Shown here: piece after piece, positions 1 to 64,000 of the stretch
Layout: the number at the start of each line of letters is the position of its first letter
Numbering within the stretch: the stretch's first letter is position 1
From: Candidatus Thiodiazotropha sp. CDECU1
GTDB taxonomy: Bacteria > Pseudomonadota > Gammaproteobacteria > Chromatiales > Chromatiaceae
Assembly: GCF_963455295.1 (NCBI RefSeq)
Contig: NZ_OY734020.1
Coordinates: 3,472,001 to 3,536,000, forward strand
Length of the DNA: 64,000 nt
Reading direction: 5' to 3'
Translations under genes and position numbers: made by a program
Notes under the pieces: model-generated
Database searches by the model: none
Seen by the model: only the letters and a program-made list of their open reading frames with translations
What the model was told of the DNA's origin: nothing

Positions 1-1023
1 ATCCGTGTTACACAAAACCGGTCTGACAACTCCATACCCAAGACCGGACATCAGATAGAGTATGCGCAACTCGGCTTCCCGCTGACCGGCAATTTCACAA
101 CACTCCCGAAAGGCCTGAGTGGACAAGCCATCCGCTTCAGCCTGCAGCGCTTCCAGGGTCAGATCAGGATCGCCTGTTGGGCGTAACGAATGCAGATAGT
201 CACGAATCACATCAAGCAGTGTCGTGACCACATCCTGATTGGCCGGTTTCTCCATGACTTGCAACGCGGTTGCAATGAAGCCTTGTCCGGCTGACGAGTG
301 AATTCGCAACAGCTGAACAGCAAATGGATTATCCTGTTCAGACAACGGACGCAATCCTGCCAGCTCCTCATCAGACAGAGTACCTGGTGCAGACCGCACA
401 GGCAGATCGTCGGGCAAGGCGGTAAGAAAACCAAGATAGTAGGTCGGCTTGCGTTGACAGCGGTTCCATAGGCCGATCTTCTCCTCTTCACTGATCAGGC
501 CGGGCTGCAATACCAGGCGCAGGCTCTCTATGATCACCATCGGTTCAGTTTCAAAGGGGAGATATTCCACCAGAAAGCTGGCCAGTTCCGGTCCCATACT
601 GCCAGCTGCGATCTGCGGGTTATTCAGCATTCGGCGGGCATTGTCAGGATCCTGACTGATCCACCAGGCACGTCTTGCCAATTCGTCGGTTATACCCTTG
701 GCACAGGTAAAGGCCACCACTGCCTCCGGCTCACCCAGCAGCAGCAACTGTTCCAGGTTCTCATCCCGGGTCTGCCCCATGCGATTCCAGCGTTTGAGAT
801 AGACCGGATAACCACCTGGAGAACCCTGCACATGACCGGAGAGTACCTCACGCACTCTACGCAGATAGATGTCATCACGACAAGTGGGATTGAGGGTGAT
901 CCTGGATTCACCCTGTTCAGTCAAACCAAACAGGGTCATACTCGATTCGTCAATGCGTATCGCCTGTGGCTTGTTTGCCAATAGTACATTCAAGCGCAAC
1001 GAATCTTCGTTCGTCAGCTCCAT
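1..1023 (-). CDS. dsrS: DsrS, sulfur oxidation protein of the dsr operon (3' end outside window)
   Basis: This open frame runs without a stop from an ATG at 1023 to the window edge, giving 341 codons and no C-terminus. The translation is soluble-looking, with no signal peptide or membrane span. It begins MELTNEDSLRLNVLLANK and continues with a segment that includes LRRVREVLSGHVQG. It is the last gene after dsrN and dsrR, which is the position of dsrS in purple sulfur bacteria. The biochemical role of DsrS is not established; in Allochromatium it has been linked to dsr function, possibly post-transcriptionally. No strong ribosome-binding site precedes the ATG, so the start is uncertain. The identity rests on gene order plus general resemblance, and the protein is incomplete here. 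Confidence 0.8.
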   Translation of the reverse strand, partial: MELTNEDSLRLNVLLANKPQAIRIDESSMTLFGLTEQGESRITLNPTCRDDIYLRRVREVLSGHVQGSPGGYPVYLKRWNRMGQTRDENLEQLLLLGEPEAVVAFTCAKGITDELARRAWWISQDPDNARRMLNNPQIAAGSMGPELASFLVEYLPFETEPMVIIESLRLVLQPGLISEEEKIGLWNRCQRKPTYYLGFLTALPDDLPVRSAPGTLSDEELAGLRPLSEQDNPFAVQLLRIHSSAGQGFIATALQVMEKPANQDVVTTLLDVIRDYLHSLRPTGDPDLTLEALQAEADGLSTQAFRECCEIAGQREAELRILYLMSGLGYGVVRPVLCNTD

Positions 1024-1100
1024 ATCAGACAGCAATCCCTGGTTCTTTGCAAGCGAACGGTAGATTCATTCCACGCATCATCGGACTGAGGTCGTCAGTT

Positions 1101-1421
1101 CTATTGAACCGGCTCTTTCGGTGGCGTGTAGTTGCTGTCTTTTGGGTTGATGAAAATGAATTGGCTTTCGCCATCATCCAATTCAGTGAAATCCATGGTT
1201 GTCTCATCGAGCAGGGAGAAAAACTCAGGCTCCATGATCACACTGACCCCTTCGGAATCGAACTGGATATCATCGTCCTTGGCGTCATCGAAACCCATCA
1301 GATAGTCAAAAGTACCATCCTCTTTCTTTTGTGCAGCAAAACGCAAAGCCATACCTTCCGTGCCACCCATCTTGGCCGCTTGTTGAATCTGTTGCGCTGC
1401 CCGCGGTGTTATTTTAAACAT
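1101..1421 (-). CDS. dsrR: DsrR, cysteine-free A-type (IscA-like) carrier homologue
   Basis: This 106-aa protein belongs to the HesB/IscA fold family, recognisable from the start FKITPRAAQQIQQAAK and the region LRFAAQKKEDGTFDYLMGFD. Family members normally carry three cysteines that bind an iron-sulfur cluster. This protein contains no cysteine at all, which is the known hallmark of DsrR. It therefore cannot hold a classical cluster, and in Allochromatium DsrR is thought to act as a regulator or partner protein. The gene overlaps the 3' end of dsrN by 13 nt, so the two are translationally coupled. dsrS follows downstream. The acidic C-terminal half (DDAKDDDIQFD) is a further visible feature. 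Confidence 0.9.
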   Translation of the reverse strand: MFKITPRAAQQIQQAAKMGGTEGMALRFAAQKKEDGTFDYLMGFDDAKDDDIQFDSEGVSVIMEPEFFSLLDETTMDFTELDDGESQFIFINPKDSNYTPPKEPVQ

Positions 1422-2809
1422 CTGTCACCCTTTAACCCATCCACATGCGCCACAAAACGCTGAACCCAATTGTTACCGCCTACATTTCTCATGTGCGTAT
1501 AGCTCGCCAGCAGGTTTTTGTAGAGATAACCGTCAAATTCGCCATCGATACCAGTGCCGCGTTCCACCCTGTAAACGAAATCTTCCTCATCGCCCTCAAG
1601 TGACTCCAGGGATGAATAGTGAAACTCGTGGGCATGGACCACCGGATTCGATGCTTCATTCGGGAGTCGGGGCCAAGGCCCCCTGCCGGTATCCCGCAAA
1701 CGCACATACCCTCTACCCTGTGGCTTTTCATGCATCCGGGTATCAGCCGGAATCACTCCGACCATTCTACATTTTTTAGCGCCCCAGGTAAGGCTCCTGG
1801 TTAGATAGATCAAACCACCACACTCTGCGTAGACCGGTCCGTCCTGCTCCACATAATCGGCAATTGCATGGCGCATGGATCGATTCGCCTCAAGCGCCTC
1901 CATGGCCATTTCCGGGAATCCTCCACCTAGAAAAAGCCCATCAATTTCAGGCAGTTTCTTGTCATTCAAGGTATCGATTTCTACTATTTCCACACCCAGG
2001 GCGCGAAACATATCCAAATCGTCCGGATAGTAAAATCCGAACGCACGATCCCGTGCAATGGCGATTCTAAGTGGATTCTTCGGCAGAGAATAGGGCGAAG
2101 ATCCTGTGGTTTTGGCGGAGGGTGACGAGGCATTCGCTGCAATTTCAATTAATTTTTCGATGTCGATCTGTTGCTCGACGGTAGCTGCCAACAGCTGAAT
2201 AATCTGTTCTGATAAATCACTCTCATTGCTTGGAATCAACCCCAAGTGTCGCTCGTCGATCTGCAGCCGACTATCTGCCTGAATCGCACCTAAAACAGGG
2301 ATATCCGTATAGTGTTCGACGACCTGGACCAGCTTGGACTGATGCCTGGCCCCCCCAACCTGATTCAGGATCAGGCCAGCTATGTGGATGTTGTGATCAA
2401 ATGCCTGATAGCCCAGCAGCAGGGGGGCGATGCCTCTCGTCATGCCACGACAGTTGATCACCAGAACCACCGGTGTATCCAGAAAGGCTGCCATGGCCGC
2501 ATTGCTGTTTGAACCCTCGATGTCCACCCCATCGAAAAGCCCCTTGTTTCCCTCAATCAGCGCCATCTCCATGCCATCCATATAGGTGGCGTATTTTTGT
2601 GATATCTCCTCTCTGCTCTGGGTATAAAAATCGAGGTTGTAGCAATCCCTACCCGCGGCAGCGGAGAGCCACAGGGGATCGATATAGTCAGGTCCTTTCT
2701 TGAAAGGCTGGAGTGCGATACCGCGTTTCACCAGGACTCTGGCAAGTCCTATGGCCAGGGTCGTCTTACCGGAGGATTTATGGGCGGCTGATAGGTATAT
2801 CGCTGACAC
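1409..2809 (-). CDS. dsrN: DsrN, siroheme amidase (cobyrinate a,c-diamide synthase family)
   Basis: The 466-aa protein resembles CobB/CbiA glutamine-dependent amidases. It has an N-terminal ATP-binding P-loop (SSGKTTLAIGLARV, about residues 12-25). The C-terminal class I glutaminase half contains the nucleophile motif YAECGGLIYL and a later HAHEFHYS stretch. In the dsr pathway DsrN is believed to amidate siroheme to the siroamide used by sulfite reductase DsrAB. The start at 2809 gives the expected N-terminus MSAIYLSAAHKSSGKTT. About 110 nt separate it from dsrP upstream, and its end overlaps dsrR. It could be confused with a cobalamin-synthesis CobB, but the surrounding dsr genes make DsrN much more likely. 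Confidence 0.93.
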   Translation of the reverse strand: MSAIYLSAAHKSSGKTTLAIGLARVLVKRGIALQPFKKGPDYIDPLWLSAAAGRDCYNLDFYTQSREEISQKYATYMDGMEMALIEGNKGLFDGVDIEGSNSNAAMAAFLDTPVVLVINCRGMTRGIAPLLLGYQAFDHNIHIAGLILNQVGGARHQSKLVQVVEHYTDIPVLGAIQADSRLQIDERHLGLIPSNESDLSEQIIQLLAATVEQQIDIEKLIEIAANASSPSAKTTGSSPYSLPKNPLRIAIARDRAFGFYYPDDLDMFRALGVEIVEIDTLNDKKLPEIDGLFLGGGFPEMAMEALEANRSMRHAIADYVEQDGPVYAECGGLIYLTRSLTWGAKKCRMVGVIPADTRMHEKPQGRGYVRLRDTGRGPWPRLPNEASNPVVHAHEFHYSSLESLEGDEEDFVYRVERGTGIDGEFDGYLYKNLLASYTHMRNVGGNNWVQRFVAHVDGLKGDRCLK

Positions 2810-2920
2810 AGGAAACCATCAATGAGGATCAGGTATTAAGAATACTATCCTACCTGGTAAACAAAAAATCCACCAACGCAGAGCGGTGATGGATCTTTAA
2901 TCGTGAATAGGCAGTGTTGC

Positions 2921-4108
2921 TCAGTCTTCGAGGGTTTCAGGGAATACCTTGATTACCCGTGCACCAATCGCCACCAATGCTAGTGATACCGCCATACCTG
3001 CAACACCGAGAGCTGCTTCTGGAAAGGTTGGGACATAGTGTGCAACCTGGCCATCGAAGAAGCCAGTTTCGATGACCTCTTTTCCTGGAAACATATTCAT
3101 TGGATAGGCCTGTCCACCGATTACGATGACATAGATCTGAAAGAAGCCGCCGATAAGCACGGCTATGGATGCCGCCGCAATTGCCCAACGGGACTTTTCA
3201 AAAGCAGGTGAATAGATCAAAAAGAGAGGAAGAATACTGCCGATGAGAATCTGTCCAACCCAAAACATCGTCGTGTAGATACCCCCACCCAATAGGATGA
3301 AGTGCTCGATACCGTGATGCTGGGTTATATAGAGATTAGTCAGATTATATGCCAGGACAAAATAGAGAACCGCCCCAACAAACACACCAAGCAGATTTTT
3401 CAATTTCGTCAGGCGCAGATCGCCGATCTCTCTATCACCCCACATGTAGGCGGTAATGAGTGTAATGATGAAGAAAGCCAGACCATAGCTGAACGACATG
3501 ATGACGAACATCGGCGCCATGATTGCCGCGTCGTAGGCCTCACGCGCCACCAGGAAACCGAAGATGGACCCAGTACCGGTGGTAAGTGCGATACGCCAGA
3601 AGAATGCCGCAAAACCCAGTGGACGTTTGAATTTCGCCGCGCTGCGATCGATCATTGTCCACAGATAGACCGCGACAATGGCAATAAATCCGCTATAGAG
3701 AATGACGTTCCAGGCAAAGATCGATTTGAAATTATACTCGGTCATGGCAACGATCAATCGATCAGGCCGGCCAAGATCGAGCACCAGAACCATCAAACCA
3801 CCAACCAGCAAACCGATCGCCAGCAGGCCTGAAAAGCGTCCCAACGGCTTATACAGTGGACCACCGAAGACCGAACCTATGGATGCTACATTCAATGCCC
3901 CCGATGCGGCCACAATCAGAAAGATCGCAAATACATGGGGCAGTCCCCACACGATCTGATTGGACATGCCGGTTACCCAGTGACCATTGTGTTCCATGTA
4001 ATAGGCAGCACCCAGACCGACGGCTATAAACGCACCAAGCAGTGCCAGCCCCATCCAGAAGCGTATAGGTGAGCCACAGTAGAGCTCGCGGTAGTACATC
4101 TTACTCAT
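2921..4108 (-). CDS. dsrP: DsrP, NrfD/PsrC-like integral membrane subunit
   Basis: This 395-aa protein is strongly hydrophobic and shows about ten membrane-spanning stretches. Examples are WMGLALLGAFIAVGLGAAYY near the N-terminus and GVAGMAVSLALVAIGARVI near the C-terminus. It belongs to the NrfD family, which exchanges electrons with membrane quinones and contains no cofactor motifs of its own. In the DsrMKJOP complex DsrP is the partner of the ferredoxin-like subunit DsrO, encoded immediately upstream with a gap of about 22 nt. The acidic C-terminal tail (VFPETLED) probably faces the cytoplasm. Length and order match known dsrP genes. Confidence 0.95.
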   Translation of the reverse strand: MSKMYYRELYCGSPIRFWMGLALLGAFIAVGLGAAYYMEHNGHWVTGMSNQIVWGLPHVFAIFLIVAASGALNVASIGSVFGGPLYKPLGRFSGLLAIGLLVGGLMVLVLDLGRPDRLIVAMTEYNFKSIFAWNVILYSGFIAIVAVYLWTMIDRSAAKFKRPLGFAAFFWRIALTTGTGSIFGFLVAREAYDAAIMAPMFVIMSFSYGLAFFIITLITAYMWGDREIGDLRLTKLKNLLGVFVGAVLYFVLAYNLTNLYITQHHGIEHFILLGGGIYTTMFWVGQILIGSILPLFLIYSPAFEKSRWAIAAASIAVLIGGFFQIYVIVIGGQAYPMNMFPGKEVIETGFFDGQVAHYVPTFPEAALGVAGMAVSLALVAIGARVIKVFPETLED

Positions 4109-4130
4109 ATGTTTCCAAGCTCCCTACAGA

Positions 4131-4883
4131 TCACAGGTTGAGGTAACGCACGCCGGTGTTCAACTCGAGGTCGGCCCGGATCTGTACTGAGTTGTGGGAT
4201 TTGAGAACCCGGCTGATTTCGCTGTTCGGATCCTTCATATCACCAAATAGAATCGCACCATGCCCCTCCTTGGTACAGGCCTCCTGACAGGCCGTCTGCA
4301 TCTCGCCGGCATCTATCCTGTGCACGCAAAGGGTGCAGGATTCGACACATCCCTTACCCCGCGGCGCATTCACCGATTGACCCGATAGGGCTTCATGCAC
4401 GAAGGAACGGGCCTTGTAGGGACAGGCCATCATACAGTAGCGGCAACCGATGCAGCGGTGGCGATCGACCAGTACCACACCGTCTATGCGTTTGAATGAT
4501 GCATTGGTGGGGCAGACATCGACACAGGGAGGATGCTCACAGTGCTGACACATCATCACCAGGCGATTGACGTGGCCGGTCTGCTTGTCCTTGAGTTTGA
4601 CCGGACGAATCCAGACCGCATCGGTCTCAGGCCTGTCATGACCGGTCAGGCCGTGCTCACTGTTACAGGCATCGACACAGCTACTGCATCCCTCGGCGCA
4701 TTTATTGGAATCGATCAGCATCCCCCAACGATGTTTGCCGGTTGCACCCGAATCTGCATCATCACTGCCGCTTGCAGCGTGCAATATTACACCGGGTGCC
4801 AGGGTCAACGCCCCGGCAGCTGCCAAGGTACCGCCGATGAACTGGCGGCGTTCTACGCTCGGCTGGTCACTTTTATCGCTCAT
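4131..4883 (-). CDS. dsrO: DsrO, Tat-exported four-cluster ferredoxin-like subunit
   Basis: The 250-aa protein starts MSDKSDQPSVERRQFIGG, a twin-arginine export signal followed by a hydrophobic run, so it acts on the periplasmic side of the membrane. The mature part has the cysteine clusters of the DMSO reductase B-subunit family: CAEGCSSCVDACN, CQHCEHPPCVDVCP, CIGCRYCMMACP and CVESCTLCVHR. These bind four [4Fe-4S] clusters. Longer readings upstream are open but run through dsrJ in another frame; the ATG at 4883 places the Tat motif correctly and lies 2 nt after the dsrJ stop. DsrO passes electrons between DsrJ on the periplasmic side and DsrP in the membrane. Confidence 0.95.
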   Translation of the reverse strand: MSDKSDQPSVERRQFIGGTLAAAGALTLAPGVILHAASGSDDADSGATGKHRWGMLIDSNKCAEGCSSCVDACNSEHGLTGHDRPETDAVWIRPVKLKDKQTGHVNRLVMMCQHCEHPPCVDVCPTNASFKRIDGVVLVDRHRCIGCRYCMMACPYKARSFVHEALSGQSVNAPRGKGCVESCTLCVHRIDAGEMQTACQEACTKEGHGAILFGDMKDPNSEISRVLKSHNSVQIRADLELNTGVRYLNL

Positions 4884-4885
4884 GA

Positions 4886-5356
4886 TCAGTCTCTCTGTCT
4901 GCCAGCAGGCTGTTGCATATCCAAGGCATGGGTATGCGCCTCCAAACGGTAACCAAGCGAGCTTCCGCTGCCGCTCTCCATGGGTGTAGTACGATGACAC
5001 TGAAAGCAGGCCGGACTCACAGCAACGTAACCATGACAAGCCTGACAAAACTCGCCTTCGCTGGTAACCGATATACCTTGACCGCTAGAATCCCTGGAGG
5101 CATGGCAATCGATACACTCGGATAGACTGTATTTCAGACCACGAACCCCATCCCTGACCGTATCGTCCCTACCATGTTGGAGGAAATCCATATGGTTGCG
5201 ACGCATCACATCGGTGGGAGCGACACAGCTGTCCACTGAGGCAGCCTTTGAATTTTCGGTCACATACCGACTCTCACCCATGGCCTGCATAGCGGGTAAC
5301 AACAGACCTGCCAGCAGGATAATGAGGAGTCGCTTGCTGATGAGAGAACTACGCAT
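4886..5356 (-). CDS. dsrJ: DsrJ, triheme c-type cytochrome
   Basis: The 156-aa product has an N-terminal hydrophobic signal or anchor (RLLIILLAGLLLPAMQAMG) and three haem-binding CxxCH sites (CIDCH, CQACH, CFQCH). It is therefore a periplasmic triheme cytochrome. An additional cysteine before the haem region (VDSCVAPTDVM) sits where DsrJ proteins carry the unusual Cys axial ligand of one haem. The start at 5356 lies 8 nt after the dsrL stop and directly precedes the hydrophobic segment; a longer reading upstream would overlap dsrL and spoil the signal. DsrJ belongs to the DsrMKJOP transmembrane complex. Its exact redox role is still debated. Confidence 0.94.
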   Translation of the reverse strand: MRSSLISKRLLIILLAGLLLPAMQAMGESRYVTENSKAASVDSCVAPTDVMRRNHMDFLQHGRDDTVRDGVRGLKYSLSECIDCHASRDSSGQGISVTSEGEFCQACHGYVAVSPACFQCHRTTPMESGSGSSLGYRLEAHTHALDMQQPAGRQRD

Positions 5357-5364
5357 CTCAGCTC

Positions 5365-7311
5365 CTATTCTCCTAACCCCATCTGGATATATCCCGTGGG
5401 GCAAACATCGGTACAAACATGGCAACCGATACACTTGTTGTAGTCGGTATCGACATATCGACCGGTGGTCGATTCCGTTTTCTTGACCCGGAATACCGCA
5501 TCTTGCGGGCAGAACACGACACAGTTGTCGCACTCGAAACACATGCCGCAACTCATGCAGCGCTTGGCTTCGTCCTGAACCTGTTCCTGGTTCAAGCCGT
5601 TCATACGCTCCTTGAAGTGGTGCAGCACCTGATCCGCAGTAGGCACATCCTCCGAACGCAGCAGACGCGGTGTGAAAGAGAAGTGCCCCAGGTACAGATC
5701 GCCAGCAGGAATCACCTCATGATATGAGCGATCCTCATAGTTGTGTACAGCAAACTTTGCGGTGTTGGTGCCACGCAGGTCATCCTCGTTCTTATCGAAA
5801 ACTTCCGGCGACATATCTGTCTCTTCCAGCTTGTCTAGCAGATCGAAATGGTGCACATCCACCTTTGGACGTTTCGCCAGATCTTTTTTATTCAGATAGG
5901 CATCGATGCTTTCACAGGCGATTGAGGCCTGGCCGATGGCGGTGGTCAACAGATGCGGACGAATGATATCACCGGCCACGAAATGACCTTCCTTGCCAGG
6001 TACCTGATAGAACTTATCCGCGTCCATCAGGTTTTTATCGTTGGCCATCTCTTCAAGCCCTTCCATATCGGCACTCTGACCGATGGCGGAGACGATGAGA
6101 TCGGCTTCCAATACGCGTTCTGTACCCTCGGTGGGAATCGGGGTCATGCCATCCATGGTGCAGTCACATACCCTGAGGCCTGTGGCGCGACCGTTGTCAC
6201 CAAGGATCACTTCCAGCGGCATCACACCGTCCAGGATCTCACACCCCTCATGCAGGGCATCGTGAATCTCGTGCTGCGCGGCAAACATCTTGTCCTTGGT
6301 GAACAAGGAGGTCAGGGTGGCGGCGGCAGGCTCTGCCCCATCGGCCAGGGCATCATCCTGGTTCATACTGGTATCGAGTACCACCTCTTCGGGTTTACCG
6401 GCTGCGCTGTTAGTGCCCAGGCGTCTGGCCACAGAGATCACGTCGATAGAAGTATCACCACCACCGATACAGACAACATTCTTGGCGGTTACCTTCATGC
6501 GGCCTTCGTTGAAGGCCTTGAGGAAGGCCACACCGGAGACACAGTTGGGGGTACCGACCCAGCCATCCACCGGCAGATCACGACCATTCTGGCAACCGAG
6601 GGCCCAGAGAATCGCATCGTGCTCTTTCTCGATATCGGCAACAGGCACATCGGCACCAATCTTGACACCGGTGCGGGTCTCGACACCCATGTCGAGAATG
6701 CGTTGGATCTCAGCCTGCAGCTTGTCGCGGGGGATACGATAGTTGGGAATGCCGTAACGCATCATACCGCCTAGCTCGGGATCCTTCTCGAATACGGTCA
6801 CACCATGACCCATCTTGCGTAGCTGGAAGGCAGCCGCCATACCCGCGGGACCGCCACCGATGACCGCCACCTTCTTACCGGTATCGGTACCGGGGGTGAA
6901 CTTGAAACCCTTCTCGATGGCAGTATCGCCGATGTACTGTTCCACCGCGTTGATACCGACGAAGTCTTCTACCTCGTTGCGGTTACAGCCATCCTGACAA
7001 GGTGCCGGACAGACTCTACCCATCATGGAAGGAAAGGGATTGGCCTCTACCGCACGCTCGAAGGCATACTGCTCCCAATCCATACCCTCGGAAGGCTTCT
7101 CCTGCTCACGTACGATTGCCAACCAACCACGGATATCGTGACCAGACGGGCAGCTGCCCTGGCATGGGGGTGTACGATTGATATAGGTGGGGCACTTGTA
7201 GGAGGTATCTTCAAGGAAGATTTTATCACCCCAATCATCCCATTCAGTTTCGCCCTCTTCAAAGCGGCGCCAAGTAATCGGTTTTTTCATCTCTTCGCTA
7301 GGAGTTGCCAT
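5365..7311 (-). CDS. dsrL: DsrL, iron-sulfur flavoprotein NAD(P)H oxidoreductase
   Basis: This 648-aa cytoplasmic protein resembles the small subunit of NADPH-dependent glutamate synthase. It has an N-terminal iron-sulfur region (CPAPCQDGCNR), an FAD-binding motif VAVIGGGPAGMAAA near residue 150 and a second dinucleotide fold VVCIGGGDTSID. A C-terminal ferredoxin-like extension contains CMSCGMCFECDNCVVFCP and CIGCHVCTDVCP. DsrL accepts electrons from DsrAB when sulfite reductase runs in the oxidative direction and passes them to NAD(P)+. Its presence in the operon is a strong sign that this dsr set is oxidative. The gene sits between dsrK and dsrJ, the usual order in sulfur-oxidising bacteria. 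Confidence 0.96.
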   Translation of the reverse strand: MATPSEEMKKPITWRRFEEGETEWDDWGDKIFLEDTSYKCPTYINRTPPCQGSCPSGHDIRGWLAIVREQEKPSEGMDWEQYAFERAVEANPFPSMMGRVCPAPCQDGCNRNEVEDFVGINAVEQYIGDTAIEKGFKFTPGTDTGKKVAVIGGGPAGMAAAFQLRKMGHGVTVFEKDPELGGMMRYGIPNYRIPRDKLQAEIQRILDMGVETRTGVKIGADVPVADIEKEHDAILWALGCQNGRDLPVDGWVGTPNCVSGVAFLKAFNEGRMKVTAKNVVCIGGGDTSIDVISVARRLGTNSAAGKPEEVVLDTSMNQDDALADGAEPAAATLTSLFTKDKMFAAQHEIHDALHEGCEILDGVMPLEVILGDNGRATGLRVCDCTMDGMTPIPTEGTERVLEADLIVSAIGQSADMEGLEEMANDKNLMDADKFYQVPGKEGHFVAGDIIRPHLLTTAIGQASIACESIDAYLNKKDLAKRPKVDVHHFDLLDKLEETDMSPEVFDKNEDDLRGTNTAKFAVHNYEDRSYHEVIPAGDLYLGHFSFTPRLLRSEDVPTADQVLHHFKERMNGLNQEQVQDEAKRCMSCGMCFECDNCVVFCPQDAVFRVKKTESTTGRYVDTDYNKCIGCHVCTDVCPTGYIQMGLGE

Positions 7312-7389
7312 TCTCAGTCTCCTCTTGGAACTTGTCTTGGTCGTACCCTACCCTTGGTAGGAATCGTAGTTTGCGCTAGTTATCGTGTG

Positions 7390-8925
7390 CTATTCGTCTT
7401 CGCCGTAGTCGGGAGCTTCCTCAGGCGGCGTCTTTCTGTTCAACACAATCGCGTTGCTCACCAGTTGATGGACGCTGACGATCTGGAACATATCCATCCC
7501 GTAATAGGGGAACACCTTGGTGAACTGGCTCTTACAGATCGCGCAGATCGCCGCCAGGTGGGTTACCCCCTTCTCCTCCATGACATTCTTGAAAGCCGTC
7601 ATGCGCGGCTTGGCGCCCTTGACGCGAACCTCCATCAGATCATCGGTCAGCAGACCACCGCCACCACCGCAGCAAAAAGTGCGTTCATGGATGGTATCCC
7701 ACTCCATGTCGTGGTAGTTGTTGACCACTGCCTTGATCACCTGGCGCGGGATCTCGAACTGGCCGCCCGGCTTGTCGCCCATGCGCGAGGCGCGGGCCAC
7801 GTTGCAGGAGTCGTGGAAGGTGATCGACATCTCGTCGTTCTCCGACTTGTCGAACTCCAGGGTGCCCTTCTCGATCTCATTCAGGGTGAACTCGCAGATA
7901 TGCTGCGGCACCGGATAGTCGGGATCGAGAAAATCGAAGGGACCGGCCAGGGTATTCAAAAAGCTGTAGGCGATACGCCAGGCGTGACCGCACTCGCCGA
8001 AGACGATGCGTTTGACGCCCAGCTCCAGGGCCGCCTCACGAATACGCAGGGAGACCCGGCGCATGTTCTCATAGCTGCCGATGAACATGCCGAAGTTACC
8101 CGCCTCGGAGGCCTTGGTGCTCATGGTCCAGCTGACACCGGCCTCGTGAAAGACCTTGCCGTAACCGATCAGGCCGTCCACATGGGGCTCGGCGAAGAAG
8201 TCGGCGGAGGGGGTAACCAGCAGGATGTCGGCGCCCTTCACGTCGAGGGGATATTTCACCGCCACTTCGTCCTCATCCCAGACATCCTCTTCCAGACCTT
8301 CGAGGGTATCCAATATGGCGGGCCCCGGCAAACCGAGGTTGTTACCGATCTTGTGCACCTTGCCGATGATCTCGTTGCAGTACTTCTGGCCCACACCGAT
8401 GGAGTCGAGGATCTCCCTCGCCGCCATGGAGATCTCGGCGGTATCGATGCCGTAGGGACAGAAGACCGAACAGCGACGGCACTGGGAACACTGATGGAAG
8501 TAGCTGTACCACTCGTCGATCACTTCGTCGGTGAGATCGGCGGCGCCAACCAGCTTAGGAAAGTACTTACCCGCAAAAGTGAAGTAGCGGCGATAGACCT
8601 TACGCAGCAGATCCTGGCGACCCACCGGCATGTTCTTCGGATCCTTGGTACCGATGTAGTAGTGGCATTTATCGGTACAGGAGCCGCACTTTACACAGGC
8701 ATCCATGAATACCTGCAGCCCACGATAGCGGCTCAGCAGGTCACCCATCTTATCGATGGCGACCTCTTTCCAGTTCTCGAGTTTCTCTCCCGGAAAGCCC
8801 AAGTCTGTATTGTGATCAGGCTTGGCCACGAAGCAGGTCACATGCTTCATGGTATCTTCAACCAGGTTGGGAACCTCGATAAATTCCGTCAGTTCCGGTG
8901 TTTCGAATTCAGCTGCTTTAGCCAT
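7390..8925 (-). CDS. dsrK: DsrK, HdrD-like iron-sulfur subunit of DsrMKJOP
   Basis: The 511-aa protein has two ferredoxin-type cysteine clusters (CGSCTDKCHYY and CSQCRRCSVFCP). They are followed by CCG-type domains of the heterodisulfide reductase D family, visible as CNVARASRMG and FCCGGGGGLL and ending near CAICKSQF. The second domain probably binds a special [4Fe-4S] centre that acts on a disulfide or trisulfide. In the Dsr pathway the likely partner is the sulfur carrier DsrC. DsrK is cytoplasmic and anchored through DsrM. The start at 8925 gives MAKAAEFETPELTEF and lies 29 nt after dsrM. Confidence 0.96.
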   Translation of the reverse strand: MAKAAEFETPELTEFIEVPNLVEDTMKHVTCFVAKPDHNTDLGFPGEKLENWKEVAIDKMGDLLSRYRGLQVFMDACVKCGSCTDKCHYYIGTKDPKNMPVGRQDLLRKVYRRYFTFAGKYFPKLVGAADLTDEVIDEWYSYFHQCSQCRRCSVFCPYGIDTAEISMAAREILDSIGVGQKYCNEIIGKVHKIGNNLGLPGPAILDTLEGLEEDVWDEDEVAVKYPLDVKGADILLVTPSADFFAEPHVDGLIGYGKVFHEAGVSWTMSTKASEAGNFGMFIGSYENMRRVSLRIREAALELGVKRIVFGECGHAWRIAYSFLNTLAGPFDFLDPDYPVPQHICEFTLNEIEKGTLEFDKSENDEMSITFHDSCNVARASRMGDKPGGQFEIPRQVIKAVVNNYHDMEWDTIHERTFCCGGGGGLLTDDLMEVRVKGAKPRMTAFKNVMEEKGVTHLAAICAICKSQFTKVFPYYGMDMFQIVSVHQLVSNAIVLNRKTPPEEAPDYGEDE

Positions 8926-8954
8926 TTGTTGCCCTCATCGGCCAAGCGATAAAT

Positions 8955-9677
8955 TTAAGAATCTTCAAGTTTTCTCGCCCACTCCACCAGGTGTCGCTTC
9001 TCACGGGGATTGTCCACCTGGTTACGGGTCGGGCTGAAAAAGACACCTGGTATATGCAGCAGTTTGCTGAACGGCAGAAGCAGCATCAGCACTGCGACCA
9101 GGGTCAGATGGAGCAGCAGGATGGGATCCATAGGCAGATCACCACCGCTGAAGGTCCAGAATCCGGTAAAAAACTGTTTAACAGCGACCACATCGGTGTG
9201 TACGACGAAGGTCATCATGACGCCGCTCATACCGATCACGATCAGCAGCAGCAACCACAGATAGTCGGAGGGTGCGGAGATATAGCGAACGCGATCGACG
9301 AAGATTCTTCGGATCAGCAGTCCAGCGAGGCCAGCCACCATGGCAAAGGCCGCATATTTACCAAACGGCTGAATCAGCTGAATTGGCAACCATACGGGAT
9401 CGATAAAGTAGCGGACATGTCGCGCAAGTACCAGGAACAGGCCCATGTGGAACATCCAGGAAAATATCCAGGTCCACTTGGTGCTCTTGAACAGGCTCTC
9501 AAAAAACACAACTTCGCGAAACATGCGTAACACGACACCGGTCTGATTCACAGGCGCCGGTGTGGTGGGAATCTTTAATGGAGCAGGCGTCTTGGCATAC
9601 TGGACAATCTTTCTGGCCAGCCCAAGCACGAGCACTAAGGTCGCTACGATAAACAGCAACGCGTAGACAGATGACAT
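8955..9677 (-). CDS. dsrM: DsrM, cytochrome b subunit (NarI-like)
   Basis: The 240-aa integral membrane protein has about five hydrophobic spans. It shows the histidine pattern of NarI/HdrE-type b cytochromes, for example FHMGLFLVLARHVRYF and HLTLVAVLMLLLPFSKLLHIPG. It should bind b haems and exchange electrons with the quinone pool, acting as the anchor of DsrK. The ATG at 9677 is chosen because it is preceded by a GGAAAG-type ribosome site and opens directly into a membrane span (MSSVYALLFIVATLVLVL). The longer reading begins in the dsrC-dsrM spacer. It follows dsrC and precedes dsrK as in other oxidative dsr operons. Confidence 0.95.
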   Translation of the reverse strand: MSSVYALLFIVATLVLVLGLARKIVQYAKTPAPLKIPTTPAPVNQTGVVLRMFREVVFFESLFKSTKWTWIFSWMFHMGLFLVLARHVRYFIDPVWLPIQLIQPFGKYAAFAMVAGLAGLLIRRIFVDRVRYISAPSDYLWLLLLIVIGMSGVMMTFVVHTDVVAVKQFFTGFWTFSGGDLPMDPILLLHLTLVAVLMLLLPFSKLLHIPGVFFSPTRNQVDNPREKRHLVEWARKLEDS

Positions 9678-9749
9678 GATCCTGCTTTCCTCAAATAGTG
9701 AACGGGCGAGTGGTGGATGGCCAAGGCCATCCACCACATCTGCAGCTGT

Positions 9750-10082
9750 TTAGATACAGCCAGTAGGCTTGGGCAGACCGGCGAAGCGGCAGGCCTGCTT
9801 ACCAGGACCGTAAGGGAACAGTGCATACAGGTACTTGGAGTTACCTTTGTCCTTACCCAGTTTCTTACCAACAGCCTTGGTCAGAACACGCACGGCAGGA
9901 GCGATCTGGTACTCTTCATAGTACTCACGCAGGAAGTTGATGATCTCCCAGTGCTCGTCGGTCAGAGGCAGATCATCCTCAGCAGCCATTGCCTCGGCAA
10001 CAGCGGGTTCCCAATCAGCCAGATTGGTGAGGTAACCCTCTTCATCAGTTTCGAAGGTTTTGCCGTTAGCTTCGATAGCCAT
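9750..10082 (-). CDS. dsrC: DsrC, sulfur-carrier protein with both redox cysteines
   Basis: The 110-aa protein is a full DsrC. It ends in the flexible arm GKQACRFAGLPKPTGCI, with the two conserved cysteines at positions 98 and 109. Cys109 carries the sulfur atom or forms the trisulfide substrate with Cys98. The upstream body (EIINFLREYYEEYQIAPAVR) is the conserved helical core. DsrC receives sulfur from DsrEFH, presents it to DsrAB, and is recycled by DsrMKJOP. The gene lies between dsrH and dsrM, its standard place. A paralogue at 15876 shares the fold but lacks these cysteines. Confidence 0.97.
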   Translation of the reverse strand: MAIEANGKTFETDEEGYLTNLADWEPAVAEAMAAEDDLPLTDEHWEIINFLREYYEEYQIAPAVRVLTKAVGKKLGKDKGNSKYLYALFPYGPGKQACRFAGLPKPTGCI

Positions 10083-10126
10083 ATTTTCTCTCCCAGATAG
10101 AGTTGAAATTTATTCAGTTAAAACAA

Positions 10127-10432
10127 TCAGACCCAAGCCTGTACCTTGTCATTCTCGGCAGCGAGAGAGACAAACTTGGCGTAGTCCACTATTTCAATGC
10201 CATCAGCGACCTTTTCTTCGCTTACACCGCGAGCCTTGAGGTCGGGGCCCAGCACATAGAAATTAACGCCGTCTTTGGCGGCAATCTTCTGTGTACAGTC
10301 AGTGCCCTTGATCGCACCATAAATGCCGTCTTCGTACATAAGGACCGAACTGCCTGCCTTGGCGTAGGCCAGACAGCTATCCATTGAAGACTTTTCAAAA
10401 GGTGATTTGTTAACAGTATGTAGGGTACTCAT
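10127..10432 (-). CDS. dsrH: DsrH (TusB-like) sulfur relay subunit
   Basis: The 101-aa protein starts MSTLHTVNKSPFEKSS and carries one conserved cysteine at residue 20 (SSMDSCLAYAK), the position reported for DsrH. It forms the hetero-hexamer DsrE2F2H2, the analogue of the TusBCD complex of tRNA thiolation. That complex hands sulfane sulfur from the TusA/rhodanese relay to DsrC. It lies downstream of dsrF with a gap of about 15 nt. Size and sequence are typical and nothing is odd. Confidence 0.95.
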   Translation of the reverse strand: MSTLHTVNKSPFEKSSMDSCLAYAKAGSSVLMYEDGIYGAIKGTDCTQKIAAKDGVNFYVLGPDLKARGVSEEKVADGIEIVDYAKFVSLAAENDKVQAWV

Positions 10433-10447
10433 TAAATCGTCTCCGCC

Positions 10448-10858
10448 TTAGAAGCTGAACATGACATCTTGTTCTTCCATGATGTCCGCCATTTCCGCAC
10501 GACTGACTACACGGATAGAGTCCTTCTCTGCCCAGTCGTCATCCTCATCCTCGTAGGTGAGAGGCATCAGGTCTTCCAAGGTCAGGCCCCGCTCCTCCAG
10601 TGACTCCTTCTCTACATACAGCTTGGTAACATCGTAATCACCAAGCGCCTGATAGGTGGGCGAGAAGTTCTTCATATCCACCCCGGCTGTATCCTGCCCT
10701 TTGACCAACTGATAGACACCGTCATCCAGGAAAGCCAGACTGACATCCTGATCGAACGCAGCGCCGATCAATACAACCTCCAGAGACTCCCAGGCGTAGA
10801 TGGTGCCGTAGGGGGCCCGACGGTTGAGGTACATGAATTTTTTTATATCTTCAGACAT
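10448..10858 (-). CDS. dsrF: DsrF (TusC-like) sulfur relay subunit
   Basis: The 136-aa protein is the TusC-like partner in DsrEFH, recognised by MSEDIKKFMYLNRRAPYG and VVLIGAAFDQDVSLAFLDDG. Three ATG codons lie in a row at the start (10864, 10861, 10858). The last is preferred because it is best spaced from the GGGG ribosome site and matches the N-terminus usual in the family. DsrF is not known to carry sulfur itself and mainly holds the complex together. The gene is 15 nt downstream of dsrE. Confidence 0.95.
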   Translation of the reverse strand: MSEDIKKFMYLNRRAPYGTIYAWESLEVVLIGAAFDQDVSLAFLDDGVYQLVKGQDTAGVDMKNFSPTYQALGDYDVTKLYVEKESLEERGLTLEDLMPLTYEDEDDDWAEKDSIRVVSRAEMADIMEEQDVMFSF

Positions 10859-10873
10859 CATCAACCCCTATGC

Positions 10874-11266
10874 TCAATCACCGAATACCATAAGACGTTC
10901 CGACTGGATGCCCGCCTCAACCAACTGACCGAGACCGGAGATGCGAAATCCTTCAGCGATGTTCTGCGCATCCTTGCCGTTGCGCTGCATCTCACCCTCG
11001 TCGACGATACCCCGTCGCTGGGCAGCTGCTACGCAGACCACCAGATCGAGATCGTGTTGTTTGCCCAGTTCGGACCAACGCTTGACGATATTACGATCGT
11101 CCTGCGGAGGCGTGGTCAGATTGGTGCCGTTGTTGACACCGTCGTGATAGAAGAAGACACGCATGATCTCGTGTCCAGCTTCCAATGCAGCCTTGGTGAA
11201 CTGGTATGCGGAGTCCGTGGCTTGATGCTGATAGGGACCCTCATTAACCTGAATCGCGAATTTCAT
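10874..11266 (-). CDS. dsrE: DsrE (TusD-like) sulfurtransferase subunit
   Basis: The 130-aa protein contains the conserved persulfide-forming cysteine at residue 78 within DLDLVVCVAAAQRRG. It also has the N-terminal nucleotide-like fold FAIQVNEGPY and the conserved FFYHDGVNNG segment. DsrE is the catalytic subunit of the DsrEFH hexamer and transfers sulfur toward DsrC. It is the third gene of the operon, 26 nt after dsrB. The DsrE active cysteine is a known marker of sulfur-oxidising rather than sulfate-reducing organisms. Confidence 0.96.
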   Translation of the reverse strand: MKFAIQVNEGPYQHQATDSAYQFTKAALEAGHEIMRVFFYHDGVNNGTNLTTPPQDDRNIVKRWSELGKQHDLDLVVCVAAAQRRGIVDEGEMQRNGKDAQNIAEGFRISGLGQLVEAGIQSERLMVFGD

Positions 11267-11292
11267 CAGTAGACCTTCCTGTTATTACCGAA

Positions 11293-12363
11293 TTAGAAAC
11301 GGATATGCGCAGAGGCATTCAGGTTGTTACGGCTGCCACGCCAGTTATCGATGTGATACTTGGTGAACGGCAGACCGGTCTTCTCGAAGAATTTCGGCCA
11401 ACCGATACGCTCAGCCCATTCACCGATACGCTCCCAGTCCTTGGCATCCTCTTTGTAGGCGCCGAGAATCTGTTTGACGACGGTGGAAACCTCCGGCCAA
11501 CGGGGCGGATTGTTCGGTACACCGGCGGCAACCAGCTTGTGGAAGGTCGGCTTGGAACGGGCATTGGAGTTCTTTCCACCTACCCAGATGGCGAACTTGG
11601 AGTGCTCCGGATCGTTGATCTGCATCGGCGGACAAGGCGGGAAGCAGGCACCACAGCAGATGCACTTCTTCTCGTCCACTTCCAACGAAGGTTTGCCGTT
11701 GACCATCGCAGGACGGATAGCGGCCACCGGGCAGCGCGCCACAACCGAAGGACGTTCACATACATTGGCGACCTGGGTATGGTCGATCTTCGGTGGCTTG
11801 GTGTGCTGGATATTGATCGCGATGTCACCCTGGCCGCCACAGTTGATCTGGCAGCAGGAGGTGGTAATACGCACCCGGTTGGGCATCTCTTCCTTGGTGA
11901 ACTCATCGTAGAGATCGTCCATCAGGGCCTTCACCGCACCAGAGGCGTCGGTACCGGGGATATCACAATGCAGCCAACCTTGAGTATGGGAGATCATGGA
12001 GACCGAAGGACCGGTACCGCCGATGGGAAAGCCTTCTGATTCCAGCTTGTCGATCAGCGGTTGAACCTTGGACTCATCGCTGACCATGTACTCAATGTTT
12101 GAGCGAATGGTGAAGCGGACATAGCCTTCGGCAAATTCGTCGGCGATATCCATCAGCTTGCGGATGGTGTAGACATCCATCTGACGCTGGGTACCGGCAC
12201 GCACGGTCCAGACACTGTCACCGCTCTTGGCGACATGCACCAGCACGCCGGGACGCGGACGCTCATGATAAGCCCACTGGCCGTAGTTTTTCTTCAACAC
12301 GGGGTGTAAGTAGGGCTCCATCTCCGGGACGCCACTCTCAATCGGCATACGAACTTCCGACAT
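11293..12363 (-). CDS. dsrB: Oxidative dissimilatory sulfite reductase beta subunit DsrB
   Basis: The 356-aa beta subunit of siroheme sulfite reductase shows the sulfite reductase repeat fold and the cysteine-rich regions. They include TSCCQINCGGQGD and CERPSVVARCP. An inserted ferredoxin domain carries CICCGACFPPCPP. In the oxidative direction DsrAB converts the sulfur held on DsrC to sulfite, feeding electrons to DsrL. The ATG at 12363 is preferred: the earlier ATG at 12375 lies within the ribosome site itself (GGAGGTAGGT directly before 12363). The gene follows dsrA by about 100 nt and precedes dsrE. Confidence 0.97.
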   Translation of the reverse strand: MSEVRMPIESGVPEMEPYLHPVLKKNYGQWAYHERPRPGVLVHVAKSGDSVWTVRAGTQRQMDVYTIRKLMDIADEFAEGYVRFTIRSNIEYMVSDESKVQPLIDKLESEGFPIGGTGPSVSMISHTQGWLHCDIPGTDASGAVKALMDDLYDEFTKEEMPNRVRITTSCCQINCGGQGDIAINIQHTKPPKIDHTQVANVCERPSVVARCPVAAIRPAMVNGKPSLEVDEKKCICCGACFPPCPPMQINDPEHSKFAIWVGGKNSNARSKPTFHKLVAAGVPNNPPRWPEVSTVVKQILGAYKEDAKDWERIGEWAERIGWPKFFEKTGLPFTKYHIDNWRGSRNNLNASAHIRF

Positions 12364-12464
12364 ACCTACCTCCAAAAAAATAGGGTAATTGATTCGTTTT
12401 AAAGGGCAACCGGGCGAACCCGTTGCCCCCCTTACAATTTGCTATCAGTCAGCAGCGGAATGGA

Positions 12465-13709
12465 TTATTGAGCCGCCTTTTGCTCAGCCCACTTGGCTGC
12501 TTCTTCCTCCCATCCATCCATACGGACATAGGGATTCATTCGCGGACGCTCGATCATGTTGGGATCGATCTCGAGGCCGACACCTTCCAGGAAGTTAACC
12601 AGGCCGATACGTTCGATCATCTCACCGGTACGCTCGTGCTCGAGGGCGTTCTCGGCAAAGAAGTCGAGGATCTCGGTCGCCAGCTCTTCCAGCCATTCGA
12701 AGTCCTCGTCGGTCTCCAGCTTGTGGAAAGGCACGATCACTGTACCCATCAGATCACCGATCTTGAGAGTACGCTTACCGCCGCAGAGCAGGGTGATACC
12801 CTTGTCGTCGCCGGGAGAGAGCGCCTTGTTCATGACGTTGATGCAGTGCATGCAACGGACACAGGAGGGGTTGTCCACCGCCAGGGTATCATCGTCGTTC
12901 AGCGACAGGGCCTGGGTCGGGCAACGGGTGATGACATTGTCGATAACATACTTGCGGCCTTTCTCGGTCACAAACTTCTTGACCTCGTCCTGGTCGACCT
13001 TCATGTCGTCGCGCCAGGTACCGATGGTAGCCAGGTCGGCACGCTGCACGGAGTTCATGCAGTCGTTGGGGCAACCTGAAACCTTATACTTGAATTTGTA
13101 GGGCAGTGCGGGACGATGCATGTCGTCGAGGGCGTTGTTGACCAGCATGCGCATGGTACGGCCCTCGTCGAAGCAGGAGTTCTCGCAGCGAGCGGCACCC
13201 ACACAGGACATACCGGTACGCACTGCGGGACCGGCGCCACCGAGATCGAAGCCCATCTCGTTTATCTCATCGAAAGCGGGCTGGACATTGTCGGTGGAAC
13301 AGCCCTGGAACATGATGTCGCCGGACTGGCCGTGGAAGGCGATCAGGCCGGAGCCATACTTCTCCCAGATGTCGCAGAATTTGCGAATGGTGTTGGTGTC
13401 ATAGTGCATGCCTGGAGGGGGCATGACACGAAGCGTGTGGAACTCGGCCGCCGCGGGGAACAGGGCCTCTCCGTCGTCATTCTTGAGTTCGGTAAAGCGG
13501 GGGATGATACCGCCACCATAACCGAGCACGCCAACGGTACCGCCCTTCCAGTAACCCTTGCGTGTCTCGTATGAGGTCTCCAGCTGACCCAGCAGGTCAA
13601 CCATCATGTCGTTATCTTTGGCGAGGCGCTTGAGGCCGGTGACAAACGAGGGCCAGGGGCCGCTCTCCAGCTGGTCAAGCATGGGGGTATCATGCATCTG
13701 TTTTGCCAT
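12465..13709 (-). CDS. dsrA: Oxidative dissimilatory sulfite reductase alpha subunit DsrA
   Basis: The 414-aa alpha subunit is the first gene of the operon. It contains the siroheme/[4Fe-4S] cysteine region (GAARCENSCFDEG and KVSGCPNDCMNS). An inserted ferredoxin domain shows CPTQALSLND and CVRCMHCINVM. With DsrB it forms the siroheme sulfite reductase that acts in reverse on DsrC-bound sulfur in this type of organism. The start at 13709 is preceded by GGGAGAAAGAG at good spacing; a longer reading from 13724 would use that ribosome site as coding sequence. Upstream lies a 480-nt spacer with palindromes, shared with the divergent 14191 cassette. Confidence 0.97.
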   Translation of the reverse strand: MAKQMHDTPMLDQLESGPWPSFVTGLKRLAKDNDMMVDLLGQLETSYETRKGYWKGGTVGVLGYGGGIIPRFTELKNDDGEALFPAAAEFHTLRVMPPPGMHYDTNTIRKFCDIWEKYGSGLIAFHGQSGDIMFQGCSTDNVQPAFDEINEMGFDLGGAGPAVRTGMSCVGAARCENSCFDEGRTMRMLVNNALDDMHRPALPYKFKYKVSGCPNDCMNSVQRADLATIGTWRDDMKVDQDEVKKFVTEKGRKYVIDNVITRCPTQALSLNDDDTLAVDNPSCVRCMHCINVMNKALSPGDDKGITLLCGGKRTLKIGDLMGTVIVPFHKLETDEDFEWLEELATEILDFFAENALEHERTGEMIERIGLVNFLEGVGLEIDPNMIERPRMNPYVRMDGWEEEAAKWAEQKAAQ

Positions 13710-13724
13710 CACTCTTTCTCCCAA

Positions 13725-14190
13725 TGGTCGTTTTCTTCAGGTCTTCTGCTGATTCTTCGCCTGATGTTTTAGCTGCGCCAAACACCCTGACAGAAAAAAC
13801 CGGCCACCGACCTGCAATCCGAAACCGTTACAGGCAACCGGCCTGTTTCTACTGGTGCGAATTTTAGGGATGTCTAATGCTGACCAATATCCTTCCGATG
13901 GGGGGGAAAGGGATATTTATAACTATCCCATTTGGGATATATTTTCACAAAAATCGGGGTAAAAAGGCTCAAAAATGAACAAAGTTTATTTTTATATACA
14001 ATAACTTAAAGTCTATAATTCATTTCTAATATTCAATATAGTCCCTTACTTTCACCAGGGTAGGTTTTACCGATAAACTTGGGTAAAAGACCCTTGATCC
14101 TACATCGCACATGCGGTTCAATATGAATAACCGAGTATTTTACTGCGATTTTGCCGCGGCAGTCGCCAGACCACATGGATTAAATCAAAG
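13725..14190. promoter_or_regulatory. Divergent promoter region between dsrA and the 14191 cassette, with palindromes
   Basis: This spacer of about 470 nt holds no convincing gene and is AT-rich around 13980-14040. Two candidate operators are visible. The first is TATCCCA-TT-TGGGATA at 13924-13939, with a further GGGATAT at 13910-13916, so the same half-site appears three times upstream of dsrA. The second is TTTTACC-10 nt-GGTAAAA at 14065-14088, nearer the rightward genes. Both are perfect inverted repeats. No clear -35/-10 pair could be assigned with confidence. The binding proteins are unknown. Confidence 0.45.
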
Positions 14191-14367
14191 ATGCTGTATT
14201 TGAGTGAGTTAATGATGCAACACCCAGAGGTCGACAACTTCGACAAACTGCTGGAGGTGGTGAAAGAGCGTTCCAAGACCGAGATGTTCTTTCGCATCGA
14301 TGTCAAACCCCCCTTCAGCGACACCCCCGACAACTGGGAAGACCGCCTCGAAGCGACTTTCACCTAG
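14191..14367 (+). CDS. Small 58-aa protein of unknown function
   Basis: This short frame starts at ATG 14191 and ends in TAG at 14365-14367. The product begins MLYLSELMMQHPEVDNF and ends DRLEATFT. It is soluble-looking, rather acidic, and not recognised as any family. No strong ribosome site precedes the first ATG; the ATG pair at 14212/14215 is an alternative start. Its codon use resembles the neighbours and it is co-directional with the three genes that follow. The stop codon lies at the edge of a short GGGGCTGTTGACAGACCCC hairpin. Reality is plausible but unproven. Confidence 0.5.
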   Translation: MLYLSELMMQHPEVDNFDKLLEVVKERSKTEMFFRIDVKPPFSDTPDNWEDRLEATFT

Positions 14368-14386
14368 GGGCTGTTGACAGACCCCA
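14366..14386. repeat. Short GGGNCTGTTGACA hairpin repeat
   Basis: The sequence GGGGCTGTTGACAGACCCC forms a short stem with a central TTGA-type loop. A very similar core, AGGGCCTGTTRACA, occurs at 16965, 25531, 27606 and 35872. This looks like a dispersed repeat family of this genome, sitting in intergenic gaps or at gene ends. It could also act as a weak terminator for the 58-aa ORF. Confidence 0.5.
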
Positions 14387-14407
14387 GTAGCAACCGGGAA
14401 TACCATT

Positions 14408-15124
14408 GTGAAGTACCTAGAATCTGAAGCCTTTATCGGTGACAACGACAGTTCGGAAGACGCCATAAAGTCGAGCAAGCTGCTGCAGCTAAAACTCGAT
14501 GAAAAATGTGAGGCCTTGTCTGCCCTGCCTGAGGACGCCTCCCACGACAAGCGATTCGAACTGCAACTTGAATCCGCCTATATCCTGCTCGACCTGGACA
14601 GGCAGCAGGAGGCCTGGGAGATTGCCAAGGGTGTGCTGGAGCAGGCCCTCGACCAGGAGCTGTGGCTGAGGGCCGTGGAGGCCTGTGACATCCTATACCA
14701 ATCCGAACGAGCGGACGCGGTAAAGGCGCTGGCTCATGGTATCTGGCTGGGTGTCACATTCCCCATCGATCCTGAATTGAGTGTGGCCATACTGCAGCAT
14801 CTCATCGACGAGACCCCCGACAACTCGGATGGGGCCGCAGTGGCCGCTGCGACGGCCTGCTATGTGGTGGATATCCGCGCCCAGGGAGAGGAGCGTGAGG
14901 ATCTCAAATTCTTTACCAACCAGCTACTGGGCCAGGTCGCCAGGCGCCACAGCCAGGTGGAGGAGCAGGAGATTTTCGATTTCTGGGTGGAACGCATGCA
15001 GCTGGACGATCCGGGCAAGTTTCTACCCAGGCTGGCCAAGGTGCTCGAGGTCATCGTCGAGGACGACTGGTGGTTCGATCGGGATGCCCTGCGGGGGAAA
15101 ATCCCAGCCGACGAGGTGCATTGA
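14408..15124 (+). CDS. Conserved-looking alpha-helical protein in the dsr-linked cassette, function unknown
   Basis: The 238-aa protein starts at GTG 14408 (VKYLESEAFIGDNDSSED). It is predicted cytoplasmic, acidic and almost wholly alpha-helical, with stretches such as FELQLESAYILLDLDRQQEAWEI at residues 50-72 that resemble TPR-type helical repeats. There is no catalytic motif I can name. The stop TGA at 15122-15124 directly abuts the ATG of the next gene (Cas6-like), so the two are translationally coupled. Its place beside a Cas6-like RNA-binding protein and a DsrC paralogue suggests a shared job, perhaps as a scaffold; this is inference only. Confidence 0.75.
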   Translation: MKYLESEAFIGDNDSSEDAIKSSKLLQLKLDEKCEALSALPEDASHDKRFELQLESAYILLDLDRQQEAWEIAKGVLEQALDQELWLRAVEACDILYQSERADAVKALAHGIWLGVTFPIDPELSVAILQHLIDETPDNSDGAAVAAATACYVVDIRAQGEEREDLKFFTNQLLGQVARRHSQVEEQEIFDFWVERMQLDDPGKFLPRLAKVLEVIVEDDWWFDRDALRGKIPADEVH

Positions 15125-15793
15125 ATGAATGCGATGTTCTGGCAGGAAGATACGGATGAGGCACAGTTTGTGGTGCCCGATAATGTGGTTGACCTGATCT
15201 TCAAGATCAACTGTCCCACCCTACCCGTCGACCATGCCTGGTCCCTCTCCGATGCGATACATCAAGAGCTGCCCTGGTTTACCGAAGAGCCAAAGGCCGG
15301 ACTCCATCTGGTGTATGGCGCCGATTCCGGGAACGGCTGGGAACGGCCCAGCGAAGCCTCAGAGACCCTCTATCTCTCCCGTCGCACCCCCCTGATCCTG
15401 CGCTTGCCGAAACAGCGGCTCGAGGATGCCGCCGAACTCTCCGGCAAAACCCTGCAGATCGACGGCAACAGGATGGAGATCGGGGCCGCCCATAGCCGGT
15501 TTCTCGCCATGACCACAACCCTCTACTGTCGCCATCTCATCTGCGAAGCGGATCAGAGTGAGGACGATTTCATGCAGTCCGCGGTGGAATCCTTGCGCTC
15601 ACTCAACCTGAGGTTTAAGAAAGTGTTGTGCGGTAAAGGCGCCTCCTTCACCACACCCCAAACACCTGTCACGACCCGCAGCCTGATGGTCTCAGGCATG
15701 TCGCTGGAGGATGCGGTCACCCTGCAGGAGTATGGTATCGGACCTCACCGCAATCGCGGTTTTGGCTTGTTTGTTCCACACAAGACTGTATAA
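15125..15793 (+). CDS. Cas6/Cmx6-like RAMP-fold protein, no CRISPR in window
   Basis: The 222-aa protein resembles the Cas6/Cmx6 family of I-MYXAN-type CRISPR endoribonucleases. N-terminal VVDLIFKINCPTLPVDHAWSL carries a histidine where the family has one. Middle blocks include GLHLVYGADSGNGWERP, LYLSRRTPLILRLPK and LSGKTLQIDG. Near the C-terminus VLCGKGASFTTP, TRSLMVSGMS and the glycine-rich loop GIGPHRNRGFGLFVPHK match the RNA-binding loop region of Cas6 proteins. No array and no other cas gene is seen anywhere in the window. It follows the 238-aa gene with zero gap, and a cysteine-less DsrC paralogue follows. The family likeness is from memory. Whether it cuts RNA is unknown. Confidence 0.75.
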   Translation: MNAMFWQEDTDEAQFVVPDNVVDLIFKINCPTLPVDHAWSLSDAIHQELPWFTEEPKAGLHLVYGADSGNGWERPSEASETLYLSRRTPLILRLPKQRLEDAAELSGKTLQIDGNRMEIGAAHSRFLAMTTTLYCRHLICEADQSEDDFMQSAVESLRSLNLRFKKVLCGKGASFTTPQTPVTTRSLMVSGMSLEDAVTLQEYGIGPHRNRGFGLFVPHKTV

Positions 15794-15875
15794 GATACTG
15801 CGCCAGGAAATACATTAACCCCTAACTAGACGGGCACTGACCCCGCTTGTTGTATCTGTTTGAAAGGAGAGATCA

Positions 15876-16220
15876 ATGGCATATGAAGTAAACGGTAAAA
15901 CCATCGAGGCCGACGCCAACGGCTACCTGGCCGATCACACTGATTGGAGTGAGGATGTGGCCAAGGCCATCGCCGCGAGCGAGGGTCTCGAGCTGAGCGA
16001 AAAGGCCTGGGAGATCATCAACTACCTGCGCGACGAGTATTTCAATAACGGCGGCAACCAACCCAATGAACGCCACATGGTCAAACATTTCAAGGGAGCC
16101 TGGACCGACCAGGGCAAAGTGGATGCAAAATCCCTCTATATTCACTTTCCCAAGGGCCCGGCAAAGCAGGCGAGCAAGGTTGCCGGTCTGCCTGAGACCA
16201 AGCGCAAGGGTGGTTACTGA
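15876..16220 (+). CDS. DsrC-family paralogue lacking both redox cysteines (RspA-like)
   Basis: The 114-aa protein clearly belongs to the DsrC/TusE family: MAYEVNGKTIEADANGYL and WEIINYLRDEYFNNGGNQP match the DsrC core. The functional arm, however, reads AKQASKVAGLPETKRKGGY. The first cysteine is replaced by serine and the terminal cysteine is gone, so it cannot carry sulfur. Such cysteine-less forms have been called RspA and are proposed to be regulatory. A good ribosome site (AAAGGAGAG) precedes the ATG. The gene ends the cassette that begins at 14191 and lies about 80 nt after the Cas6-like gene. A role as a competitor of DsrC, or as a sensor, is inference. Confidence 0.9.
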   Translation: MAYEVNGKTIEADANGYLADHTDWSEDVAKAIAASEGLELSEKAWEIINYLRDEYFNNGGNQPNERHMVKHFKGAWTDQGKVDAKSLYIHFPKGPAKQASKVAGLPETKRKGGY

Positions 16221-16351
16221 TCCCTTACCGGTTCAGTAAAGCTGCTCCCCTGTGGTAGCACCCTACCCTGTACCTACGCTTGCAGGGTACGGGGCTACCG
16301 CAGCAACTCACTGAAACGACCTGCCGAATCCAGCTGAAAAGACAGCTATTG

Positions 16352-16918
16352 TCATTTCGGGGTGTACTCGAACTTCTGGCCGCCAAGAGAGGCCTCCACC
16401 ATCAGCCCTCCCTTGGCTATGGTGAAAACAGCCATACCTTTGTAATACCGGCCAACGTTGTCTGCGTCATGTTGACCACCGCTGGTCCCCGCGGAACTAC
16501 CGGTGGTGGTCGCCGTGGCGGAAGCGCCTGCAGTAATCGCCACTGCCGTGGCCTGGGCGCCGAACTCGAAGTTGCTGCCGATGAACTCATTATAGGCGCG
16601 CTGATCCTGGAAAAAGATAATCTGGCTGAATGTCTGCCCCCCCAATTGCAATCCAAGGGTAAGCTGGGTCATCTTTACATCCCCCGTGTGAGTCCCCTGG
16701 GCATAGACCCTGCCTGTGCCATAGGCGCCACCCACAATCAGACCACCCTTACCCACATCGGGAAACACCGCGTAACCATAGGCGGTATCGAAGAAGCTGC
16801 CGCTTTCACCCGCCTGCCTGAAGAGATCGATGGTCGCCTGAAATTCATCCGCCCAGGCCTGGGAGATTGGCAGCAACAGGATCAGCATCAGCCATACGCT
16901 CGAGACTATTCTCTTCAT
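16352..16918 (-). CDS. Secreted SYLF-domain (Ysc84/DUF500) lipid-binding protein
   Basis: The 188-aa protein has a cleavable signal peptide (VWLMLILLLPISQAWA, cut near residue 23) and a SYLF-type domain. The domain is recognised from AYGYAVFPDVGKGGLIVGGAYGTG, spread over residues 46-70, and LTLGLQLGGQTFSQIIFF. A low-complexity Ala/Thr/Ser stretch (VAITAGASATATTTGSSAG) follows, a common feature of bacterial members. SYLF domains bind phosphoinositides or other lipids in eukaryotes; the bacterial role is unclear and probably envelope-related. The start at 16918 has GAGGAG six nt upstream. It is transcribed leftward and separated from the next minus-strand gene by a strong hairpin. Confidence 0.85.
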   Translation of the reverse strand: MKRIVSSVWLMLILLLPISQAWADEFQATIDLFRQAGESGSFFDTAYGYAVFPDVGKGGLIVGGAYGTGRVYAQGTHTGDVKMTQLTLGLQLGGQTFSQIIFFQDQRAYNEFIGSNFEFGAQATAVAITAGASATATTTGSSAGTSGGQHDADNVGRYYKGMAVFTIAKGGLMVEASLGGQKFEYTPK

Positions 16919-16961
16919 CAAAAACTCCTCACATTGTTGTTATGAAAATAACCAGACAGGA

Positions 16962-16985
16962 CCAGGGCCTGTTGACAGGCCCTGG
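16962..16985. terminator. Perfect hairpin between two leftward genes
   Basis: Ten-base arms CCAGGGCCTG and CAGGCCCTGG flank a TTGA loop, giving a perfect stem. It sits after the 17033-17497 gene and before the SYLF gene, so it may end the upstream transcript. There is no T-run. Its core is the same AGGGCCTGTTGACA word seen in the other dispersed repeats. Confidence 0.5.
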
Positions 16986-17032
16986 ATTACCTGGCGCTTG
17001 TGACAGGCGGACGACAAAGTGGTTCCCCCACA

Positions 17033-17497
17033 TCATTGGCGAAACAGCTCAATCACATGGTTTCGTTTGTCGTTGCTGCGCCAAATCATGTAGTCCCGAT
17101 CGACGACTTCGTAGGTACCCGAGCTGTTCGCGTCCTGATAGAGGTTTTCACCGATCTCCACATAGTGCACCCCTTTACCCCTTCCTACAGGAATCACATA
17201 GTAACCGTCGTAGGATTTCTGGAAGCGGTTGACCTTACCGCTGCGCATGCCCCAACTCCCGCTGATGTTATAGATAACCGGCTGTTCTTCGTAGTATCCC
17301 GCCTGTTGATATCCATCCTCGTGGTACGCCTCTTCTCGACCACCTTGTCGACTGCCAGCGTAATCTGCCTGTTGCTGGGCGGCCACTTGGGCGATAGCGC
17401 TGAACAGGGCCTTAAAGGCGCTGCCGGTGTCACCGGCATGGGCTGAAAAAGAGACCAGAATAAGAGCGGCGGCCGCAGTGTATTTGATGGATTTCAT
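17033..17497 (-). CDS. Secreted protein with WRSNDKRN domain (paralogue of 17812 lipoprotein)
   Basis: The 154-aa protein begins MKSIKYTAAAALILVSFSAHAG, a signal peptide cut after AHA. A glutamine- and tyrosine-rich linker (EEAYHEDGYQQAGYYEEQ) separates it from a C-terminal domain of about 80 residues. That domain contains SYDGYYVIPVGRG, EIGENLYQ and MIWRSNDKRNHVIELF. The same pattern occurs in the lipoprotein encoded divergently at 17812, so the two are paralogues. The start at 17497 has GGAGA upstream. The function is unknown. Location in the periplasm or outside is inferred from the signal peptide. Confidence 0.8.
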   Translation of the reverse strand: MKSIKYTAAAALILVSFSAHAGDTGSAFKALFSAIAQVAAQQQADYAGSRQGGREEAYHEDGYQQAGYYEEQPVIYNISGSWGMRSGKVNRFQKSYDGYYVIPVGRGKGVHYVEIGENLYQDANSSGTYEVVDRDYMIWRSNDKRNHVIELFRQ

Positions 17498-17811
17498 GGC
17501 TGTTCTCCAATAAGAATTTGTAATCTTGGCGGTAGCGAAACCGCTACCTTCACTGATCAAAGCGCCAGATCAATGGAGATCGTTCGGAGAAATCTCATTT
17601 TTTTACCCACCCATCTCCTCCCTACCCGGTCAGACACCGCGAAACACCCGAGCAGCCCTGACATCCGATTATGCTTGTTGTTGATATTTCGGGAGTTTTT
17701 GCTTTTATTCGTTTTTTTCCGAACAGATGTGACCTAAAGCTCGCTTTAACCAGTAGAACCGCTCGAATCAGCGGCCGGACCAATAAATACTGACCCTACT
17801 GGAGATGACCC

Positions 17812-18249
17812 ATGAAAAAGCTGAACCTGGTATTTGTAACACTCTTATCAATCGCCTCCACCGGATGCTCCACCATTGCCGCCAACCTTGAGCGTAACCT
17901 CAACGACCCGAATGTCCTGGCCAAGATCCAGGAGATCTCCGACCGCTATAACAGGCGCGCCGAGGAGAGAGAGAGCGGGGTTTACGGCGACCCCTACGAG
18001 GAGATCGACCTGACCGGGGATTGGCAATTGGAGGGTTATAGCAATCGGGTCAACAGCATCCGCCATACCTACGACGGAATCATTGTGACTCCAAATAACG
18101 GCAAGCCTGTCATCTACAACCAGATAGGACCCAATCTTTACGAATCCAAGGGCATGACCTACGAGTTCATCACCATTCACAACGGTGAATGGCGCAGCAA
18201 CGACAAGCGTAACAAGGTGATCAAACTGCGCCGTCTGAGTTGGGGATAA
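17812..18249 (+). CDS. Lipoprotein with WRSNDKRN domain (paralogue of 17033 protein)
   Basis: The 145-aa protein has a lipoprotein signal (VFVTLLSIASTGCSTI, lipid cysteine at residue 19). A short helical linker (VLAKIQEISDRYNRRAEER) precedes a C-terminal domain that includes DLTGDWQLEGYS, TYDGIIVTPNNGK, IGPNLYESKGMTYEF and GEWRSNDKRNKVIKL. This closely matches the last 80 residues of the divergent gene at 17033-17497. The 314-nt spacer between them is free of genes. The ribosome site GGAGATGACCC precedes the ATG and a strong terminator follows at 18287. The function is unknown. Confidence 0.85.
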   Translation: MKKLNLVFVTLLSIASTGCSTIAANLERNLNDPNVLAKIQEISDRYNRRAEERESGVYGDPYEEIDLTGDWQLEGYSNRVNSIRHTYDGIIVTPNNGKPVIYNQIGPNLYESKGMTYEFITIHNGEWRSNDKRNKVIKLRRLSWG

Positions 18250-18286
18250 CACAGAAACCATTAAACAACTATTTCATTCTCCATTT

Positions 18287-18311
18287 GGCGGCCTTGTGCC
18301 GCCTTTTTTTT
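18287..18311 (+). terminator. Rho-independent terminator after the lipoprotein gene
   Basis: The stem GGCGGC/GCCGCC with loop CTTGT is followed by a run of eight T, a classic intrinsic terminator. It lies 38 nt downstream of the 17812 gene stop and separates it from the kinase gene at 18363. Confidence 0.9.
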
Positions 18312-18362
18312 CACCCCGTGCCAGCAGATCCTGTAAGCTGACGACTGGTGAATGAGCCTTGA

Positions 18363-19415
18363 ATGAGACATGGAATAGCTTTGGTGGATAAACAACGTTG
18401 GCAATTCATACAGTCTATTTTTCGCCATCTGGCGGATAAAAGCCCCAGTCACCGACGCGATTACCTGGACATGGTGTGTGAGGAGGACCTGGAACTACGC
18501 CGGGAAATTGAGGCCTTGCTGGCGTCCCATGACAAACTCGAGCAAGGTGATCAGGACTTCATCACACCGGCCCTGATCACGCCGGCTCTGCAGGCCGTTA
18601 ACCGGATTCAGCTCCCGCAATCTCTGGGCGAATACAGGATCCTCAAAGAGTTGGGTCGCGGTGGCATGGGGGTGGTCTACCTGGCGGAGCATCCGCAATA
18701 TGACAAGGTTGCGCTGAAGCTGCTTCCCCGTTTCACCGTGGAGGCCGATGAGGCACAACATCGCTTCAGCCTGGAAGCCAGGATATTGTCCAACCTGGAC
18801 CACCCTGGCCTGAGCCACATGTTTGAGTCCTTTACTACTGATGAATACGCCGCCATCGCCATGGAATTCATTGATGGCAAAGGCCTCGATGAACTTATCA
18901 AACAAGGGCCCCTGCCCTTTGAGCAAGGCCTCAATATCATCCTTGACCTGTGTGAGGTTTTACACCTGGCGCACACTCAAGGTCTGGCACACCGGGATAT
19001 CAAGTCCAACAATGTCTTGCTCGATCGGCAGGGACAGACCAAGCTGATAGACTTCGGTATTGCCAAGTTTGCCGATACCAAACTGACCGCCACTGGCCAG
19101 ATTCTGGGTACACCAAGCTATATGTCGCCGGAACAGTGGCGCGGCAGGGGTGTGGATTACCGGGCTGATCTCTGGTCTCTGGGTATAATGTTGTTTGAGT
19201 TGCTCACCGCGCAAAAACCCTTTACCGCAACAGATCGTTTTGCGGTGGCGAACAAAATATTGAACAAGGAAGCCCCGTCTCTGCCTGCAACCAGCTGCGA
19301 TGGAGAAGATCTTGTACCGGTTCAGGCCATCCTGGATCAGTTGCTGATAAAGGAGCCGCAAAATCGCCTGGGCTCCTGTGCCAAATTGAGCGCACTGCTC
19401 GGGAAATTGGTTTAA
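18363..19415 (+). CDS. Soluble Ser/Thr protein kinase of the ECF-linked type
   Basis: The 350-aa protein has an N-terminal region (QRWQFIQSIFRHLADKSPSHRR near 11-32, then DLELRREIEALLASHD) typical of kinases that accompany ECF sigma factors. A full kinase domain covers residues 91-345. Glycine loop GRGGMGVVYLA, Lys119 in VALKLL, catalytic HRDIKSNN, metal-binding LIDFGIA and GTPSYMSPEQ are all intact, so it should be active. No membrane span is present. The matching ECF sigma factor lies at 21179, with a secreted basic protein gene between. Its TAA stop is inside the left arm of a 120-nt inverted-repeat element. Confidence 0.93.
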   Translation: MRHGIALVDKQRWQFIQSIFRHLADKSPSHRRDYLDMVCEEDLELRREIEALLASHDKLEQGDQDFITPALITPALQAVNRIQLPQSLGEYRILKELGRGGMGVVYLAEHPQYDKVALKLLPRFTVEADEAQHRFSLEARILSNLDHPGLSHMFESFTTDEYAAIAMEFIDGKGLDELIKQGPLPFEQGLNIILDLCEVLHLAHTQGLAHRDIKSNNVLLDRQGQTKLIDFGIAKFADTKLTATGQILGTPSYMSPEQWRGRGVDYRADLWSLGIMLFELLTAQKPFTATDRFAVANKILNKEAPSLPATSCDGEDLVPVQAILDQLLIKEPQNRLGSCAKLSALLGKLV

Positions 19416-19530
19416 GGAAGGTCTGATTAATCCGTCATTCCGACGAAAGTCGGAATCTATGCGCTTGATTTTCCTGGATCCCGGCATACGCCGGGATGAC
19501 GAAAAGAGAATTAATCAGAGGTTCCTTAAA
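19411..19530. mobile_element. 120-nt MITE-like inverted-repeat element containing two REP hairpins
   Basis: Arms at 19411-19431 and 19510-19530 match in 19 of 21 positions as an inverted repeat. Inside are two hairpin motifs, CCGACGAAAGTCGG and CCCGGCATACGCCGGG, each joined to a GTCATTC or GATGACG word, as in REP sequences. The element has no coding capacity. Its left end includes the TAA stop of the upstream kinase gene, and the mirror-image right end would also offer TAA in the other direction. Confidence 0.75.
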
Positions 19531-19636
19531 TAGTAGTAGTCACGACCAGACAGGGCAGTTGTTGTTGGCATATCCAGCGGTGACTTTTTAACAACTAATA
19601 AGCCAGTCTTCCTGTAATTAGATCACACTGAAACTT

Positions 19637-19791
19637 CGTCATTCCGGCGAATGCCGGAATCCAGAAACCAGGAATACTGGGGTTTGGGGCAATTGACAAA
19701 CAAACTCAAGGTTGAAAAGTGCATTCGATAACCAGATCAAAATAAGGATTGGCAGTTCATCCCCTGGATTCCGGCCTATGCCGGAATGACG
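19637..19791. repeat. Pair of inverted REP-like sequences (BIME-type)
   Basis: A REP-like hairpin unit (GTCATTCCGGCGAATGCCGG) at 19637-19664 is mirrored at 19764-19791 in the opposite orientation, about 100 nt apart. The same unit recurs at 26508 in a different gap. REP elements of this type are mobilised by RAYT transposases, and a decayed RAYT gene is present at 28822. No coding sequence lies between the two units. Confidence 0.8.
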
Positions 19792-19919
19792 TACACCTTG
19801 ATTATTCAATCTCAGAGTCGAATGCTACTTACTTAATTGACTTGATAACAATTAACCCGGCGACTAAGTATGTCGTGTTAATAAGTAAGAACACCCATGG
19901 TGTCTAAGCAACTTTTTTC

Positions 19920-19980
19920 GGTGGGGCTGGGCCCCACCCTACGGCCTGTATCATTGTGTAGGGTGGGGCCCTGCCCCACC
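19920..19980. repeat. 61-nt GGTGGGGC inverted repeat
   Basis: Arms of 23 nt at each end match in 22 positions; the outer parts read GGTGGGGC and GCCCCACC. The rest of the 19531-20030 gap shows only AT-rich sequence and no gene. A single related half-unit (GGTGGAGCCCTGCCCCACC) occurs at 52231. It is a dispersed repeat of unknown role. Confidence 0.75.
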
Positions 19981-20031
19981 AAAATAGCATGGTCGTATTG
20001 AGTACAGACCAACACAATTTTAAAAGTCATG

Positions 20032-20056
20032 AAAAAACCCGCGCCAAGCGCGGGTT
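20032..20056 (-). terminator. Terminator of the basic secreted protein gene
   Basis: Read on the minus strand, AACCCGCGC, a three-base loop and GCGCGGGTT are followed by TTTT. It lies about 40 nt after the stop of the leftward gene that ends at 20093, and is a convincing intrinsic terminator. Confidence 0.85.
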
Positions 20057-20092
20057 CTCATACTCTCTGAAACGTAAATAAAGAATTACCAA

Positions 20093-21022
20093 TCAGCACT
20101 TGGCGCCAAACAACTTACCCACTGAGCAGCCAGCTTTTTTGATCGACTTACCGGCCTTTTTCGCCCCCCTTTCCAGGTTCCTGCCCATCTTTTTCGGATT
20201 GGTCAGGGTGCGGCCCGCCTTGTTCACGGTGCGCAGGGAGTCTCTGCCCAGTTTCTTGAAACGTCGCGGCGCCTGCTTGGGATCCTTGAAGGTTCCGTAG
20301 GTCCACTCCGCGGCATCCACCGCATCGGGGATATCCACCCCCAAGGCGGTCTCGGCCACCATTGTGCCACCGGCGATCACCACCCCACCCGCGGCCACCT
20401 TGCCCAGGGTACGCAGCTTCCTGCCCTTCTTGACTGTCTTCAGGGCGTTTTTGTTTTTCAGTATGCCCTTGGGTTTGGTGACCTTGTTGCGTGGTTTACT
20501 GGCGCTGTATCCGGCGCCCCGGGTACGCTTGGTGTCATTGAACCTAACCCTGGTTGTGCGGGATTTTGTCGTACTTGTGCTGCCCGGACCACTCTTTACC
20601 CGCGCCTGCTTGGCCAGGTTACCGCGGCGGTCCATGTTGCGACGCACTTCCGGAGATAGCTGAGAGGTTGTGAAGCGGGCCTTCGGCTTTCTCGCCTGAC
20701 GATTCAGGGTCGATTTGATCTGCCCGTTGTGGCGGGCATGGCGGGCCACATCACCGCGATGGCGCATGTTGCTGCGAACCTCCGAACCCAGTCGGCGGTT
20801 AAGGCGCCGTTCGCTTTTCACGGTCCGGTTGGCCTTACTGCCTTTCAGGATGCTTTTGGGTTGGCCGACACGCCGGTCAACACGGGTATGGTTATAGCCT
20901 GAGCCCGCTGCGCGAGGTTCCAGATTGAACTGCACATTACCCTGGGCCATGGCGGCCGAGCTCACAGCAGTGGTGGCAACGATCAGGGTTACTGAAGAGA
21001 GATAACTGGTTACTTTGTTCAT
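20093..21022 (-). CDS. Secreted, extremely basic repeat protein of unknown function
   Basis: The 309-aa protein has a signal peptide (SVTLIVATTAVSSAAMAQG, cut near residue 27). It is loaded with Arg and Lys. Internal duplication is visible: residues 31-78 (containing PKSILKGSKANRTVKSERRL) resemble 160-206 (PKGILKNKNALKTVKKGRKL). Residues 80-97 (EVRSNMRHRGDVARHAR) resemble 124-141 (EVRRNMDRRGNLAKQAR). The order is therefore A-B-B'-A'. One hydrophobic segment (about 208-232) follows, then a basic tail with two cysteines. It is not a family I recognise. It lies between a Ser/Thr kinase and an ECF sigma gene and could be a product or target of that system. Confidence 0.75.
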   Translation of the reverse strand: MNKVTSYLSSVTLIVATTAVSSAAMAQGNVQFNLEPRAAGSGYNHTRVDRRVGQPKSILKGSKANRTVKSERRLNRRLGSEVRSNMRHRGDVARHARHNGQIKSTLNRQARKPKARFTTSQLSPEVRRNMDRRGNLAKQARVKSGPGSTSTTKSRTTRVRFNDTKRTRGAGYSASKPRNKVTKPKGILKNKNALKTVKKGRKLRTLGKVAAGGVVIAGGTMVAETALGVDIPDAVDAAEWTYGTFKDPKQAPRRFKKLGRDSLRTVNKAGRTLTNPKKMGRNLERGAKKAGKSIKKAGCSVGKLFGAKC

Positions 21023-21178
21023 GACGCGATTTCCTCAATGGCTGTTGGGGTCCAAATCAGGTTTATTGACCTGTTACTGGATAGAGCGCCATTCACGATC
21101 TGATCGTTCGGTGAAATATTTACCGAGCGGTGCGGCTCGAGTACCATCCAGGCAACCGGCAGCCTTCAGGGATAACAG

Positions 21179-21739
21179 ATGGCAGATAACGAAACAGAGG
21201 TGACACGACTACTGACCGCGGTCAGAGAGGGCGACCAGGGGGCCCATGATCAGCTGTTGTCCCAGGTATATGATGAATTACGCCGCCTCGCCGCATCCCA
21301 CATGCGTCGGGAGCGCGCCAACCACACCCTGCAGGCCACGGCCCTGGTCAACGAGGCCTATCTGCGCCTGGCGGGTGCGGAGGCGAAGGCCCAGGACCGG
21401 GTACACTTCTTTGCCCTGGCCGCACAGACCATGCGGCGCATCCTGGTGGATCACGCCCGGGCTAAACAGAGAGGAAAACGGGGTGGGGGCTTGAAGCAGA
21501 CAACCCTGGACGGTTCGGTCTATGTGGGCGACGACAACCAGGACAGCGTCATCGAACTGGATGATGCCCTGCAGAGATTGGCCGAGTTCGACGAGCGCGG
21601 CGCCAAGGCCGTTGAGCTGATGTTTTTCGGCGGCCTGACCTACGACGAGGCGGGGGAGGTCCTGGGGGTATCAAAGACCACCCTGTTTGAAGACATCAAA
21701 CTCGCCAAGGCCTGGCTCGCAAAGGAGATGGGGGATTGA
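21179..21739 (+). CDS. ECF sigma factor of the kinase-linked (Sig-70_X6-like) group
   Basis: The 186-aa protein has sigma region 2 features (LLSQVYDELRRLAASHMRRER, spread over about 22-42, and ALVNEAYLRL). A central FFALAAQTMRRILVDHARAK follows. Region 4 has the helix-turn-helix LTYDEAGEVLGVSKTTLFED, near 154-173. This subgroup is commonly encoded beside Ser/Thr kinases with the N-terminal form seen at 18363, and two kinases flank it here. It probably redirects RNA polymerase to an envelope or stress regulon, with control by phosphorylation rather than by a classic anti-sigma factor; that link is inference. It is transcribed divergently from the basic protein gene. Confidence 0.92.
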   Translation: MADNETEVTRLLTAVREGDQGAHDQLLSQVYDELRRLAASHMRRERANHTLQATALVNEAYLRLAGAEAKAQDRVHFFALAAQTMRRILVDHARAKQRGKRGGGLKQTTLDGSVYVGDDNQDSVIELDDALQRLAEFDERGAKAVELMFFGGLTYDEAGEVLGVSKTTLFEDIKLAKAWLAKEMGD

Positions 21740-21740
21740 G

Positions 21741-22511
21741 TCATTGAAACAGATAGACGACCCCCACATTGAAGAAGGTGAGTTTCTGATCCGCTGAAAA
21801 TGTCTCACCCTCGAACCTGATCTCCTGATCGTAATCGTTGATCTTGAAAGTGGTATTGATATAGAGCCTGTCGTTCACCGGCACCAGCCAATTGACCCCA
21901 TAACTCCAGCCATCCGCATCCCCCGAGTGGCGACCGCTGAGATCATCGAATTCAGTGGCTTCGGGCTCGTCGTCATCGTCATCATCTTCCTCATCCGCCC
22001 TGAACCGATCATCCGTTTTCAAATTCACATAACCCAGGTTGAAACTCAAAGTACCTGCGGATTTGAGAGGAATATTGTAAGTAGCGCCTGCGAACCAACC
22101 GTCCTTGCGATAGAACTCCCTGCGTAAGGTTCCATCGTCACGGAGTTTAAAATCGATATCGGTTTCACTGTCCTTATAACCGACGAATAGATTCAACTGT
22201 TCGTTGATCCGATAACCCAGGGTCAGATCCAGATCGCTGCGCCCCGCATCACCGGTATCCTCCTCTTCGGAGATCGTGGTATTGCCCACCGAGTCGGCAT
22301 AGCTCAGATTCACGAAATAGTTATCGAACAACAGACCCCCGCTCAACACCAGGGATTGAAAGCTCGGTGAGGAATCGAGCTTGGCATCGAACTCCAGGTT
22401 CGTATAACCAAAGGCAATACCACCCACATAGTCGATTCTCGAATCCACATCAGCCCAGGCCTCGGTCGACATAAACCAAATCAAACCCGCCAACAACCAG
22501 CGCTTTTTCAT
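21741..22511 (-). CDS. Outer-membrane beta-barrel protein
   Basis: The 256-aa protein starts MKKRWLLAGLIWFMSTEAWAD, a signal peptide cut after AWA. The mature part alternates polar and aromatic residues in strands such as IAFGYTNLEF, LDLTLGYRINEQLNLFVGY and LFNNVGV-like ends. It finishes FFNVGVVYLFQ, with the terminal aromatic typical of outer-membrane barrels. An acidic loop (ADEEDDDDDDEPEATEFDD) probably faces outside and may bind cations. Its stop is 2 nt from the stop of the sigma gene, so the two are convergent. No specific channel family is recognised. Confidence 0.8.
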   Translation of the reverse strand: MKKRWLLAGLIWFMSTEAWADVDSRIDYVGGIAFGYTNLEFDAKLDSSPSFQSLVLSGGLLFDNYFVNLSYADSVGNTTISEEEDTGDAGRSDLDLTLGYRINEQLNLFVGYKDSETDIDFKLRDDGTLRREFYRKDGWFAGATYNIPLKSAGTLSFNLGYVNLKTDDRFRADEEDDDDDDEPEATEFDDLSGRHSGDADGWSYGVNWLVPVNDRLYINTTFKINDYDQEIRFEGETFSADQKLTFFNVGVVYLFQ

Positions 22512-22645
22512 AATGCCCCCTATTGATCTTGTCCGGTTGTATAATAGCAACAACTTCCGGTATTAATTGTGGTCGGTCGCATAGCCAAAATAGTCTATGC
22601 TTTGAAGCGTACATCATCCCGTTATTAGAATGCCCTCATCTTAGC

Positions 22646-24721
22646 ATGGCCACTCATACCTCCGGCACTCAGATTCCCGGTTACACCATGATCCGCAAGG
22701 TTGGATCGGGGGGCAGTGCCGATGTCTATCTGGCTGTTCAACAAAATCTCAATCGCCGTGTGGCACTCAAACTACTCAAGGGGGCACTGACCGCTGATGC
22801 AAAATTCGGCGAACGCTTCAAACGGGAGGGACGGATAATTGCGCAACTCAACCATCCCCATATCATTCCTGTCTACGATATCGGAGAACATGACGGCCAC
22901 TACTACATGGCCATGGAGTACCTGAACGGTGGCGACCTAAGATCCCAGGCCGAGCGGCTTACGCTGAAAGATCTGCTGCAGACCATCCTGCAGGTGACAG
23001 ATGCCCTGCAGGCTGCTCATGAGCGTGGTTTTATCCACCGTGACATCAAGCCTGCCAACATTCTGTTCCGCAATCCGCAACAGGCGGTACTGACCGACTT
23101 CGGCATCGCCCGCCAAACCGAGTCCCTCACCCAGATGACGGTCACCGGCGCCATGCTCGGCACCCCGGCCTATATGAGCCCGGAACAGATTGCCGGCAGA
23201 CCCCTGGATGGCCGCACCGATCTCTACTCCCTGGGTGTCACCCTGTTCGAGTTGCTCACCGGCTACCAGCCCTATCGCGGCGACAGCATGATGAGCGTTG
23301 CCATACAACACCTGAAGGCGGAAATTCCAAGTCTGCCAAGGGCAACATCACCACTGCAAAGGCTCGTGCACCAGCTGTTGGCCAAGGACCCGGAGCAGCG
23401 AATAGCCGATGCAGAGACTTTAGCCCAAGCGTTACAAGGCGTGATGGACCTGCCCGATATATCGGCAACGCCGCTAAACGCACTGTGGCCTGAAAAACCA
23501 CCGGCAACAGACAGCGACGCAAGCATTATAGAGGTCCCGGAACAGTCGAAGAAAAGCAAAACCGCTAAATCCCGTATGACGACCGGCATCGCAGCCGTTG
23601 GTACCATTGCAGCGGTAGGCATGATTGCCTGGTACCTGAACAATACAGCCGGGATCAACGACAACAACCAGCCTGCCAGTCAAATCGATAGCAACACGGC
23701 AAGCGAAGCAACTCAAAACATAACCAATGAGCGACCGATTCTTGAAGATCCGACACTCGCAGCAACCACCCCCTGGCAGGAGACATTGACCAACGCGAAC
23801 CGACTATTCGAAGAGGGTCAACTGATAACACCGGAAGGCGGCAATGCCCTGGCCCTCTATCGGGAAGTGTTGACACAGGACAACGACAACATCATCGCGA
23901 AGAATGGCGAACAGAATATTCTGCGGCGTTTGGTACTGGAGGTGGAGAGATTGATAGTGAATCAATCCCTTGATCTAGCCAGCCAACAACTGGAGGCGCT
24001 GAAAGAGTTGTGGCCAGAGGAGCAACAACTCACACAACTGCAGGAACGAATCACCACATCACACCAACGTATCGAAGCGCAAAACCGGGCAACGGCGGAT
24101 GCTTCTAAGCAGCGGGAAATCGACCGACATCTACAAACCGCCACTTCCGCATTGATTGCGGGCCGATATTTAAAACCGCCACAGGAGAGTGCACACTACC
24201 ACTTCAATCAAGCCTTGGCACTCGACCCGAAAAACCAATCGGCGAAGAACGGCCTGTCACAGATTGCAGAGATCTTGATGACACAGATAGAGACTGCCAC
24301 GTCAAACAATGACTTCAACTTGGCGGAATCCCTGCTGAAGGATCTGCGCGGTCTCGATTCCAGGCACCCTCAATTAGCGTCACTGACTGGCGCGATTGCG
24401 GATGCAAAGGCAAGCCTTGCCCGGCGACAGTTGGAAGTACAGCGGTTGGCAGAGTTTCAAGGACGACTCGATAGCCTGTTGGAGAGAAATGCCCAATGGC
24501 GACTCAGCAATGAGGACCTCGATACGCAAGCCGACTATGGGAATCGATTGATCGCCGACATTTCGAGCCTGTTTGAAAACCATCCCGACAACGACCAATT
24601 GCGCTCTCTGTATGAATCCGCCAATCAACACATCAAGAAGATTCAGGCTCGGCTACTCGATAATCAGAGTCAACAGGCGGATAAAAGCCAGCAGAGAAGA
24701 CCGGTTATGGGAGGGTTTTGA
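22646..24721 (+). CDS. Membrane-anchored Ser/Thr protein kinase with C-terminal helical repeats
   Basis: The 691-aa protein has an N-terminal kinase domain (residues 13-265). It includes loop GSGGSADVYLA, Lys42 in VALKLL, FIHRDIKPANIL at about 129-140, DFGIA at 151 and GTPAYMSPEQ at 172. A basic linker and a single span (TTGIAAVGTIAAVGMIAWYL, about 312-331) follow, then some 350 residues of TPR-like helices outside the membrane. The start at ATG 22646 gives MATHTSGTQIPGYTMIRKVG; a longer reading from 22523 overlaps the divergent barrel gene. This is the PknB-like layout of kinases that sense envelope state. Confidence 0.92.
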   Translation: MATHTSGTQIPGYTMIRKVGSGGSADVYLAVQQNLNRRVALKLLKGALTADAKFGERFKREGRIIAQLNHPHIIPVYDIGEHDGHYYMAMEYLNGGDLRSQAERLTLKDLLQTILQVTDALQAAHERGFIHRDIKPANILFRNPQQAVLTDFGIARQTESLTQMTVTGAMLGTPAYMSPEQIAGRPLDGRTDLYSLGVTLFELLTGYQPYRGDSMMSVAIQHLKAEIPSLPRATSPLQRLVHQLLAKDPEQRIADAETLAQALQGVMDLPDISATPLNALWPEKPPATDSDASIIEVPEQSKKSKTAKSRMTTGIAAVGTIAAVGMIAWYLNNTAGINDNNQPASQIDSNTASEATQNITNERPILEDPTLAATTPWQETLTNANRLFEEGQLITPEGGNALALYREVLTQDNDNIIAKNGEQNILRRLVLEVERLIVNQSLDLASQQLEALKELWPEEQQLTQLQERITTSHQRIEAQNRATADASKQREIDRHLQTATSALIAGRYLKPPQESAHYHFNQALALDPKNQSAKNGLSQIAEILMTQIETATSNNDFNLAESLLKDLRGLDSRHPQLASLTGAIADAKASLARRQLEVQRLAEFQGRLDSLLERNAQWRLSNEDLDTQADYGNRLIADISSLFENHPDNDQLRSLYESANQHIKKIQARLLDNQSQQADKSQQRRPVMGGF

Positions 24722-24761
24722 TCAGCTCTTAGCAATCAATTGACCATTGGACAACAGATAT

Positions 24762-25532
24762 ATGCTGCAACTATTACAAGCAATCAGCAAATGGGGTGTG
24801 ATCATCTCATTTCTCCTGCTGTTGCTCTCACTACTCTACAAAGACCGTCTTCCCGATCCGGACCACTTTGAGATCAAGCGCCTTGTCGATCCGGTACAAG
24901 AATCCACCTTTCGCTCTCCATTTTGGATCGAGGCGGAGGGAGAGCGATACCAGATAAAGCCACTCTACGACTACACCCTGGAGGGCGTTGTAGTCAGCTT
25001 TCACGATGCCGACTCGTTCGGTGACATCTGGCATCATAGCAGGTGGAAGGACTTCCTGAACGTGAGGGATCTGTGTGTCATATGGGGCGCCAATGTCAGT
25101 AACGGTGTTTACCAGGAGATGAGCTTCGATAACGACAGCTGGACCTGTTGGGCCTACTGGTCCGACGCGCAGACCGGGGCCAACTTCCACATGACCCAAC
25201 TCTCCAACAACCACCTTCTGGTCGATGACGACTATGTCAAAGAGGAACTGATGTCTGCCGAGCCCGGTGACCATATCCGTATCAGTGGGCAACTGGCCAG
25301 TTATGAAAACCCTTCCAACAACTTCAAACGCGGCAGCAGTACCCGCCGTGATGATGTGGGTAACGGGGCCTGCGAGACGATCTATGTGGAGAATTTCGAA
25401 ATCGTGTCCAAGGCCAATGTTCGCTGGCGCGGTGTTTACACCTTCTCTGGTTGGAGCCTGGGACTCTTTCTGACAGCTTTTCTGGTCCTTTTTTTCATTA
25501 CTCCACCAGTGCGCAAACCCTCGATTTATTAG
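24762..25532 (+). CDS. Membrane protein of unknown function downstream of the kinase
   Basis: The 256-aa protein has one span near each end (WGVIISFLLLLLSLLY and LGLFLTAFLVLFFI). The hydrophilic middle of about 190 residues is rich in aromatic residues (FGDIWHHSRWKDFLN, WTCWAYWSDAQTG) and has several cysteines. ATG 24762 is chosen over TTG 24747. It follows the kinase by 40 nt and is probably co-transcribed. The topology, with a large loop between two spans, suggests a periplasmic domain. No family is recognised. Its TAG stop is the first three bases of the inverted-repeat element at 25530. Confidence 0.75.
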   Translation: MLQLLQAISKWGVIISFLLLLLSLLYKDRLPDPDHFEIKRLVDPVQESTFRSPFWIEAEGERYQIKPLYDYTLEGVVVSFHDADSFGDIWHHSRWKDFLNVRDLCVIWGANVSNGVYQEMSFDNDSWTCWAYWSDAQTGANFHMTQLSNNHLLVDDDYVKEELMSAEPGDHIRISGQLASYENPSNNFKRGSSTRRDDVGNGACETIYVENFEIVSKANVRWRGVYTFSGWSLGLFLTAFLVLFFITPPVRKPSIY

Positions 25533-25644
25533 GGCCTGTTAACACTAATCCAATGCGCCCTGAAGGAAGTGCCCTTGGGGTGCGCCTTGATTGGCACTTT
25601 TTCAGGCACAACAGAGTACATTGGATTAGTGTTAACAGGCCCTA
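25530..25644. mobile_element. 115-nt MITE-like element with perfect 26-nt terminal inverted repeats
   Basis: The ends at 25530-25555 and 25619-25644 are perfect inverted repeats of 26 nt, beginning TAGGGCCTGTTAACACTAAT. The 63-nt centre is non-coding. The same end sequence recurs at 27605-27624, and shortened forms occur at 16965 and 35872. The left end supplies the stop codon of the preceding gene. Target-site duplication could not be made out. Confidence 0.85.
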
Positions 25645-25861
25645 GTGGCCGATGAGTATCAGAGTTTCTGTTTGGTCAACCACACCGGATAGATTCCCAG
25701 ACCGTAGCTCTGCAATACCGTGCCCCGACCTCCAGGCCCAGAATACCGACACCACCAGCAAACCGGAATGCGAACCAAATTGTGATAAATGCGTGATCTC
25801 CGCAAGAGATCTTCATTTTAAGCTGCACCCATAGCTGAGGATCAATCCCCAGGAGGGTGCC

Positions 25862-26443
25862 ATGTCAGGCGTGAAGGTAATAGATGGCGAGAAGAATCAG
25901 AAAAGAGATCAAAGACTCAGAGAACTCCTCGCCGCCTGTGGGCTGAATGATCAAAAGGCCCTCGCCCGCCTGTATCAAGTCGCGGCGCCAAAACTGTATG
26001 GCGTCGTATTGAATATGCTGAAGAGAGAGGCATGGGCGGAAGAGTGTCTGCAGGAAACCTTCGTTAAAATCTGGAACAACGCGGATAGCTATCGAAGCCA
26101 CTTGGCGGCACCGATGACCTGGATGACGGCGATTGCACGCAACCAAGCGCTGGATCACTTACGCCGCTATCGCCGGGAGACGTTGGAGTCTGACGGGATT
26201 TACATCGCGGAGGAGATCGACACAGATCCCTTACCGCTGGATAGACTTGCAGACAGCGAAGAGGGGTCCCGACTCAAAGCCTGTCTGGAACAATTGAATG
26301 AAAAACAACGACAGGTGATCAGCTTGGCCTATTTCAGGGGACTTAGCCAGAGTGAGCTTGCCAACCAGATCGATATGCCACTGGGTACGGTTAAGACGCA
26401 TATTCGTCGGGGGTTGGAGGAACTTAGGGGATGTTTGCAGTAG
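25862..26443 (+). CDS. ECF sigma factor of the SigK/RpoE type without adjacent anti-sigma gene
   Basis: The 193-aa protein shows region 2 (ALARLYQVAAPKLYGVVLNM, about 38-57; EECLQETFVKIWNNADSY) and MTWMTAIARNQALDHLRR. Region 4 has a helix-turn-helix (LSQSELANQIDMPLGTVKTHIRR, about 160-182). A strong AGGAGG site lies before ATG 25862. Sigma factors of this group are normally followed by a RskA-like anti-sigma gene. Here the next 50 nt end in a REP unit and no such gene is seen. Either control comes from another locus or the partner was lost. Confidence 0.93.
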   Translation: MSGVKVIDGEKNQKRDQRLRELLAACGLNDQKALARLYQVAAPKLYGVVLNMLKREAWAEECLQETFVKIWNNADSYRSHLAAPMTWMTAIARNQALDHLRRYRRETLESDGIYIAEEIDTDPLPLDRLADSEEGSRLKACLEQLNEKQRQVISLAYFRGLSQSELANQIDMPLGTVKTHIRRGLEELRGCLQ

Positions 26444-26507
26444 TCTGCAATGAATACGACAGAGTGTTTCAGATCAGACAACCCTGAGTTGGGACAATTA
26501 TGGTACA

Positions 26508-26536
26508 CGTCATTCCGGCGTAGGCCGGAATCCAGG
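26508..26536. repeat. REP-like unit
   Basis: The unit CGTCATTCCGGCGTAGGCCGG, read from 26508 in the plus direction, has the same hairpin as the units at 19637 and 19764. It lies 65 nt downstream of the ECF sigma gene. The rest of 26444-26720 holds nothing recognisable. Confidence 0.75.
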
Positions 26537-26722
26537 AGATTGAACTACCAGCCCTCATTTTGGCCTAGCCGTCGACTGGTCCTCAGTTCTTTATGCACGA
26601 CCAGCCATAAAGGCCCTGTAAACGGTTGTATATCTGGCAGCACCTTGTGAACGCGTCATATCTGGCGGATATCCTTTTCCCTTGTCTGGGCGGCTTTGGC
26701 ATTCAGTGACAAAATCATCAAG

Positions 26723-26890
26723 ATGCTTGACTCGACGATCGAGCAAATGCCTTATCTAGTTGCTATACCCGCCACTCCTGTTTTATGCATTATGTTTTAC
26801 TGGCTGTTCAGGGTTTACAAAGGGAGGGCGATTCCAATGTCTTGGCATCCATTTATAGGGCACATTAAGAAAGGTGCTGATTCATATTGA
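26723..26890 (+). CDS. Possible small membrane protein (55 aa)
   Basis: The frame from ATG 26723 reads MLDSTIEQMPYLVAIPATP and has a central hydrophobic stretch (VLCIMFYWLFRVYKG) that could span the membrane once. There is no clear ribosome site. A TTG at 26696 would add nine residues. No family is recognised and it stands alone in an AT-rich, repeat-bearing stretch. It may be real or a chance ORF. Confidence 0.35.
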   Translation: MLDSTIEQMPYLVAIPATPVLCIMFYWLFRVYKGRAIPMSWHPFIGHIKKGADSY

Positions 26891-27199
26891 AAGGGGATTT
26901 TTATGGGTAAAGCCCCCTCTTACCTCATTTAATAAATAGGCATGCGTGCTAAGGGGTGGGTAATAATCGAAATGTTCCTAAACAACTAAAAATATAAGTG
27001 ATTTTGTCGATATATCTTACATACCGATTGAATTGGAGTTGATGTTTCTCTCATAAGCAACTGAATATACTGAACCGAGCCTTCCATGGCGCCATTCTTG
27101 CACGTATTCAGACAGGAGATCATCGCAAGGAAGATAGGTAGTAAATGACTAAAGCTTGGGTTAATTAATATCAGAGCCAAGCGATGAGGTAGAGAGATT

Positions 27200-27370
27200 A
27201 TGTTAGTCATGAATCTGTTTGGCGAATACGACCACAAAGAAGAACCTGAACAAGAAGAGCCGGAATATCCCGATGAGGTGCTTGAGTCAGAGTGGAATCC
27301 GGTGTTGGAAGAGATTCACTCCAGAATTATATCCGACAAGAAGGTTGGTGATTCTGAGTCCGAGACGTAA
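27200..27370 (+). CDS. Possible small acidic protein (56 aa)
   Basis: The frame from ATG 27200 to TAA 27368-27370 encodes a strongly acidic protein (MNLFGEYDHKEEPEQEEPEY, then LEEIHSRIISDKK). A purine-rich sequence (GAGGTAGAGAG) lies just upstream and could be a ribosome site. No family is recognised. Downstream on the other strand lies a decayed IS3 fragment. The spacer 26891-27199 shows no gene. Confidence 0.5.
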   Translation: MLVMNLFGEYDHKEEPEQEEPEYPDEVLESEWNPVLEEIHSRIISDKKVGDSESET

Positions 27371-27378
27371 GAGGCTTT

Positions 27379-27543
27379 TCAACCAGCACGACTAAATGCT
27401 GTTGATCCCTTATCCGGTAATTCCTTCTGCCATATGTAGTGCTGGTTTCTTCGGAAACCAAACTCGCGAGCCAGGATTACACCATCTTTATCAACCGTTT
27501 CAAATAGCCGATCGGCTTTAAGTTTGAATTATTTAGTAAAGGC
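27379..27543 (-). pseudogene. IS3-type OrfA transposase remnant
   Basis: Reading the minus strand from 27543 gives AFTK, a TAA stop, then FKLKADRLFETVDKDGV, ILAREFGFRRNQHYIWQKEL and PDKGSTAFSRAG before TGA at 27379. This pattern (FTK-FKL-A-RL, then ARE-G, N-Y-W-KEL, G-AF) is the N-terminal helix-turn-helix of IS3/IS911-type OrfA proteins. The in-frame stop and absence of a start or of OrfB show it is dead. The stop replaces a codon that is usually Glu. The fragment was too broken to appear as an open frame. Confidence 0.7.
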
Positions 27544-27604
27544 TTTTTGTTTTGTGATGTTTCACTCCAATAGTAATTTTGTCTACTGAATGGAGTGTCC
27601 GTGC

Positions 27605-27688
27605 TAGGGCCTGTTAACACTAATAAGGAAGCTTCACGAACTTAATTTAAGACCCGCCATGTAAGCGGGTCCTATTGTTAGTGTTAAC
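27605..27688. mobile_element. 84-nt inverted-repeat element related to 25530
   Basis: The left end (27605-27624) repeats the TAGGGCCTGTTAACACTAAT terminus of the 25530 element. The right end (27678-27688) has only TTAGTGTTAAC, so eight bases are missing. Between them lies a hairpin, GACCCGC/GCGGGTC at 27651-27671, which could act as a terminator. The right end includes the TAA stop of the leftward PEP-CTERM gene. Confidence 0.75.
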
Positions 27689-28430
27689 TTCTTTTCTTTT
27701 TCTGGCGTGATAGCATACCGAGTACAGCAATACCTGAACCAAACAACCACAAAGCGGCAGGGATTGGCACCGCATCTATAGTTACATTATCAAACCAGAC
27801 GTCACCACCTGATCGAACATTCGGGTAAATATTTCCACCAAATGAGAAAGAGCCTTGCGCAAGAAATGAGAGATTAAGCCTAGCGATTGGATCAGAACTA
27901 TCCAATCCAGCTAATCCAGCAAATTCCGCCATTGTAGCTGAGTAACTTTGTTGGGTGCTAAGAATCGATGAATCATTTGGACCAAGCAGCAAGTCTGAAG
28001 TTACATTGAAAAGCCCTGCAGTACCAAGTGGGACATTGAATGTATTAAGGAATGACACTTCAACACCTGCTAGGCCATGTCTAATTCTGGAACCATATTG
28101 TCCTAAGAAAGCAAGAGCTTCCATTTCGAAAGATAAAGTATCACGTGCAGCATAATCAAAGGTCATTGATAATGATGATTCATCACCTGTGCTTGTATTA
28201 CTCACATGTCCTACATGCGCCCTATTACTGGCATTCTTTTCGATTACCTCAAACGTAGCACTACCACCACTATTACTCTGGGCCCATCCATCCAGGCTCA
28301 TATCTTCAAAGTCATCTGTGAAAACGATAGCAGCATGTGCTGATGATGACATCATTAGCACCCAAAGAAAGATAACTGACAAAAGCATTAAACGGTGTAT
28401 ATTTTTTTCTATTACTATCCTTTCAATCAT
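27684..28430 (-). CDS. PEP-CTERM-type exported protein
   Basis: The 248-aa protein has a signal peptide (LLSVIFLWVLMMSSSAHAA) and ends in a sorting signal: VPIPAALWLFGSGIAVLG, a hydrophobic span, then RQKKKRS. This is the VPLPAAxWLF form of PEP-CTERM, recognised by exosortase. The middle (FTDDFEDMSLDGWAQSN) resembles a secreted beta-sandwich with many Ser and Asn residues. The AGGAG site before ATG 28430 is strong. No exosortase gene is in the window. Its stop lies inside an inverted-repeat arm. The gene and its surroundings are more AT-rich than the flanking housekeeping genes, suggesting gain by transfer. Confidence 0.88.
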   Translation of the reverse strand: MIERIVIEKNIHRLMLLSVIFLWVLMMSSSAHAAIVFTDDFEDMSLDGWAQSNSGGSATFEVIEKNASNRAHVGHVSNTSTGDESSLSMTFDYAARDTLSFEMEALAFLGQYGSRIRHGLAGVEVSFLNTFNVPLGTAGLFNVTSDLLLGPNDSSILSTQQSYSATMAEFAGLAGLDSSDPIARLNLSFLAQGSFSFGGNIYPNVRSGGDVWFDNVTIDAVPIPAALWLFGSGIAVLGMLSRQKKKRS

Positions 28431-28821
28431 TTTCTTACTCCTAAAAAAACCGAGGCAAGAGCAGTCTTTATAATTTTATATTCGTGACACTACAAGCAGA
28501 TACTAAACATAAATATTAAATAACTTCAAGCTATGCGTTTTGTTGTAGTTAACATTAAAAATAAATTTAGTTTCGTTATTTTCAGGAATGATAAATTTTA
28601 CTAATAAACATGAATATATTTTTTAATATTTGAAGATAACCAGCACCCTTCTATCGATACTTCGAATAGACTGTTTACCTTAATATACTAAATATATTAA
28701 AGCAGTTTTTATACATTCCGCATTACATCAAGAAACTAGAAACATCATATATAAATTCTATTATTAAACACTTTTTAGTAAATCCATTTACAATTTTTTA
28801 TAAATAGTAGACACAACAAGA
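28431..28821. other. AT-rich intergenic stretch, no gene seen
   Basis: About 390 nt of very AT-rich sequence with short runs of A and T and no open frame of note. It probably contains the promoter of the PEP-CTERM gene. I see no repeats, RNA genes or clear regulatory sites here. Confidence 0.6.
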
Positions 28822-29113
28822 ATGCCGTGACGACGCGCGTTTGCGATACTCTTCTAAGGCTGGGATCCATCACCTAATACCATTGTCTCTTCCACTATGT
28901 ACGCCGCGCCTGGCTGTGTGGCGAAGACCCTATATCGGCCTTAGCTTTGAATACCGTCGTCAATCGATCTCAGGCCGGCTGCGCAAGATGGTCGACATAT
29001 TTACCATCGATGCGAGCACCTATGCCATTATGTCCAACCACTACCACGTCGTACTGCACGTGGAGACGGATAAGATCGAAGGCTGGACAGCTCATCAGAT
29101 CATTGCACAGTGA
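28822..29113 (+). pseudogene. Decayed REP-associated tyrosine transposase (RAYT/TnpA_REP)
   Basis: Two frames together match the N-terminal half of RAYT transposases. One frame reads YHCLFHYVRRAWLCGEDPIS, with a stop just before it. The other continues with LSFEYRRQSISGRLRKMVDI, FTIDASTYAIMSNHYHVVLH and VETDKIEGWTAHQIIAQ before a stop at 29111. The HYH histidines of the HUH-like catalytic core are kept, but the frameshift and stops make it non-functional and the C-terminal half is missing. The REP units at 19637, 19764 and 26508 are the type of sequence such enzymes mobilise. Confidence 0.85.
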
Positions 29114-29135
29114 AAACGGTTATAAAAAGACTACA

Positions 29136-29810
29136 TCAAACATCCCCCCACATCCTCAACAAATTCGCATAAGACTTATCCACTAACCCGGTAGTCTCAG
29201 CCTCCGGCGCAGTCGCCAACAGATGCTCCCTGGCCAGATCCAATTCATACAGCAACTCCCGCCGCGCCGGATCCCGCACATAGCTCTGAATCCACGCCAG
29301 CGCCACCAGGCGTTCACCCTCGGTCACTTTCTCCACGTGATGCAGGCTGGATGAGGGATAGATCACCGCACTCCCCGCCTTCAGTTTCACCCGCTTCTCA
29401 CCGAAGGTGGTGCGTACCACCAACTCCCCTCCCTGATAGGTCTCGGGCTCACGTAGAAATATGGTCATCGATACATCACTGCGAAAGCGCTGCCCGCTGA
29501 GTCCCATCAACGGGTCGTCCACATGGTCGCCGTAGGTCATACCGGGTTGGTAGCGGGCGAAGATCGGATCGGCCATGCGGTAGGGGAGCACCGCGGAGCG
29601 GAAGGTTGGGTTGTTCCCCATGGCGCTGGTAAGGATCCGGATCAGCAGTTCCATCTGCTTCTGTTCGCCCTTGAGTTCCTGATTGTTTTTCACCCGTTGC
29701 GCCGCCTTGCCGGCGGTGAGTTTGCCATCCACGAACTCGGCCTTGGCCAGCACCTCGTGGATCTTTTGCAGTTGCGGTTGCTGTAGCAGGCCTTCGATCT
29801 CAACCAACAT
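29136..29810 (-). CDS. PiuC/YbiX-type Fe(II)/2-oxoglutarate dioxygenase (PKHD hydroxylase)
   Basis: The 224-aa protein matches the PKHD-type hydroxylase family. The iron ligands are visible: His96 and Asp98 in YGDHVDDP, and a distal histidine in SSSLHHVEKV (157/158). Arg167 would bind 2-oxoglutarate. PiuC/YbiX proteins are often found with iron-uptake receptors; the substrate is unknown. No TonB receptor is nearby here. The gene overlaps the upstream 29800-30186 gene by 11 nt, so the two are probably coupled. Confidence 0.92.
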   Translation of the reverse strand: MLVEIEGLLQQPQLQKIHEVLAKAEFVDGKLTAGKAAQRVKNNQELKGEQKQMELLIRILTSAMGNNPTFRSAVLPYRMADPIFARYQPGMTYGDHVDDPLMGLSGQRFRSDVSMTIFLREPETYQGGELVVRTTFGEKRVKLKAGSAVIYPSSSLHHVEKVTEGERLVALAWIQSYVRDPARRELLYELDLAREHLLATAPEAETTGLVDKSYANLLRMWGDV

Positions 29811-30186
29811 CTTGGATACCCTCCAAAGCTGCCTGCATGCTCGTTGTCTCGATGGGAAAGGTCAACACGGCATGCAAGGGATAGCGCTGTTTTACTTTTT
29901 CCAGATTATCCAGATACTTTTTATCGATCAGCACGATCACCTTCGCCGCCAGGTCGTAACGCTGCAGGGTGGCGAGGAGTGATTCCAGGTTGCTGATGCG
30001 ATCGCGGAATTGGGGATCGGCGTAGTACTCCGCTACAACGACTTCGGGGCGGTGGCGTTTCAGCCAGGCCTGGGCCTTGCGTACCGAGTTGACCATCTCC
30101 ACCCGATAGCCGCTTTGCTGATAGAGGGGCACGAAGTTGGGGTAGCCTCCCAGTTCGACCAGTGCGAGCAATTCCCGATCTTCCAT
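29800..30186 (-). CDS. Receiver-like small protein of unknown function
   Basis: The 128-aa protein starts MEDRELLALVELGGYPNFVP. It alternates strands and helices (RPEVVVAEYYADPQFRDR, AAKVIVLIDKKYLDNLEKV, LHAVLTFPIETTSMQAAL) like a CheY-type receiver, but it lacks the usual aspartate pair and conserved lysine context. It probably does not accept phosphate. It is coupled to the dioxygenase gene downstream through an 11-nt overlap. The function is unknown. Confidence 0.7.
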   Translation of the reverse strand: MEDRELLALVELGGYPNFVPLYQQSGYRVEMVNSVRKAQAWLKRHRPEVVVAEYYADPQFRDRISNLESLLATLQRYDLAAKVIVLIDKKYLDNLEKVKQRYPLHAVLTFPIETTSMQAALEGIQDVG

Positions 30187-30285
30187 ACGCTTGATTTTAC
30201 CTCACTGGAGCCTGATCATACTCGTCGAAACTCTGGGCGATGCAGAGTTTACCCGGTAAAAATCACTACAGCTGTTTCTAGTATC

Positions 30286-30609
30286 ATGCAACTTAATCTG
30301 ATTATCGACGACTGGTCAATGAACCTGGAGATCCCAGAGGGTTATCTGGATTCGATGCAGGAATCATTCGAGAAGATGGACAAGGATATGGATAGGGGGT
30401 GGCAGATCGGCCAAAGCTGGGTCAGAGATCCTAATCCCACCCAGCGCTGCCAACTGGTTGCGGGCAAACTGCTGACCGCGTTGGAGACCGACAATGAACA
30501 GCTTGCCCTGATGATGGGGGGTTATATCCTGTCGCGTATGCCCGAGGTGAAGCAGGTGGTCATCGACAACACCGGCTCACCCGAGGAGACCAGCTTCAGC
30601 AACACTTGA
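30286..30609 (+). CDS. Conserved-looking small cytoplasmic protein, function unknown
   Basis: The 107-aa protein starts MQLNLIIDDWSMNLEIPEGY and is acidic, with no signal peptide or membrane span. Internal stretches LDSMQESFEKMDKDMDRGWQ and QRCQLVAGKLLTALETDNEQ suggest helices. A longer reading exists upstream but overlaps the divergent gene; ATG 30286 fits better. A short perfect palindrome (TTTACC-C-GGTAAA, 30248-30260) sits 25 nt upstream and may be an operator. No family is recognised with confidence. Confidence 0.7.
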   Translation: MQLNLIIDDWSMNLEIPEGYLDSMQESFEKMDKDMDRGWQIGQSWVRDPNPTQRCQLVAGKLLTALETDNEQLALMMGGYILSRMPEVKQVVIDNTGSPEETSFSNT

Positions 30610-30635
30610 GCGCTAGCCCGTATATTTCACCCGGA

Positions 30636-31679
30636 CTAGAGCGGATTGGCCTCGAGCAGGGACATGATCTCCACCCGGGCCCGGTCCGGCTGTTCACGGT
30701 AGAGTCTCAGCAACCCCATCGCCAATCGCTGCCAATGTTCCCTGCCCGCCTGGGCAGTGGTTATCAATGGCTCCCAATCCCCCTGCTTGTACCAACTCTC
30801 ATAGGCGCTGATCAGGCCGGGAAAGAGTTTTTTACGCATCCCGGTGATGCCGCCAACAAAGAAGTGGATCGAGGCGCGATCCTCCCGTTCGATGAGACTC
30901 GGCAGGGTCACCTGGCAGTCGGCCAGGTGGTCACGCAGCGCACGCGCCATCAACTCCGCCGGCGAATGACCGAGATCGGAGAGCATCCGGTTCCAGTTCT
31001 CCCCCAGCACCCTGCCCGCCTGATACTCCCCCTGCTCGTGGAGCAGCACCACATCCAGCTCCTTCTCCACCATCTCATCGAGGGCCTGTTCAAGATTTTC
31101 CTCGAAATCGTAGTAGTTGAAGGCTCGGCCCATGGCGTTGTCCGGGCGGTGCCAGCGCCAGTTTTCCAGTCGCTCCCACAGCAGGCGCCGGAACGACTCG
31201 CGGCGGATATAGATTCGATCCCCTTGACTCATCGCCGCTGGGGCCATCAGATCCCGCGCCAGCTCGCGCCCGGCAACCCAGACCGAGGCGCCACCCGGCT
31301 CCTCCCGGCGCTCCAGGTGACCAAGAAAAAAGAGGGGCTTGCCCTTCAACCCATAGCCGGCGCTGTAGACCAGGCCGTAGGGGTCGAGGAGTTGATTGAC
31401 CCTATCCACATCGAAGGGATCGATGGACTCCCCCTCGAATGGCAGGGGTGCGAAGTCGTCATCGCTGAGGGAGTCCCAGAGTCTCTCCCGTTCAGTCAGC
31501 CACTCGCCCACGGACTCGTTGGTCAAGGCAACCCCGTAGTCGAGACCGTTCTCCCAGCGGTAATACTCGCGCATCTTCAACAGGTAGGTGCAGAGGCCAT
31601 AGTCGGCGCCATGGCGTGCATCGGAGATATGGCAATTCCTCTGCACGGTACAGCAGAGTTGGCGCAGCGAACCATTCAT
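30636..31679 (-). CDS. Conserved protein of unknown function (possibly the Sfum_1244 family)
   Basis: The 347-aa protein starts MNGSLRQLCCTVQRNCHISD and has a conserved-looking block CTYLLKMREYYRWENGLDYG. Several acidic and aromatic helices follow, as in NYYDFEENLEQALDEMVEKE. It is predicted soluble. I recall similar proteins being labelled Sfum_1244 family, but this is from memory and without confirmation. There are cysteines and histidines near the N-terminus (CC..C.., then DARH) that could bind a metal. It is transcribed leftward, convergent with the 30286 gene. Confidence 0.7.
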   Translation of the reverse strand: MNGSLRQLCCTVQRNCHISDARHGADYGLCTYLLKMREYYRWENGLDYGVALTNESVGEWLTERERLWDSLSDDDFAPLPFEGESIDPFDVDRVNQLLDPYGLVYSAGYGLKGKPLFFLGHLERREEPGGASVWVAGRELARDLMAPAAMSQGDRIYIRRESFRRLLWERLENWRWHRPDNAMGRAFNYYDFEENLEQALDEMVEKELDVVLLHEQGEYQAGRVLGENWNRMLSDLGHSPAELMARALRDHLADCQVTLPSLIEREDRASIHFFVGGITGMRKKLFPGLISAYESWYKQGDWEPLITTAQAGREHWQRLAMGLLRLYREQPDRARVEIMSLLEANPL

Positions 31680-31865
31680 TGATCTGCCTCGCCAGGAAAC
31701 GGCAGAGGTGTGACACTATTGGTGACTATCATAATCCTGCATCCTCACCCGCGGGGAAAAGCGTCGGGCATATGCTTAAATCCTATCCAGACAGGCCTCA
31801 TTTACCACCCCCATTCTTCAGGGTATTCAAGCCGCCGCTTCGACTAGCCCAAGGCTGCAAATCGC

Positions 31866-32909
31866 TCAATACTCGATAATTTCTCTCAACATTGCGGTAG
31901 CAAAACAGCCTGCAGGCAGAAAAAATCTCACTTCAAGGCAGCCATCCTCGGGAAAACCCCATATGAGATCCTGCAGGCGTACCCGTAGCGGTCTGCGCTC
32001 CTGCTCCAGGCCTACATGCTCGAGGCCATAGCGCCAGCTCTCGAACCCGGAAAGCACCCTGGCTTCCAGTTCACCGGCCAGACCGTTGACCAGGGGGAGC
32101 CCCCGTCCCCAAAGAGGTCCGCTGGGATGGATATCCTGCAATCCACAGCGTCGCGAAAGCTCGGCGTTCTCTGCCTGGTCATGGGCAAACCCCGAGCGAC
32201 TGCCATCAAGGTTGAAGTAATCCCCCGCTAACGGCTGATTCCAGTTCCCCTGCCGGATACGCTCTGCCAGGACCTGATTGAAGAATTGGGACCGCACCGC
32301 GGATATCACCAGTCCGCGCAGCTGCCGCTTCATGGACGACCGGGGTTGGGAGAAGAGTTGCTCCGCCAGGGCAAGGTTCTGGTAGTCATGGCCGAAGCGC
32401 TGTTCACCGAAATAGTTGGGCATCCCTGAATCCCGCAATTGGATAAGACCCTGTTCCAGTTCCGCCCTGTCAGCGCTCAGATCCCGAATACGGATTTGAA
32501 ATCGATTCCCCCGCAGGGCACCGCGTCGCAGCTTGCGCCGGTGCCGCTGCACCTGCAGGACCTGAATAAGGTCGTTGTCCAGCTGACCCCAATCCGGCTC
32601 GGGCCGTCCCGCCATGCGCAGGGAGAACCACTGGGTGGTCACCGCATGCCGGTCTTTCATGCCCGCATAACTGACATCCTTTGCCGGGATGCCCGCCAAC
32701 CCGGCCAGCTGGCCGGCCAGCCAGTGGGTATTGGTCTGGCGCTTTTTGATATGCAACAGCAGATGTTCACCATCACCGTCCGCTTCGAAACCCAACACCT
32801 CATCGACCTGAAAATCCTCGGGGAATGCGCGGATCACCCCGCTCCCCGGCGAGTTACCGCAGACACGCGGCATGCTTTCCAGGGGTTGCCAGGGAGTATC
32901 AGTCGTCAA
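31866..32909 (-). CDS. truD: tRNA pseudouridine(13) synthase TruD
   Basis: The 347-aa protein has the TruD catalytic motif [16 protein letters not shown], with the catalytic aspartate in GMKDRHA. It also shows [21 protein letters not shown] and a C-terminal RVRLQDLIW. It makes pseudouridine 13 in tRNA-Glu. A TTG at 32909 is the likely start, inside the last bases of ispF, giving an 11-nt overlap. The longer reading begins at a codon deep in ispF and adds a Cys/Trp-rich peptide unlike the family. In many gammaproteobacteria truD follows ispF, as here, but surE/pcm/nlpD do not follow in this genome. Confidence 0.95.
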
Positions 32910-33384
32910 GCTCAGGCCCCTCCAGCAACACGGCCGCCAGGGCGGCAATCCCTTCTTCGCGCCCGGTGAAGCCCATGCCTTCGGTGGTGGTCGCCTTTAT
33001 GTTGACTCGCTGCGCCTCCAGCCCCAGATCTTCGGCCAGGCAGTCACGCATGGCAGCGATATAGGGGGCCAGTTTTGGGCGCTGGGCAATAATGGTCAGA
33101 TCCGCATTGGACACCTGCAAGCCACTGCTATGGAGAAGCTGCATCACCCGGCGTAGCAACACCCTGCTGTCGATCCCCGCATAGGAGGCGTCATCATCCG
33201 GGAAATGCCTGCCGATATCCCCAAGACCGGCCGCACCAAGCAGGGCATCGCACAGGGCGTGAATCAGAACATCCCCATCCGAATGGGCCTTCAAACCCTG
33301 ATCATGGGGCACTGCGACACCCCCTAGCACCAGACGTTTGCCGGGTTCAAAACGGTGGGCGTCATAGCCCTGTCCTATACGCAT
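32899..33384 (-). CDS. ispF: 2-C-methyl-D-erythritol 2,4-cyclodiphosphate synthase IspF
   Basis: The 161-aa enzyme catalyses the cyclisation step of the MEP isoprenoid pathway. Family motifs are intact: [12 protein letters not shown] at the start (Asp and His metal ligands), [20 protein letters not shown] and [15 protein letters not shown]-like [13 protein letters not shown] near the C-terminus. The ATG at 33384 matches the usual N-terminus; one at 33396 adds four residues. It normally sits next to ispD, but here an HDOD regulator gene on the other strand has come between them. Confidence 0.97.
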
Positions 33385-33508
33385 GGGAGTCACCATTCTT
33401 TTAAAGAGTCAACCACTCGGGTCGATAATATGATCTAGCATTGTACGGAAAGCCAGGACCAAATACCGCCCGCACAATCAATGGAACCCTACCCTGAGCA
33501 ACAAGAAC

Positions 33509-34762
33509 ATGATTCAAAGAGTAAGCGCAGTCACCAGCAGCAGTGTAAAAAGGATACCTCTACTCAGAAACCTGCCCAAACGAGTATTGGACTACGTGTT
33601 ATCCGAAACCCATGTGGAGCATCAAAATGCCGGGGGCGGAATAGCCACTGTTGGTGAACAGACCGAGCAGGTCTACTATCTGCTGCAGGGTCAAGTGGAG
33701 ATAGTTTCAGAAGCTGGTGAACGGACCACCTGCCAGGCCGATCAGCCATGCAGTCTCACACCCCTGGCGGAGCAGTCTCCGAATCAGGATCACATAACCA
33801 GTGTCAGCGCGGTGGACCTGTTGTGTGTCCCCAGGGAGCTCTATAACGCGATCAAGTGTCTTCCCCCGATTGCCAACACCCGCACCAACCAGACCATAGA
33901 GCTGAAGGATTCGGAAGAGCAGGTAGATACCCTCTACTGGGAGTTCTACGAGGCGATCAAAAACGATACCCTGGAACTGCCGAGCATGCCGGATATCACC
34001 ATGCGCATCGCACGGGTGATCAATGACAACAATACCGGCAGTGAAGATATCGCCCATGTGGTACAGGCGGACCCCACGGTCGCTGCGCGTATGATCAACG
34101 TGGTCAACAGCGCCGCTTACCGGGGGAAGCATCCGATCGACAATCTCCCAGACGCGGTTACCCGCCTGGGTCGCTCGGTCACCCACAACCTGGTCATCAG
34201 CTTCGCCCTGGGCAAGCTCTTCAACAGCCGTTCCAAGGCGTTGAAAAAACGCATGCTCGATATCTGGAAGCACCTCAGCTACGTGGCCCCCATCTGCCAC
34301 GAGCTGGCAATTGTCACACCCGGTCTGGAACCCGATCAGGCCCTGCTGTGCGGTTTACTCCACGATATTGGCGCACTCGCCATTCTCGGCGCGGCCACCA
34401 GTAGACCCGAGCTGGCGGAGAATCCAGAACTGCTCGACCAGGTGATTGATCGGTTGAAGGCGGAAGTGGGTGCCATGGTGTTACGCAAATGGGAGTTTCC
34501 CGACTACTTCGTCCAGGCGGCCCTGCACGCGGAGGATTGGATGGAGGATATCAGCCATGAACCCGACTACGTGGACCTGGTGGTGATCGCCCAGCTGCAC
34601 GCCTATATCGGCACCCCATTGATGCATACCCTTCCCCGGCTCGATCTGGTGCCCGCATTCCACAAACTGGCCCTGGGCAAACTGACCCCGAGGCACTCCA
34701 TCGGCATCATCGACAACGCCAAGGATCAGATACGCGAGCTGCGGGAGCTGTTGGCGATTTAG
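33509..34762 (+). CDS. HDOD-domain regulator with N-terminal cyclic-nucleotide-binding-like domain
   Basis: The 417-aa protein has an N-terminal region resembling a cNMP-binding fold (VLDYVLSETHVEHQN, VYYLLQGQVEIVSEAG, spread over about 25-75). It is followed by an HDOD domain (about 155-345) with LELPSMPDITMRIARVINDN, VVQADPTVAARMINVVNSA and LLCGLLHDIGALAILG. HDOD proteins usually lack phosphodiesterase residues and act in signalling or stress regulation. The gene lies between ispF and ispD on the opposite strand. The N-terminal fold does not obviously keep all ligand residues. The function is not known. Confidence 0.9.
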   Translation: MIQRVSAVTSSSVKRIPLLRNLPKRVLDYVLSETHVEHQNAGGGIATVGEQTEQVYYLLQGQVEIVSEAGERTTCQADQPCSLTPLAEQSPNQDHITSVSAVDLLCVPRELYNAIKCLPPIANTRTNQTIELKDSEEQVDTLYWEFYEAIKNDTLELPSMPDITMRIARVINDNNTGSEDIAHVVQADPTVAARMINVVNSAAYRGKHPIDNLPDAVTRLGRSVTHNLVISFALGKLFNSRSKALKKRMLDIWKHLSYVAPICHELAIVTPGLEPDQALLCGLLHDIGALAILGAATSRPELAENPELLDQVIDRLKAEVGAMVLRKWEFPDYFVQAALHAEDWMEDISHEPDYVDLVVIAQLHAYIGTPLMHTLPRLDLVPAFHKLALGKLTPRHSIGIIDNAKDQIRELRELLAI

Positions 34763-34816
34763 AAAAGAAGAAGTTAGTCCGCAAATTAACGCTAATAAAC
34801 GCAAATTTTATTTTCT

Positions 34817-34842
34817 CGTACCCACGCTGGAGCATGGGTACG
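34817..34842. repeat. Hairpin CGTACCCA/TGGGTACG, dispersed-repeat type
   Basis: Eight-base arms flank a ten-base loop (CGCTGGAGCA). It resembles a known class of dispersed CGTTCCCACGCTGGAGCG-type repeats in gammaproteobacteria. It lies in the convergent gap between the HDOD gene and ispD and could also stop transcription on either side; no T-run follows. Confidence 0.6.
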
Positions 34843-34878
34843 TGAGCCTTCTATATTCGCGATTATCGCTTTGTAAGA

Positions 34879-35580
34879 TCATTCACAACGGGAAAGATAA
34901 TCCGCCGCCAGTTGCAGATCCTCCGGGCGGGTGATCTTGATATTGCTTGCATCCCCCTCCACCATCAATGGACGATGGCCAGCCAGTTCCATTGCACTGG
35001 CGTCATCGGTCACCAATGCATCTTTGGTGATGGCACTTGCAAGGGCCTGGTAGAGCGGGCCAAGGCGAAACATCTGTGGGGTCAAGGCATGCCAGAGGCC
35101 TTCCCGGGGGACGGTGTGTACCACACCGCCGTCGCTGTCCACCGCTTTCAGGGTATCGCGGACCGGCACCCCAAGCAGGCCGCCCACAGGATGCTCCAGC
35201 AGGGTGTCGATTAAATGCTCAAGATCGCCGCGGGAGAGACAGGGGCGCGCCGCATCGTGTACCAGCACCCAATCATCATCGGTGGCCTGTTGCCGCAGCG
35301 CTGCCAGGGCATTCAGTACCGAGTGGCAGCGCTCCTCTCCGCCCTCGACCCTGACGATTCTCGGATCATCGGCGAAGTCGCACCCCCGCCACAGCTCATC
35401 CTCAGGGGAGAGCGCCAGGTAGACCCCTTCGATGCGGGGATGGCTCAGCAGCCTCTCCAGGCTATGATCGATAACCCGTCTTCCCGCCAGGTCCAGGTAC
35501 TGTTTGGGGATCGCGGCGCCCATGCGTTGTCCCACACCCGCTGCCGGGACTACAGCCCAGCATCGCACCCTGCTACTCAT
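34879..35580 (-). CDS. ispD: 2-C-methyl-D-erythritol 4-phosphate cytidylyltransferase IspD
   Basis: The 233-aa enzyme uses CTP to activate MEP. The nucleotide-binding start WAVVPAAGVGQRMGAAIPKQY and VLVHDAARPCLS are diagnostic. The later VTDDASAMELAGH and KITRPEDLQLA are also typical. The ATG at 35580 is favoured because GAAAGGGG directly precedes it; it overlaps the end of ftsB by 8 nt. The ftsB-ispD pairing is common in gammaproteobacteria. Confidence 0.97.
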   Translation of the reverse strand: MSSRVRCWAVVPAAGVGQRMGAAIPKQYLDLAGRRVIDHSLERLLSHPRIEGVYLALSPEDELWRGCDFADDPRIVRVEGGEERCHSVLNALAALRQQATDDDWVLVHDAARPCLSRGDLEHLIDTLLEHPVGGLLGVPVRDTLKAVDSDGGVVHTVPREGLWHALTPQMFRLGPLYQALASAITKDALVTDDASAMELAGHRPLMVEGDASNIKITRPEDLQLAADYLSRCE

Positions 35581-35866
35581 CCCCTTTCTCATCGCTCGGT
35601 GCGATGACCTGATAGAAGGTCTCCCCCTCCTTGATCATACCGAGCTCGCTGCGGGCCCGCTCTTCGATGGCGGTCTGACCGCTGCGCAGATCCTCCACCT
35701 CCGCCTGCAGGGCGCGGTTGCGTTCCCGCAACCCCACCAACTCCTTCTGCAGTTGGCTGATCTCCTGTTTCAGATTGTTGACCTCAGCCAGGCTCCCCTC
35801 GCCCACCCACAGGCGGTACTGCAAAAAAAGCAGCAGTCCGACCAGTATGGCTATTACCACTCGCAC
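35573..35866 (-). CDS. ftsB: Cell-division protein FtsB
   Basis: The 97-aa protein has one N-terminal membrane span (VVIAILVGLLLFLQYRLW) and then a coiled coil (LAEVNNLKQEISQLQKELVG, near 27-46), ending in RSELGMIKEGETFYQ. FtsB links FtsL and FtsQ in the divisome at mid-cell. It lies between eno and ispD in the same direction, as in many relatives. Only 25 nt separate it from eno and this gap contains the repeat word at 35871. Confidence 0.95.
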   Translation of the reverse strand: MRVVIAILVGLLLFLQYRLWVGEGSLAEVNNLKQEISQLQKELVGLRERNRALQAEVEDLRSGQTAIEERARSELGMIKEGETFYQVIAPSDEKGDE

Positions 35867-35870
35867 GGGC

Positions 35871-35886
35871 TAGGGCCTGTTGACAC
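35871..35886. repeat. Single TAGGGCCTGTTGACAC repeat end
   Basis: This 16-nt word is the same terminal sequence found at 25530, 27605 and 16965. Here it stands alone, without a matching right arm, in the 25-nt gap between eno and ftsB. It is probably a solo remnant of the repeat family. Confidence 0.5.
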
Positions 35887-35891
35887 CGGGA

Positions 35892-37199
<1,308 letters not shown>

Positions 37200-37265
37200 T
37201 CAGTAAATAAATGTGGTGATAACAGTTAACCAAGATAGTGTTACAGCCAGGTGTATGTAACAGCC

Positions 37266-40076
<2,811 letters not shown>

Positions 40077-40451
40077 ATGATTAAATTTGCTAAGGTCCTG
40101 AGCGTCGCTGCTCTCGTTGCTGTCTCCACAACCGCATCAGCATGGTGGGGCGGTCCCGGCTATGGTAACCGTGGCTGGAACAACGATGGCTGGGGCGACG
40201 GCTGGGGCGATGGTTCCGGCGACTTCAGCTTTGGTATGAGTGGCAGTGGGCGTGGTTCCGGCTATGGCCGTGGCAATAACTACTATCGCGACTACGGTGG
40301 TTACGGTCCTTACGGCTATGGCGCGCCATATGGCTATGGTGGTGCCCCGTATGGCTATGGTGGTGCCCCGTATGGCGCCCCATACGGTGGTGCTGCACCT
40401 TATGGCTACCCACCTGCAGCCCCGGCTGCGCCTGCTGCACCCGCTAAATAA
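40077..40451 (+). CDS. sgp: Sulfur globule protein (Gly/Tyr-rich, secreted)
   Basis: The 124-aa protein has a signal peptide ([20 protein letters not shown], cut after ASA). The mature part is rich in Gly, Tyr, Trp and Asn, with repeated GYG and APYGYGG units (residues 92-118) and a Pro/Ala tail ([13 protein letters not shown]). This is the make-up of structural proteins that coat periplasmic sulfur globules in Chromatiaceae. It fits with the dsr operon 26 kb away, whose products consume that stored sulfur. A strong terminator follows at 40476. Which subtype (SgpA, B or C) is not decided. Confidence 0.88.
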
Positions 40452-40475
40452 GCGATCAGCCAGGAGCACTAAAAA

Positions 40476-40501
40476 AGTCGGCCACATGGCCGACTTTTTT
40501 T
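40476..40501 (+). terminator. Terminator of the sulfur globule gene
   Basis: AGTCGGCC and GGCCGACT form a stem with a four-base loop, followed by T at 40495-40501. It is a textbook intrinsic terminator 25 nt after the stop codon. A-runs before the stem also allow weak function on the other strand. Confidence 0.92.
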
Positions 40502-40540
40502 ATTGGATATGATCTAAGATAATAAAAATCCTAAAATTAC

Positions 40541-40554
40541 TTGATCCGGATCAA
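40541..40554. promoter_or_regulatory. Perfect FNR box upstream of fnr
   Basis: TTGATCCGGATCAA matches the FNR consensus TTGAT-N4-ATCAA at all ten conserved bases and is a perfect palindrome. It lies about 65 nt before the fnr start, which suggests autoregulation. The same core occurs before napF at 63134. Confidence 0.85.
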
Positions 40555-40619
40555 GAACATCTGGAAAAATAGGAGGGGAGAAATCCCTAAAAGAGTGCAC
40601 CTTGAGTTGGAGCGGTTCC

Positions 40620-41378
40620 TTGACGAATAGAAAAGTTGTTTCATTTGAAAATATCAAGGTCGCCTGCAAAAACTGCAGTCTTTCGACCCTTTGCCTCCCC
40701 ATGGGACTCACCCCTGAAGACATAGAACGCCTGGACTCCATTATCAAGCGAGGTCGCCCCTATCATCGCGGTGATCATCTCTATCGGGGTGGCGACAAGT
40801 TCCATAGCCTCAGAGTCATCACCAGTGGCTCGGTCAAAACCTATTCACCCAATGAAGATGGCGGTGAACAGGTACTTGGGTTTCACCTGCCGGGGGAACT
40901 GATTGGTTTGGACGCCATTCAGGACGACAACCATAACTGCTCTGCAATCGCCCTTGAGACCACCGCTGTCTGCGAGATCCCCTTCTCTCAACTGGAATCC
41001 CTGAGTTCCATCATGCCGAGCCTGCAGCATCAGATGTATCGCCTGCTCAGCCGCGAGATCGGCCAGGAGACAGAGATGCTGACCCTGCTGGGCAAAAAGA
41101 GTGCAGAGGAGAGGCTCGCCACCTTCCTGCTCAGCTTTTCCGAACGTTTCAAACAGCGCGGATTCTCAGCCAGTGATTTTTTTCTCAGTATGTCACGCCA
41201 CGAAATCGGCAACTATTTGGGGCTTGCGGTAGAGACAGTCAGCCGATTGTTCACCCGCTTCCAGGACGAGAGCCTGCTGCAGGTGGAGAGAAAGCATGTG
41301 CAACTGCTGGACATCCCCCGCCTGTACGAGATCGTCCAGGGTACAGACCGGGCTAAGTCGACTCAGTCCCGAATCTAA
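40620..41378 (+). CDS. fnr: FNR/Anr-type oxygen-sensing transcription regulator
   Basis: The 252-aa regulator has the FNR cysteine set: CKNCSLSTLC near the N-terminus (Cys16, 19, 25) and a further cysteine in DNHNCSAIALE. Together they would hold an oxygen-sensitive [4Fe-4S] cluster. A cNMP-type domain (SLRVITSGSVKTYSP, LGFHLPGELIGLDAI) and the DNA-binding helix SRHEIGNYLGLAVETVSRLF follow. The start TTG 40620 has GGAG seven nt upstream; TTG 40602 is the alternative. A perfect FNR box lies upstream. Its stop overlaps that of convergent dnaQ by a few bases. Confidence 0.93.
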   Translation: MTNRKVVSFENIKVACKNCSLSTLCLPMGLTPEDIERLDSIIKRGRPYHRGDHLYRGGDKFHSLRVITSGSVKTYSPNEDGGEQVLGFHLPGELIGLDAIQDDNHNCSAIALETTAVCEIPFSQLESLSSIMPSLQHQMYRLLSREIGQETEMLTLLGKKSAEERLATFLLSFSERFKQRGFSASDFFLSMSRHEIGNYLGLAVETVSRLFTRFQDESLLQVERKHVQLLDIPRLYEIVQGTDRAKSTQSRI

Positions 41379-42076
41379 TGCTTTTTTAACCAGACACAAG
41401 ACTCACCCATGGCATCCAACTGCAACTGATGGGCTTCGAGTTCCTGCTGATTTGCATGAACGACCTTCAACGCCGGCCTGTTCGACGGCAAACGTTGGAT
41501 AGTGTCAGCTGAGTTATCGCCAAATTCATCGGTGGCGACACCATCCAATACCAGTGAAGCCTGCCCTCCTGTCATCATCAGGTAGACATCGGCCAGTATC
41601 TCGGCATCCAGAAGCGCGCCATGCAACTCTCTGTGAGAATTATCGATATCGTAGCGTTTGCACAGGGCGTCAAGGCTGTTTCTCTGGCCCGGGTGCATCT
41701 TTTTCGCCATCACCAGGGTATCGGTGACTGCGCAGAGTCCATCGATTCTCGCAAGGCTCTGCATAAGACCTAATTCATGGTCGAGAAAACCAACATCGAA
41801 GGGGGCATTATGGATGATCAGCTCCGCCCCACTCACATAATCGATGAAGTCCTGCGCCACATCGCCAAACCTGGGCTTATCCTCCAGAAACTCGTTGGTG
41901 ATGCCGTGCACCTCTATGGCTGCGAAATCGATCTCCCGATCTGGCTGCAGATATTGATGGAAGTTATTTCCGGTCAACCTGCGATCAACCATCTCCACAC
42001 AACCGATTTCGATGATCCTGTGGCCCTGCTCCGGTTCCAGTCCCGTGGTTTCCGTGTCCAGTACTATTTGTCGCAT
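41375..42076 (-). CDS. dnaQ: DNA polymerase III epsilon subunit DnaQ (proofreading exonuclease)
   Basis: The 233-aa protein has the exonuclease motifs RQIVLDTETTGLEPEQGHRI (Exo I, DTETTG), a second block NAPFDVGFLDHELG and a third HGALLDAEILADVYL. It gives proofreading in replication. The start ATG overlaps the stop of rnhA (TGATG). rnhA-dnaQ is a conserved gene pair. Its end overlaps the fnr stop by 4 nt. Confidence 0.96.
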   Translation of the reverse strand: MRQIVLDTETTGLEPEQGHRIIEIGCVEMVDRRLTGNNFHQYLQPDREIDFAAIEVHGITNEFLEDKPRFGDVAQDFIDYVSGAELIIHNAPFDVGFLDHELGLMQSLARIDGLCAVTDTLVMAKKMHPGQRNSLDALCKRYDIDNSHRELHGALLDAEILADVYLMMTGGQASLVLDGVATDEFGDNSADTIQRLPSNRPALKVVHANQQELEAHQLQLDAMGESCVWLKKH

Positions 42077-42516
42077 CAGTTCAAAATTTCCTCGATCCCC
42101 CGGTTGGCCAGATCATCCGCCAGCTCATTCTCCGGATGGCCGGAGTGACCTTTGACCCAGGCCCACTCTACCTGATGGCGTTTCACCTCCGCATCCAGCA
42201 TCTGCCACAGATCCGCATTCTTGACCGGTTTTCTGGCCGTCGTTTTCCAACCATTCCGTTTCCAATTGTGGATCCATTGGGTGATGCCATTTTTGACATA
42301 CTGGGAATCGGTGGTCACCCTCACCCGGCTTTTCTTCGTCAGGCTCTGCAAACCCCGGATGACGGCCAACAACTCCATGCGGTTGTTGGTGGTCTCAGGC
42401 TCACCGCCGAACAGCTGTTTTTCATGTCGGCCATAGCGTAAGAAAACCCCCCAGCCCCCGGGGCCGGGATTCCCGCGACAGGCGCCATCACTATATATTT
42501 CTACAACTTGAGCCAT
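42076..42516 (-). CDS. rnhA: Ribonuclease HI
   Basis: The 146-aa enzyme cleaves the RNA of RNA-DNA hybrids. The catalytic acids are in [20 protein letters not shown] (Asp), [15 protein letters not shown] (Glu), [13 protein letters not shown] (Asp) and [12 protein letters not shown] (Asp). The length is typical. It overlaps the methyltransferase gene upstream by 26 nt and dnaQ downstream by 1 nt. Confidence 0.97.
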
Positions 42517-43273
42517 CTGAATTTCTCATCGTGGGTTCTGCTGCGGTGGGCAGGACCCGTTTTTTCACCCGCCATTTTGAGCGCAGCGGTGTCACGATAA
42601 CCTCCCGCTTGACCGCGAGTATGACATATACACCAGCAAGCCTTGGATAGATCTTTTCCCCAATCCCCTCCATGAAGGCGAGTCTCTGCATAATGGGCAG
42701 GTGGGATACCGGGGGTCGGTAGTGAAGATAGACCACCTCTTCCAACTCAAAGCCAAGCAATGAGAACCAGTCCTGGATCCGCTTCCCGCTGAAGAAGTGC
42801 CCGCACCAGGGAACAGAGGTGGAACGCAGGTGCAACAGACGCCACAGGCCCCATTGACTCCAGGGATTGAAACCACTCAGCAGCACCTTACCCTGAGGGA
42901 TCAACACACGTTCCACCTCCCGCAGGACTTGATGGGGATCGGCAGCAAAATCGAGGGTATGGGGCAACACCATCCCATCCACACTGTCGCTGGCAAAGGG
43001 CAGGCGATGGCTTTGGGCTCGCAGACCTACCCCCGAGCTATCCCCCCCGATCCCCATGACAACCCGGTTGCGGGCCGGACTCTGCTTGAGTAAATCCTGA
43101 TTGTCATAGGGGAGCCCCAGCTGCACCACATGGTAGCCAAACAGGGTGGCAACCCGGGAATCCAGACACTCTGCCTCCTGCTCAGCCAATAGCCTGCCCA
43201 AATCACTCGCAAACCAGTTTTGTAGTTGTTTCTGCTGACAAGATCCCAAATTCAACGACTTATTGTCTCTCAT
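42491..43273 (-). CDS. YafS-like SAM-dependent methyltransferase
   Basis: The 260-aa protein has a class I methyltransferase core: [11 protein letters not shown] (motif I-like), [36 protein letters not shown]. This order, methyltransferase-rnhA-dnaQ, is the yafS-rnhA-dnaQ string of gammaproteobacteria. The substrate is not known. The ATG at 43273 is used; the longer reading adds an unlikely N-terminus. The gene is divergent from mltD; the usual neighbour gloB is absent. Confidence 0.85.
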
Positions 43274-43463
43274 TGTTAAGGTATCTACTTTGCTACCGAC
43301 ACTACTGTCAGGTAATCTGTGCAGTCCGGTACGCCTCAATAGAGGCATCAGGTTATCAGGAGGTATGCCCGAATGGCAGTCAGCTACGGGTTACCACGCA
43401 ATATGGAGCACCAGCCATGGAAATGATACGCGGCTCTGATACTATTTTCCTCCGATATAGAGT

Positions 43464-45149
43464 ATGCCTACAACAAGCCTTAACAATTCGATGCGGTATT
43501 TCAAGATTCCCCTGCGTATTATGAACCTATTCGCCATCTGTCTCCTCGCTGCCTGTCAAAGCCTGCCCAACGGCGGCGCTACAAGTGCGCTGCAGCAAGT
43601 AGAACTCACCCCGGCTGTGACGCAAACGCTGCAGACACAGCCGAGCGCACAAGAGAGTGCCATCACAAGTGAGCGGCTGCCGGATGTGGCCGAGGAGTTG
43701 CAGACTACTGTCACAGAACTGACACTCCCGGAAAAGCCTGCCGATCTCTGGAGCCGGATGTTGGATGGTTATCGACTGACCTTTCCCCACAATTCCAGAA
43801 TCGAGCGGGAATTGAACTGGTACAGCAAGAATCCGGGGTATATTCAGCGTATCCAGGAACGCTCCCAACCCTATCTCCATTTTATTATGCAGGAGATTGA
43901 AAAGCGGGATATCCCCAGTGAGATTGCTCTGTTGCCAGCCGTTGAGAGCGCCTATCGGCCATTTGCCTACTCACCGGGCCGCGCTGCCGGTATGTGGCAG
44001 TTTATCCCCTCCACCGGCCGCTATTTTGGCTTGAAGCAGAACTGGTGGTATGACGGACGCAGGGACATCGTGGCGTCTACCCATGCCGCATTGGACTATC
44101 TGCAGTCCCTCAGCCGGCAGTTCGACAATGACTGGGAACTGGCGCTTGCCGCCTACAACTCTGGGGCTGGAACGGTTCGCAGTGCGATTAGACGCAATAA
44201 AAAACGTGGCAAGCCAACCGATTACTGGTCCCTGAAATTACCTGACGAGACCAGCGCCTATGTGCCCCGCTTGCTGGCGTTGGCTGAGATTTTCAGAAAT
44301 CCCCAGTACTATGCGATCACCCTGACACCCATCGCTGATGAACCCTATTTCACCACCGTCGACATTCAATCTCAGCTCGATCTCGCCCTGGCGGCAGAGA
44401 TGGCGGAGTTGTCCATTCAGGATCTCTATCTCCTCAACCCCGGCCTGAATCGATGGGCTACCGATCCGGATGGCCCCCACAAACTCAGTCTGCCGCTGGA
44501 CAAGGTTGAAACCTTTCTCGAAAAGCTGGCGGCACTGCCCGTGGAAGAGCGACTGACATGGAAACGCTATAAGATCAAACAGGGTGATGCACTGAGCGTC
44601 ATCGCCAGAAAACATGGCACCACCACTAAAGTCCTGAGACAGATAAACAAACTCAAGGGCAACAGAATCCGTGCAGGGAAGCACCTGTTGATCCCAGTCT
44701 CCAGTAAAGGCCTCAGTCAATACACCTTCAGCGCCGGGCAACGCAAGGCGGCAATCCAGAACAGATCCCGGAGTGGCAACAAACGAAGCTATATCGTGAA
44801 GCCGGGGGATAGTTTGTGGAAGATTGCCAAGGCCCACTCAGTCAATCATCGAAAACTCGCGGCATGGAATGGAATGGCCCCGGGGGACCCCCTAAAACCG
44901 GGGCAAAAACTTGTGATATGGGTAAAGAAAGCCCAATCTTCCGAACTCTCCCTTCTCAATCTTCAGCCATCGGGTACCCAGAGCAGGCTGCACTATCGAG
45001 TCAGACGCGGTGACTCTCTATCCCGTATCGCTCAGCGTTTCAAGGTGTCTGTTGCCGACCTCAAACGCTGGAATACGCTTGATAGTAAATATCTCCAGCC
45101 TGGTCAAAGACTTAAACTCTATGTCGACGTGACAGAACAGACCCTCTAA
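43464..45149 (+). CDS. mltD: Membrane-bound lytic murein transglycosylase D (lipoprotein, three LysM)
   Basis: The 561-aa protein has a lipobox LLAACQS and a transglycosylase domain with the catalytic glutamate region ALLPAVESAYRPFAYSPGRA and GMWQFIPSTGRYFGL. Further blocks are LALAAYNSGAGTV and YVPRLLALAEI. Three LysM repeats follow: YKIKQGDALSVIARKHG, YIVKPGDSLWKIAKAHS and YRVRRGDSLSRIAQRFK. These bind peptidoglycan. It cleaves murein at the outer membrane, releasing 1,6-anhydro products. Several ATG codons are possible; the first is taken. Confidence 0.96.
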   Translation: MPTTSLNNSMRYFKIPLRIMNLFAICLLAACQSLPNGGATSALQQVELTPAVTQTLQTQPSAQESAITSERLPDVAEELQTTVTELTLPEKPADLWSRMLDGYRLTFPHNSRIERELNWYSKNPGYIQRIQERSQPYLHFIMQEIEKRDIPSEIALLPAVESAYRPFAYSPGRAAGMWQFIPSTGRYFGLKQNWWYDGRRDIVASTHAALDYLQSLSRQFDNDWELALAAYNSGAGTVRSAIRRNKKRGKPTDYWSLKLPDETSAYVPRLLALAEIFRNPQYYAITLTPIADEPYFTTVDIQSQLDLALAAEMAELSIQDLYLLNPGLNRWATDPDGPHKLSLPLDKVETFLEKLAALPVEERLTWKRYKIKQGDALSVIARKHGTTTKVLRQINKLKGNRIRAGKHLLIPVSSKGLSQYTFSAGQRKAAIQNRSRSGNKRSYIVKPGDSLWKIAKAHSVNHRKLAAWNGMAPGDPLKPGQKLVIWVKKAQSSELSLLNLQPSGTQSRLHYRVRRGDSLSRIAQRFKVSVADLKRWNTLDSKYLQPGQRLKLYVDVTEQTL

Positions 45150-45291
45150 GGATATCCGGCCGGGCCATCCCCAAACCTTGTGACAGCGACCCCTGATTGA
45201 CCTACATCAATAAACAGGCCTAATTAATTGACAGCCTACTGTCCCTATTCGAGTATCCACAAGATTAGTAGTATTTTTTGAGGCGGGTTCA

Positions 45292-45480
45292 ATGAGTGAT
45301 GAATGTCATTTAAGAGAAGGTGTTGAACTGAATCTGGCAGATGTGGAAAAGATTGCCATGGGGCTGAAATCACTGGCCAGCTATTCAATGCTCGCCTACG
45401 AGCACGATGACGATCCGGAAGACCTGGACGAGATCGTCCAAGAGGGGCTGGATGCCATCGATCGTTTGTTCAATTGCTGA
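45292..45480 (+). CDS. Small acidic protein of unknown function (62 aa)
   Basis: The frame from ATG 45292 reads MSDECHLREGVELNLADVEK and then GLKSLASYSMLAYEHDDDPE, ending RLFNC. It is soluble and acidic with a Cys near each end. A weak GAGGCGGG lies upstream. It has no recognised family but looks like a plausible real gene by composition. It is convergent with the next minus-strand small ORF. Confidence 0.6.
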   Translation: MSDECHLREGVELNLADVEKIAMGLKSLASYSMLAYEHDDDPEDLDEIVQEGLDAIDRLFNC

Positions 45481-45547
45481 AATAACCTGATTCCGTTCGA
45501 ACTTTCATCCGCCACCGACGAGACAGCGGCGGCGGCGGTCAGGCGTG

Positions 45548-45694
45548 TCAAAGGATAATCCAGGCTGCAACACCTAGCCAAAGCATTCCCTTCGCAAGGA
45601 AGAACAGAAAACTGACTGCCGTCAACTGCCGCAGCCAATTCGGTAGCGTGGCAAGACGCTTTTGAATCGATCTCGTCAATTCACTGGTTGTCAC
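45548..45694 (-). CDS. Small membrane protein (48 aa)
   Basis: Reading from GTG 45694, the peptide (TTSELTRSIQKRLATLPNWL then a span TAVSFLFFLAKGMLWLGVAA) has one membrane segment after a basic amphipathic start. A very good ribosome site, GGGAGAG, is seven nt upstream, which favours this start over the ATG at 45745. It is a bacterial short single-pass protein type; its function is unknown. The spacer 45746-46082 beyond it shows nothing convincing. Confidence 0.55.
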   Translation of the reverse strand: MTTSELTRSIQKRLATLPNWLRQLTAVSFLFFLAKGMLWLGVAAWIIL

Positions 45695-46082
45695 TCTTCT
45701 CTCCCGGGCTGATTCTGCGTAGGGGACGATTTGATCCCATGCCACTCTGTGATTCCTGTCCTAATTGTAGAAGCACTCTGGTGATTTGCATATTAGATTA
45801 CACCAACCAAGTTATTAGTTTTTATCTATTGGTGGCAACCGGAGGTCAGCGACGACTTTCTGCTATCCGATGCTGATCATCTTCTGATTGAGATCATAAA
45901 CCGCCTGAACCCATAGATTTCGCATGGCATCGCCGCCAATCACGATGTTAGTATCGGCACCAGTCAACCCGCAGATCATCGCACCTGCCAGCGATATACT
46001 GCATACCATGCGTTGATGATGAACAAGAATAACAAACCAAAATGTCGATAAGGGACTGAAGCAATATAGGGGAGATAACTTT

Positions 46083-47261
46083 ATGCCTTTGGTCAACATG
46101 CGAGAGATGCTGCACCATGCCTATGGGAACGGCTATGCAGTCGGGGCCTTTGACCTGGTCAACCTCGATTTCCTGGAAGGTATACTGGATGCCGCCGAAC
46201 GCTGTGCTTCACCGGTCATCCTAAGCCTGGCCGAATCCCATTTTGAGTATTTCGATTTTGAGCTTTTACTGTCCGCGGTTGAGAAGGCGGCGCGCAACGC
46301 CTCGGTACCGGTCGCGATCCATCTGGACCATGGAGAGAGCTTGCAGTCTGCCATGAACGCCATCAACCATGGCTGCAATGGGGTGATGGTGGATGCTTCT
46401 CACAGGTCCCTGGACGATAACATCCGTACTACCCGCTCGGTGGTCGAGATGGCTCACGGGTGCGGAGTGCCTGTGGAGGGTGAACTGGGTTATGTCCCAG
46501 GCGTCGAGGGTGAGGATGCAGAACGACACCCGGGAAAGGTCAGCTACACGACAACGGACCAGGCCATCCATTTCGTTGAGACTACGGGTATCGATTTCCT
46601 CGCAGTCTCCATAGGTACAGTGCATGGTCGTATGCGGGGCGAAGCGAAGCTCGATTTCCAGCGTTTACGGGATATCAACGAGGCGTTGGGCCTACCTTTA
46701 GTGATCCATGGTGGAACCGGCCTATCCGAAGACCAGTACCGACAATTGATCACCAACGGCGTGGTTAAAATCAACTACTATACCGCGCTGGCCGATGCGG
46801 CAGGCGCCGCCATTCGGAAAAATGTCGAGGCAACAGAGAATAACGCGTTTACCCAACTGACCCGGGGTGTACAAGCTGCTGTCAGTGAGGAAGCCGAGCG
46901 TTGTATTCGGCTCTGGGGTTCTACCGGGCGCGCTACCGAAGTGCTGACCCAATGCACACCCTGGCTTCCGGTGGAGCATCTCATCGTCTACAACGTCAAT
47001 GGACTGGATGATGAGGGTGTCATAGAGATGATGGCCAAAGGCCGGGATGTGCTGTCAAAAATACCCGGGGTGCGTGAGGTCGCTACCGGCAGCGCGGTCA
47101 AGACAGATGCCGCCTACCGCTACACCTGGCTGGTGCAGTTCTGCCACCCGGCGGTGATAGACAGCTACCGTGACCATGCGGACCATGTCGCCTTCGCCGA
47201 TCAGCTTTTCCGCCCGGTTGCCGGGGAACGTATCAGCATCGATTACGCATGGATTGAATAG
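46083..47261 (+). CDS. Class II aldolase fused to a Dabb domain
   Basis: The 392-aa protein starts with a class II aldolase domain (residues 1-285). IHLDHGESLQSAMNAI gives the catalytic Asp82 and zinc His83, EGELGYVPG and SIGTVHGRMRG the further ligands, and VIHGGTGLSEDQYRQL the phosphate region. From about residue 305 it carries a stress-responsive A/B-barrel (Dabb) domain: VEHLIVYNVNGLDDEGVIEM, REVATGSAVKTD and HADHVAFADQLFRP. A fructose- or tagatose-bisphosphate aldolase activity is likely. The fusion is unusual. The start at 46083 has GGGGAGAT upstream. Confidence 0.85.
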   Translation: MPLVNMREMLHHAYGNGYAVGAFDLVNLDFLEGILDAAERCASPVILSLAESHFEYFDFELLLSAVEKAARNASVPVAIHLDHGESLQSAMNAINHGCNGVMVDASHRSLDDNIRTTRSVVEMAHGCGVPVEGELGYVPGVEGEDAERHPGKVSYTTTDQAIHFVETTGIDFLAVSIGTVHGRMRGEAKLDFQRLRDINEALGLPLVIHGGTGLSEDQYRQLITNGVVKINYYTALADAAGAAIRKNVEATENNAFTQLTRGVQAAVSEEAERCIRLWGSTGRATEVLTQCTPWLPVEHLIVYNVNGLDDEGVIEMMAKGRDVLSKIPGVREVATGSAVKTDAAYRYTWLVQFCHPAVIDSYRDHADHVAFADQLFRPVAGERISIDYAWIE

Positions 47262-47291
47262 TTAGCATCCCAATTTTCCCAAAAGCCTGTT

Positions 47292-47759
47292 TCAGAGTCC
47301 CAGTTCACTAAGTCCGGGGTGATCATCCGGTCGCCGCCCCAGCGGCCAATGAAAGAGACGGTCCGATTCCTTTATTGGCAGATCATTGATGCTGGCGAAT
47401 CGTCGCTGCATAAATCCTTGTGCATTGAACTCCCAGTTTTCGTTGCCATAGCTGCGATACCACTGGCCCGAGTCGTCGTGGCATTCGTAGGCGAAGCGCA
47501 CGGCGATACGGTTTGCCCCAAATGTCCAAAGCTCCTTGATCAGCCGATAGTCCAATTCACGCGCCCACTTGCGCTGTAGAAATTCCCTCACCTGTTCTCT
47601 GCCATGGGGAAATTCTGCCCGGTTTCGCCACTGCGTATCCTCTGTATAGACAAGCACGACACGCTCAGGGTCACGGGTGTTCCAGGCATCTTCCGCCATG
47701 CGAACCTTCTGCGTGGCGCGCTCTTGATCAAAAGGTGGAACAGGTGGTTTTTCTTGCAT
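47292..47759 (-). CDS. DUF1348-type NTF2-like protein
   Basis: The 155-aa protein belongs to the NTF2/SnoaL-like fold family known as DUF1348. It shows [20 protein letters not shown], then [40 protein letters not shown] and [13 protein letters not shown]. It is cytoplasmic and soluble. The ATG at 47759 is chosen with GGAGA upstream. Many members are uncharacterised; a role in small-molecule or stress metabolism is guessed. It stands alone on the minus strand between aldolase and DsrE-like genes. Confidence 0.8.
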
Positions 47760-47884
47760 CGTGGTTTCTCCAGAAAACGTGAATCCAAGTATGTAGACAA
47801 GTCTGTGTGAATAATTCACCATTTCATTATTCATAATTCAACAATATTGCATCGTTCACTCATCTATCAAATATCAATAACTAT

Positions 47885-48250
47885 GTGGTTGTATTGAGTT
47901 CCGGTGCAGAAGATGGTGGTAAACGGGCCACGTTAGCCTTCTCGGCCGCATGTACCGCCATGGCCATGGATCTCGATACGCAACTTTTCCTTGTGGGTGA
48001 CGGCAGCCACTGGGCCTACCAGGGCAGCTGTGAGGGTATCAGTCAGAAAGGCTTTCCGGCCCTGGCAAGTCTGATGGAGAACTTTGTCGAACTGGATGGC
48101 AAGATCTTTGTCTGTTCAGCCTGTGACACCGTCTGTTCCCTGCCACAAGACAGTGAAGGCAAACCCTTGCTTAGACAGGCGTTCATACAACCTCGTGGCC
48201 TTGCCTCGATTCTGGAACACATGGTCGGGGGCAGTTCCATCACCTTTTGA
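47885..48250 (+). CDS. DsrE-family protein outside the dsr operon
   Basis: The 121-aa protein has the DsrE/YchN fold: MVVLSSGAEDGGKRATLAFS, then LDTQLFLVGDGSHWAYQG. A cysteine-rich loop FVCSACDTVCSLPQ sits where other family members place active cysteines. It starts at GTG 47885; no clear ribosome site is visible. Related proteins bind or transfer sulfur. It is unlinked to the dsr operon by 34 kb and convergent with the iron transporter. A sulfur-relay role is inference. Confidence 0.8.
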   Translation: MVVLSSGAEDGGKRATLAFSAACTAMAMDLDTQLFLVGDGSHWAYQGSCEGISQKGFPALASLMENFVELDGKIFVCSACDTVCSLPQDSEGKPLLRQAFIQPRGLASILEHMVGGSSITF

Positions 48251-48289
48251 TTACCAGTGGTCGATTGACGATGTGTGTGACCTGGGATT

Positions 48290-49327
48290 CTATAACGCCA
48301 CCACGTGTTCCACTGCCAGTCGAACCCCGAGTCTCTCCCCTATCCCATGATCGTGGTGACTCTGCACCAAGCATAACAGCTCGGTGCCATCATCCAGGGA
48401 GAGGGTATAGAGATACTCAGCGCCTTGAAAAACCTTGCCGACGATCTTCAGCTTATAATCACTCTGATCATCATGAATGATATCGTCGGGTCGCAGCAAC
48501 AGTTCAACTGAATCCCCCGCCTGGTGTTGCTGCTTGAGATCGGCGCACATGATCCCGAGCACGGAATCGATACGCCCATCCTCCAACACCCGTCCAGGGA
48601 TCATCGAGCCCTTGCCGATAAACTCCGCCACGAATCGATCCGCCGGTTTATGGTAGATGTTGTAACCGCTATCCCATTGACGCAAACGTCCGCTACCCAG
48701 CACACCGATGATATCGGCCAGGGCGAACGCCTCCAGTTGGTCATGGGTTACCAGGATTGCGGTCACCCCCTCTCTTTTCAGAATCTCACGTACCTCGCCA
48801 GCCAACTGCTCCCGCAACTCCACGTCGAGTCCGGAGAAGGGTTCATCCAGCAGCAGTATCTCCGGCCGCGGCGCCATGGCGCGGATCAATGCAATGCGCT
48901 GCTGCTGACCGCCTGAAAGCTGGTGGGGATATTTCTCCTCAAGACCGTTGAGGCCGACCAGTGCCAGCAACTCCTTAACCCGCTGTCGTTGCGACTTACC
49001 ACTGCCCCCGCGTAGCCCGAAGGCGACGTTGTCCCTGACGCTGAGATGGGGATAGAGGGCAAAATCCTGGAATACCATGCCGACCTGGCGCTTCTCCGGG
49101 GCCAGGGTATGACCTGGCAGGGAGACCCGGCGACCGTGTAACAGGATCTCTCCCTGCGCCAGCGGCTCAAACCCCGCGATGGCACGCAACAGGCTGGTCT
49201 TGCCACAACCGCTGGGTCCCAGCAGACAACCTATCACGCCGCTCTCCAGTTCGAAGCTGACACTGTCCACCACCAACTGGCGACCATACTTGACGCTTGC
49301 TCGCCTGACTTCAAGTTGATTTGGCAT
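48290..49327 (-). CDS. fbpC: Fe3+ ABC transporter ATPase (FbpC-like)
   Basis: The 345-aa ATPase has Walker A GPSGCGKTSLLRA, Q-loop region MVFQDFALYPHLSVRDN, signature LSGGQQQRIALIRAM, Walker B ILLLDEPFSGLD and the switch LVTHDQLEAF. The C-terminal TOBE-like part (SVELLLRPDDI) is that of the Fe/spermidine/molybdate group. It powers the FbpAB importer. The gene overlaps fbpB by 17 nt. Confidence 0.94.
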   Translation of the reverse strand: MPNQLEVRRASVKYGRQLVVDSVSFELESGVIGCLLGPSGCGKTSLLRAIAGFEPLAQGEILLHGRRVSLPGHTLAPEKRQVGMVFQDFALYPHLSVRDNVAFGLRGGSGKSQRQRVKELLALVGLNGLEEKYPHQLSGGQQQRIALIRAMAPRPEILLLDEPFSGLDVELREQLAGEVREILKREGVTAILVTHDQLEAFALADIIGVLGSGRLRQWDSGYNIYHKPADRFVAEFIGKGSMIPGRVLEDGRIDSVLGIMCADLKQQHQAGDSVELLLRPDDIIHDDQSDYKLKIVGKVFQGAEYLYTLSLDDGTELLCLVQSHHDHGIGERLGVRLAVEHVVAL

Positions 49328-50987
49328 GACGTGACCGGGTTATGGTTCGACTCAACAGTATGACTGGAAGTATACCCACTGCAACTATCGTCAACGCGGC
49401 ATAGGAGGCGTCCGCAAGGCGTTCGTCGGATGCCAGTTCATAGGCCCTGACTGCCAGGGTATTGTAATTGAAGGGACGCAGTATCAGGGTCGCGGGCAAC
49501 TCTTTCAAGACATCCACAAAGACCAGCAACAAGGCCGTCATCAGGCTGCCCTTGAGCATCGGCATATGCACCCTGCGCACAATCTCACCCGAGCCCGTAC
49601 CCATGGACCGGGCCACCTCGTCCATGGTGGGACGGATCTTGCCCAAGCCTGCCTCCACTGTCTGTAAGGAGACCGCCAGGAAGCGCACCAGATAGGCAAA
49701 CACCAGGGCGATCAGGGTACCGCTCAGAATCAACCCGGTGGACCAGCCGAACTGCTCCCGCATCCAGCTATCGAGGGCATTATCGAAGGCGGCAAAAGGG
49801 ATCATCACGCCGATAGCGATTACCGTACCCGGTATGGCATACCCCATCCCCGCCAGTCTCACCGCAAACTGGGTTGCCCAACTCTTCTGCTGCCGCTTTC
49901 CATAGCCCAGTAGCAGTGCCAGCATCAGGGCCAGGATTGAAGCTGTCCCTGCCAGCATGATGGTATGGGTGACCAAGCTCAGGAAGCGGCTGTCGAGAGT
50001 CTCCTCAGCCGTGGTCAAGGCCCACCACAAGAGCTGGCCCGCCGGCAGGATGAAACCCAATAGCAGGGCCCCGAAACAGATCAGGAAGGCCATGCTCGAC
50101 TGCCTGGCATTCAACTGGAAGCGGGTCAGTACCTGGTGGCGTTGGCTGGTATGGTGATAGCGCGCCTGCTTGCGGGAGATCTTCTCGAGAATGATCAAGG
50201 CAAACACCACCAGCAACAGCATGGCGGAGAGCTGTGCCGCAGCGGCCGCGTTGTTCAGGCCGTACCAGGTGCGGAATATCCCCGTGGTGAAGGTAGAGAC
50301 ACCAAAGTACTGCACTGTGCCGTAATCCGCCAAGGTCTCCATCAGCGCGAGGGAGAGCCCTGCCACGATGGCGGGCCTGGCAAGGGGTAGAGCAACCGTA
50401 AAAAAGGTTCGCCAGGGACCGTTACCCAGGGTGCGACTGACATCCAGGACACAGATCGACTGGCCGAGAAAAGCGGCCCGGGAGAGCAGGTAGACATAGG
50501 GATAGAGCACCAGGGCCAACATCACTGCCGCCCCCTCGATGGAGCGGATCTCCGGGAACCAGTAGTCGCCATAGCCCCAGCCCGTCCACTCCCTGAGCAA
50601 GGTCTGCACCGGCCCGGCAAAATCGAACAGACCGGTATAGGTATAGGCGATGATATAGGCGGGTATCGCCATCGGCAGCAACAAGGCCCATTCGAATACC
50701 GATCGCCCGGGGAACTGACACATGCTCGTGAGCCAGGCCGTACTGACACCCAACAGTAATACCCCGATGGCGACACCGACCATCAACAACAGGGAGTTGA
50801 TCACATAGTCCTGCAACACCGTATCGGCCAGGTGGCGCCAGACTTCCCCGGCAGGCTCGAAAATATAACTGAGCACCACGACCACCGGCACCGCCAGCAC
50901 AACGGCTACCGTCAATACTCCCACGCTCCATGGATTGAACCCGATGGAGAGATGGGGTAAAGCAAATCTATTCGTCGTGGATGACAC
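49311..50987 (-). CDS. fbpB: Fe3+ ABC transporter permease (FbpB-like, double-length)
   Basis: The 558-aa inner-membrane protein has about twelve spans in two homologous halves, each with an EAA-type loop (DVSRTLGNGPWRTFFTVALP, about 190-209; EVARSMGTGSGEIVRRVHMP near 455). This is the one-chain form of iron(III) permeases. It lies between fbpA (6-nt gap) and fbpC (overlap). Confidence 0.93.
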   Translation of the reverse strand: MSSTTNRFALPHLSIGFNPWSVGVLTVAVVLAVPVVVVLSYIFEPAGEVWRHLADTVLQDYVINSLLLMVGVAIGVLLLGVSTAWLTSMCQFPGRSVFEWALLLPMAIPAYIIAYTYTGLFDFAGPVQTLLREWTGWGYGDYWFPEIRSIEGAAVMLALVLYPYVYLLSRAAFLGQSICVLDVSRTLGNGPWRTFFTVALPLARPAIVAGLSLALMETLADYGTVQYFGVSTFTTGIFRTWYGLNNAAAAAQLSAMLLLVVFALIILEKISRKQARYHHTSQRHQVLTRFQLNARQSSMAFLICFGALLLGFILPAGQLLWWALTTAEETLDSRFLSLVTHTIMLAGTASILALMLALLLGYGKRQQKSWATQFAVRLAGMGYAIPGTVIAIGVMIPFAAFDNALDSWMREQFGWSTGLILSGTLIALVFAYLVRFLAVSLQTVEAGLGKIRPTMDEVARSMGTGSGEIVRRVHMPMLKGSLMTALLLVFVDVLKELPATLILRPFNYNTLAVRAYELASDERLADASYAALTIVAVGILPVILLSRTITRSRHAKST

Positions 50988-50993
50988 TTGCGA

Positions 50994-52019
50994 TCATTTC
51001 CATCCCGCGCGATCCATCAGGCGTACCGCATCCGGGTTGAGCTGACCCAGCTTGGAGAGATTGAGCCGATCCATCTTGAAATCGCCCCAGCCCTTGAGGA
51101 GTTCACTGGGGGCCACATCTTCCCGCACCGGATACTCTCCATTGGTCTCTGCGTACCAGGCCTGAGAGTCGGTATTGACAAGAAATTCCAATAGCTTGAT
51201 GGCATTTTCCCTGTTTTTGGCCGCCTTGGTCAGGGCCGCACCACTCACATTCACATGCGCCCCCCGGCCCTGTTGATTCGGCCAAAACACCGCCAGCTTC
51301 GCTGCAGCATCCCGCTGTCCCTGCTCTTTCGAGGTCAGCATGCCGGCAAGATAGTAGGTGTTGGCAACGGCCACATCGCACAGCCCTGCTGCAGCCGCCT
51401 TGATCTGATCCCGATCACCCCCTTTGGGCGGCCGGGCGAACTGCTTGACGAAGGCAGTGGCCCAGGTCTCGGTCGCCTCCGCACCATTCGCGGCTATCAT
51501 CGATGCCACCAGGGATTGATTGTAGATATTACTGGAAGAACGGATGCATATCCTGTTGTCCCAGTCGGGATCAATGAGTGCTTCGTAGGTGGAGAGTTTT
51601 GACGGATCCACCCGATCCTTGACATACAGAATGGGACGGGCCCGCACTGAAAGACCGTACCAGTGACCATCCGGATCACGAAAACTCTCCGGCACGACAC
51701 CCTTCAGGAGCTCAGACTCGACCGCCTGGGTGACACCCGCCGCCTTTGCCCGATACAGGCGACCGGCGTCCGTGGTGATCAACATATCGGCGGGGGTGTT
51801 TCGCCCTTCACTCTGCAGACGTTGCAACAGGGCATCGGCCTTACCGGTGACAAGATTCACTTTGATCCCTGTCTGTTCGCTGAATTGATCCAACAGGGGT
51901 TTGATCAGTTTCTCTTTTCTGGCCGAGTAGAGATTCACGACCCCATCCGCCAGGGACAAGGAAGGTGCGATAAGGGTCAGCAGCAGCCCCAGTAAAATCG
52001 GTTTTGAGATTGGCAACAC
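50994..52019 (-). CDS. fbpA: Periplasmic Fe3+-binding protein (FbpA-like)
   Basis: The 341-aa protein has a signal peptide (PILLGLLLTLIAPSLSLADG) and a substrate-binding fold beginning VVNLYSARKEKLIKPLLDQF. The paired tyrosines in VANTYYLAG are the likely iron ligands, as in ferric-binding proteins. The GTG at 52019 or TTG at 52016 is the start, each with GGAGG upstream. A Fur-like box lies at 52062, so the operon is probably iron-repressed. Confidence 0.93.
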   Translation of the reverse strand: MLPISKPILLGLLLTLIAPSLSLADGVVNLYSARKEKLIKPLLDQFSEQTGIKVNLVTGKADALLQRLQSEGRNTPADMLITTDAGRLYRAKAAGVTQAVESELLKGVVPESFRDPDGHWYGLSVRARPILYVKDRVDPSKLSTYEALIDPDWDNRICIRSSSNIYNQSLVASMIAANGAEATETWATAFVKQFARPPKGGDRDQIKAAAAGLCDVAVANTYYLAGMLTSKEQGQRDAAAKLAVFWPNQQGRGAHVNVSGAALTKAAKNRENAIKLLEFLVNTDSQAWYAETNGEYPVREDVAPSELLKGWGDFKMDRLNLSKLGQLNPDAVRLMDRAGWK

Positions 52020-52061
52020 AAAAGCCTCCAACGTGAAATAGAAATAATGTAGAATATATAA

Positions 52062-52080
52062 GAATGATAACGATTATTAT
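52062..52080. promoter_or_regulatory. Fur-like box before fbpABC
   Basis: The sequence GAATGATAACGATTATTAT, read in reverse complement, matches the Fur consensus GATAATGATAATCATTATC at about 13 of the positions compared. It lies roughly 45 nt upstream of fbpA, where a repressor should bind. The rest of the 52081-52331 spacer holds no gene. Confidence 0.65.
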
Positions 52081-52230
52081 TTAGATTAGCAAAATAATCA
52101 ATTGGCAACGCAGCAGGCCCAACCTATCCTACTGATTGCAATATGTTTAATTAAGGCCTAAGAAAGGTATTCAACATAAGGTGATTGGATAACATACCAA
52201 TGAGATCCTCGGGTGTTTCCAATGCGTTTC

Positions 52231-52250
52231 GGTGGAGCCCTGCCCCACCA
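52231..52250. repeat. Half-unit of the GGTGGGGC repeat
   Basis: GGTGGAGCCCTGCCCCACCA is similar to one arm of the 19920 inverted repeat and can fold as a small hairpin (GGTGG/CCACC). It is a degenerate single copy in the spacer between the fbp operon and the adenosyltransferase gene. Confidence 0.5.
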
Positions 52251-52331
52251 GGATAGCTCAGTTACCACCAGAATTTTCGCTCTCCCAACCAAAGCCCCTT
52301 ATGTAAGTACCATTCGGGCCAGATAAGACAC

Positions 52332-52868
52332 ATGAAGCAACGACAAAAAAGAAACGGCATAACCCTGGTTCTCACCGGTGAAGGCAAGGGCAAATCATCC
52401 AGCGCCTTCGGCACCGCCTTCAGGGCGGCGGGTTGGAATATGCAGGTGTTGGTGATCCAGTTCATCAAGGGGAAGTGGAAGACAGGTGAACAGCAGGCCG
52501 CCTCCCGGTTTGAGAACATCGAGTGGCATGCCCTGGGGGATGGCTTCACCTGGGACACCAACAATCCGGAACAGGACCGCCGCACCAGCCGGGAGATATG
52601 GCAACTCTGTCAGGAGAAGATTCGCACCCAGCACTACGACCTGGTGGTGCTGGATGAGATCAACTATGTCTGTCAATACGGTTGGATCAGTGGCGAGGAG
52701 ATCGCTGAGTTCATCCAACAGGAGAAACCACCCTGGATGCATCTGATCCTGACCGGACGTGGTGCACCCAAGGAGGTGATCGATGTGGCTGACACAGTGA
52801 CGGAGATGAAACTGGTGAAACACGCCTTCGAGCAGGGCATCCATGCCGAACAGGGTGTGGAGTTTTAA
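52332..52868 (+). CDS. cobO: Corrinoid adenosyltransferase (CobO/BtuR family)
   Basis: The 178-aa enzyme has the P-loop TGEGKGKSSSAFGTAFR near residue 15, then VLVIQFIKGKWKTGEQQA and LVVLDEINYVCQYGWISG. LILTGRGAPKEVIDVADTVTEM at about 137-158 is typical. It transfers adenosyl from ATP to cob(I)alamin or cobinamide. No other cobalamin genes are in view. Confidence 0.95.
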   Translation: MKQRQKRNGITLVLTGEGKGKSSSAFGTAFRAAGWNMQVLVIQFIKGKWKTGEQQAASRFENIEWHALGDGFTWDTNNPEQDRRTSREIWQLCQEKIRTQHYDLVVLDEINYVCQYGWISGEEIAEFIQQEKPPWMHLILTGRGAPKEVIDVADTVTEMKLVKHAFEQGIHAEQGVEF

Positions 52869-52895
52869 GCAAACTTGACTGAATTGAGAACTAGC

Positions 52896-53684
52896 CTATT
52901 TGCCATCCAGCAATCTCCCGATCCCGCCAAGCACCGATCCCTCACCCTGATCACCGCCCCCCGATGAAGGGGCATTCGCCAGGATGCGATCCGCCATGCG
53001 TGAGAATGGCAGGCTCTGTAACCAGATCGTCCCATGCCCCTTCAGGGTTGCCAGGAACATACCCTCGCCGCCGAACACCATGGACTTGAGGTTGCCGGAA
53101 CGCTGGATGTCGTACTCTATGCCCCCCGTGAAACCGACCAGGCAACCGGTATCCACCCGCAGGGTCTCCCCCGTGAGACGCTTTTCGATGACTGTGCCCC
53201 CGGCCTGGATGAAGGCCATCCCATCGCCTTCAAGGGCCTGTAGGATAAATCCCTCACCACCGAACAGCCCCACCCCAAGCCGGCGATTGAAGGCGATATC
53301 CACCTTGGTGCCCAGGGCGGCACAGAGAAAGGCATCTTTCTGGCAGGTGATCTTCTCCCCCAACTGCTGCATATTCAGGGGCACGATGTTGCCGGGATAG
53401 GGGGCGGAAAAGGAGACCCGCTGTTTGCCATTGCCCCGGTTGGTGAAATGGGTGGTGAAGATGGACTCGCCGGTAAAGACTCGCTTGCCCGCGGAGAAGA
53501 GCTTCCCCATCAATCCCTCATCTGCACTGGAGCCGTCACCCATCTTGGTCTCGAAATCTATCCCCTCCTCCATATAGGTCATGGCGCCTGCCTCGGCGAT
53601 CACCGTTTCGCCTGGATCCAGCTCCACTTCAACCAACTGCATCTCGGATCCGAGGATCTCGTAGTCCACTTCATGGCAACGCAT
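52896..53684 (-). CDS. TIGR00266/AIM24-family protein
   Basis: The 262-aa protein has the AIM24 pattern: [57 protein letters not shown] and [20 protein letters not shown]. It is soluble and beta-rich. Homologues are widespread in bacteria; the function is unclear (some influence mitochondrial or membrane structure in yeast). The ATG at 53684 has AGGAG eight nt before it; the earlier GTG at 53693 lies too close to that site. Confidence 0.9.
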
Positions 53685-53835
53685 CGCCAGCACTCCTGTT
53701 CAGATCAAATGATTGTGTGATTGTCTGTGGAGAGTTTTGACCCAAGTGGTGAAAAATATCAACCATCAAGATTAGTTATATTATGATTTTCTGATATACT
53801 TCGCCGCTTTTTGCCACAGCCATGCGAGGTCATCC

Positions 53836-55392
53836 ATGTTTCAACTCACCTGCCCGGGGAAACAGTGCGTAAAAAACGACGTTCTCTCTGGCCTGACGGT
53901 TGCCCTGGCACTGGTGCCTGAAGCGGTCGCTTTCGCCTTCGTTGCCGGCGTGGCGCCACTGGTAGGCCTCTATGCCGCATTCATGATGGGCATCATCACC
54001 GCCGTCATCGGCGGCAGGCCGGGCATGATATCCGGTGCCACCGGCGCGATGGCGGTGGTGATGGTGGCCCTGGTGGCGGAACACGGCATCGAGTACCTGT
54101 TCGCGGCGGTCCTGCTGGCGGGGCTCATCCAGATAAGCGCCGGTCTGCTGCGCCTGGGTAAATTCATCCGCCTGGTGCCCCATCCCGTGATGCTGGGATT
54201 CGTCAACGGCCTGGCCATCGTCATCTTCATCGCCCAGTTGAAACAGTTCCAGGTGGCCGATGAGAACGGTGTCATGGTGTGGCTCAGCGACACACCTTTG
54301 TGGATCATGCTGGGACTGGTTGCGCTCACCATGGGGATCATCCACTTCCTGCCGAAACTCACCTCCGCCGTACCCGCCTCGCTGGCGGCCATTGTCAGCG
54401 TGACCCTGATAGTGATCTTTCTAGATCTGGATGCCCGCTCAGTGCAGGACGTGCTGCGTGATCTGTCGGGGGATCCCACCGCAACCATTGCCGGCGGATT
54501 GCCCAGCTTTCATATCCCAATGGTCCCCCTCTCCTTTGAAACCCTCCAGATCATCCTGCCCTATGCCATCATTCTTGCCGGTGTCGGTTTGATTGAATCC
54601 TTGCTGACCATGAGCCTGATCGATGAGCTGACCGAGTCCCGCGGGCGGGGTAACAAAGAGTGTATCGGACAGGGGGTCGGGAATACGGTGAACGGCCTGT
54701 TTGGCGGCATGGGGGGCTGCGCCATGATCGGTCAAAGCCTGATCAATATCAATTCAGGCGGTCGCGGCCGTCTGTCGGGAATTTCAGCGGCACTGTTTCT
54801 GCTTGCCTTTATCCTGTTCGGCGCTAGCCTGATCGAAATGATTCCGGTTGCCGCACTGGTTGGGGTGATGTTCATCGTGGTGCTGGGCACCTTCGAATGG
54901 GCCAGCTTTCGTCTACTCGGCCGGATTCCCCTGGCAGACACCTTCGTCGGCATATTGGTGGCCGTGATTACGGTCCTGACCGATCTGGCAATCGCGGTCA
55001 TCGTCGGCGTCATCGTCTCGGCCCTGGTGTTTGCCTGGGAGCATGCCAAGCAGATGCATGCGGATACCAACATCGACAAGTATGGGATCAAATACTACAC
55101 CCTTCGCGGCCCGCTTTTTTTCGGTTCCGTGCAGACCTTTGCCGATCTGTTCGATCCAAAGAACGACCCCCAGGAGGTGATCGTCGACTTCGCCGACGCC
55201 CGTGTCTACGATCACTCCGGACTGGAGGCGATTGATAATCTGGCCGAACGCTATATGCGCAGGCAGAAGACGCTGCATATCCGCCACCTGAACCAGGAGT
55301 GCCAGAACCTGCTGGTAAAGGCCGGCGATTTGGTGGAGGTCAATATGATGGAAGATCCCACCTACCGGGTTGCGGATGACAGGGTGGCCTGA
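53836..55392 (+). CDS. SulP family anion permease with STAS domain
   Basis: The 518-aa protein has about ten to twelve spans with SulP features ([20 protein letters not shown] near 16-35, [34 protein letters not shown]). A cytoplasmic STAS domain (about 410-505) contains [20 protein letters not shown]. It moves sulfate or another anion such as bicarbonate. In a sulfur oxidiser it could carry sulfate, but the substrate and direction cannot be read from sequence. Confidence 0.92.
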
Positions 55393-55482
55393 GATGCGAG
55401 AGTGGACATCAGCTACCTTGACCGCGGGTAGGAGGTAGATGTATTTTTGATTTCAGGCTTCTCACACAATGGAAGACGTGAA

Positions 55483-56898
55483 ATGTCAGGCGTCAGCTGG
55501 ATTGACTCAGCCACCCCTACCAACCACCCTTGTATCGTTTGCGGCAACCGAGTGGGCAATGCAATCATCCTCAACGCTTCCCACTGGCACCCTGATTATG
55601 ACCAGTTAGAGGTAGCAAGATGCAGTCAATGCCACAGCGCATTCACGTTAAACGCAACCGAGATGATCCTTCCCTACCCTGCGGCCGAAGCAGCACTGCA
55701 AGATCCGAATTTCATCTATCTGATCTACCATTACTTAGAATTGGTTTCCGGTTTGGATTGGAAACTCCCCCTTCTCGAACGGCTTCCATTCAGTCGCTTC
55801 AACTCCGTTCTGGAGATTGGCTGTAACGTTGGTGTCACCCTCGATTACTGCCGTACAGCCTGGGACATTGATGCACTTGGCCTCGAACCCTCCGCCTATG
55901 GGGTCAAGGGTGGAGAGTTATTGAAACTGCCGATCATAAATGCCTATACCCATGAGGCAGAAGCACTCCACGACAGGCGATTCAGTTTCATCTACGCAAC
56001 CGAGGTACTGGAACACGTATCCGACCCGCTCGCATTCCTCAAGGAGCTGCGCAGCTATCTTGAGCCGGGTGGCATCCTGCTCATCACCACCCCCTGCGTC
56101 TCAGCGCTGCACAAAGATAGCTTGCCCGGCGAACTCTACGCAGCACTCTCACCCGGAGCACACTACTTCCTACTCTCGCAGAATGAACTTGAACATCTTG
56201 CCCAGCAGGCCGGCTTTAAACATGCAGATGTGAAGCTGCTCCATCAAACGAACGTTGCCTACCTGTCCGATAAGCCGATTGAACTCGATACAGATAATGT
56301 AGTTGATTCCCAACTTGCGGCCTATTACGCAGCAAAAATCAATCAGGGGGCCGATCTCGACAAGCGTGTCTATCTCGGGCATCTAATCAACTACTATACC
56401 TCTGCGCTCAATGCCGATACTGTTTTCGATGAACCAGACATATCGCAACAGATCGAGCATCAGCTTTCCCTTCAATTCGATATCAGTCTTGATAGACCCT
56501 TGGAGTTGGCTCAGCGGGCCATCCAGGCAGAGTCGATTTTCGACCTGGGTAAAACGATCCCCTATTCACTGCCATCCTATCTCTATAAGCGGGCCGAATA
56601 TCTCAACCGTGTGGGAGCAGCAACGGAACACCGCTACGAGCTGGCAGCGTTGCTTGCGGCCAAGGGTTTGCAAGTCGACTTCAGAAATCTGTTTCTCTAT
56701 CGCCCTATCCTGCAGTTATCGCTACAGCAAATCGGCATACTCGATAACAGCCGACAAAAAACAGACCCTATCAGCGACCAATTGCGAAGCATAACCGAAA
56801 GCATAACCGCCACGATACCTGAACTCCATGAGACACCCGTTAACTTACTCTCTAGAATCAAATGGAAACTGAGAGCGCTAGGCAACAGATGGCGGTAA
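55483..56898 (+). CDS. Zinc-ribbon SAM-dependent methyltransferase
   Basis: The 471-aa protein has an N-terminal zinc-binding pattern (CIVCGN and CSQCHS, two CxxC pairs) and then a class I methyltransferase core (SVLEIGCNVGVTLDYCRT, ALGLEPSAYGVKGG, FIYATEVLEHVSDPLAF, GGILLITTPC). The C-terminal 200 residues are helical and unrecognised. The start at ATG 55483 is chosen; a TTG at 55447 would add 12 residues. The layout resembles methyltransferases of sugar or polyketide modification. The substrate is unknown. Confidence 0.85.
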   Translation: MSGVSWIDSATPTNHPCIVCGNRVGNAIILNASHWHPDYDQLEVARCSQCHSAFTLNATEMILPYPAAEAALQDPNFIYLIYHYLELVSGLDWKLPLLERLPFSRFNSVLEIGCNVGVTLDYCRTAWDIDALGLEPSAYGVKGGELLKLPIINAYTHEAEALHDRRFSFIYATEVLEHVSDPLAFLKELRSYLEPGGILLITTPCVSALHKDSLPGELYAALSPGAHYFLLSQNELEHLAQQAGFKHADVKLLHQTNVAYLSDKPIELDTDNVVDSQLAAYYAAKINQGADLDKRVYLGHLINYYTSALNADTVFDEPDISQQIEHQLSLQFDISLDRPLELAQRAIQAESIFDLGKTIPYSLPSYLYKRAEYLNRVGAATEHRYELAALLAAKGLQVDFRNLFLYRPILQLSLQQIGILDNSRQKTDPISDQLRSITESITATIPELHETPVNLLSRIKWKLRALGNRWR

Positions 56899-57107
56899 AT
56901 CAATTCACCTGATGGTGAATAATGGCTGCAAGAATTTATCGGATAGCACATGAAGCGAATGTAACGTCTTCAGTTTGTAAAAACTGGTGACAATTCATCC
57001 TCGAATAACGGCTGAACACTGCAATTTCACTGGATGACGCTTAAAATCTAACAGCTTTCGTACAGAATAGGATAGGATTGGCAAATTCCCTTAGAGGACC
57101 GCAAACA
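56899..57107. promoter_or_regulatory. Spacer before lemA, no gene seen
   Basis: About 210 nt without a convincing ORF. A ribosome site (AGAGGACC) lies before ATG 57108. No operator stands out. Confidence 0.3.
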
Positions 57108-57698
57108 ATGACAACATCAATCGTGCTACTGGTTATTATTCTGGCTGTCATCGGTTTCGGCGTTGGCATGTACAACAAGCTCATCGCCGGGCGTAACCGC
57201 TACCAAAACGCGTTTGCGCAAATCGATGTGCAGCTGACGCGACGCCACGATCTGATCCCCAATCTGGTGGAGACCGCCAAGGGCTATATGAAACACGAGA
57301 AAGAGACCCTGGAAGCGGTGATCGAGGCGCGCAACCGGGCGGTCAGCGGCCTGCAGCAGGCAGCGAAAGACCCATCCGATCCGGAAGCCATGAAACAACT
57401 GGGGGAAGCGGAACAGGGTCTCAGCGGCGCCCTGGGTCGGCTGTTCGCCCTGGCCGAAGCCTATCCCGATCTCAAGGCCAATGAGAACATGATGCAGCTC
57501 TCGGAGGAGCTCGTCAGTACCGAGAATAAGGTCTCCTTTGCCCGCCAGGCCTATAACGACTCGGTAATGCAATACAACATAGACCGCGAGTCATTCCCGA
57601 GTAATCTGATTGCAGGCTGGTTCCGTTTCCTGCCGGCAACCCTGCTCGAGATAGAGGATGAGGCAAAGCGCGAAGTACCACAGGTTTCATTCACTTAA
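57108..57698 (+). CDS. lemA: LemA family membrane protein
   Basis: The 196-aa protein has one N-terminal span (IVLLVIILAVIGFGVGMYN) and the LemA helical core: QNAFAQIDVQLTRRHDLIPN, then LVETAKGYMKHEKETLEAVI and LFALAEAYPDLKANENMMQL. The end VSFARQAYNDSVMQYNIDRE with FPSNLIAGWF is diagnostic. Paired with the M48 peptidase gene that follows, it forms a recurrent membrane module. The role is unknown. The start at ATG 57108 follows AGAGGA. Confidence 0.95.
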   Translation: MTTSIVLLVIILAVIGFGVGMYNKLIAGRNRYQNAFAQIDVQLTRRHDLIPNLVETAKGYMKHEKETLEAVIEARNRAVSGLQQAAKDPSDPEAMKQLGEAEQGLSGALGRLFALAEAYPDLKANENMMQLSEELVSTENKVSFARQAYNDSVMQYNIDRESFPSNLIAGWFRFLPATLLEIEDEAKREVPQVSFT

Positions 57699-57725
57699 CA
57701 TACAGCAAGCGATTTTCAACCCCTC

Positions 57726-57831
57726 GGCGCCTGACGGCTGTCTTTCTCCGACGCCCCAACAGTCCATCCCTGGACTGACGGGGCTTACGCGGCATCCAGG
57801 CCGCTACTGCGAAAGTCAGCCGTCAGGCGCC
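57726..57831. repeat. Nested inverted repeats between lemA and the peptidase gene
   Basis: A perfect 15-nt inverted repeat (GGCGCCTGACGGCTG at 57726-57740, mirrored at 57817-57831) encloses a second stem (GCCCC..CAGTCCA and TGGACTG..GGGGC, 57753-57784). The inner stem may be a processing or attenuation hairpin between lemA and the peptidase. The outer one looks like a mobile or dispersed element. Confidence 0.65.
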
Positions 57832-57898
57832 TACCCAGGTTTGTATCGTTTCCGGATAAACACGCTTTAGGCAATCTGTTACCGAAGGACCTCGACAC

Positions 57899-59803
57899 GT
57901 GAACTTCTTCGAACAACAGGACCAAGCCAAACGCAACACCCGAAACCTGGTGTTGCTGTTTCTGCTTGCCGTCGTCATCATCATCATCGCCATCGATATT
58001 GCGATACTGCTGCTGTTCGGCAATGTGCTTAACGAGAGTGCAGGTACGACCCAAAGCTTGGGTACTTTTCTCACTCACAACAGTACCATCCTGCTGTTGG
58101 CCAGTGGGGGGACCGGCGCTGCAATCGGGCTGGCCAGTCTCTACCGCAGCGCCAGCCTGAAGGATGGGGGTGGTGCTGTGGCACGCCAGATGGGAGGGGT
58201 GCCGGTGGAAGCCGATCCGAGAGATCCGCTGCGTCAACGCCTGCGCAATGTGGTGGAGGAGATCGCCATCGCTTCCGGTGTGCCCGTGCCCGAGATCTAT
58301 ATCATGGAGCAAGAGTCGGGTATCAATGCCTTTGCCGCTGGTTATTCACCCAGCGATGCAGCGGTGGCGGTGACTAGGGGTACATTGGAGAGCTTGAACC
58401 GCGAGGAGCTGCAGGGGGTCATCGCCCATGAGTTCAGTCACATCTTCAACGGGGACATGCGCCTCAACATCCGTCTCATCGGCGCCCTGTTCGGGATCAT
58501 GATCCTGGCCATTGCCGGACGGCGCATCCTTTCCGGTGCCCGTTACTCCTCCGGTTCGAAAAACAACAACGCCGGCGCCATCATGCTGTTCGCCGCGGCC
58601 CTCACCGCCATCGGCTATATCGGTCTCTTCTTCGCCCGCTGGATCAAGGCGGCGGTGTCCCGTCAGCGGGAGTACCTGGCGGATGCCTCCGCGGTGCAGT
58701 TCACCCGCAATCCCCAAGGCATCGCCGGGGCACTGAAAAAGATAGCGGTGCACGCCCAGGGGGCATCCCTGGCCAGGGATAGTGAGGAGATCGCCCACAT
58801 GCTGTTCGGACAGGGCATGGCCGCCAACCTGTTCGCCACCCATCCACCCATACTCGAACGCATCCAGCGTATCGAACCCGGCTTCCGGGAGCAGGAGCTG
58901 GCGGAGATCGCCAAACGCCTGCAGCAACGCTCCCGCCGGGAGGCGGAACGGGAGGCCGCTGCAGACCAGGCCAGCGCAAAACGCACCCCCTTCGATCCGC
59001 GCAGCATCATCGAGGGTATCGGCAGTCCCGGCTGGGAGCAGATCCTGGCTGCAGCAGCCCTGGCGGCCAGTATGCCCGAGAGTATGCTCTCCGCCGCCCG
59101 GTCCACCGAGTGGGCGCCGGAACTGTTACTCTGTCTCCTGCTCGACAAGGACGAATCGATACGTGAGCAACAGCTCTTCACCATTGCCCGCAACCTGGGC
59201 GCGGAGAGTGAGGCCCAGGTGCGTCACCTGATGAGATCCTCCATGCCGATCCAACCTGAACAGCGTCTGCCCCTGCTGGAGATCGCCTTTCCCGCCCTGA
59301 AACGGCGCCCGGTGGAGTTTACCCAGCGCATGCTCGGCACTGTCAACGAGATCGTGCATCTGGATGGCAAGATAGAGGTATTTGAGTTTCTCCTGGCAAA
59401 GGTGATCGCTCTCTACCTGAAGGATGCCCTCAATCCCGCCCAGAGCCACATCGGCGGCAACCAGACCCTGGTGGAGCAGGCAGAGGCGGTGCGGAGCGTT
59501 ATCGCCATCCTCGCCGATCATGGTCACAGGGAGAGTGAACAGATACAGCGCAGCTATGGGAAGGGTATCAAGAGTCTCGGCCTGGAACTGCTACCCATGC
59601 AGCAGCCCACCGATTGGGTAGCCACATTGGATACCGCGCTGCAGCAACTGGATGCTCTGAAGAACAAGGAGAAAGAGCGTCTGATCACCGCTTTGGTGGA
59701 GACCATTCTTACCGATAGCCAGGTCACCACCGAAGAGTTGGAACTGCTGCGCGCGATCGGTGCGGCCCTGCATATCCCACTGCCCTTATTGAGTGATCGC
59801 TGA
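57899..59803 (+). CDS. M48-family zinc metallopeptidase, membrane-bound, with long C-terminal part
   Basis: The 634-aa protein has two N-terminal spans (LVLLFLLAVVIIIIAIDIAI near 18-37), then the peptidase core with the zinc site VIAHEFSHIFNGDMRLN and the downstream EYLADASAVQFTRNPQGIA. About 300 C-terminal residues are helical, with VNEIVHLDGKIEVFEFLLAK resembling TerB-type helical domains. It is the HtpX/BepA-like partner of LemA. The start is a GTG at 57899, with a GAAGGACC site upstream. The membrane location is inferred from spans. Confidence 0.92.
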   Translation: MNFFEQQDQAKRNTRNLVLLFLLAVVIIIIAIDIAILLLFGNVLNESAGTTQSLGTFLTHNSTILLLASGGTGAAIGLASLYRSASLKDGGGAVARQMGGVPVEADPRDPLRQRLRNVVEEIAIASGVPVPEIYIMEQESGINAFAAGYSPSDAAVAVTRGTLESLNREELQGVIAHEFSHIFNGDMRLNIRLIGALFGIMILAIAGRRILSGARYSSGSKNNNAGAIMLFAAALTAIGYIGLFFARWIKAAVSRQREYLADASAVQFTRNPQGIAGALKKIAVHAQGASLARDSEEIAHMLFGQGMAANLFATHPPILERIQRIEPGFREQELAEIAKRLQQRSRREAEREAAADQASAKRTPFDPRSIIEGIGSPGWEQILAAAALAASMPESMLSAARSTEWAPELLLCLLLDKDESIREQQLFTIARNLGAESEAQVRHLMRSSMPIQPEQRLPLLEIAFPALKRRPVEFTQRMLGTVNEIVHLDGKIEVFEFLLAKVIALYLKDALNPAQSHIGGNQTLVEQAEAVRSVIAILADHGHRESEQIQRSYGKGIKSLGLELLPMQQPTDWVATLDTALQQLDALKNKEKERLITALVETILTDSQVTTEELELLRAIGAALHIPLPLLSDR

Positions 59804-59817
59804 TTGTAGAGGACATA

Positions 59818-59837
59818 CGGTGCGGCTTGCCGCACCG
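59818..59837. terminator. Hairpin in the convergent gap after the peptidase gene
   Basis: CGGTGCGG and CCGCACCG form an 8-bp stem with a four-base loop (CTTG). It sits 14 nt after the peptidase stop and before the end of the opposite HNH gene. No T-run is adjacent, but a T-rich stretch follows 12 nt later. Confidence 0.55.
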
Positions 59838-59844
59838 AATCTGG

Positions 59845-60216
59845 CTACTTTTTCTGTTTCAGCAGATCAGCCAGGTCACCGAAAGGCTGATGAGTGCTGG
59901 CATTGTGCTCTGCCGAATCGACGGAGGAGTATCCGGCATCCGCCTCCAGGTAGCGCGAATGCTCATTGTCATGGCAATAGATGCACAACAACTCCCAATT
60001 ACTCCCATCCGGGGGATTGTTATCGTGATTATGATCGCGGTGATGAACCGTCAGCTCCCTGAGGTTTTCCCGGGTGAATTCCCGCGCACAACGACCGCAA
60101 ACCCAGGGATAGAGTTTCAACGCCTGTTCCCGATAACCCTGCTCCCGCTGCTCCCTGTCGCGACGGGCCTGGGCAACGACCCGGTCCAGTTTCTCATTTG
60201 ATTGCTGCGACGACAT
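59845..60216 (-). CDS. YajD-type HNH nuclease-fold protein
   Basis: The 123-aa protein has two zinc knuckles (VCGRCAREF and LCIYCHDNEHS) and an HNH-like core TVHHRDHNHDNNPPDG, as in YajD. The N-terminal half is a charged helix (KLDRVVAQARRDREQREQGY). It is probably a small HNH nuclease or zinc-binding protein; the target is unknown. The start ATG at 60216 has AGGGG upstream. Confidence 0.88.
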   Translation of the reverse strand: MSSQQSNEKLDRVVAQARRDREQREQGYREQALKLYPWVCGRCAREFTRENLRELTVHHRDHNHDNNPPDGSNWELLCIYCHDNEHSRYLEADAGYSSVDSAEHNASTHQPFGDLADLLKQKK

Positions 60217-60377
60217 GCTCAACCCCTGACTGGTGCAATGAGTATAAAAGGGAAATATAGTTCACCTTCCCGGCCTTTGGGTATGCCGTGTTGCCTTTTT
60301 TACCATGAGGCTGACGGCAGGATCCCACACTGTTAACATCAATCCCCATGAGACACTAAACAGCAGAGCATCCCACC

Positions 60378-62312
60378 GTGAAAAACTCACTGCTACTCAG
60401 ATTCGGGACGGTCATCACCATTCTCTTCATTCTGGCCGTATCGGGGATGATGAGCTCGATGATCATCACTGAAACCGCGGAGGGATACGCCGCCGCCATC
60501 AACCAGGCCGGCACCTTGCGCATGCAGTCCTATCGCATCGCCAGCAGCCTGGTGCATCGCACCAAGTTCCATAACGAGCTGGCGACCACCCGCACCAGGA
60601 ACCTGGTGACGGAATATAATCAACGCCTGTTCAGTCATCGCATCCACGACGTACTCACCAAAGGGCCCCATAAAAAGGTCACTGAAACCTATCGGAGAGT
60701 CGAATCCCAGTGGCAAGAGCTGATGCTTCCCAACCTGCAGGACTATTTGCAATTAAGCACTGCGGACACCCTGTCGGCGGAGGAGAGAAGACAACTTGAT
60801 AACAGCCAGCGTAACTACCTGGCACTGGTCGACAACTTCGTCGATGATATCCACAGTTTTGTGGAGGCCCTCGAAATCGATGCCGAAGAGATCAACCAAC
60901 AACACAGAATCATCCAGATCATACTGTTGATTCTCACATTCATGGTTGCCCTGATCAGTCTCTATCTGACCAAGACCCGGGTACTCAATCCACTGCGCAA
61001 TCTGCTTACCTGCGCCAATGCGGCGCGGCATCGTAACTTCTCCGTTCGCAGCCGCTATCTCGGTGAGGATGAACTGGGCCAGCTGGGTCAGGCCTTCAAT
61101 GTCATGGCGGAGGATCTCTCAGTCATCTACACGGATCTTGAAAACCGGGTGCGTGAAAAGACCCATGACCTGGAGCAGAGCAATCGCACCTTGGAGCTGC
61201 TCTATTCCGCCACCAAACGGCTCAGCGACTCCTCATTGAGCGAGGATGTATTGATAGCGGTGATCCACGATATCGAGGTCTTGTTGGGGGTGAACAATGG
61301 CACCATCTGCCTGGGACAGCCCGGTGACGATCAGGCCTATCGCTATGCATCGACTCGCGACACGGATATCCTGTCAAAGGACAAGTCCGACAACCAGTGT
61401 GCGATCTGTCTCGGTGATGGCAACTCCCATACCTTCAAGCTGGCAATGCCCGATTCCCCTGTACCCGTGAATATCTTTTCCACACCCATACGGGACAAGA
61501 ATCAGCAGTTCGGGGTATTGCTGGTGGAGTTTCCTGAAGAGATGCGGCTGGAGGAGTGGCAGGAGCGTCTCTTGGAGACCGTAGCCAGCCATATAGCACT
61601 GTCGATCAACGTGGCCCAGCAGGTCACCCAGAGTCGAAAACTCTCCTTGATGGAGGAGCGCAGCGTGATTGCAAGAGAGCTGCATGACTCTATTGCCCAG
61701 TCGCTCTCCTATCTGAAGATACAGGTAGCCAAACTTGAGAAATCGATCAACGATGAACGGGAAAAAAAAGAGATTCTACTGGTAAGCGCCGCATTGCGCT
61801 CGGCACTCAACGGCGCCTATCGCCAACTGCGCGAACTGTTGACCACCTTCAGGCTCAGAGTGACCGATGCCAACCTGGGTAAGTTGATTAGCGAGACGGT
61901 TGAGGAATTCAAAAACAGATCCGGCATTACTATTGAATACACCAACCATATAGGAAATTGTCAATTCACTCCCAATGCGGAGATCCATATCATCCAGATC
62001 ATCCGCGAATCGTTGTCAAACGTCATCCGCCATGCCAACGCAACACGCGCCCATGTGGTACTGGAGTGCGATCAAACAGGGCGGGTCAATGTCAGCGTCG
62101 AGGATGACGGCATCGGAATCAATGATGAAGGTGATATGATGCAACACTATGGATTGCCTATCATGAAAGAGCGTGCTGAGTGGCTTGGGGGGAGTTTGAC
62201 CATCAATGAACCAGCCGGTGGCGGTACCCGTATAGAGCTCATCTTCAATCTTACTGATGCATCTGATACTGAATCCAAAAAGATGTTAATCGAGCAGTTG
62301 AAACATGGTTGA
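60378..62312 (+). CDS. narX: NarX-type nitrate/nitrite sensor histidine kinase
   Basis: The 644-aa sensor begins with a span (VITILFILAVSGMMSSMIIT), then a periplasmic helical sensor (AINQAGTLRMQSYRIASSLV). A second span (IIQIILLILTFMVALISLYL) is followed by a HAMP linker, a GAF-like part and a HisKA_3 kinase with ARELHDSIAQSLSYLKIQ, the phospho-histidine region. The C-terminal ATPase shows SVEDDGIGIND. It senses nitrate or nitrite. The start is a GTG at 60378. Its end overlaps narL by 8 nt. Confidence 0.93.
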   Translation: MKNSLLLRFGTVITILFILAVSGMMSSMIITETAEGYAAAINQAGTLRMQSYRIASSLVHRTKFHNELATTRTRNLVTEYNQRLFSHRIHDVLTKGPHKKVTETYRRVESQWQELMLPNLQDYLQLSTADTLSAEERRQLDNSQRNYLALVDNFVDDIHSFVEALEIDAEEINQQHRIIQIILLILTFMVALISLYLTKTRVLNPLRNLLTCANAARHRNFSVRSRYLGEDELGQLGQAFNVMAEDLSVIYTDLENRVREKTHDLEQSNRTLELLYSATKRLSDSSLSEDVLIAVIHDIEVLLGVNNGTICLGQPGDDQAYRYASTRDTDILSKDKSDNQCAICLGDGNSHTFKLAMPDSPVPVNIFSTPIRDKNQQFGVLLVEFPEEMRLEEWQERLLETVASHIALSINVAQQVTQSRKLSLMEERSVIARELHDSIAQSLSYLKIQVAKLEKSINDEREKKEILLVSAALRSALNGAYRQLRELLTTFRLRVTDANLGKLISETVEEFKNRSGITIEYTNHIGNCQFTPNAEIHIIQIIRESLSNVIRHANATRAHVVLECDQTGRVNVSVEDDGIGINDEGDMMQHYGLPIMKERAEWLGGSLTINEPAGGGTRIELIFNLTDASDTESKKMLIEQLKHG

Positions 62313-62967
62313 ACAACAGACATACACTGTACTAACAATCGACGATCATCCCCTGTTCAGGAAAGGCGTATCCGATCTGATCGATATGGACGACACCCTG
62401 GAACTGGTAGGCGAGGCTGCCAACGGCCCCGACGGACTGGTGGTGGCGAAACAGTTCGCTCCCGACTTGATCCTGCTGGATATCAACATGAAGGGCATGA
62501 ACGGACTCGAGACCCTGAAGGCGATCAGAGAGCAGGAGATCGATTCCCGGGTGCTTATGCTCACCGTATCCGATAACGAAGAGGATGTACTGACCGCCCT
62601 GCGCATGGGTGCAGACGGTTATCTGCTGAAGGATATGGAGCCTGAGGATATCCTCAAATCGATCCGCAAGGCGGTGGGTGGCACCCTGGTGATCAGCGAT
62701 CACCTGACCCAGTTACTGGCGAAAGCACTGCGGGATGATGACAAACTCAAGCAGCCGGATCCCGTCTCATCACTCACGGCCAGGGAACAGGAGATCCTGC
62801 AGTGTCTTGCCCGGGGCCAGAGTAACAAACAGATTGCACATGTCCTGAACATCTCCGAAGGAACGGTGAAAGTACACGTCAAGCATCTGCTCAAGAAGCT
62901 CAAGCTCCACTCCCGAACCGAGGCAGCAGTCTGGGCATTGAACAAGGGAATAACCGTAAACCCCTAA
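62305..62967 (+). CDS. narL: NarL-type response regulator
   Basis: The 220-aa regulator has a receiver domain (TIDDHPLFRKGVSDLIDMDD; phospho-Asp59 in LILLDINMKG; RVLMLTVSDNEEDVL) and a LuxR-type helix-turn-helix (SSLTAREQEILQCLARGQSN, KQIAHVLNISEGTVKVHVKH). It should be phosphorylated by the adjacent NarX and control nap or other nitrate genes. The ATG overlaps narX, so the two are coupled. Confidence 0.95.
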   Translation: MVEQQTYTVLTIDDHPLFRKGVSDLIDMDDTLELVGEAANGPDGLVVAKQFAPDLILLDINMKGMNGLETLKAIREQEIDSRVLMLTVSDNEEDVLTALRMGADGYLLKDMEPEDILKSIRKAVGGTLVISDHLTQLLAKALRDDDKLKQPDPVSSLTAREQEILQCLARGQSNKQIAHVLNISEGTVKVHVKHLLKKLKLHSRTEAAVWALNKGITVNP

Positions 62968-63133
62968 TCATTGCAATTGACTCTCGCGGTTTCGCCCATG
63001 GCAGAAGCGTCAGTCAATTCACCCCCCTACCTCAAACGACATATCCGCTACCCACATAGGGGTAACAGACTCTACCAATATATTGGTAACATATTGATTT
63101 ATATTAAGTTTTCTTAATTTTTTCGCTCAAACC

Positions 63134-63147
63134 TTGATCCGTATCAA
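63134..63147. promoter_or_regulatory. FNR box upstream of napF
   Basis: TTGATCCGTATCAA matches the FNR consensus TTGAT-N4-ATCAA at all ten conserved bases. It lies about 45-100 nt before the possible napF starts. With the box at fnr it indicates anaerobic activation of the nap operon. The rest of the 62968-63190 spacer is AT-rich and without a gene. Confidence 0.82.
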
Positions 63148-63190
63148 AGCGGACGCATCCACCCGATGAAACACTTTCCCCATTCGGCGT

Positions 63191-63793
63191 TTGTCACTCA
63201 CCCTGATGAATTATCGCCGATCCGGTTCCCTCGATTTGGTCATGATTGTGCAGATATCCATTGACAGAGTTCAGTTCCTACGAGGCGACATCAATAGTCG
63301 TCGCAGAGGCATACATCCACCCTGGTCGATGGACGATGCCCGTTTCAGTGAGCTATGCAATCGATGCGGCGAGTGCCTCAAGGCATGCCCGAGCCATATC
63401 ATCGTGAGCGGATCCGGTGGCTATCCGGTGATCGATTTTAGCCGGGGACAGTGCACATTTTGCGGCGATTGCGTCAAGGCGTGTCAGCCCCGGGCACTCA
63501 GCTTCCCGGATGATCCAACCACCCCACCCTGGTCGCTAGATATCGAGATCGACTCATCCTGTCTCTCCCGCAATGCCGTAGTCTGCAGAAGTTGCGGCGA
63601 TCAGTGTGAGGAGAGAGCCATTCGGTTCCAACTTCAAACGGGTGGTTACTCACAACCGCAACCCGATCCAACGGCCTGTACCGGTTGTGGTGCTTGTATT
63701 GCGGTCTGTCCGAGCCACTCGATAACGATTACCCCCACTTCCAATGACCACGCGGCATCAACCCAAGCCCGTGAGGAGATTGTCAATTCATGA
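63191..63793 (+). CDS. napF: NapF, cytoplasmic ferredoxin-type protein of nitrate reduction
   Basis: The protein (200 aa from TTG 63191, shorter if ATG 63206, ATG 63242 or GTG 63248 is used) has four iron-sulfur cysteine clusters: CNRCGECLKACP, CTFCGDCVKACQ, CRSCGDQCEERA and CTGCGACIAVCP. NapF helps maturation of the periplasmic nitrate reductase NapA. The twin features GIHPPWSMDDARF and the downstream napD support the call. Its TGA overlaps the napD ATG by 4 nt. The true start is unclear for lack of a good ribosome site. Confidence 0.93.
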   Translation: MSLTLMNYRRSGSLDLVMIVQISIDRVQFLRGDINSRRRGIHPPWSMDDARFSELCNRCGECLKACPSHIIVSGSGGYPVIDFSRGQCTFCGDCVKACQPRALSFPDDPTTPPWSLDIEIDSSCLSRNAVVCRSCGDQCEERAIRFQLQTGGYSQPQPDPTACTGCGACIAVCPSHSITITPTSNDHAASTQAREEIVNS

Positions 63794-64000
63794 ATATATG
63801 CAGCTTGATCGTCCATACCAAACCGGCACTGGGAGCAGTGGTCAGTGAACGTCTGCAAAGGTTCCAGGGCGTCGAGGTCCATGGCGGAACCGAGGTAAGT
63901 AAATTGATTGTCACTATCGAGGACAAGGGCGAGTCGATGTCGCCAATGTCCGACACCATGAATGCGCTACGCGACGTTGAAGGCGTCGTGAGCACTGTTT
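63790..64000 (+). CDS. napD: NapD chaperone of periplasmic nitrate reductase (3' end outside window)
   Basis: The 70 complete codons read MNICSLIVHTKPALGAVVSE and continue with RLQRFQGVEVHGGTEVSKL, typical of NapD. NapD binds the Tat signal of NapA and delays export until the molybdenum cofactor is inserted. The ATG overlaps the napF stop. The frame runs off the window edge. The rest of nap (A, B, C and others) should follow. Confidence 0.9.
   Translation, partial: MNICSLIVHTKPALGAVVSERLQRFQGVEVHGGTEVSKLIVTIEDKGESMSPMSDTMNALRDVEGVVSTV

Follow-up and report, generated by a model that had tools for sequence, protein, structure and literature searches.

Gene content of the locus

The DNA analysed here (the window) is a 64,000-nt stretch of the Candidatus Thiodiazotropha sp. 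CDECU1 genome. Four rightward ORFs between 14191 and 16220 form a cassette that is divergent from dsrA (Table 1). By homology, dsrA is followed leftward in its operon by dsrB, E, F, H, C, M and K. The listed dsrA ORF begins at a TTG (13724); counted from the in-frame ATG at 13709, the gap to the first cassette gene at 14191 is 481 nt. Both this distance and the zero gap between the 238-aa gene (end, 15124) and the Cas6-like gene (start, 15125) agree with an earlier note made from the sequence alone.

Table 1. Coordinates of the dsrA/cassette region in the window
Feature	Position	Strand	Remarks
dsrA	12465..13709	-	First in divergent dsr operon; gene order by homology
16-bp dyad TATCCC-N4-GGGATA	13924..13939	.	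Probable operator in the dsrA/cassette spacer
58-aa protein	14191..14367	+	First gene of the cassette in CDECU1; motif DVKPPF.DTP..WED.LE..F
238-aa all-helical protein	14408..15124	+	GTG start; TPR-like solenoid
Cas6/Cmx6-family (RAMP) protein, 222 aa	15125..15793	+	Candidate catalytic His37; loop GIGPHRNRGFG at residues 204-214
DsrC/TusE-family paralogue, 114 aa	15876..16220	+	Cys-free throughout; C-terminal arm ending RKGGY

Cas6 family membership, fold and conserved residues

The 222-aa protein had been described as resembling Cas6/Cmx6, and profile and structure searches bear this out. It matched PF09559 with 179.9 bits (E 7.1e-53; cut-off 26.7), and its AF2 model (pLDDT 90.6) has the double ferredoxin (RAMP) fold, with Cas6 proteins as the top PDB matches. 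The best of these was 8fcu_B, a type I-B CAST Cas6 (TM 0.80/0.83, rmsd 2.2); by sequence, too, the best-matching solved structures were those of type I-B CAST Cas6 (8fcj, 8fcu; profile E 1.2e-21). Unlike the window protein, the CAST Cas6 functions within Cascade, and it has an Asn at the position of His37 in the profile alignment. Against the equivalog profile TIGR02807 (cas6_cmx6) the window protein scored 95.8 bits, slightly below the cut-off of 98.85.

The His and glycine-rich loop to which attention had been drawn are retained in nearly all relatives, to approximately 31% identity. H37 was kept in 117/118 relatives, G212 in 114/118 and G214 in 116/118, and all three are common to 7/7 CRISPR Cmx6. 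Based on its position ahead of the first helix, H37 is a candidate catalytic residue. Likeness to the Cmx6 of type I-MYXAN CRISPR (TIGR02807, PF09559; for instance on plasmids of Synechocystis PCC 6714 and Nostoc CENA543) extends to profile, length and a D-H motif at 36-37, and the dsr clade shares H37, R93, R136, Q201 and the Gly loop with all seven plasmid-borne cyanobacterial Cmx6; identity, however, is only ~20-26%. In contrast, an added SGNGW.RP segment (N70-G71-W72), R87, E146 and K220 are, among further residues of its own, invariant in the dsr clade and absent from CRISPR Cmx6. These clade-specific residues suggest that the activity may have changed.

A tree that included the seven CRISPR Cmx6 proteins placed the dsr clade apart. 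Since local support was low (0.53), our proposal of a single capture is not based on this tree. Comparison of distance matrices gave a positive but modest correlation between the Cas6-like protein and DsrA (r 0.41; permutation maximum 0.23) and 0.68 between the Cas6-like and TauD-like proteins, while the DsrC paralogue versus the 58-aa protein, DsrA versus DsrE and some other pairs did not exceed permutations.

Independence from CRISPR

A type I-MYXAN system is marked by a CRISPR array and by cas3 and cmx/cas8 neighbours. The neighbours of the Cas6-like gene are instead dsr and cassette genes, with no cas3, cmx8 or cas8 alongside, in contrast to loci L152-L157. As the earlier note had reported, a simple repeat scan revealed no CRISPR array in the window, and the same scan found none in 196/197 fetched stretches carrying Cas6-like loci. 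A search of 80 genomes for Cas1 detected it in 37 and not in 43, CDECU1 being among the latter, and the CDECU1 genome has one PF09559 gene. Four genomes of only 1.0-1.1 Mb (G039, G142, G287 and G351) have kept the Cas6-like gene with no Cas1. Each of 119 positive genomes has one Cas6-like match, with the exception of G264, where it is in two pieces. No relatives of the protein were confirmed in viral contigs. We consider it highly probable that the Cas6-like protein has been domesticated outside CRISPR.

Association with oxidative dsr

Conservation of the cassette beside dsr was surveyed in other genomes, and the linkage holds well beyond CDECU1. Among 369 gammaproteobacterial genomes, 118 had the Cas6-like gene, 120 had dsrA and 112 had both (p 2e-76). 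A second draw of 349 genomes contained four dsrA-positive members of the class, CDECU1 being one, and all four carry the gene. In six of the eight dsrA-only genomes of the class the locus runs into a contig edge, and in two it does not; these two, G211 and G355 (86 and 88% complete), have a different sequence upstream of dsrA and seem to lack the Cas6-like gene there, with 1.75 kb upstream of dsrA in G355 free of cassette genes. Outside the class, the Cas6-like gene was found in 0/48 dsrA genomes. In five oxidiser-type dsr loci from another class, the pathway is present and the gene is not.

Where at least 4.5 kb of upstream sequence was available, dsrA was divergent in 72/90 loci; the remaining 18 had the Cas6-like gene with no adjacent dsrA, in genomes with dsrA elsewhere. 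None of 152 dsrA/dsrB ORFs lay on the cassette strand. The named loci include those of animal symbionts, Beggiatoa-type giants and many uncultured Gammaproteobacteria. We found no treatment of the Cas6-like/dsr association in the open-access literature, outside which most subscription papers lie.

Cassette partners

Homologues of the 58-aa protein occur in 98/118 gammaproteobacterial loci, a recurrence that places the cassette far above chance, and also in 4/5 oxidiser-type dsr loci of another class. A TauD-like oxygenase is often part of the cassette (80/118 loci). Loci of the other class, which lack the Cas6-like gene, nevertheless have the TauD-like and 58-aa genes beside dsrA, at L254 next to siroheme synthase. 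The 238-aa protein is encoded in 45/118 loci and in 93/369 genomes of the class. Nothing in Pfam or NCBIfam scored above cut-off with it; its suggested helical nature agrees with an AF2 model (pLDDT 90.3) of 11 helices of at least 4 residues, to which nothing in the PDB was similar at E<=0.001.

The last gene encodes a genuine member of the DsrC/TusE family (PF04358, 2e-32; TIGR03342, 1e-28, 99.8 bits versus a cut-off of 53.5), alike in family profile and core motifs, and its 114 aa contain no Cys, as had been stated. Sulfur-carrying DsrC proteins have a penultimate Cys in the C-terminal arm, and this residue is present in 72/72 canonical DsrCs of the same stretches. In place of the Cys tail the paralogue has a KGGY terminus, which was seen in 95/95 of the paralogues found (95/118 loci). 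Cys-less members of the family have been called RspA, a name for which our literature search returned nothing relevant. For Allochromatium vinosum, the usual genetic model, the listed paralogues are Alvin_0028, 0345, 0732 and 1508, none with a locus number adjoining that of dsrA (Alvin_1251).

The spacer dyad and the search for an RNA target

The dyad in the dsrA/cassette spacer is the one strongly conserved non-coding feature, and its exact form occurs nowhere else in the genome. Allowing up to 2 mismatches, it was present in 68/82 loci versus 12/399 control stretches. Its four middle bases are found in AA as well as TT forms, and in 20 of the 68 dyad loci a -10-like element, AAGTCTA (TAGACTT in the dsr sense), lies 60-66 nt nearer dsrA. 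The dyad was also considered as an RNA hairpin and rejected: the AA/TT middle bases, and a position that would be upstream of the promoter where the -10-like element is present, make a DNA operator more likely.

The dsrA leader was rejected as an RNA target as well, since an alignment of 29 close relatives contained no conserved RNA element and only promoter-like conservation. An Rfam search over 11 kb gave no match at E<=1. Measured against first-order shuffles (20 per sequence), the cassette's own gaps fold near the shuffled level (mean z -0.01 to -0.42; -0.99 3' of the DsrC paralogue). The dsrA/dsrB gap (mean z -1.42, n=72) and the dsrC/dsrM gap (-1.89, n=63) fold better than their shuffles. 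These two hairpins were considered as Cas6 substrates and set aside because their stems differ in sequence among the inspected loci, and because the dsrA/dsrB hairpin is also found where the Cas6-like gene is absent, namely in the five oxidiser-type loci of another class (judged by minimum free energy with no separate shuffles; weakest in L253). The dsrA/dsrB gaps of other classes had a mean z of -0.15, with 4 below -2 (32 of 39 gaps were of usable length); at face value this would favour a link between hairpin and class, although the 39 loci are a poor control, being mostly dsrAB without dsrEFH.

The earlier note had suggested RNA-level control of the dsr genes rather than CRISPR immunity. 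Independence from CRISPR stands, given the missing Cas1 and the single PF09559 gene, whereas the leader, the hairpins and the operator-like dyad give the dsr part no support, and RNA-level control of dsr is no more than plausible. Of the three outcomes that the note had named as refuting, none was seen, arrays having been sought in the window and the fetched stretches.

Proposed role of the Cas6-like protein

Based on these observations, we propose that a Cas6-family RNA-binding protein left its CRISPR context, probably in a single event, and now serves the oxidative (reverse) Dsr pathway of Gammaproteobacteria as a standing accessory. Its gene belongs to a conserved cassette, divergent from dsrA, that also encodes the 58-aa protein, the Cys-less DsrC paralogue and, often, the 238-aa solenoid. 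The proposal builds on the family and fold, the kept active-site and RNA-loop residues, the co-occurrence with dsrA, the synteny and the absence of Cas1 from the genome; as a whole, including an RNA-based activity and the link to the sulfur relay, we give it a probability of about 0.45. The Cas6-like protein would still bind or cut structured RNA and is probably still an endoribonuclease; the odds of an RNA-based activity are about even. The DsrC paralogue, unable to carry sulfur on the usual cysteines, may signal to the Cas6-like protein what state the sulfur relay is in. The simplest guess for the RNA target is dsr mRNA, which we regard as doubtful. Equally doubtful is the fuller scheme, in which a captured CRISPR RNA-processing nuclease now controls dsr at the RNA level and the Cys-less DsrC paralogue is the sensor of sulfur load. 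If the proposal is true, a widespread sulfur-oxidation pathway has an accessory module that is nearly universal yet unrecognised, and a Cas6 has been turned to metabolic use, offering a concrete handle on dsr regulation and on the role of Cys-less DsrC paralogues.

The alternative that survives best, although we find it unlikely, is that the RAMP fold serves as a protein-binding scaffold with no RNA part, the cassette assembling, protecting or regulating DsrAB or the DsrEFH/DsrC relay while the RKGGY arm mimics that of DsrC. Cassette partners of assignable type do resemble protein-interaction or sulfur-relay proteins, the clade-specific invariant residues are mostly outside the Gly loop, the TauD-like and 58-aa genes of the other class adjoin dsrA with no Cas6-like gene, and the leader search yielded no RNA target. 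Nevertheless, the deep retention of the candidate catalytic His and the loop would be unexpected if a surface alone were used.

It is less probable that the target of the module is tRNA or some other stable RNA, which the Cas6-like protein would select or trim, coupling sulfur supply to translation. Cas6 proteins recognise small RNA hairpins, and tRNA 2-thiouridine relays form the family to which proteins of the DsrC/TusE type are assigned; with a target elsewhere in the genome, no conserved local element would be expected. However, the paralogue has no relay Cys at the penultimate position, and the Cas6-like gene tracks dsrA.

In a mobile metabolic island, a passenger gene that is linked by chance or selfishly may look functional, and G211 and G355 seem to lack the gene beside dsrA; this explanation is nonetheless very improbable, as the gene is kept in the 18 loci away from dsrA and in the 1.0-1.1 Mb genomes, with near-invariant residues. 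The least credible view takes the protein for a conventional CRISPR Cas6 that serves, in trans, arrays at other sites of the genome: although 37/80 genomes have Cas1, CDECU1 does not, arrays are lacking from the window and nearly all stretches, and the gene, with its one match per positive genome, tracks dsrA whether Cas1 is present or not. What also favours it is that 37 of the 41 proteins in our alignment A1, though not the window protein, pass an E limit of 4e-28 set to match the cut-off of TIGR02807, the type I-MYXAN Cas6/Cmx6 equivalog. In most relatives the gene is therefore likely to be named as a CRISPR protein, though it tracks sulfur oxidation rather than CRISPR.

Cas6-like protein of the dsr locus

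The window covers 64 kb of a genome of 4.46 Mb on one contig. All four rightward ORFs that the earlier note had described as divergent from dsrA are present at 14191-16220 (see table).

Genes of the cassette, with window positions
Product	Position	Strand	Remarks
58-aa protein	14191-14367	+	divergent from dsrA
238-aa protein	14408-15124	+	divergent from dsrA
Cas6-like protein, 222 aa	15125-15793	+	PF09559, TIGR02807
DsrC paralogue, 114 aa	15876-16220	+	divergent from dsrA

The proposed resemblance to Cas6/Cmx6 was confirmed by both profile and predicted fold. The protein matched the Cas6 family at 7e-53 (Pfam profile) and scored 95.8 bits against NCBI's cas6_cmx6 model (type I-MYXAN), slightly under its cut-off of 98.85. 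In alignment A1, which comprises 41 of the 118 relatives including the window protein, 37 passed an E-value limit matched to this cut-off. The AlphaFold2 model, built from alignment A3 (66 sequences out of the 81 from the window and 80 named loci), has pLDDT 90.6. Its best solved matches were Cas6 of the type I-B CAST Cascade (TM 0.80/0.83, rmsd 2.2), followed in the PDB by other Cas6 and Cse3 chains. Among the best 80 of at least 569 named relatives, the closest is from Candidatus Thiodiazotropha endolucinida (L159; 80% identity), so the window probably comes from a lucinid symbiont of the Thiodiazotropha type.

H37 is conserved in 117/118 relatives (Asn in the exception, L058), R93 in 118/118, R136 and G212 in 114/118 each, and G214 in 116/118. 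These five residues are common to seven cyanobacterial plasmid Cmx6 proteins (L151-L157), and in six of the seven cases a cas3 gene follows directly. W6, N70-G71-W72, R87, E146 and K220 are near-invariant and specific to the dsr clade. Judged from the alignments, this pattern is that of a diverged subfamily that would still require its Cas6 active site as well as the RNA loop. As a side observation, the Cmx6-type protein on the Gloeobacter morelensis plasmid (L151, 5977-6768) has no adjoining cas3 and lies two genes ahead of a PAPS-reductase-family protein and a cupin; this is perhaps another non-CRISPR use of Cas6.

Relation to CRISPR

No CRISPR array was detected on scanning the window, in agreement with the earlier note, and of the 197 stretches fetched from around the Cas6-like gene only one (L147) contained three spaced repeats. 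The window genome has a single PF09559 gene, and Cas1 was not found in it. Cas1 was likewise not found in 43 of 80 tested genomes (window genome counted; four of the 43 are 1.0-1.1 Mb), which had been picked by eye from the 118, mainly for completeness. Domestication of the Cas6-like protein outside CRISPR is well supported, and so is the suggestion of a function other than CRISPR immunity.

Association with dsrA

The link to dsr extends well beyond the window. Among 369 gammaproteobacterial genomes, the Cas6-like protein occurs in 118 (a 119th match, in G002, was weak, contained stops and was left out), dsrA (E<1e-30) in 120 and both in 112 (Fisher p 2e-76, each genome treated as independent). 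In the six genomes with a Cas6-like gene and no dsrA match, the contig ends at or near the TauD-like gene, at the expected position of dsrA (G067, G127), or the gene lies on a contig of ~3.5 to 7.4 kb (G093, G186, G299, G317). All eight loci of the dsrA-only genomes were inspected. Six have a contig end at most ~0.65 kb upstream of dsrA, within dsrA or, in G123, within the cassette just past the 58-aa gene. The remaining pair are genuine exceptions as far as this locus goes: different genes lie upstream of dsrA in G211 (86% complete, 390 contigs), and no cassette gene was found in the 1.75 kb upstream of dsrA in G355 (88% complete, 440 contigs). A second set of 349 genomes was drawn from the phylum: dsrA matched 52 and the A1 profile four, which were every dsrA-positive genome of the class, the window genome being one; the Cas6-like gene was found in none of the 48 dsrA-positive genomes of other classes. 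The three divergent Cas6-like members in this set likewise adjoin dsrA.

Synteny was surveyed at the Cas6-like loci of the 118 genomes (117 fetched stretches and the window). The cassette proposed in the earlier note recurred, the DsrC paralogue being present at 95/118 of these loci and the 238-aa protein at 45/118; the 58-aa protein was present at 98/118. Where at least 4.5 kb of upstream sequence was available, dsrA was divergent in 72 of 90 loci and elsewhere in the same genome in the remaining 18; with less than 4.5 kb, it was visible in 11 of 28. Among the best 80 of at least 569 named loci, the counts were 75 for the 58-aa protein, 73 for the DsrC paralogue, 63 for dsrA and 50 for the 238-aa protein. 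A TauD-like oxygenase occurs at 80/118 loci, in most cases flanked by dsrA and the 58-aa gene (e.g. L062, L034), and is absent from the corresponding spacer of the window. A conserved 69-aa protein is found downstream of the DsrC paralogue at 57/118 loci (e.g. L037:10262-10471). Further 2OG-Fe(II) oxygenases recur near cassette loci, and GGGATAT, one half-site of the dsr dyad, is overrepresented in the spacer of the 69-aa protein.

The 238-aa protein occurs in 93/369 genomes of the class, 92 of which carry the Cas6-like gene; it is sometimes encoded elsewhere in the genome, beside the 58-aa gene in G109 and G325. It is predicted with confidence to form an all-helical solenoid (pLDDT 90.3; alignment A4, 46 of 51 sequences). 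At E<=0.001 the model matched nothing in the PDB; TPR-like or designed-repeat matches were weak. Distant relatives, scoring 47-53 bits, are encoded a few genes away from dsrAB in genomes of another class in which no Cas6-like gene was found (L258:8886-9533, L271:3338-3994).

Of 48 dsrA loci from other classes, 40 were fetched, and five were of the oxidiser type, with dsrE, F, H or C and M, K accompanying dsrA. In four (L253-L256), TauD-like and 58-aa genes are divergent from dsrA and a DUF6967-like small protein comes next (by Pfam in L254 and L255, by our own profile in L253 and L256); no Cas6-like gene was found in these four. The fifth stretch (L252) begins 1.1 kb upstream of dsrA. A siroheme synthase follows the DUF6967-like protein in L254, and ORFs of similar appearance were noted in L255 and L256. 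Five gammaproteobacterial loci (L087, L090, L145, L239, L240) have a DUF6967-like ORF immediately upstream of the Cas6-like gene; in L241 (8731-9615, minus strand) DUF6967 (PF22295) and the Cas6-like domain form one reading frame. Based on these loci and pairings, the Cas6-like protein may be a later addition to a group of small proteins already linked to dsr.

Candidate RNA targets and function

The conserved non-coding element of the dsrA/cassette spacer is a 16-bp dyad, TATCCC-N4-GGGATA (13924-13939), which is exact in 27/82 loci and present with at most two mismatches in 68/82, versus 12/399 control stretches; the exact dyad occurs once in the window genome. It looks like a transcription-factor site rather than a Cas6 hairpin. 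Its 7-2-7 layout resembles NarL/FixJ-type sites, and it may be the operator of a dsr regulator. An AAGTCTA element lies 60-66 nt nearer dsrA in 20 of the 68 dyad loci, and many of the printed leaders carry another inverted repeat next to it; the matching stretch in the window's own group is CTAAA.T. Little besides the dyad is conserved in the dsrA leader of 29 close relatives. Strong hairpins occupy the dsrA/dsrB and dsrC/dsrM gaps (window, L031-L147), with stems whose sequence varies among the genomes printed. The five oxidiser-type loci that lack a Cas6-like gene also show the dsrA/dsrB hairpin; across the broader collection of other-class dsrAB loci there was no signal for it (mean z -0.15, n=32). 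These results give no clear sign of a dsr RNA target in the dsrA leader or the two gaps.

Taken together, the findings strongly imply that the Cas6-like module has a role in oxidative Dsr metabolism, and putative RNA-level control of dsr by the Cas6-like protein is a reasonable guess. The available portions of PMC5728499, PMC11406059, PMC3368242, PMC13137333 and PMC11267869 do not mention the Cas6-like/dsr association, and the terms looked up do not occur in those of PMC6397845 and PMC7596348.

The DsrC paralogue ends in KGGY in 95/95 cases (RKGGY in 92/95), and 20/95 have a Cys at other positions; canonical DsrC from the same stretches has the penultimate Cys in 72/72. According to the available part of a transcriptome study of Ca. 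T. endolucinida (PMC13137333), the DsrC/TusE gene peg.3252 is highly expressed (~4,800-6,600 TPM), and peg.3241, 3242 and 3244 are DsrC, TusB and TusD. Gene numbering and order in that part suggest that peg.3252 may be the cassette paralogue.
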